The translations under genes and the position numbers were made by a program. The notes beneath the pieces are model-generated. The model was not told the DNA's origin, did no database searches, and was given only the letters and a program-made list of their open reading frames with translations. From contig NC_049979.1 in assembly GCF_000003815.2 (NCBI RefSeq), positions 21,220,773-21,284,772 of the forward strand: a DNA stretch of 64,000 bases, read 5' to 3'. Below, piece after piece: positions 1-64,000 of the stretch; position 1 is the first letter of the stretch; the number at the start of each line of letters is the position of its first letter. The DNA comes from Branchiostoma floridae. Taxonomy: Eukaryota; Chordata; Leptocardii; Amphioxiformes; Branchiostomatidae.

Positions 1-36624
<36,624 letters not shown>

Positions 36625-37609
36625 CCTGGCATGTTGCAACACCGACCAATTGAACATTTTGAGAGGCAGTACAATCGTGCTTTGAATAGCACTAAAATGT
36701 TGAAGAAATATATCATTTTTACACATCAATCTTATAATCATATTTTGCAAGTCATTATTAGTGACTCATAATGACGAACATCTACTTCTTCAGTGTGTTA
36801 GCGTTCACACTATTTACAATAATCATTATGTATGTTGATAGCCCTGAATTATTGAGGCATAGGTGAAAAGAATTGTTGTGTTTCCAGTTACTCAACCAAC
36901 TCTAACAAAATGTTTCAAGCCTAGCTCTTTTGGGGGGTAGTTTGCGGGCAAAAGAAGTCTGACACGTGAGTTATGAAAACATTGTAGAGTTTTCTAACAA
37001 GCTCTCATGTCTGTTTCCCGTAATTGAAAAGTGATACAAACAGATCTATCATTCCAAGGTTTATATGGGCACCTAGTTTATGTAGATGGCCGAGATCTAC
37101 AAAGGAAAGAGAGAATTCGTTCCTGCCTACCCTTAATCGGAAACACAACTTCTTTTCGAGGCCTAAGCACATTCTTCACAAAATTAAGAAATGTCTATTT
37201 TGTTCTTGTGTTTTTGTGATGTAATTGTTAATCAAATTTCAGAACACACCGTGGATTATATTTGGATACAGTAATGTCATATAGAAGTTGTTTCGCCTCT
37301 GCTTTGCAATAAACTAGCTTATGAGCTTGGATTTGCTGTGTTTTCTGTGGAACCTAAGATAGACAAGTTCAAAGCTTTAAAACATTCTATTCAAGAGTTA
37401 CATTGATAGCAAATAAAAGGCATTCTGCTGAAAGAATGCTATACATTGCAACTATGAAATCCAATGAATAAAGAATCCTAAAGTTTCACATAAGTTTAGA
37501 TACATAAATATCTTTAGGTAGACGGTACGTGATCAATTGCCAAACTAAAGATTAAAAACCTTTCATATGTAAGATTTACAATACTTATTCAGTAGTATTC
37601 TAAATAACG
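36625..37609 (+). other. 3' UTR of the lectin gene and convergent intergenic space
   Basis: There is no coding potential here. AATAAA-type signals on the + strand occur near 37306, 37414 and 37464, so the lectin-gene transcript probably ends between about 37330 and 37490. The TMED gene on the - strand ends at 37610, so the two genes are convergent and close. Confidence 0.55.
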
Positions 37610-39929
37610 TCAGGGTTTCCTTGTGGGTGTTCTGTCCGTGAAGAATGTTTTCAGGATGACCACTTGCCCCATCCCAGTGACAAGTATGATCCCAGTCTGG
37701 AATATAGACCACCACAGCACACCGACGCCCAACTGCTCCGCGTTCCCTCTTCCAATGGCCTCTTTTAGACGGTAATCCTGATGTTATAAACAAATTATAA
37801 AGCATTCTTGATTGTGAAGAAATATTTGAAGTATGACACAAACGAGGTACAGAAATCAAATTTCGTATCATTGAACGAGGAATATACAAAATCCACGAAA
37901 ATTGGAATGTTTTTCTTAGCTTTACAGCTATTTTTCGTTTTCAATATCCAAATTTGACCTATTTGTTTTGCACTTAAAAAAACAATAAATACATGACAAT
38001 GAATTATAAAAAAACATAACAGTGCAGACCTACACATCATCATACCTGTTATATACACCACTCCTTTACTGTTACTGTTGCTTTGAGAATGTTCATGCAA
38101 TTAGCCTTCGGGCATCATTTTGCAAATGAATGATAAGTACCAGCTGCTGTCGTCATATTGCGTGGACAGCTGGTGTCTTTTGAAATATATGCTCGTCTGC
38201 CTGGCAAATTGACAGAATACTAGAAATTTCTGAAATTTGGTGACATAGTATGCATCGACATGACGCACTTTTCGTCATATTGATCATGCCAGGAACTTAA
38301 AAAATATAAAAGAATGCAATGTTCGTTCACATACAATAAAAAAGACAATAGTCATATAATTAAACACAACGGAAATATAGGCACAATATTCCTTTGCAAT
38401 AGCCACAGGCTAGTTGTGCAGCCCTGGTCGTGCGTGCTGAACAGCCAAACCAATGAATAAATAAAGATCACTTAAAATCTATCGCAATTGTTAGTTCTGT
38501 CAGTTATACGATACTCATTATGAAAAAGATCCAGATTGACTGAAAATTAGAAATGATTTACCCTTTGTAGATTTACGACGCTCTCTATTTTCCTGTTGAT
38601 GTTTTCACACAGCACTTCGGTAAGCGTCGGCACGGCTTGGTGTTTTACGCCGATCTTTGCCGACAGGGTCTCGGGATAGTCCGGAGACAGGTGGAAGTAG
38701 ATGACCTTGTGTGAAATGGTGGAGAACTCGTTGCTAAAGCAGAAGTTGAACTGTCCACGTGACGTCTCTATGCGGAATTTGTCCCATTTTTTCTTCTGCC
38801 CCATGTACATCATCTGCAATGAAGGGCGGAGCACTCTGTCAAACTAGCCTAATCGTATAAACGGTGTTTTTTCCGTCGTCTCTTGCGCGACCATGTACTA
38901 TGATAGCACTGGTAGACAATAAAAGACGTCTACGCCCCTAAGGTATAGCCAAAAATTATAGCCATTAAGTATTGTGGCTACAATATGATACAAAAGCAAT
39001 GGTGAATGTGCAAAACGTCTTGATAAACCGTGCTTCCCTTCGCAGTCGGTTTGTTTACTAAGATGTAATGAATTTTGAAAGTATAGAAATGCGACAGAAA
39101 CGGGGCATAGAATTATCCAAAAGTGGCACATAAATCAGTCATTTTATGAGGAATTGTGTTCATCGGCATGCTTTTATAATTTGTCTAGGATATGATGACT
39201 GCAGACTTAAGGGCAGATTAGGATTGTCGACGATATCACGAAACAAAAAGAGCAGCTTACTTTGCCATTGGGCGATAACACCTTCATGTCGACGTCAAGG
39301 TTACCGCCCCGAACGACCTTGTACTCCACCTGTCAATGTTATGAGATATATTGTCACGAATGCGAACGTCTGTTAAAATAATACTACAAATAATTCTTAA
39401 GACAAACAAAAGCCATGTGTACTTTAACACTTCGTTCGGTTTCTTACAGGGAGGCGTAATTAAGTACCCAATCTACTTAGTGTACACAAGACAATTACTA
39501 TAAACAACTTATGATTATACTCGGCTCATTTTGGTAGACGTCTAAAAAGATTTTTTGGGTACGTTTCTACATAAATGTACCTGACGTATTCACATATGCT
39601 AAATCTCGTAATGGGTTTTGTGAGAGCACACTTGTGTATACTATATCAACTTGAATCAAGACATGAACTAAAAACTTTCTTAATAAACGTTGTAAATCAA
39701 TTATCTAAAATACACAACGCCAGACTACAAAACTATTCTCCTTCTGTAAATTATCTAAAAAAAAAGCTGACCTACTCACGTTATGTTTGATGGGTTTGGT
39801 GATGTTTTCTGAGAAGCACATTTCCTCTCGATCTGCCAACTCGAAGGTAAGTGTCGCGCCGTGTGCCGAACTCATCATGGCCGCAATAACAGGGACCGAA
39901 TACAGGACAATCATCGATACTGAATCCAT
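37610..39929 (-). CDS. p24 family cargo receptor (TMED protein, GOLD domain), complete four-exon gene
   Basis: Exons on the minus strand are 39780-39929, 39261-39329, 38562-38813 and 37610-37777 (stop TGA). All junctions are phase 0 and the product is 212 aa, the usual p24 length. Residues 1-24 form a signal peptide ending near AHG. ATLTFELADREEMCFSENI is the start of the GOLD domain, GGNLDVDMKVLSPNGK its middle, and GQFNFCFSNEFSTISHKVIYF its highly conserved second Cys strand. A membrane-proximal helix (YRLKEAIGRGN) leads to a transmembrane segment (VLWWSIFQTGIILVTGMGQVVILK) and a short cytoplasmic tail with FF (KTFFTDRTPTRKP). p24 proteins cycle between ER and Golgi in COPI/COPII vesicles and sort GPI-anchored and other cargo. 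The tail has the diphenylalanine COPII signal but no C-terminal KKXX. The wording fits the TMED3/5/7 side of the family; I cannot fix the exact paralogue. Confidence 0.92.
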
Positions 39930-40509
39930 CCTACAACGTCACCTTAATAGCGTTCACGTCTATAATAAATTCTTGTATAGAGAAACGAAATACAACCTGC
40001 TCGTCAGAAAGCTTCTAGTGAGATGTATGTTTGCGACGTGGCTGTTAACCGGATTTTACCCGGCGCGCTTTGTCTCGGAATCTTTAATCCCTGAGGCGGT
40101 GTGGATGGACCTATTACCGGCCCACAAACTGTCACCACAACTGCGTCAGCTGGACCGTCAGCCTGGACGTAATGCTTCCTCTGTAATATTCACGTTGTTA
40201 TTATCGAAACACTATGCAAAATCGCACCGAAAACAAGCGTGTGATAGTTTAAAATTTGATAGGTGTTTCAATGCAAAATGTGACAATGCAAAGTCCCATG
40301 CTGTAGTATATTATTTTTCTAAGGGAATACGTGTACATTTTACGTATTCATTTTCCTTTTTCTTGGTATGATTAGATAATCATTTTCACTGTTTTCAGCT
40401 TTTGTGAATGCTGGACTGAGAGACAGTAAACCAAATTAGAGGGCAATTTGACACAGGGAAGCTAAGTTCGATATAAAATCGGACCGCCACCCGGTAACAA
40501 ACAGACGCC
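39930..40509. other. TMED upstream region
   Basis: This is the promoter side of the minus-strand TMED gene. A + strand reading frame crosses it (39787-40371), but its first part is antisense to TMED exon 1 and the rest resembles no family I know. I see no convincing gene here. Confidence 0.5.
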
Positions 40510-42430
40510 GTGACCTACCCGTGCGGTACACCGAGGGGTACCCCGGTATCCGGCAGTCTGTGGCTTCCTACCCGGCCGGGGCTACATCCGCCGCGGCATG
40601 CGGTGCAATTGGGATCAAACCTTATTATATCTAGCCTTATATTTGGAGTGACTGAGTCAACAAGTAATTGCTGGAATATATCTATCATAATTTACATAAC
40701 TTTGAGTCACTTGCGTGTATGCATAACACCATGTGTCATGAATGAAAATATAAGCAGTGCAGACGTCTCGGACCAGCTTTCCACTGGATCATTGCCAGAG
40801 CTCAGTATAGGACAGGTTAAACTCCAACTCAGAAAGCTCAACCCACGCAAAGCTACCGGAGACGACCACATTCCGACATGGATTCTGACTACTTTCCACG
40901 AGGAACTTGCTCCTGTGCTATGTAACATCTACAACTCCTGTCTGCAACAGGGCATATTCCCTGAACAATGGAAGTCGGAGTTGGTCGTTCCAGTACCGAA
41001 GACATCTAAACCCAAGGGGCCTGAAGAATACAGAAGGATCTCCCTTACCAGCTGTCTGGGTAAAGTACTGGAATCGTTTGTCCGTGTGCTGTTACAGAGA
41101 GACACTGACCACCTGATCCATGGCTCCCAACATGGCTTCAGGCCGGGGAGATCAACGGTGTCGGCCCTCAACCACATTACGCAAACCTGGCACGACGCGC
41201 TCAACAGTAAGCCGAAAATGGATGTACATGTGTCATTCATCGACTTTAGCCGGGCGTTTGACACAATTGACCACGGCAGTCTTCTGCATAGCTTGGCAAA
41301 GATGGGGGTGAGACGGGACCTGTGGTGTTGCTTGCGCAGTTACCTGAGTGACCGTGTACAGCGTGTCAGGTGGGGTTCGTGTATCTCCTCGCCACGCCCA
41401 GTACTCGCCGGAACCCCTCAGGGTGGGATCATCTCGCCATCTCTGTTTGTCCTGGCCATGAACAGTCTTGACAAAGGCATCCCGATCAGTGTAGTCCCAG
41501 TTAAGTACGCTGATGACCTGACAAACACAGAACTTCTCATGGGATCGCTACCAGGCCAAATGCAACTTGCCATCAATGAAGTTGACTCTTGGGCGAAGTC
41601 CTACAGTATGGCAGCTAATGTGAAAAAGACCAAAGACATGGTGGTCAGCTGTCGTAAGGAGGCAGTGAACCCCCCTCCACTTACTTTGAACGGGGAGAAC
41701 GTAGAGCGTGTGCGGAGGTTCAAACTCCTTGGAGTGATAGTCAGCGACGACTTGTCCTGGGGCCCACACATTGAGTACATGTTGTCGAAAGTCAGCCCCA
41801 GGATTCACTACCTGCGACTGTCCAAACGAGCCGGGCTTCCAGCAGACGTACTTCTCCAGATCTACAAGACATTCATCCGCCCAGTACTGGAGTACGGCTC
41901 ACCGGTGTGGGGAGGTCTACCCCGCGGTCTGGCTGAAGAGCTGGAGAAAGTCCAGAGGTCCTGTTGCAGGATCATCGGTATACCCTACGAACAGCTACCT
42001 ACCTTGGAGTCCCGGAGACGGGATGCGACTGTACGTGAACTGAGAAGAGTGGTGGCTGACGCCACTCACCCTTGCCAGGAGTTCCTGCAGCCGGCTACAG
42101 AGTGTCAGTACCAGCTACGACGGGCTCCCCGTTTTAAGCTGCCACTGAGCCGGTCCAACAGACATTCGCAATCGTTTATCCCCAGGGCCCTTGCTCTGTT
42201 GAATGACAATTAATGCACTATCACATCCGTATGACGTGTACCGAACTCATTGTTACAAATATTGTATAGTAAACGTCTGTAATTTGTGATTTTAAGCAAA
42301 ATTATAAGTCAATGTAAAGTGTGCCTTTAAAATTGTAATAACTTTTTAAACAATGTTTAATAACGAAGCTTGTGAACACCAACACAATTCAGGCTAAATT
42401 GCCTGCAAAGTGGTGATTTTTAATAAAGTT
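40510..42430 (+). mobile_element. CR1/Jockey-type non-LTR retrotransposon, 5'-truncated, reverse transcriptase intact
   Basis: An uninterrupted reading frame runs to TAA at 42211-42213; the retrotransposon similarity starts at about 40738 (NENISSADVSDQL). It has PRKATGDDHIP, the RT fingers (VPVPKTSKPKGPEEYRRISLTS), motif A (FIDFSRAFDTIDH), motif B (AGTPQGGIISPSLF), motif C (KYADD) and the thumb (FKLLGVIVSDDLSWGPHI). It closes with SFIPRALALLN, typical of the CR1/L2 group. No apurinic endonuclease domain precedes it. The 3' UTR ends with AATAAA near 42423. The absence of any stop in about 490 codons suggests a recent insertion. The reading frame upstream of 40738 is not recognisable. Confidence 0.85.
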
Positions 42431-43238
42431 CAAAGTAAGACTTTGAATATCAAAACATTTCGATAACAGGTGGTGTAGGCATAGATCACAAATGTGCATA
42501 ATGATTGAGAATAAAACCTATTAATAACACGAATTGATATGAACGACAAATGCTGGGAAACTATTGCGTGTGGTAAAATGATGCAGCTGAAATAGTCATA
42601 CGTATCCTTTATTTTTTTAACGTTACAAAAAAGGGGTTCTTTTACATTTGCAATTTTGCAATTTGCTTTTATCAGCAAAGAACAGCATGGAACACTGGGA
42701 AATGATGCTTTCCCCTTTCTTTATCTGGAATTTGATCAAGTCAGGCTGTCCGGAGTCTTTGTCGCATCTACTTTTCGGCGGCTCCAGGAATCGTCCAAAA
42801 ACCTTACGAAAACTAGATATCCAGGATTCGTACTTCCGGTGCCGTCAATCATGGTGATTGACAGTACAGAAAACATTATCATGCACGCCCATGTTTCCAT
42901 ATATGGGTCGACCTCGTGAGACCTCGACAGACTCAAGTTGCGAGAGATTAAAACCCGGAAGTGACCGCTGCCCTCCCCATGATAGGACGTCATCTGAATG
43001 TTAAACACGTAAATAGAACGTGACGCTACACGAAAAACAACTTCAAACACACAACACATAATATAGTCGTGCGACTGTTATTGTCTATCGTTGTGGACAA
43101 CGGTTGTCTTTAGACATGAGTTCAGAGTATTACGGGGCACCCGCGGTGCAGGATACCATTGCGGTGCGTGCGTGACCCACAGTGACCGCTTGCTCGCAAA
43201 TCAAAAATGGCGGGAGAATTCCTTATTTTCGTCAGGCG

Positions 43239-43886
43239 TTCAGGCCGTTTTCTGGATATCCAGAAACCGTCCTCCTGTTCAGGCCGTTTTCTGGATATCC
43301 AGGATTCGTCCTGAGTCTGTTCAAGCCGTTTTCTGGATATCCAGGATTCGTCCTGAGCCTGCTCAAGCCGTTTTCTGGATATCCAGGAAGCGTCCTCCTG
43401 TTCAAGCCGTTTCCTGGATATCCAGGATGTGGACCAGGCCTTGTGTGACAAAGGGACGCCATCTGGATGCTATTAACACGTTACCGTGAATGTGTCGCTA
43501 TTCGGAAAACAACAGTAACTGTATCCCATCTTGACTGCCATTTGTTAATTCATTACGCAAAAAGCATTTTGGGCCTGATACGTAAGTAAATGTAAACATC
43601 AAAGTATCATTAACTTTATCAACATTCGTTTAAGTTCTGTAACACCAGGATCAACAGAATAAACTACACGATCTTCTTGCGGGGAGATACAAAGATGGCG
43701 GCTTTCTGACGAAAACAACATGCCCCCGCCCTCCGCATAGTCTCCTCCCTCGAAAACAGGTCAGCTCCACCCCCACGTACACGTTCTGGATAAACACCGT
43801 CGTCTATCCAGGAAACGTCCTGTTTGCGACGATTTCTGGATATCCAGGAATCGTCCTTCTGCTCAGGACGATTCCTGGATATCCAG
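43239..43886. repeat. Minisatellite of 39/42-bp units built on the palindrome CTGGATATCCAG
   Basis: Exact CTGGATATCCAG occurs at 43252, 43291, 43333, 43375 and 43414, and again at 43836 and 43875. Spacings are 39, 42, 42 and 39 bp in the first cluster and 39 bp in the second. Flanking bases extend the symmetry in places (cgattCCTGGATATCCAGG). Units are multiples of three, so long spurious ORFs open on both strands. Confidence 0.9.
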
Positions 43887-44754
43887 GATTCGGCATATTA
43901 CGAAAGTTAGATACTGACGAAAGTTGGATACAACAGTCGCGATGTCTGTCCGTGGTTGAATACTGAATATACACTGTTAGTGGACAAGCAGGAAGTGAGT
44001 ACGTGGGACGATGGAGGCACCTCAAAGGTCAGAGTGACAGAAAGTTCATGTAGAATTCAGAGGTGATACAACTAGCTGTCATGGCACAGTTCAGTTCACG
44101 GGAGTTTTTGCCTGTCTCTTTGTGTATTCGCAGTTATCCATATGCTACTCACGTTCATCATAAAAGTGATAAATGGACACATGCAACGTTAAATCAAAAC
44201 CATAGTTGCATAAATCTATCGAATTCAATAGATCGTTTTCATGTGACGTCACAGTGGCTTTCGGCCATTTGGATGATAAGCTACTCGATCTCCACACTTG
44301 TGTTGTACATGGTGGACCCGTTCTTGGAAAGAAGTTTTTTCCCTATTATTTAGAAACGGGCTTGATGTTTGCCGTCACGGTGCTAAATGTAAGGTTCATG
44401 AACACAGGATACGGCCTACTCGCCGTTTCTATCTAACAATACTAGTTACAGTCCATCCCCTTTTCTAAGATCGATTGAATCACTCTTCTAGGATCTTCTA
44501 GCGGCCCAGTCGATTTTGTGCACATAAAGATGTGGTCTTTTAGAAAGTAGCACTCTCCACTTGAGGAAACTAGTTTGACACTAGTGTGTTAGATTGGCAT
44601 CGTTTACCAAGTTGACAAGTACTCTTCTGCCATTACAGTCATGGATACCTCGCTAGCACGGTCACCGCTACAAGTGCAATCATAATTTAGGCCACAACAT
44701 AACATATTTTCCCGTTATTTTTCGTCATGTTGACCATCTCCGAAGAAGAAGATT

Positions 44755-44830
44755 CTTATCTTTTTTCTAAAATCAGGCAAAAATTAATGAGCGCATGGAT
44801 GTCATCTGTAAACCATACTTGCTGTGACCT
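44755..44830 (+). repeat. Interspersed repeat, copy 1 (second copy 46910-46990)
   Basis: The segments aatcaggcaaaaattaatga, gatgtcatc and acttgctgtg occur in the same order and spacing at 44771-44826 and 46925-46982. One lies upstream of the radical SAM gene and the other in its second intron. The type of element is unknown. Confidence 0.6.
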
Positions 44831-45133
44831 ACTAAAATACTGAAGTAGCGTTTTAACAATTTATAGCCCGGCGGCCACTCCGTTTCGATTTCTGTGGCAT
44901 CGCGTGACGCAAGCGCCACCTAGTGATAGGATGTAAAACCGCAGGAGATATCATCCAGCATTTCGAGCTCTGGCCGGCCGCAACCATGCGCAATGATGAC
45001 ACGGCATTTCTGAGAGCAGTACGTGACCCACTCGAGCCCACTCCACTTGGAAATGCACCATAAGCAAACGTTTTGAGCGCCCACAAGTATTCCCCACCAA
45101 TGTTTGTTCTTTCCCATAGAAGCTAGCGCGACC

Positions 45134-48100
45134 ATGTCATCGTTGCTCTCGGCGTCATGTCTACCGGCGCTCCCGCGGAGGCTGGCACCGCTGATCGGCA
45201 CCGTGTTCCGCAGCTCATCCTCACAGAAGCAGCCCGTGGACCTACCGGACTTCAACACGGATGTAGACGTGCACACCCACCGCCTGAAGCGGCCCGAGCG
45301 CCCGCCGCCCTCCCCAGCACGTCGGTGGGTCGGACTGGAGGGTCTTCGTGAGAGGACCGAGGTAAACAAATTACAAAACATGGGTCAAAGCGACGATTTA
45401 ATCTCGTTTTATGAACAATAAGATGAAAACGGTGAAAGAAGAGGACGCAAATAAGATACCGATAGGAAATTGCAGCTATTTTTGTTTGATCTCAAGATAA
45501 TATAATCTTAAATTCTAAGTGCTTTCACTGTAAAACTATTAAAAAGTCACTAATAAAGTCACCCTCGATTAAGCCACATATTCTATAATGTGACCTAGTT
45601 TAGGTCCGGGCTATGATCAGGTTACAGGACACGGTTCCAGATGGTGTTGTGAAGTTGTGTTGACATTTAACACAGGTCAATCATAATGCTACTTGGAACC
45701 AACTTGCTGACCAACCATCACGTGAGCACTGTAAGTCAATGATTAACAGCATTACACACTTAAATATAGTGTATAATCTGTTTTGGCAACGCGTCAAGGG
45801 TGGAGCATGTTTACATTTTGCTTCCTGCTACTAGTACTAGTGCTAGCAAATTAATCTATTCTGCATGTGGTGACTTGTTGCAAGGTACAGAAAAGAGCAT
45901 GTGGTGTAAAATGCAATATTTCCTTTTTCTTTTCCAAATTTTTTTGCACCTTTTTTCTGTTACTTCAGTAAGGCCAAGTTGATTTGATATACCTGTATGG
46001 ATGACATTTTCTGGGAACACCAAAATGATGCCAGTGTGGGGAGACAAAAAAAGTTTGGCATTGAAAAAAAAGTTTCTTTCAAGTGGTCAGGGAGGTTGAA
46101 TAAATGACTTAACACACAATATCATATTATGATACATGTAAGTTCAAAAAAATGTTTTTACATATTTTCTTCTTTGACCTTTGAATCCACTACGACCTTC
46201 CTATCCAATCCCATATATTTGCTCTTTGTACTAATTTGTTGCCAGCTGCTTTGTACGATTTAGAGTCTTTGAAAAGGTTGAAAATTGATGCGTGCATGGA
46301 TGTCATCCATATAATCAATTCAACATGGCCTAATGTATGATCAAAAGTTTTTCTCTCTCCATTTCTATACAAATTCCTGGACAAATAGTTGAAAGTGCCC
46401 TTGATGCCCATGTACTACATGTACACATGACTGTAATGGCATGTTTGATCAGACTTATCATCACTGTTTGCAGGGGTCCCTGATTCCAGACACACTACAG
46501 GAGATGGAGAAGGATGAACAGTTTAAGATCACAGCAGAGAACCTGAGGAAACTGGGTCAGGTCAAACTCACCAGAGAGGAGAGGAAGAAAAGACAGAGGG
46601 CGCTGAGGAAGCTCGGGATTCCCAACTTCCGGGAGTTCTTACTGAAAAACCTGAAGGAGAATCCACAGGAGGGATTGGAAGGTAGGTATAGAAAGTTGAA
46701 ACAAGTTCAACACCGAAATTTCCGTTGTGCAATTCAGTCCAGAATACTCTGGAATTGAATTACATGTAAATCTTTCTTCAACCGAATTATATTTTGGTCC
46801 TTATCCCTTGACCATGGGCAGATAGTTGCTGATAATTGGAAAAGGCATGTATACGTTATGGATGACATCCCTTGCAGACTGCAGAAATAATAAGTCTACC
46901 TTATCAGAAAGAATTTTTTTTTCTGAAATCAGGCAAAAATTAATGAACATGCAGATGTCATCCTTAAAATGTACTTGCTGTGGCCCAATTCTAACTCAAA
47001 CTACTGCTAAGGATATAGACGCTTCTGTTGCATGAATGTTTTATGGTTTTTCATAAATGCTAAGTGTTGTTTTTACCATTCAATCTACTGTAAATTGGTT
47101 CATGTTTCTAATTTTGCTTTAGGGGGCATTTGTGGCATTTAGGTTTTCCAATAAAGGAGCTGTAGAAGTGCAGACAGGTGTGAGCTCTATGAATATTAAA
47201 AAACACCACATACAAAACACAAATAGAACTTGACAATTTCACCATTGTCTTTTACAGTAATTGTGACAGTGTTGTAATTTGAACTGACTGAACTGTTTTG
47301 GTCTTTAACAGATAAGCACCAGTCCCTGAAGAAACAGCCCATTGAGATTCTGCAGCTGAACATCGGGCTGTACTGTAACCAGGCCTGTAACCACTGCCAT
47401 GTGGAGTCCTCACCCAAGAGGACGGAGATGATGAGTCGTGAAGTGGCCGACAAGTGTCTGGAGATCCTGGCCACGAGTCCCTCTATCCACACACTGGATA
47501 TCACAGGTACTGCTTAGGAAGCAAGAAATGCTTTTGAAAAAAGCTGGCCACGCAAGTTAAGATCAGATCTGGTAAGGTGCCGGACCCGGTAAGCTGCCGG
47601 ACATGGTAAGGTGCCGGACCCGGTAAGCTGCTGGACACGGTAAGCTGCCGGACACGGTAAGCTGCCGGACATGGTAAGGTGCCGGACCCGGTAAGCTGCC
47701 GGACCCAGTAAGGTGCCGGACATGGTAAGCTGCCGGACATGGTAAGCTGCCGGAACCGGTAAGGTGCCGGATATGGTAAAGTGCCGGACCTGTTAAGCTG
47801 CCGGATCCGGTAAGGTGCCGGACATGGTAAGCTGCCGGACCCGGTAAGGTGCCGGACCCGGTAAGCTGCCGGACACGGTAAGCTGCCGGACCCGGTAAGG
47901 TGCCGGACCCAGTAAGCTGCCGGACCCGGTAAGATGCCGGACCCAGTAAGCTGCCGGACCCGGAAAGCTGCCGGACACGGTAAGCTGCCGGACCCGGTAA
48001 GGTGCCGGACCCGGTAAGCTGCCGGACACGGTAAGCTGCCGGACACTGTAAGCTGCCGGATATGTTAAGACCTTAGCTTAACCAAGCATACAGGGATTTA

Positions 48101-51100
48101 ACTTGGATTTATTAAAGGTGGCAAGACGTGTAGATATAGAAAAACAAACTAAAATCAAATTGCTTAAACAGTTTTCGACATAAACAAATATTTTGTTGAT
48201 ATATTCTGAAGTGAATTAAGCAGTATTTGAAGCAATGTGGCAGTGTTTTTGTCCTAATATTTATAAGAATATCTGTCATAAGCATTTTTGACCCAATATC
48301 AGTTGAGTCCTTACCAACAATATTTTCCCCATTCATGTCATTGCCAGGAGGGGCCCCAGAGCTGAACCCGCAGTTCCGTTACCTGGCAGCAGGGGGCAGT
48401 GCTCTGGGTAAGAAGGTCCTGGACAGATGTAACCTTACAGTGCTGCTGGAGCCTGGACAGGAGGACCTGCCTGACTTCCTAACCCAGCACCGTGTCAGTG
48501 TGGTGGCTTCTCTACCCTGCTATAGGTACATCTCATTCTCTATTGATATCGAAATTTATGAAAATTCCAAAAGATGAACAAGCAAAAAGTACTTTTATAG
48601 ATTTTCAACTTTCTTTTAGCTACAAAATGTCATTGTCGCAGATATATAGACCTAGAACTCAAATCTCATGCAAATGTGTTACCTTCTCTCAATAAGCAAC
48701 TTTCCAAATTCTTAGCCTAGGGCTTAATATTTTAACCAAAACAATTTCAAAAGACCATAATTCGAAAACCTGATTAAAAATATGTCAAGTTAGGGACAAA
48801 CTTGTGCATTGAGTACTAGTGTCTACTTTCTGGGCTATCGATGTGTGAAGCATGTCATACTTCCTAATGGCAGCACATTTTTTTATCACTTGTTAAAGAT
48901 AGATCGCACTGGAAGCGGAACTTTGTTAATGCTTCAACTCGATAGAGTATGGATTTGTATATAAATATTATGTACATGTATGTATTTATGTAAAGAGCCA
49001 ACATTACAGCCTTCTGTTCTTCTCTGCAGTGCGAAGAATGTGAACATGCAGCGCGGGAAGGGGGTGTTTGACAAGAGTATCCAGGCCCTGCTTCTGTTGA
49101 ATGAGCGAGGGTACGGGAAACCTGGCACGGGTCTGGAACTGGACCTGGTCTACAACCCTCTGGGTAAGTTTAACCCTTGCCTGCCAACTTCTGTTCATAC
49201 TGCTACAAGGAAAATTGCACTGAGTTTGTAGGAGGTCAAATGCCAGTGTGTAATATCAGCTTCCTAAAATATACAGCATGGTGTTTGATCCTCTATTCTA
49301 ACCAACAACTTTCGTACTGCCTAAATGTTATATCATGGATGTTTAAACTGAATGTATTATTTGAAGTAGTGTTTATGTATACATGCATTATTGCAGATAT
49401 GTAAAAGCTATTCCAATGACCTACAGAATTTTAGACTGTCAAGTTGGGATTTTATGTTGGACCATGGCAGACTATCATCAAAATGGTGAATGCTAACTGT
49501 CTCAAGCTGTCTCACATGGTTTTATTTTTTGATGATGGAATATTCTAAGTGACTATGACTACAGTGACGATGGAATACTTTACAACAATTGTATGAAAAA
49601 TGATTTTGGGCTGCAAGGCTGCCAGTTTTATGCAAATATCAAGAATGAATTCACTCACTCATTTCCACAGGAGGCTTCCTCCCCCCTCCACAGCGCGAGC
49701 TTGAGGACAAGTATCGTCAGGAATTGTGGGATACCTTCGGGATTGAGTTCAACAAACTGTACACGGTCACCAACATGCCAATCAAGAGGTTTGCTGACTT
49801 TCTATACAGAAGGTCAGTAGAGGAAATAACAACTATTTTTCCAGGTTCAAAGACAATTAAAAATATATTGTTTGGGTATAAAGTGTGTTTAAGTGCTTCC
49901 AACGCCATGCTGTGTATTGGGCGGTGCCCATCCCCATTTCTATAACCCTTGGGCCACAGCTGTGCACTACAGCAAGAGGCCAGTCCATTGTTAGTGTTCA
50001 GTGTTTGTGATTCTAGAGAGGTTTTAGATACTTGGAATGACAGGCACAACTTGATGATACCAGCAGCTTTAAGGACAGAATTGTAGCCGGAAATATCTTT
50101 CCTTATACGTCGACGTAGGTTAGACATCCAGGTAATAAGATACGCCAAAAATAGTTACTCAAGCAACTGGATATGGTTTTGGAAACGGTTTTGGAAAGTG
50201 TCACTGACAAAAACTGGTCGATTCCAGTTGAAACGTCTGACTATCTTTCTGAAACTAATATCCGCCCAGAGTAATAGTACAGATTGGACATTGTACTAGT
50301 ACAGACAGGGCATTGAACCCTCAGAGAGATAACGGTTAAGGAGTACTGTATGCATATTATGACAGCATGGTTTAGGATTGCAGTATGCATACGACAGTAG
50401 CAGTCTACAAAAATGATTATTGCATGATAGCAAAGACATCAGAGTAAATTTTTTAGACAATTTGGCTAACCCTCAATGACTTCAGATTCCAAATAAGTAT
50501 CTTTTTGAAGAGGTCTATTTTCAGACTGTGATATTTATTTGAGCTTTTGATAAATCTGTCCACATTTTAGGAATGAACTTCAGGACTACATGAACCTGTT
50601 AGTGCGGAACTTCAACCCCATGTCAGTGAAGGGCCTGATGTGTCGTAACCTCCTGAGTGTGAACTGGGACGGACGGGTGTACGACTGCGACTTTAACCAG
50701 CAGCTGGATCTGGCTATTCCCAGGACGAGGCTAGGTAAGGATGCATAGCGACATACAAGACACTCAAAGATTCACCAAGAAGATTATTGCTATAGGTGCC
50801 ACTTGTGTGTGTGTGTGTGTTTATGGACAGTATGTAACCCGAAAAATTGTGGACATATCTTTTATGATATTTGTTAGGTGTGTAGGCAAAAGAAAAAGGT
50901 ATGTATGTCAGGGGTACATAAAATTCAGGTTAAGGTCCAGAGGATCAGGTGATTGTAAAAACCTGTGAATGGGGGTTACTGAAAACAATGGTCCATTTTG
51001 CAATATAGGAATCTGAGTATCCACTTCCACTGGCGTTTTAAAATCCTGTCTGCATATAAATAACGTTAAATGCCTCAATCTAAAGAGGACTATGAACTCT

Positions 51101-51466
51101 CCTCTTCTTCGCTAATTACTTTCTTGGACCTGTAAGTGCCAAAACGTGTTTCTAATTGGTTCAAAGTCTGGTCTACTGATTTTATTCGGACCAATCCAAC
51201 CCATATCAATGATGAAATGCAACACTTAAAATGAATGAAACAATCTATGACACTTAGATCTTTTCATTCTTGTAGGTTTATCTGCAAAGCAGCCAGCTAA
51301 AGAAGAACCTCCTACTGTACACCCTGACCTGAAGTTTAAGGGACTGTCAGTTTGGGACATCGCAAGCACAGACGACCTCTTGGGGTCAAGGGTCGCAACG
51401 GACAACCACTGCTACGGCTGTACGGCAGGGATGGGGTCCAGCTGACAGGGGAGCACCGTCTCCTAG
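45134..51466 (+). CDS. ArsS-like radical SAM protein, probable selenoprotein (UGA at codon 473)
   Basis: Eight exons: 45134-45361, 46474-46681, 47312-47506, 48348-48525, 49030-49163, 49671-49812, 50571-50734 and 51276-51466. Phases agree throughout. The product is 479 aa if TGA 51443-51445 is decoded, ending at TAG 51464-51466. The radical SAM cluster motif is C167-N-Q-A-C171-N-H-C174, followed by HVESSPKRTEMMS, then the ITGGAPEL SAM-contacting strand, YNPLGGFLPPPQ, MCRNLLSVNWDGRVYDCDFNQ and C462-Y-G-C465-T-A-G-M-G-S-S. This is the layout of bacterial ArsS, the radical SAM enzyme linked to arsenosugar synthesis. Bacterial proteins continue SSCQG; here the Cys codon is TGA, followed by CAG GGG (Gln-Gly). 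The N-terminal 145 residues are an extension: residues 1-35 are Ser/Arg/Leu-rich with no acidic residue, like a mitochondrial presequence. The start at 45134 has a good Kozak context (gcgaccATGt). The substrate in animals is unknown. Confidence 0.88.
47571..48068. repeat. 17-bp minisatellite, about 29 units, each with a GGTAAG word
   Basis: Units read GGTAAGCTGCCGGACAC with variants (ggtaaggtgccggaccc and similar). The array starts 65 nt after the donor of exon 3 of the radical SAM gene and fills the first half of its third intron. Since 17 is not a multiple of 3, all minus-strand frames stay open and give a long Pro/Leu-rich false ORF. Confidence 0.95.
50105..50260. mobile_element. Penelope-like terminal fragment in intron 6 of the radical SAM gene
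   Basis: It contains ggttagacatccaggtaa, the caactggatatggttttgg word of the 12881 hairpin, and CTGACAA-AACTGG ... CCAGTT-GAAACGTC, a degenerate hammerhead-like motif with a six-base stem. Confidence 0.55.
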
Positions 51467-52647
51467 AGGGGACGCAACATTTATCTTTCCAGGGGCTGTA
51501 ACTTCTTAGAGCAAGGATACATTCACCAACCATTTTTGGCATTGCCTCAGGGGTGGCCTTGACATCAGTGTTAGCATGATGTATTCTTTTGGAAGGGGAA
51601 TGTATTTTTGCTCAATGTACCTTTGACCCAGGGATGACATGTCTTTCTTAAACTTCTACTAGGAGGATAGATATTGATAGTTGGGTCAAGGTTAAGGGAG
51701 TTCCTCTGGAGATGTAAAGCGAGAAAGTAATAAGATGGTTAAAGGTTGATGTACTGTCATTCTGTTATTTTTGCGGATTCTCAGTACATGTATTTGAGTG
51801 TTAACTGAAGGTATTATATCCAATGAGAAATTGTACTGTACTAATGGAACAGATGTTTTGAAACATTATTGTACCTGTTAATTTGAATACAGATTGACTG
51901 ATTGAAAAAAAGAAACCTACTCTATCACATGTTGGAGTATCTTGTTGACAAGCTGTTGCGGTTGTGTAACATGAGAACATCTGAATGATAGATTTACATT
52001 TTGTAAGTGTTTTTGAGTGCAGTAGATGTAATGACCATTTGATGGAAGTATCGAAAAGGAAAGTTACTGTAATGTTAATTGAACAGTGTTAGAACATTCT
52101 GTTTATATTTTACTGCTCGCTTAGCTTACATATGTTGAATTTACTAAAAGTGATGATTTAAAAAGGGCCAAGTTTTGTGGACATCCAAAATAAGAGAGAA
52201 TGATGAATTGTACAATTTTTTTTATTATGTCTTTTTAGTGAAGTCTCTGCTTGTATCTTGTACTTTACACAAAGAATGATAATTATAATTTATAACCTTA
52301 CCAACAGATGGTTTATTCTCAGTGCCAAAATAATATTCATTATAACATTACTGTAAATGTGGGTAGGTATGTCTTGGTATTTCATAGATGTTGTGCATTG
52401 ATTTGTGGTATTGGTATGTTCCTCAAAGTTTTGTCTTTTCATTAATAGTGCAATATTAAAACCTTACCAAGTCCTATATTTCAGTTGATTTTATATCAGA
52501 TATGTACAATTTGTCTCAAGCATTGTTTTTGTATGAACCCTTTACAACTTTGCAATAAAAGCAATTAAAGCCATTTTTAAAACAAAAAGTCTCAAGAATC
52601 ATGCTGCTATATTTATAGTTCATAATGCCTGCCTAATTTTTTCGTCA
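51467..52647 (+). other. 3' UTR of the radical SAM gene, convergent with RDH13-like gene
   Basis: The SECIS is inside this stretch. The first convincing + strand polyadenylation signal is AATAAA at 52554-52559, which gives a 3' UTR of about 1.1 kb, long but normal for a selenoprotein. The minus-strand gene's stop is at 52648, so its own 3' UTR must enter this region. On the minus strand AATAAA words lie near 52311 and 52220. Confidence 0.6.
51619..51692 (+). promoter_or_regulatory. SECIS element in the 3' UTR of the radical SAM gene
   Basis: Helix I pairs ACCTTTGACCCA (51619-51630) with TTGGGTCAAGGT (51681-51692), one base bulged. The quartet is ATGA at 51634-51637 opposite TGAT at 51675-51678. 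Helix II pairs ATGTCTTTCTT (51639-51649) with AGGATAGATAT (51664-51674), with one T-T mismatch and GU pairs. The apical loop opens with AAA at 51650-51652, 12 nt after the quartet, which is the spacing expected for eukaryotic SECIS elements. The hairpin lies 153 nt after the final stop. It was found by eye; no folding energy was computed. Confidence 0.82.
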
Positions 52648-55600
52648 TCATGATGCTTTCTCCTCTTTGCTTTGGTCATTTCTAGAAAAATCTTCCGTCA
52701 GTCCTGTCATCTCAAGACTTAGGTCCCAGAGTTTCTTGGCCACGTCTTCATCCCTGCCTGGTGGGGCGGGGTCATGTGCAACTGTGTCCCTAGAACAAAA
52801 GATGTCCCCATCCAATTTTCAACGTCTTAAATGTTTGAAGATACATTTCGAGTATTCTACAACAGATAAGTACAAGACAACACAACAGGATTTCCTGTAC
52901 TGTGGGTAAAATGTATATCATTTCCAAGTAACAATGTTGACAACTGATGAATGAAAACCCCCACCTGAAAACATGCTGATTTTTTTAAACAAATAGAAAA
53001 GTATTGCAATTCAGACAGCAGTAAAGAATGTAATATTTGGGGGATGTTTATAAATTATGAAGCATTTTAACCATGTTTTCAAGAAGCCTTATAGTGTTGA
53101 ATCAGCAATAATGATGAAACCTTTTATGATCACAATGTGAAAACCACATGCACTTCACAGCAAAAAAAGTTTAACTTTGGCTGTCTTGTTAACTACATGG
53201 ATTGTAAAGCAACCATTCAAAACAATACTATAAAAAAGGTTGAAGCCCTGGGGCATTGCCAAAAAATACAAGACTTACTTCCAGTATTTTCCTGTCTTGT
53301 CAGCCACCTCAGGAGCGACAGACAAATACACGCCGGTCTGGGCCGCTCGTTTTGGCTCTCGTAGTGTGAACCACATAAAGGGTTTGGTCATTATGGACTG
53401 AGCCTTGGTGAGTCGGTGCTGACCTATGTTGGTTTTTGTTACACCGGGGTACACCGTGTTTGCTGTGACACTGGTACCTATGAAAAAAAAAATACCATGG
53501 CATAAGTAAAATACATATACCAAATTAAGACGCTTGAGTTAGAACTCTGTTGGGAGTCGAGCCAGAGGGAGGCCAAAGTTGAGGTACAAGGACATACGCA
53601 ATGCTACTTCTCCATCTGTGCAAAGAATTGGGAAAGTATAGCATCAGACAGGGAAAGATGGACAGCAACAGTGCACACTGCTATGGAGCAGTATAGGTCT
53701 GCTCGTAAGAAGCGGGTCTTGAAAGCTAGACGAAGAAAGGAATGAACACTGGTGAAATGCTCAGAGGGCTGCACATTCTGCAGAAGAGTGCCATCCAAAA
53801 ATTGAACTCATAAGTCACAAGAGGAAATGTCAGGCCAGGATTACAACAACTTGAACAAGTTACCATATACAGTAACCGGCCGATGCTGCAGAAACAATGA
53901 CTGAAAATGTAAACTGTCTCTTGAGATGAAAAGAGCCGAGGAAGAATTAGAAAAATATTAAGATAATGCTGTCTAGGAAACATAGTCCAGTTCAGCCTCA
54001 GAGTTAAAAGTCAGGTTCTAGGGGCTGCAACTATGGATTCTACAAACGCAGATGAGTTTTCATTTGAATTTCAGACTTCATGTCCCTTGCTAGTGGTCAG
54101 CCCCTATAAGAAAGGTTACAGTTGGCACATTTTTGCTAGTGTCAGTTGAGTAACTAGAAATGCAACATTATTTCCTAGGCATAATAAACATATCTAACTT
54201 CGTCTAGTTCCTTCCTACCTTCCAGCCTCTTGCTCAACTCCAGCGTAAACAAGACCAGGGCCAGTTTGCTCTGCATGTACGCTTCCACGTCCTCGTACTT
54301 CAGTAAAGAGTTGATGTCATCGAAATTGATGTTGCCTTGTGCATGTGCTATGGAGGATGTGTTGATGATTCTCCCTTGCTCAGCAGCTTTCAGCTTGTCC
54401 ATTAACAAGTTGGTAAGTAAAAAATGACCTGCAAATATAACAAGAGTACATGACATAGTGTTAGTTATGGCTAACACTATAACATACTCTAATCCACTTG
54501 TTTGAAATAAGCATACTAAGTCTTATATTGTTTTCTTGACAAAGGAACATAAGAAAGGATAAAAGGAACGGGAAGAGGCACTTAAAAGGTAAAGTGTAGA
54601 AACCAATAGCTGAAGGTAAAAAAAACAACTAACCATAAAGTAGCATGCAGATGATTAACTTTAAAAGACAGATACACATACTAGTATATAACATACAAAG
54701 TTACTTCATCATTCACAGTCAACATTTTCCATACTTAGATAGTTGACTTGGAATTGCCACTCGTTGCCATCGGCGGTCTTCCAGTGTGGACAACGCATCA
54801 CCCCCGCATTGTTAATGAGCACATCCACCTTCGGTTCACCTACAGAATCATAACATCAAAATGAAAAAAAAAAGGCTTTGCAAATTGTCATGGTTGCTTC
54901 AATTACCAAGAAAAATATCCAAAAGTCAATTTTTTTCACAAACCCTATTGTTAATAGCCATTTTTCTCCTTCAATATAGAAAAATCTTTATTCAACCTTC
55001 TCCTTGTGCTACTAAGATACTCTTTCTGGTGATGGGAAAGTCAGGAACAGAAAGTTAAACATTAACCATATCATGGTAAAAACGATAACATATAGAACAT
55101 CAATAGGTTGTGAAATAGCCACTAACTTTTGTTTATTCTGCTAGCAAACTTCCGTATGGATTCGAAGGAGGCGAGATCCACTTGTTGACAGTGGACATCC
55201 TGGTTTCCTGTCTCCTGCACAAGTTGGTCACGCGCCTCCTGGCACTTGTTCATGTTCCTGCAGGCCATGATGACACGACCCCCTGTACAGTACACAACAA
55301 CATATACAGGTTTTAGGTTATGGTCATTTGTGATAAGAGGGCAAGAAATACACATTGTACAATATGCTGGAAGAGGGGATCCTGTTAATTCTATAAAACT
55401 TACTCCGAAGACAGTTTTTCTTCTAGCAGCTTATTGCGTAATATGCATTCAATCCTATCAGTGCCAAGGTCGTCTCAAGATATACCAGTATATAACACAT
55501 CTTAGGTTTTTAGCTAGTATTTTATCATAGAAAAGCCTGACAAATCTACTAGTAGCTAAAAGCCTGACACATCTGTCTGGGCACCAAAAGATATACATGT

Positions 55601-56725
55601 AAAATATTATTTGCCAAACAATCTAAATGACACTTGGACACATGTCTGGCTAAAAGCCTGACACACGATCTTAGTATCTGGCCTCCAAAATATATAATTT
55701 GCAAACAAAGGAGTTCCAGAAAACTACAGCAGATATTTTTAGATCAAAATGATTTCTAGAAGAAAAAAATTATGAAACTGAGGTCAGGAAGACGATTATA
55801 TGTTCCATACAATACCTCTTTTTGACAGCTCTTTTGCTGTTTCTTTGCCTATCCCACTGTTGGCACCTGTAATGATGACTGTCTTTCCTTCCATGGTAGC
55901 CTTGCTGGGACATCTTTCACCCTGTATGTAATCTCTGAAACGTTACAGAAACAATGTTTAACTTTACACATGTGCAGAGACACAGACACACATACAGATG
56001 CAAAACCAAGAAAAAAAATAAAAGAACACACATACTAGTAGTGGGGCACAAAAAGACATACACACATGTAAACACACACACACACAAACACTGGGTTTGC
56101 TATGTATTACATTGTCTGCAAGTTCAATAAATCTAGAACAGATATGCACATTCACAGATGTAGGCTAATAACACCTAAAGATAAACACAAGATGACAATG
56201 GCAATAAAAGGAAAGGGCACAAGCAGAGAATGAAAGATACAAAGAGACTTCAATGTCAACGTCAAAACAAATTACACAAATTATACACAGTTTCATCACG
56301 TGGCACGGTGCACACCTTTGACCTTCAGATTATTTTAAAGTCAAAGAAATAGCTTCCGGTTTCGTAAACCCCGTGAAAAAGTCAGAAAGAATTTTATCTG
56401 TCATTCATTTAATTTGTATTTTCCACTTATTCTGACGCAATAAGTTGATAAAACTGCCAAATATCTGTTGTTTTAAGAAAGAACATTATAGTGGACATAT
56501 ACGATTTGCAGCAGACCACATTTTGCCCCCCTCCCCCTTACGCAATGCACGATTTCATAATCAATAATCATCAATCTCTATGTTAAACCAGACTGGAAAG
56601 CGACGAGTATTTCATCGTCCACAGAAATATAAATCGTGAGTTCCTTACCTGAATAGGAGGATGAGTCCGGTGGTCGCACCGGCGGCAGATAGAGGGTACC
56701 ACAGTCGCGGAAAAATATCGGCCAT
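52648..56725 (-). CDS. RDH13: RDH13-like short-chain dehydrogenase/reductase, complete seven-exon gene
   Basis: Minus-strand exons: 56649-56725, 55816-55934, 55127-55282, 54735-54839, 54219-54428, 53279-53477 and 52648-52789. Phases agree and the product is 335 aa, close to vertebrate RDH13 (331). Residues 1-25 ([20 protein letters not shown]...) form a membrane anchor, and [13 protein letters not shown] is the conserved linker. The Rossmann site is T48-G-A-N-S-G-I-G55, NNAG is at 127-130, the catalytic Ser is at 177/178, and the pair is Y203-M-Q-S-K207. [11 protein letters not shown] follows the active site and [11 protein letters not shown] closes the C-terminal region. Family members reduce retinal or other lipid aldehydes with NADPH; RDH13 is a mitochondrial inner-membrane protein. 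I infer the same here; RDH11/12/14 are the alternatives. The intron between exons 5 and 6 (53478-54218) contains nothing recognisable. Confidence 0.92.
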
Positions 56726-57404
56726 GTTGTCGGGGAAAGGAACGATAAAATGGCACGTACCACTATATCCATAGGAGGCAAGATATTTATACCATTGTCT
56801 GTTTATCAAATTGTGTCATAAAATGTCACTAAAATCAAATTTTTTAAGTTTATTATAATCTATTTACTCTATATACCCATTTATGGAACAATATTACAAA
56901 ATTTATATGTAAATTATAATTTTCAATCTGTATTGTACCCCCATATTTGAGTGGTACAAGTCGGTGACCCTGTAATGACCTTTGTTGGCAAAAATGGCGG
57001 CAAGTATAAAAGTTTGATGTGCTTTTCGGACGTTTTGCTTCTTTTGTCGACTGGAGATTGACCAGCGTAGCTGCAGGGTGGGGAATTACTAATTCTTGTT
57101 GTCCAAGAACTGTCTGGACAAGTGTAGCTGACCAAAAGTGCCTGCAAATGTAAGTTTGACTCGCCCAAAACAGAGCGACCGTAACGCTCGCGGGAACGGA
57201 TGCCGAAGAAGTTCTCCGAACGGATAACGCGTACGCTGGGTATGTTCCTCATCAAACTTCTTGTCCAAAAATTATCCCTTAAAGGCGTTGACACCAGAGA
57301 AGGAAGATATCAAGTTGACAGAAATCAGAGAAGTGAAAAAGATGGTTCTTTAATTTTCTGTAATTTTTAAATCTTTGTATATTTTGCTGACCAGAAATTT
57401 CGTG
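56726..57404. promoter_or_regulatory. Shared divergent promoter region of RDH13-like and MAP10-like genes
   Basis: The two start codons are 679 bp apart on opposite strands with no other gene between them. The CpG-bearing part (about 57150-57250, with gcgaccgtaacgctcgcggg) is on the MAP10 side, and there is no clear TATA for either gene. Transcription start sites cannot be placed by eye. Confidence 0.5.
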
Positions 57405-60400
57405 ATGGAAACCGAAACGCTGTTCTCCTTGGAAGTCGTCGTGGAGTCTGTTCAGATACGAGGTGTGGTGCAATGCCGTCTCCCCGCCGTGGCCTTCCGC
57501 CTCCTGGACTTCCCAACCCTCCTGATCCGCCATGACGTCACGGAGGCAGCCCTGCGTATGCGGGAATTGGGCATTAAGTCCGACCCTACCTGGGCACCAA
57601 TGGAGGAGGAACACGGTCAGACTGGACGGTTCGAGTTCGGCAAGGGAAAGTCATGTCTACTGAGGATGCGGCCAGAGGTTCTCCGTCAACATCTCAGGAA
57701 CATCCCTCTCTACGTCATGGTGATTGACAGCTGGGAAGACGTGCCGCGATTGGTCGGTAATAGTTCAGTACCGCTGACGTCATCCATGGAACTGGTGTAT
57801 CAGGACATCCAGACTGATGGAATCACGTCTCCCTCTGTGCATGGAGAGAAGGGAGAGTTCCCTCTACACAACCTCATGGGGACACAGGTATGAACATAAG
57901 CTAATGTACAAATTGGTCATTGTTTGTTTTATGAAATCTTTGTTGAGTGACCGATTTGAGAGAAATGAAAAATTTAGCACTTTGCTCAAAATTATCATCT
58001 CTTTTGTTTTATGTCATTTTTTTATTGCAATACAATGTATTACACAATTCAGCCTATAGGCTGCAATGTTTTGACTTAAAAATAATTCACTCTCATTCTC
58101 ATTTCAAAACTTAAAAAAGAGAATGAACACAGTTACTAGTACTAAAGTTTTCCTACAGTGAATACATTCTTAACACATTCTTTCTTTTCTGAAGTTTGAT
58201 AATTCAAGGACTCTAGCATCCAAGTAGGCATGGTCTATGTTTAGATGTGTTAGAGACAGAAATCACAGAATACTAAGCTTGAAGTGTCTTGTGTATTCTG
58301 TAGATTGGTACGGTGGAAATGGGCTATCGGCTGATGAGTCTGGGAACCATGCTGATGCAACACGTTCCCAGGGAGGCGGTGATGCAGCGACAAGGGGTCG
58401 AAGTTCGCGAGGAAAGACAAGCACCTAAAGAGGCTGAAATAGAAACACCAGCCTCTAAACCATCCGAGGGGGACATTCTCGTGGCTAAAGCTACGCAATA
58501 CGAATATGATCGTGTGGACAGCCCTCCTACTGTGGCCACCCAAACAGAAAGGCCGCTTAAACAGAGACAAGTCAAAGTAAAGGAAGAGGTAGACTCAATG
58601 AGTGACAATAATATCATCTGCCCACCACCCCTCTTTTACAATTCTATGGCAGCCGATCCACCACAGAAAGCACCAAAGCCAAAATCAGCGCCACCTGCTG
58701 GTCGTGTATCATATGACATCGCAGATTTCTACTCTGAAATTGGAGAGTCACCTGAAGAAGAAAACCAAGATCCCCAGACCAGAGGGATTAAAGTTGAAAG
58801 AGGGGTACAAACTTCTCAAGATGTGAAGGTACAGGCTGGCCACAAAGACAATCAAGGCCCTCAGGTCAGTTTACCTGCTGGCCTTCCTTTACTCCGCCAG
58901 CTGTTTTCAGAGTTGTCCATTCTAGAGAGACGTCCAGTAGGCATGCATGTGTTTGAAAGTCACCATTCTACACCTAGAGAGGAGGTGAGAGTGAGGATGT
59001 CTCGTCCTGAAACTGCACCATCCAGACCACCTGCTCCTCAGCCAGTTCAAAAGACCAAGGAGAGACTGACTGCGCACCATGGTTCGCCATTGAGGGTTCG
59101 TCACCAGCCATGTGCGCGAGGCGACCGACCCGTGCCAAAGACGAGATCCTGGATACGGCAGGTGCCGCAGGCTCCCGTGCGGGGACGGGGGCGGAGCAAG
59201 CTGAAGTACGGCATGACCCATTCCCTGCGGCTGCGCATCCAGCAGTCCAACCCAGCATGGCTGGAGAAGATGGAGGGGCAGAGGACATCACAGCAGCACG
59301 AAATGGGCCAGCCAGAAAGACCTCCTCGGAGATCACTGGAACAACTACAACAGGCATCCCAATGGCGACCGAGCGAACAAACCATCACAGTGACAAGAAG
59401 ACCAGGACAAGAGGAAGGCGTAAACATTAGAGAGGTACGCAGGTTGGTAGGTGAGTCTGGTGTTCTGTTTGACAAAGCTGGTACACCCACAGAGATAGAA
59501 ACGACTGACGAAAAGCATGTGACACATAGGAAACCTGTACCAACTCCCAGGCAGCATAGCCACTCAGAAATAGAGAACCATCATGAACAAGAGGACACCA
59601 CTGCCTTTTGACAAATCCCTTGTAGAAATGGAGATGCCCAAAGTAGATGTGGGTTTTGGCACTGCAGGAAGTTCAGAATCAGAAAATCAAAGTAAGAAAA
59701 GCATTCAGGTGTTCCTTCCCATAGTGCCAAATCAGGACGATAGTGAGATACCAGATGACTCATTGGATCAGCAAGATTTAGAGGAAAAACAAGCCAACAA
59801 GACAGAGCAGAAACAAACCATGAGTCACCAGGATGCTGTATCTGAACCAGAATCCGGTCACAGTTACTCTGAAGACTTTGATGAAGAACACGAAACTCAA
59901 GATGACTATTCAACCGCTGCTAGTCATGTGTCGCATACCAACACCTCTGGGTCGGACAGATCTGACTCGCCTCCTTCACAGGCTTCGACTGCTGTGGAAA
60001 AGCGCCGCGAATCGATGTCAAAACCAAAACGAGATACAGCAGAAGACCGCCGGTCACCAGACTCCGTAGCGTCAGGTCGTTCCGACAGATCCCGACACTC
60101 AGCTTTCAGTCAAGCGTCCTCGCGACCCCGCGCCGGGAGCTTTGGTCTCGGTGCGCCTCCCCCACCCACTCCCTCCAAGTCTCCCGTCATGGGGGTACGA
60201 CAATCGTTCAAGAAGCCCACAGATACCAGGACATCTCCCGATGAGGACTCACAGGGGAACATAGACAGAAACGGAAGTATTCGTCCACCTCCACGAATCT
60301 TCCCAAGAGATAGGAAGATCTCTACAAACACTGCCTCTGTCAGTAGTTATGTACCATCACACTTGTCTTCTGATATGGAGAATCTGAGCACAGATGGATC

Positions 60401-60413
60401 CTTAAACTTTTAG
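57405..60413 (+). CDS. MAP10: MAP10-like microtubule-associated protein, two exons, reading frame broken near 59600
   Basis: Exon 1 is 57405-57887 (161 codons, phase 0). Exon 2 starts at 58304 after ttctgtag. The N-terminus has METETLFSLEVVVESVQIRG, PAVAFRLLDFPTLLI, FGKGKSCLLRMRPEVL and FPLHNLMGTQ-IGTVEMGYRLMSLG, which is the N-terminal domain of vertebrate MAP10. LPLLRQLFSELSILERRP is a second conserved patch. The frame used through exon 2 stops at 59609-59611 (TGA); a second frame, open from 59574, continues to TAG 60413 with a Ser/Asp-rich, disordered tail (HSYSEDFDEEHE, SFGLGAPPPPTPSKSPVMG). The two frames together give about 870 aa, close to human MAP10 (about 905), so a one-base indel or an unnoticed intron is likely. 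MAP10 stabilises microtubules and acts in cytokinesis. I do not see the vertebrate C-terminal HPHLAWLY motif. Polyadenylation signals: 60573 and 60743. Confidence 0.78.
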
Positions 60414-60845
60414 GATTCGTTCACTATAATTAGAAGTGTCATTCTTGGAGAAAATGGGTATCATTTTGGTGATAACATAGATGTTATCCCACATTTAGTA
60501 TCAAAGTTTGTCTTTGGGCTGGCATTGCAGAGTTTTAGTCTTTGAGCTGGGCAGTAGTTGCTCATTCTCCATAATAAAGGTAAGATTGCAACTTTGGTAC
60601 GATTTGTATACAAAACAAGTTGAATTGTACACATCTGGCAATGTGGTGTTTTATAATCCAAAGATGTACTACACACCAATATATGTATTCCATTGCAAAT
60701 CTTAAGAGAGAATTGTAACCTTTGTCAAAACAAGAATGTTAAAATAAATGTTGAGCAAAGCTTGTGTATTGTGTTGTTATATTTTACACTGATATTCTAA
60801 TGGGTGGGTGCAATTCTGTCGGTTACTTTATTCAAGTACGTTTAT
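60414..60845 (+). other. 3' UTR of the MAP10-like gene
   Basis: Two AATAAA signals (60573-60578 and 60743-60748) lie in AT-rich sequence with no coding potential. Transcript ends are expected near 60600 and 60770. Confidence 0.6.
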
Positions 60846-61000
60846 GAAGGTTAGACATCCAGGTAAGCAATATTCAAATACAATTCAATCTCTGCAACTG
60901 GATAAAAAAAACGGAAATTTACTTCCGGACGTTTCGAGTGACATCTACCACTCTTCTTCGGCGTCACTTCATTCAAGTGTGAAGTGGAGTTACTTTCCAC
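60845..61000 (-). mobile_element. Penelope-like terminal fragment
   Basis: ggttagacatccaggtaa is followed by a motif that on the minus strand reads CCGAAGA-A-GAGTG ... CACTC-GAAACGTC. It has the same layout as the motifs at 24198 and 10942, with one base of the core changed. It is intergenic, just past the MAP10-like gene. Confidence 0.5.
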
Positions 61001-63125
61001 GACTTCATTATGGCAACATTAGCTTCCTTTACAATGTTACTTCTTAGAATATACACTTAAGAAATTGAAATCTGTCAACAATTCGTGCGTGATACGAAAT
61101 CTTTTCTATAAATCTGTACGTACCCGAACCACGTAAATTTTGTGACCTGAGTACTTTTGAGGACTTCTGTATGGCCAGGCTAACGCCGCAGTTTCGTTGT
61201 CTTTCTTTCATAGCCGAATAGCAGTAGACATTCCCACCTGTTTTCGATCGTGTAAGCCATAACTATAGCCAATGCTGATGAAACATAGAAGTGCTCCTTA
61301 ACTAGTTTTGTGGAAAAGTGTATTAGACAGCACAACCTACCATGCTAGTTTGCCAGCAGAAGTGCACGGAAAGTTTTATTTCTTTGAAGAATCTTTGTGT
61401 CATCGTGCCGATAACATGTTTCGATGTGAATGACCTCTGTACACAATAGATTAATAGGGTCATTTCCTTTAACGCAGCGAGACCATTTACATGGCGCAAA
61501 AAGAAAGCACATGTTGAGGTTGTTTACATATACATTGTATTCACAAATGTATACACATACATACACACACATACATATAAGCACATACACATTGACTTGT
61601 CCTGTCGACGGCCAAGGAGATACAAGTACGTCGGAGCTCTTAGAGCTAGACTAGCAATCATTCAGTGATATGCAGTATTTCATCAACACAAATGTTGCGT
61701 CAGATATCAATATACACATGTCTTTATTTTCCACAGATAACTGTCAGAATACAGTTATGCGTTTATGTACAACTTTCTTTCTGTCGATACTGAAGTTAGT
61801 TCCTTTTCAATGCTTGTCTTAGACAATGACGTTATACGGAAAACCTCCTTGTCTTGAGCTGAATGACATGATCCCAAACATCATTCATACATATGTAGCA
61901 TTTGATTTTACTGATTTCATTCCACTTCCGTCCTTGTCACGCACAGTCACAGTATTTGTTGATCGTAAATTTCAAAATCGTCCGAGAGTCGCTTGTATTT
62001 TCCACCTGAAAATCTACCCTAAATCTGCGAACGCCAGTAGATCCATTAAAAACGCACAATGATTGAGATGACATCGGGCGAATAAACGTACTTTCTAAGC
62101 AGAGCAAAGCCCGACAAAACGCATAAAACACGTAAAAACAGTCGAACCGAACCAATGCTTGGAAGAGTACTTACAGTATAAACGCCATTTAGAGCTAACA
62201 GGCTCGTAGGAGGGTTGATTTTCTTGTATGTTGTGTGACAGTTGCTTAGTGATTGTAGCACTTTTTTTGCTAAGTTTACCTATATGTATTTCTAGATTTA
62301 TATACAAGTATGCAAGTATTTACAAATCAGTTTTTTAGACAAATCCATTGTTCCTGTTAACTAAAGTTGAAGCTGCCATGAACGTTTCTGTTATGAATAC
62401 ATTTGTTGGATATTGTATCCACACTACATGGCCGTTTCCATCTCGCCATTGTCCAACATTTTGTCCATTTTCTGGAAAAGCGTCACCCCGCCATCCACCG
62501 TACAGACGGCGACATTCCTCGGTCTCTCTGTGATCTTCGCCCGAGAACGGCCGTCAAACTTCGCCCTTCCCGGCCCACCTGTCCGTGCAGGGAAGGCGGG
62601 ATGGTGCACGGGAGCTGATAGTCTGTATTCCCTACAGGGTTCCGCTGTTGGCGCCGTTCTCTCTTGACGAGCAGAAGATATCGGATACTTCGTGCTACCG
62701 AGCGCTCTCTGTAGAACTCTTCTTAGTTCTTCGATCTGTAAAGAAAAAGAAACAAGTGCTTTTAAAAAGCTGGCATTTTGCCAATGTTTGCGTGTGTGAA
62801 CGTTTTTTTCTAGTTATTAGAATGTCATATAAATAGAACAGAGTAACTAAACCTGATATTGGCGCATGGAGAGATTCACATATGTGCCTGAATCTAGATC
62901 TAGACGCCACCTGTTAAAATTTGCGTGAAGTGCAGCAAATTTCACTACACTGCCTGTTTTTGAGTGAGCTCTGTTGCGGGGCATTTTTAAGTTGTTTTTT
63001 TTTTAATTTTTATTTCTATTCGGCAAAAAAACGAAGCGGCGAATCCGTTAACCAAAGAAATAAATTGGTGTGGCCAAATGGATGTAAAAATTAGTATTTT
63101 AATGGTGTAAAAAAGAAAAAAAAAA
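61001..63125. other. Intergenic, nothing recognisable
   Basis: The only structure I see is a loose (CA)n/(TACA)n tract at about 61540-61595. ORFs are all below 90 codons and show no family resemblance. Confidence 0.6.
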
Positions 63126-63198
63126 TCTACCTCCCCGGATTCGAACCGGGAGCATTGGTTTAGAATGCGTAAACTTTAACCACTGCGCCAGTGCGAAC
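63126..63198 (-). pseudogene. tRNA-like sequence, probably a tRNA-derived relic
   Basis: The minus strand has an A-box (tggcgcagtggttaa), a perfect 5-bp T-arm around ttcgaat (cccgg/ccggg), a possible anticodon arm gttta/taaac with CAT at the anticodon position, and a T-run directly after. The 5' and 3' acceptor strands do not pair and position 33 is not T. A working tRNA is therefore unlikely. Confidence 0.5.
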
Positions 63199-63668
63199 GT
63201 GTTGAAACAAGAAAGCTTTTAAAAAAAGCTGGCCGGGGCGCATTTGGAAGGACTACCTCAAAATTTCATGTTGTGTTCCAGTAAAATGTGCATCATTATT
63301 AAACTAGAAGTTTATATCTAAAATCTATGGGAAGTTGGCTGGAAACCTTTGTTCACTGGTATAATTGGATTTTCCGGCGTACTTTTGTGGGCGGAATTGT
63401 ATCCCTTGTGTGCGCTGTGTGCCGGATATAAAAATCGTAAAAGAAACTCCGGTGCGAGACCACAGCCAAAGGCGGGAAGAGGTCCCGGATGTGCATTGTC
63501 GTTCTTTCTTCGTGACAGAAATTTCACAGGCAGACATGGTACGAATATGTAATGAACAGATTATGGACGGTCAATACTTCTCAAGCTTCTGAATCGTTTG
63601 GATATGAAAATTATCGTGCTGAAGATATTTATACGTGTCTGGGGGATCCTACCAGACAACTTGTATAA

Positions 63669-64000
63669 CCAATCAGAAACCAGTCTGCGATTCTCCGCCA
63701 ATCAACGATCAAATTGGCGTGTTGCTTTCTACCACGTCCGTAATAGGGATGTCTGAATCTTAATTTGCATACGGCAGCATATATAAACATGTTATGGTGG
63801 GTCCGGTGAGGCCGGAGTTGCGTCCTTGACTGGTTTGCGTGGGGTGCGGATCCATTGTGTACAGGTTTGTGTCCGATTTGGTGATTTGATAGAAAGAAAT
63901 AACAATTTATGGAGTAGAGTTTGTTAAGCGAAATGTTTCTAGTTTGGTGATTTTGTGAGGTAAGGTTTGTTGTGGTGTATTTTTCTTAGAATTTTTTTTT
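63669..64000 (+). promoter_or_regulatory. Promoter (two CCAAT, octamer, TATA) and probable non-coding first exon of a downstream gene
   Basis: CCAAT boxes lie at 63669-63673 and 63698-63702, the octamer ATTTGCAT at 63763-63770 and TATATAAA at 63780-63787, all on the + strand in the order of a strong pol II promoter. Transcription would begin near 63812. About 150 bp downstream, GAG|GTAAGG (donor at 63960) fits a first exon of 63812-63959 with no long ORF. The gene body is outside the window. Histone and snRNA genes use the same combination, but the following sequence does not look like either. Confidence 0.55.

Follow-up and report, generated by a model that had tools for sequence, protein, structure and literature searches.

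A probable selenoprotein of the ArsS radical SAM family encoded in the lancelet Branchiostoma floridae

The locus described here raises the question of whether a TGA codon lying in frame in the last exon of a lancelet gene is a stop or a codon for selenocysteine (Sec). The window, which is the whole stretch of 64,000 nucleotides that was analyzed, contains a gene resembling those of the bacterial radical SAM enzyme ArsS, and a hairpin of the SECIS type follows it. As far as can be judged from sequence, this gene very probably encodes a selenoprotein. We consider it highly likely, more specifically, that it is a lancelet nuclear gene for an ArsS-type radical SAM selenoprotein in which UGA codon 473 is read as Sec by means of a SECIS element in the 3' UTR.

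The gene has eight exons between 45134 and 51466 on the plus strand, and all seven introns have GT-AG ends. Joined, the exons make up 480 codons, the final TAG counted, and the TGA at codon 473 is the sole internal stop; the start codon at 45134 is a presumed one, chosen by us. Exon 1 (45134-45361, residues 1-76), which is without a Pfam match, and exon 2 (46474-46681) extend the N-terminus by about 145 residues beyond the family profile, and this stretch gave no Pfam match above the cut-off. By eye, the extreme N-terminus contains many arginines and no acidic residues, and the N-terminal residues are perhaps a mitochondrial targeting peptide. Exon 3 (47312-47506) encodes the radical SAM motif CX3CX2C (C167, C171 and C174), and exons 4 (48348-48525) and 5 (49030-49163) encode the radical SAM core. 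The DUF3641 region begins in exon 6 (49671-49812), and exon 7 (50571-50734) contains C386-X9-G-X4-C401. The coding part of exon 8 (51276-51466) contains C462, C465, the TGA proposed as a Sec codon (51443-51445) and, in the spliced frame, the final TAG (51464-51466); it ends NHCYGCTAGMGSS-TGA-QGSTVS-TAG, with an open frame of six codons between the two. Intron 3 contains a minisatellite (47571-48060; 28.8 copies of 17-base units), and the long minus-strand reading frames found there are not genes. Exons of a short-chain dehydrogenase lie nearby on the minus strand, at about 54175-55942; two of the four reading frames scanned matched PF00106, one of them above the cut-off.

An earlier note on this DNA had proposed an ArsS-like radical SAM gene, and the profile searches bear this out. 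With the TGA entered as Cys, the joined exons match TIGR04167 from exon 3 on with 423.1 bits against a cut-off of 300, and PF12345 (DUF3641), also from exon 3 on, with 172.5 bits against 24.9; the match to the Radical_SAM Pfam family, at 29.3 against 29.5, is just below its cut-off. A profile search of the 513-Mb genome gave six stretches, all belonging to one gene, and no second copy. For comparison with bacteria, the best 80 of 578 confirmed loci were taken and 37 of these were aligned. These 37 proteins share eight invariant Cys, the last within a C-terminal SSC[GSA]G stretch, and the lancelet protein keeps 69 of the 69 columns invariant among them when the TGA is counted as Cys. C167, C171, C174, C386, C401, C462 and C465 are thus the family cysteines that are kept, and position 473 is the TGA. 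In a tree of 100 rows the lancelet protein stands in an open, weakly supported fork (57/3), which points to no bacterial source. Plasmid relatives (54 records) lie outside the comparison of the TGA site, and a viral collection, which gave three partial relatives only, was set aside. When a profile built from the bacterial alignment was compared with solved structures, the matches were other radical SAM proteins only (best E 2e-9).

Cyanobacterial ArsS takes a methylated arsenical, dimethylarsenite, as its substrate. By analogy, the lancelet enzyme would transfer the 5'-deoxyadenosyl moiety of SAM to such an arsenical, and arsenite methyltransferases of the same genome could supply this compound. 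SPASM/twitch domains have the motif CX9-15GX4C followed by CX2CX5CX3C. Comparison by eye places CX9GX4C at C386-C401 of the lancelet protein, and the second half reads CX2CX7 followed by the TGA, which leaves the motif incomplete. C386, C401, C462 and C465 may hold an auxiliary iron-sulfur cluster, the first pair with the CX9GX4C spacing of SPASM/twitch. Sec and Cys usually replace each other at residues with a redox or binding role, not at those that ligate a cluster, and for this reason we propose that Sec473 would be a mobile free selenolate, which might bind or reduce the As(III) arsenical or cycle with a Cys.

Exon-wise searches of the genome gave 17 matches to the arsenite methyltransferase model NF008823, none above the whole-protein cut-off. 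Two multi-exon genes resemble arsenite methyltransferases (L089/L093 on C4 and L090/L091 on C12). At both sites the adjacent exons appear AS3MT-like by eye, and one exon on C4 has matches among arsenite methyltransferases of solved structure (7e-24). In Synechocystis, ArsM and ArsS act jointly, according to excerpts of PMC8552651, and excerpts of PMC12159101 cite a radical SAM enzyme that adenosylates arsenic. The arsenic activity of the lancelet protein is a prediction from homology alone. That it would be the first animal radical SAM selenoprotein to make adenosylated arsenicals, the precursors of arsenosugars, within the cells of the animal itself, Sec473 being the arsenic-binding or redox residue, is a proposal that we put forward tentatively and rate somewhat short of an even chance.

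The main competitor to this functional proposal, unlikely yet of real weight, is that the selenoprotein acts on another substrate, is no arsenosugar enzyme and uses Sec473 in that other reaction. Such a role would suit the extension of about 145 residues beyond the family match, the assignment of ArsS function by homology and the fact that ArsS is the function of only a few bacterial members of the family. The 69 of 69 invariant columns, a TIGR04167 score above the equivalog cut-off and the arsenite methyltransferase homologues of the genome argue against it and for the arsenical as substrate.

The reading of UGA 473 as Sec must be weighed against an ordinary stop, by which the last Cys would have been lost, the protein would end at Ser472 and the hairpin would be a chance resemblance. 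The standard code favors such a stop, which we nevertheless consider improbable. The earlier note had placed the TGA on a conserved C-terminal Cys, and alignment with bacterial ArsS agrees, since the TGA falls on an invariant Cys column. Among 140 bacterial loci with a long alignment, a set that holds at least one gene twice (L005 = L142), 134 reach position 473 and all 134 have Cys there; the remaining six were left out of the count because their alignment stops before it. The other 68 invariant columns are all kept in the lancelet protein, so the gene is under constraint, and the one residue lost with an ordinary stop would be an invariant Cys. The profile signal also persists in frame past the TGA. 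With exon 8 alone, reading through the TGA raises the score from 28.5 to 38.2 bits with TIGR04167 and from 30.9 to 40.9 bits with PF12345, a gain of about 10 bits on two profiles that is partly due to the Cys column itself. The Gly at the second position after this column, present in 133 of 133 bacterial loci, is retained in the lancelet frame. The bacterial sequence SSCQG, given in the earlier note as the counterpart of this site, was not recovered: in 79 loci the Cys is followed by GG 74 times, by SG four times and by AG once, and never by QG. The lancelet tail has six residues, and bacterial tails of four to six residues occur in 43 of the 79; this count covers 79 of the 80 loci, with L018 left out though it has the Cys. 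In the phylum to which L003 belongs, 118 of 282 genomes gave 120 family matches (115 reaching the C-terminus), and in that of L005, 66 of 396 genomes gave 67 (64 reaching it). None of these matches contains a stop, so a bacterial gene with TGA at this site was not found in those two phyla.

The second line of evidence is the hairpin. It matches the Rfam SECIS_1 model (RF00031) at 51625-51687 on the plus strand with 32.4 bits and covers all 64 model positions, and helix I extends the element to 51621-51691. The E value was 7.7e-4 for 3 kb and 4227 families; over the 64-kb window it was 0.016 with the same number of families, and this was the single SECIS_1 match there up to E 10. The covariance model thus supports the SECIS proposed earlier, though 2.6 bits under the Rfam gathering score of 35, a shortfall that speaks for an ordinary stop. 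ATGA (51634-51637), AAA (51650-51652, 12 nt after ATGA), TGAT (51675-51678) and the two helices were all located at the spacing that had been described. The hairpin had been placed 153 nt past the final stop; it is present there, but the distance needs correction, as helix I (11 bp, 51621-51631 paired with 51681-51691) starts 154 nt and the Rfam match 158 nt beyond that stop. The Rfam match begins 179 nt beyond the TGA. The element probably lies within the 3' UTR, because the first plus-strand AATAAA past the stop occurs only at 52554-52559; this possible poly(A) signal is a single six-base match, of a kind common by chance.

In a search of the 513-Mb genome with this single family, 32.7 bits corresponded to E 0.026 and 31.6 bits to E 0.052, so that by interpolation a score of 32.4 bits is expected by chance 0.03-0.05 times per genome. 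An ordinary stop would require such a chance match to lie just 179 nt beyond the TGA, which argues for a true SECIS. Folding lends the ordinary stop some support: the 201-nt region is no more stably folded than its shuffles, of which 50 in 200 did as well (z -0.58). A first, energy-based SECIS descriptor missed the element, whose inner hairpin has only -6.9 kcal/mol; it matched four other sites in the window, and random sequence totaling 1.92 Mb gave 28 sites. A descriptor based on pair counts (helix II with 9 of 10 pairs; helix I at -16.8 kcal/mol) picked out this site alone when both strands of the window were scanned, with two further sites on the minus strand at a looser setting. At the stricter setting it gave no match in two sets of random sequence of 6 Mb each, one composed like the window and the other like the 3' flank. 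Because this descriptor was fitted to the element itself, the result describes its rarity and is no independent test.

The genome-wide list of SECIS candidates consists of seven matches, obtained by scoring 150 of 11176 first-look candidates, and the element at 51625-51687 is absent from this list. Two of the seven (L100 and L101, 31.6 and 28.3 bits) adjoin deiodinase reading frames and are the only ones for which a selenoprotein gene was recognized. Both are very probably genuine elements, and yet they score below the 32.4 bits found here. In an alignment of eight elements, ATGA and the apical AA are common to all, and the model itself favors both. The top match of the list (L001, 1501-1562, minus strand) reached 49 bits, and no gene served by it was identified within 1.5 kb on either side. 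Another locus, L099, resembled the end of a glutathione peroxidase by eye but had no match in Pfam, and it was therefore left out as a control. For tRNA-Sec, four genome matches lie above the cut-off, among 12 with E up to 0.01, and the three that were scanned were all typed tca; four tRNA-Sec genes are given for B. floridae in excerpts of PMC5330540.

It is very improbable that a Cys-type gene shows TGA in place of TGT or TGC through an error in sequencing or assembly, or as a rare allele: a single base would be enough and the comparison rests on one assembly, but the SECIS would be left unexplained. With Sec as the preferred reading of codon 473, the hairpin at 51625-51687 would recruit the Sec-insertion machinery to the UGA, and translation would stop at the TAG six codons past Sec473.

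If this is true, a family is added to the animal selenoproteins, and a Sec site so far predicted in bacteria works under a eukaryotic SECIS. Selenium and arsenic chemistry would meet in a single enzyme of an animal. Should the proposed arsenic activity hold as well, marine animals would make some of their organoarsenicals themselves, besides obtaining them from the diet. The synthesis of arsenosugar precursors by a marine animal itself becomes testable. Annotation of the TGA as a stop loses both the Sec and the conserved C-terminus.

Among known systems, the nearest is bacterial. TIGR04167 (rSAM_SeCys/ArsS), which NCBIfam names a (seleno)protein family, is listed among predicted bacterial selenoproteins with the motif GxxU and the example AAR34688.1 in excerpts of PMC9312934 and PMC13188914. 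The lancelet gene belongs to the same family, and its GSSU at codon 473 fits the GxxU given in those excerpts; this motif alone is no proof of the same Sec site, because the first cluster Cys, too, stands in a GxxC. Unlike the bacterial genes, the lancelet gene has introns, a eukaryotic SECIS predicted in the 3' UTR and an N-terminal extension. The cyanobacterial pair SsArsS and SsArsM of Synechocystis, as described in the excerpts of PMC8552651, is of the same family by name, and the lancelet genome likewise has arsenite methyltransferase homologues; the bacterial loci compared carry Cys at the site, whereas the lancelet gene has TGA.

Within eukaryotes, the titles and abstract beginnings listed in searches of the open-access literature yielded no report of an animal ArsS selenoprotein. 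The selenoproteome of B. floridae (PMC3473315) has 21 families in its Table 1, none of them radical SAM, and the word 'radical' is absent from the available text; the same insertion system is seen here in the tRNA-Sec and SECIS matches, two of the latter beside deiodinases. Excerpts of an algal survey (PMC7539508) name 'FeS oxidoreductase' and 'FeS reductase' selenoproteins, which are likewise eukaryotic iron-sulfur selenoproteins and are likened to the lancelet protein by name alone. These algal FeS families may already include a eukaryotic relative. Selenocysteine-containing ArsS is known from bacterial prediction, and an animal gene of this kind with a eukaryotic SECIS seems to be new.
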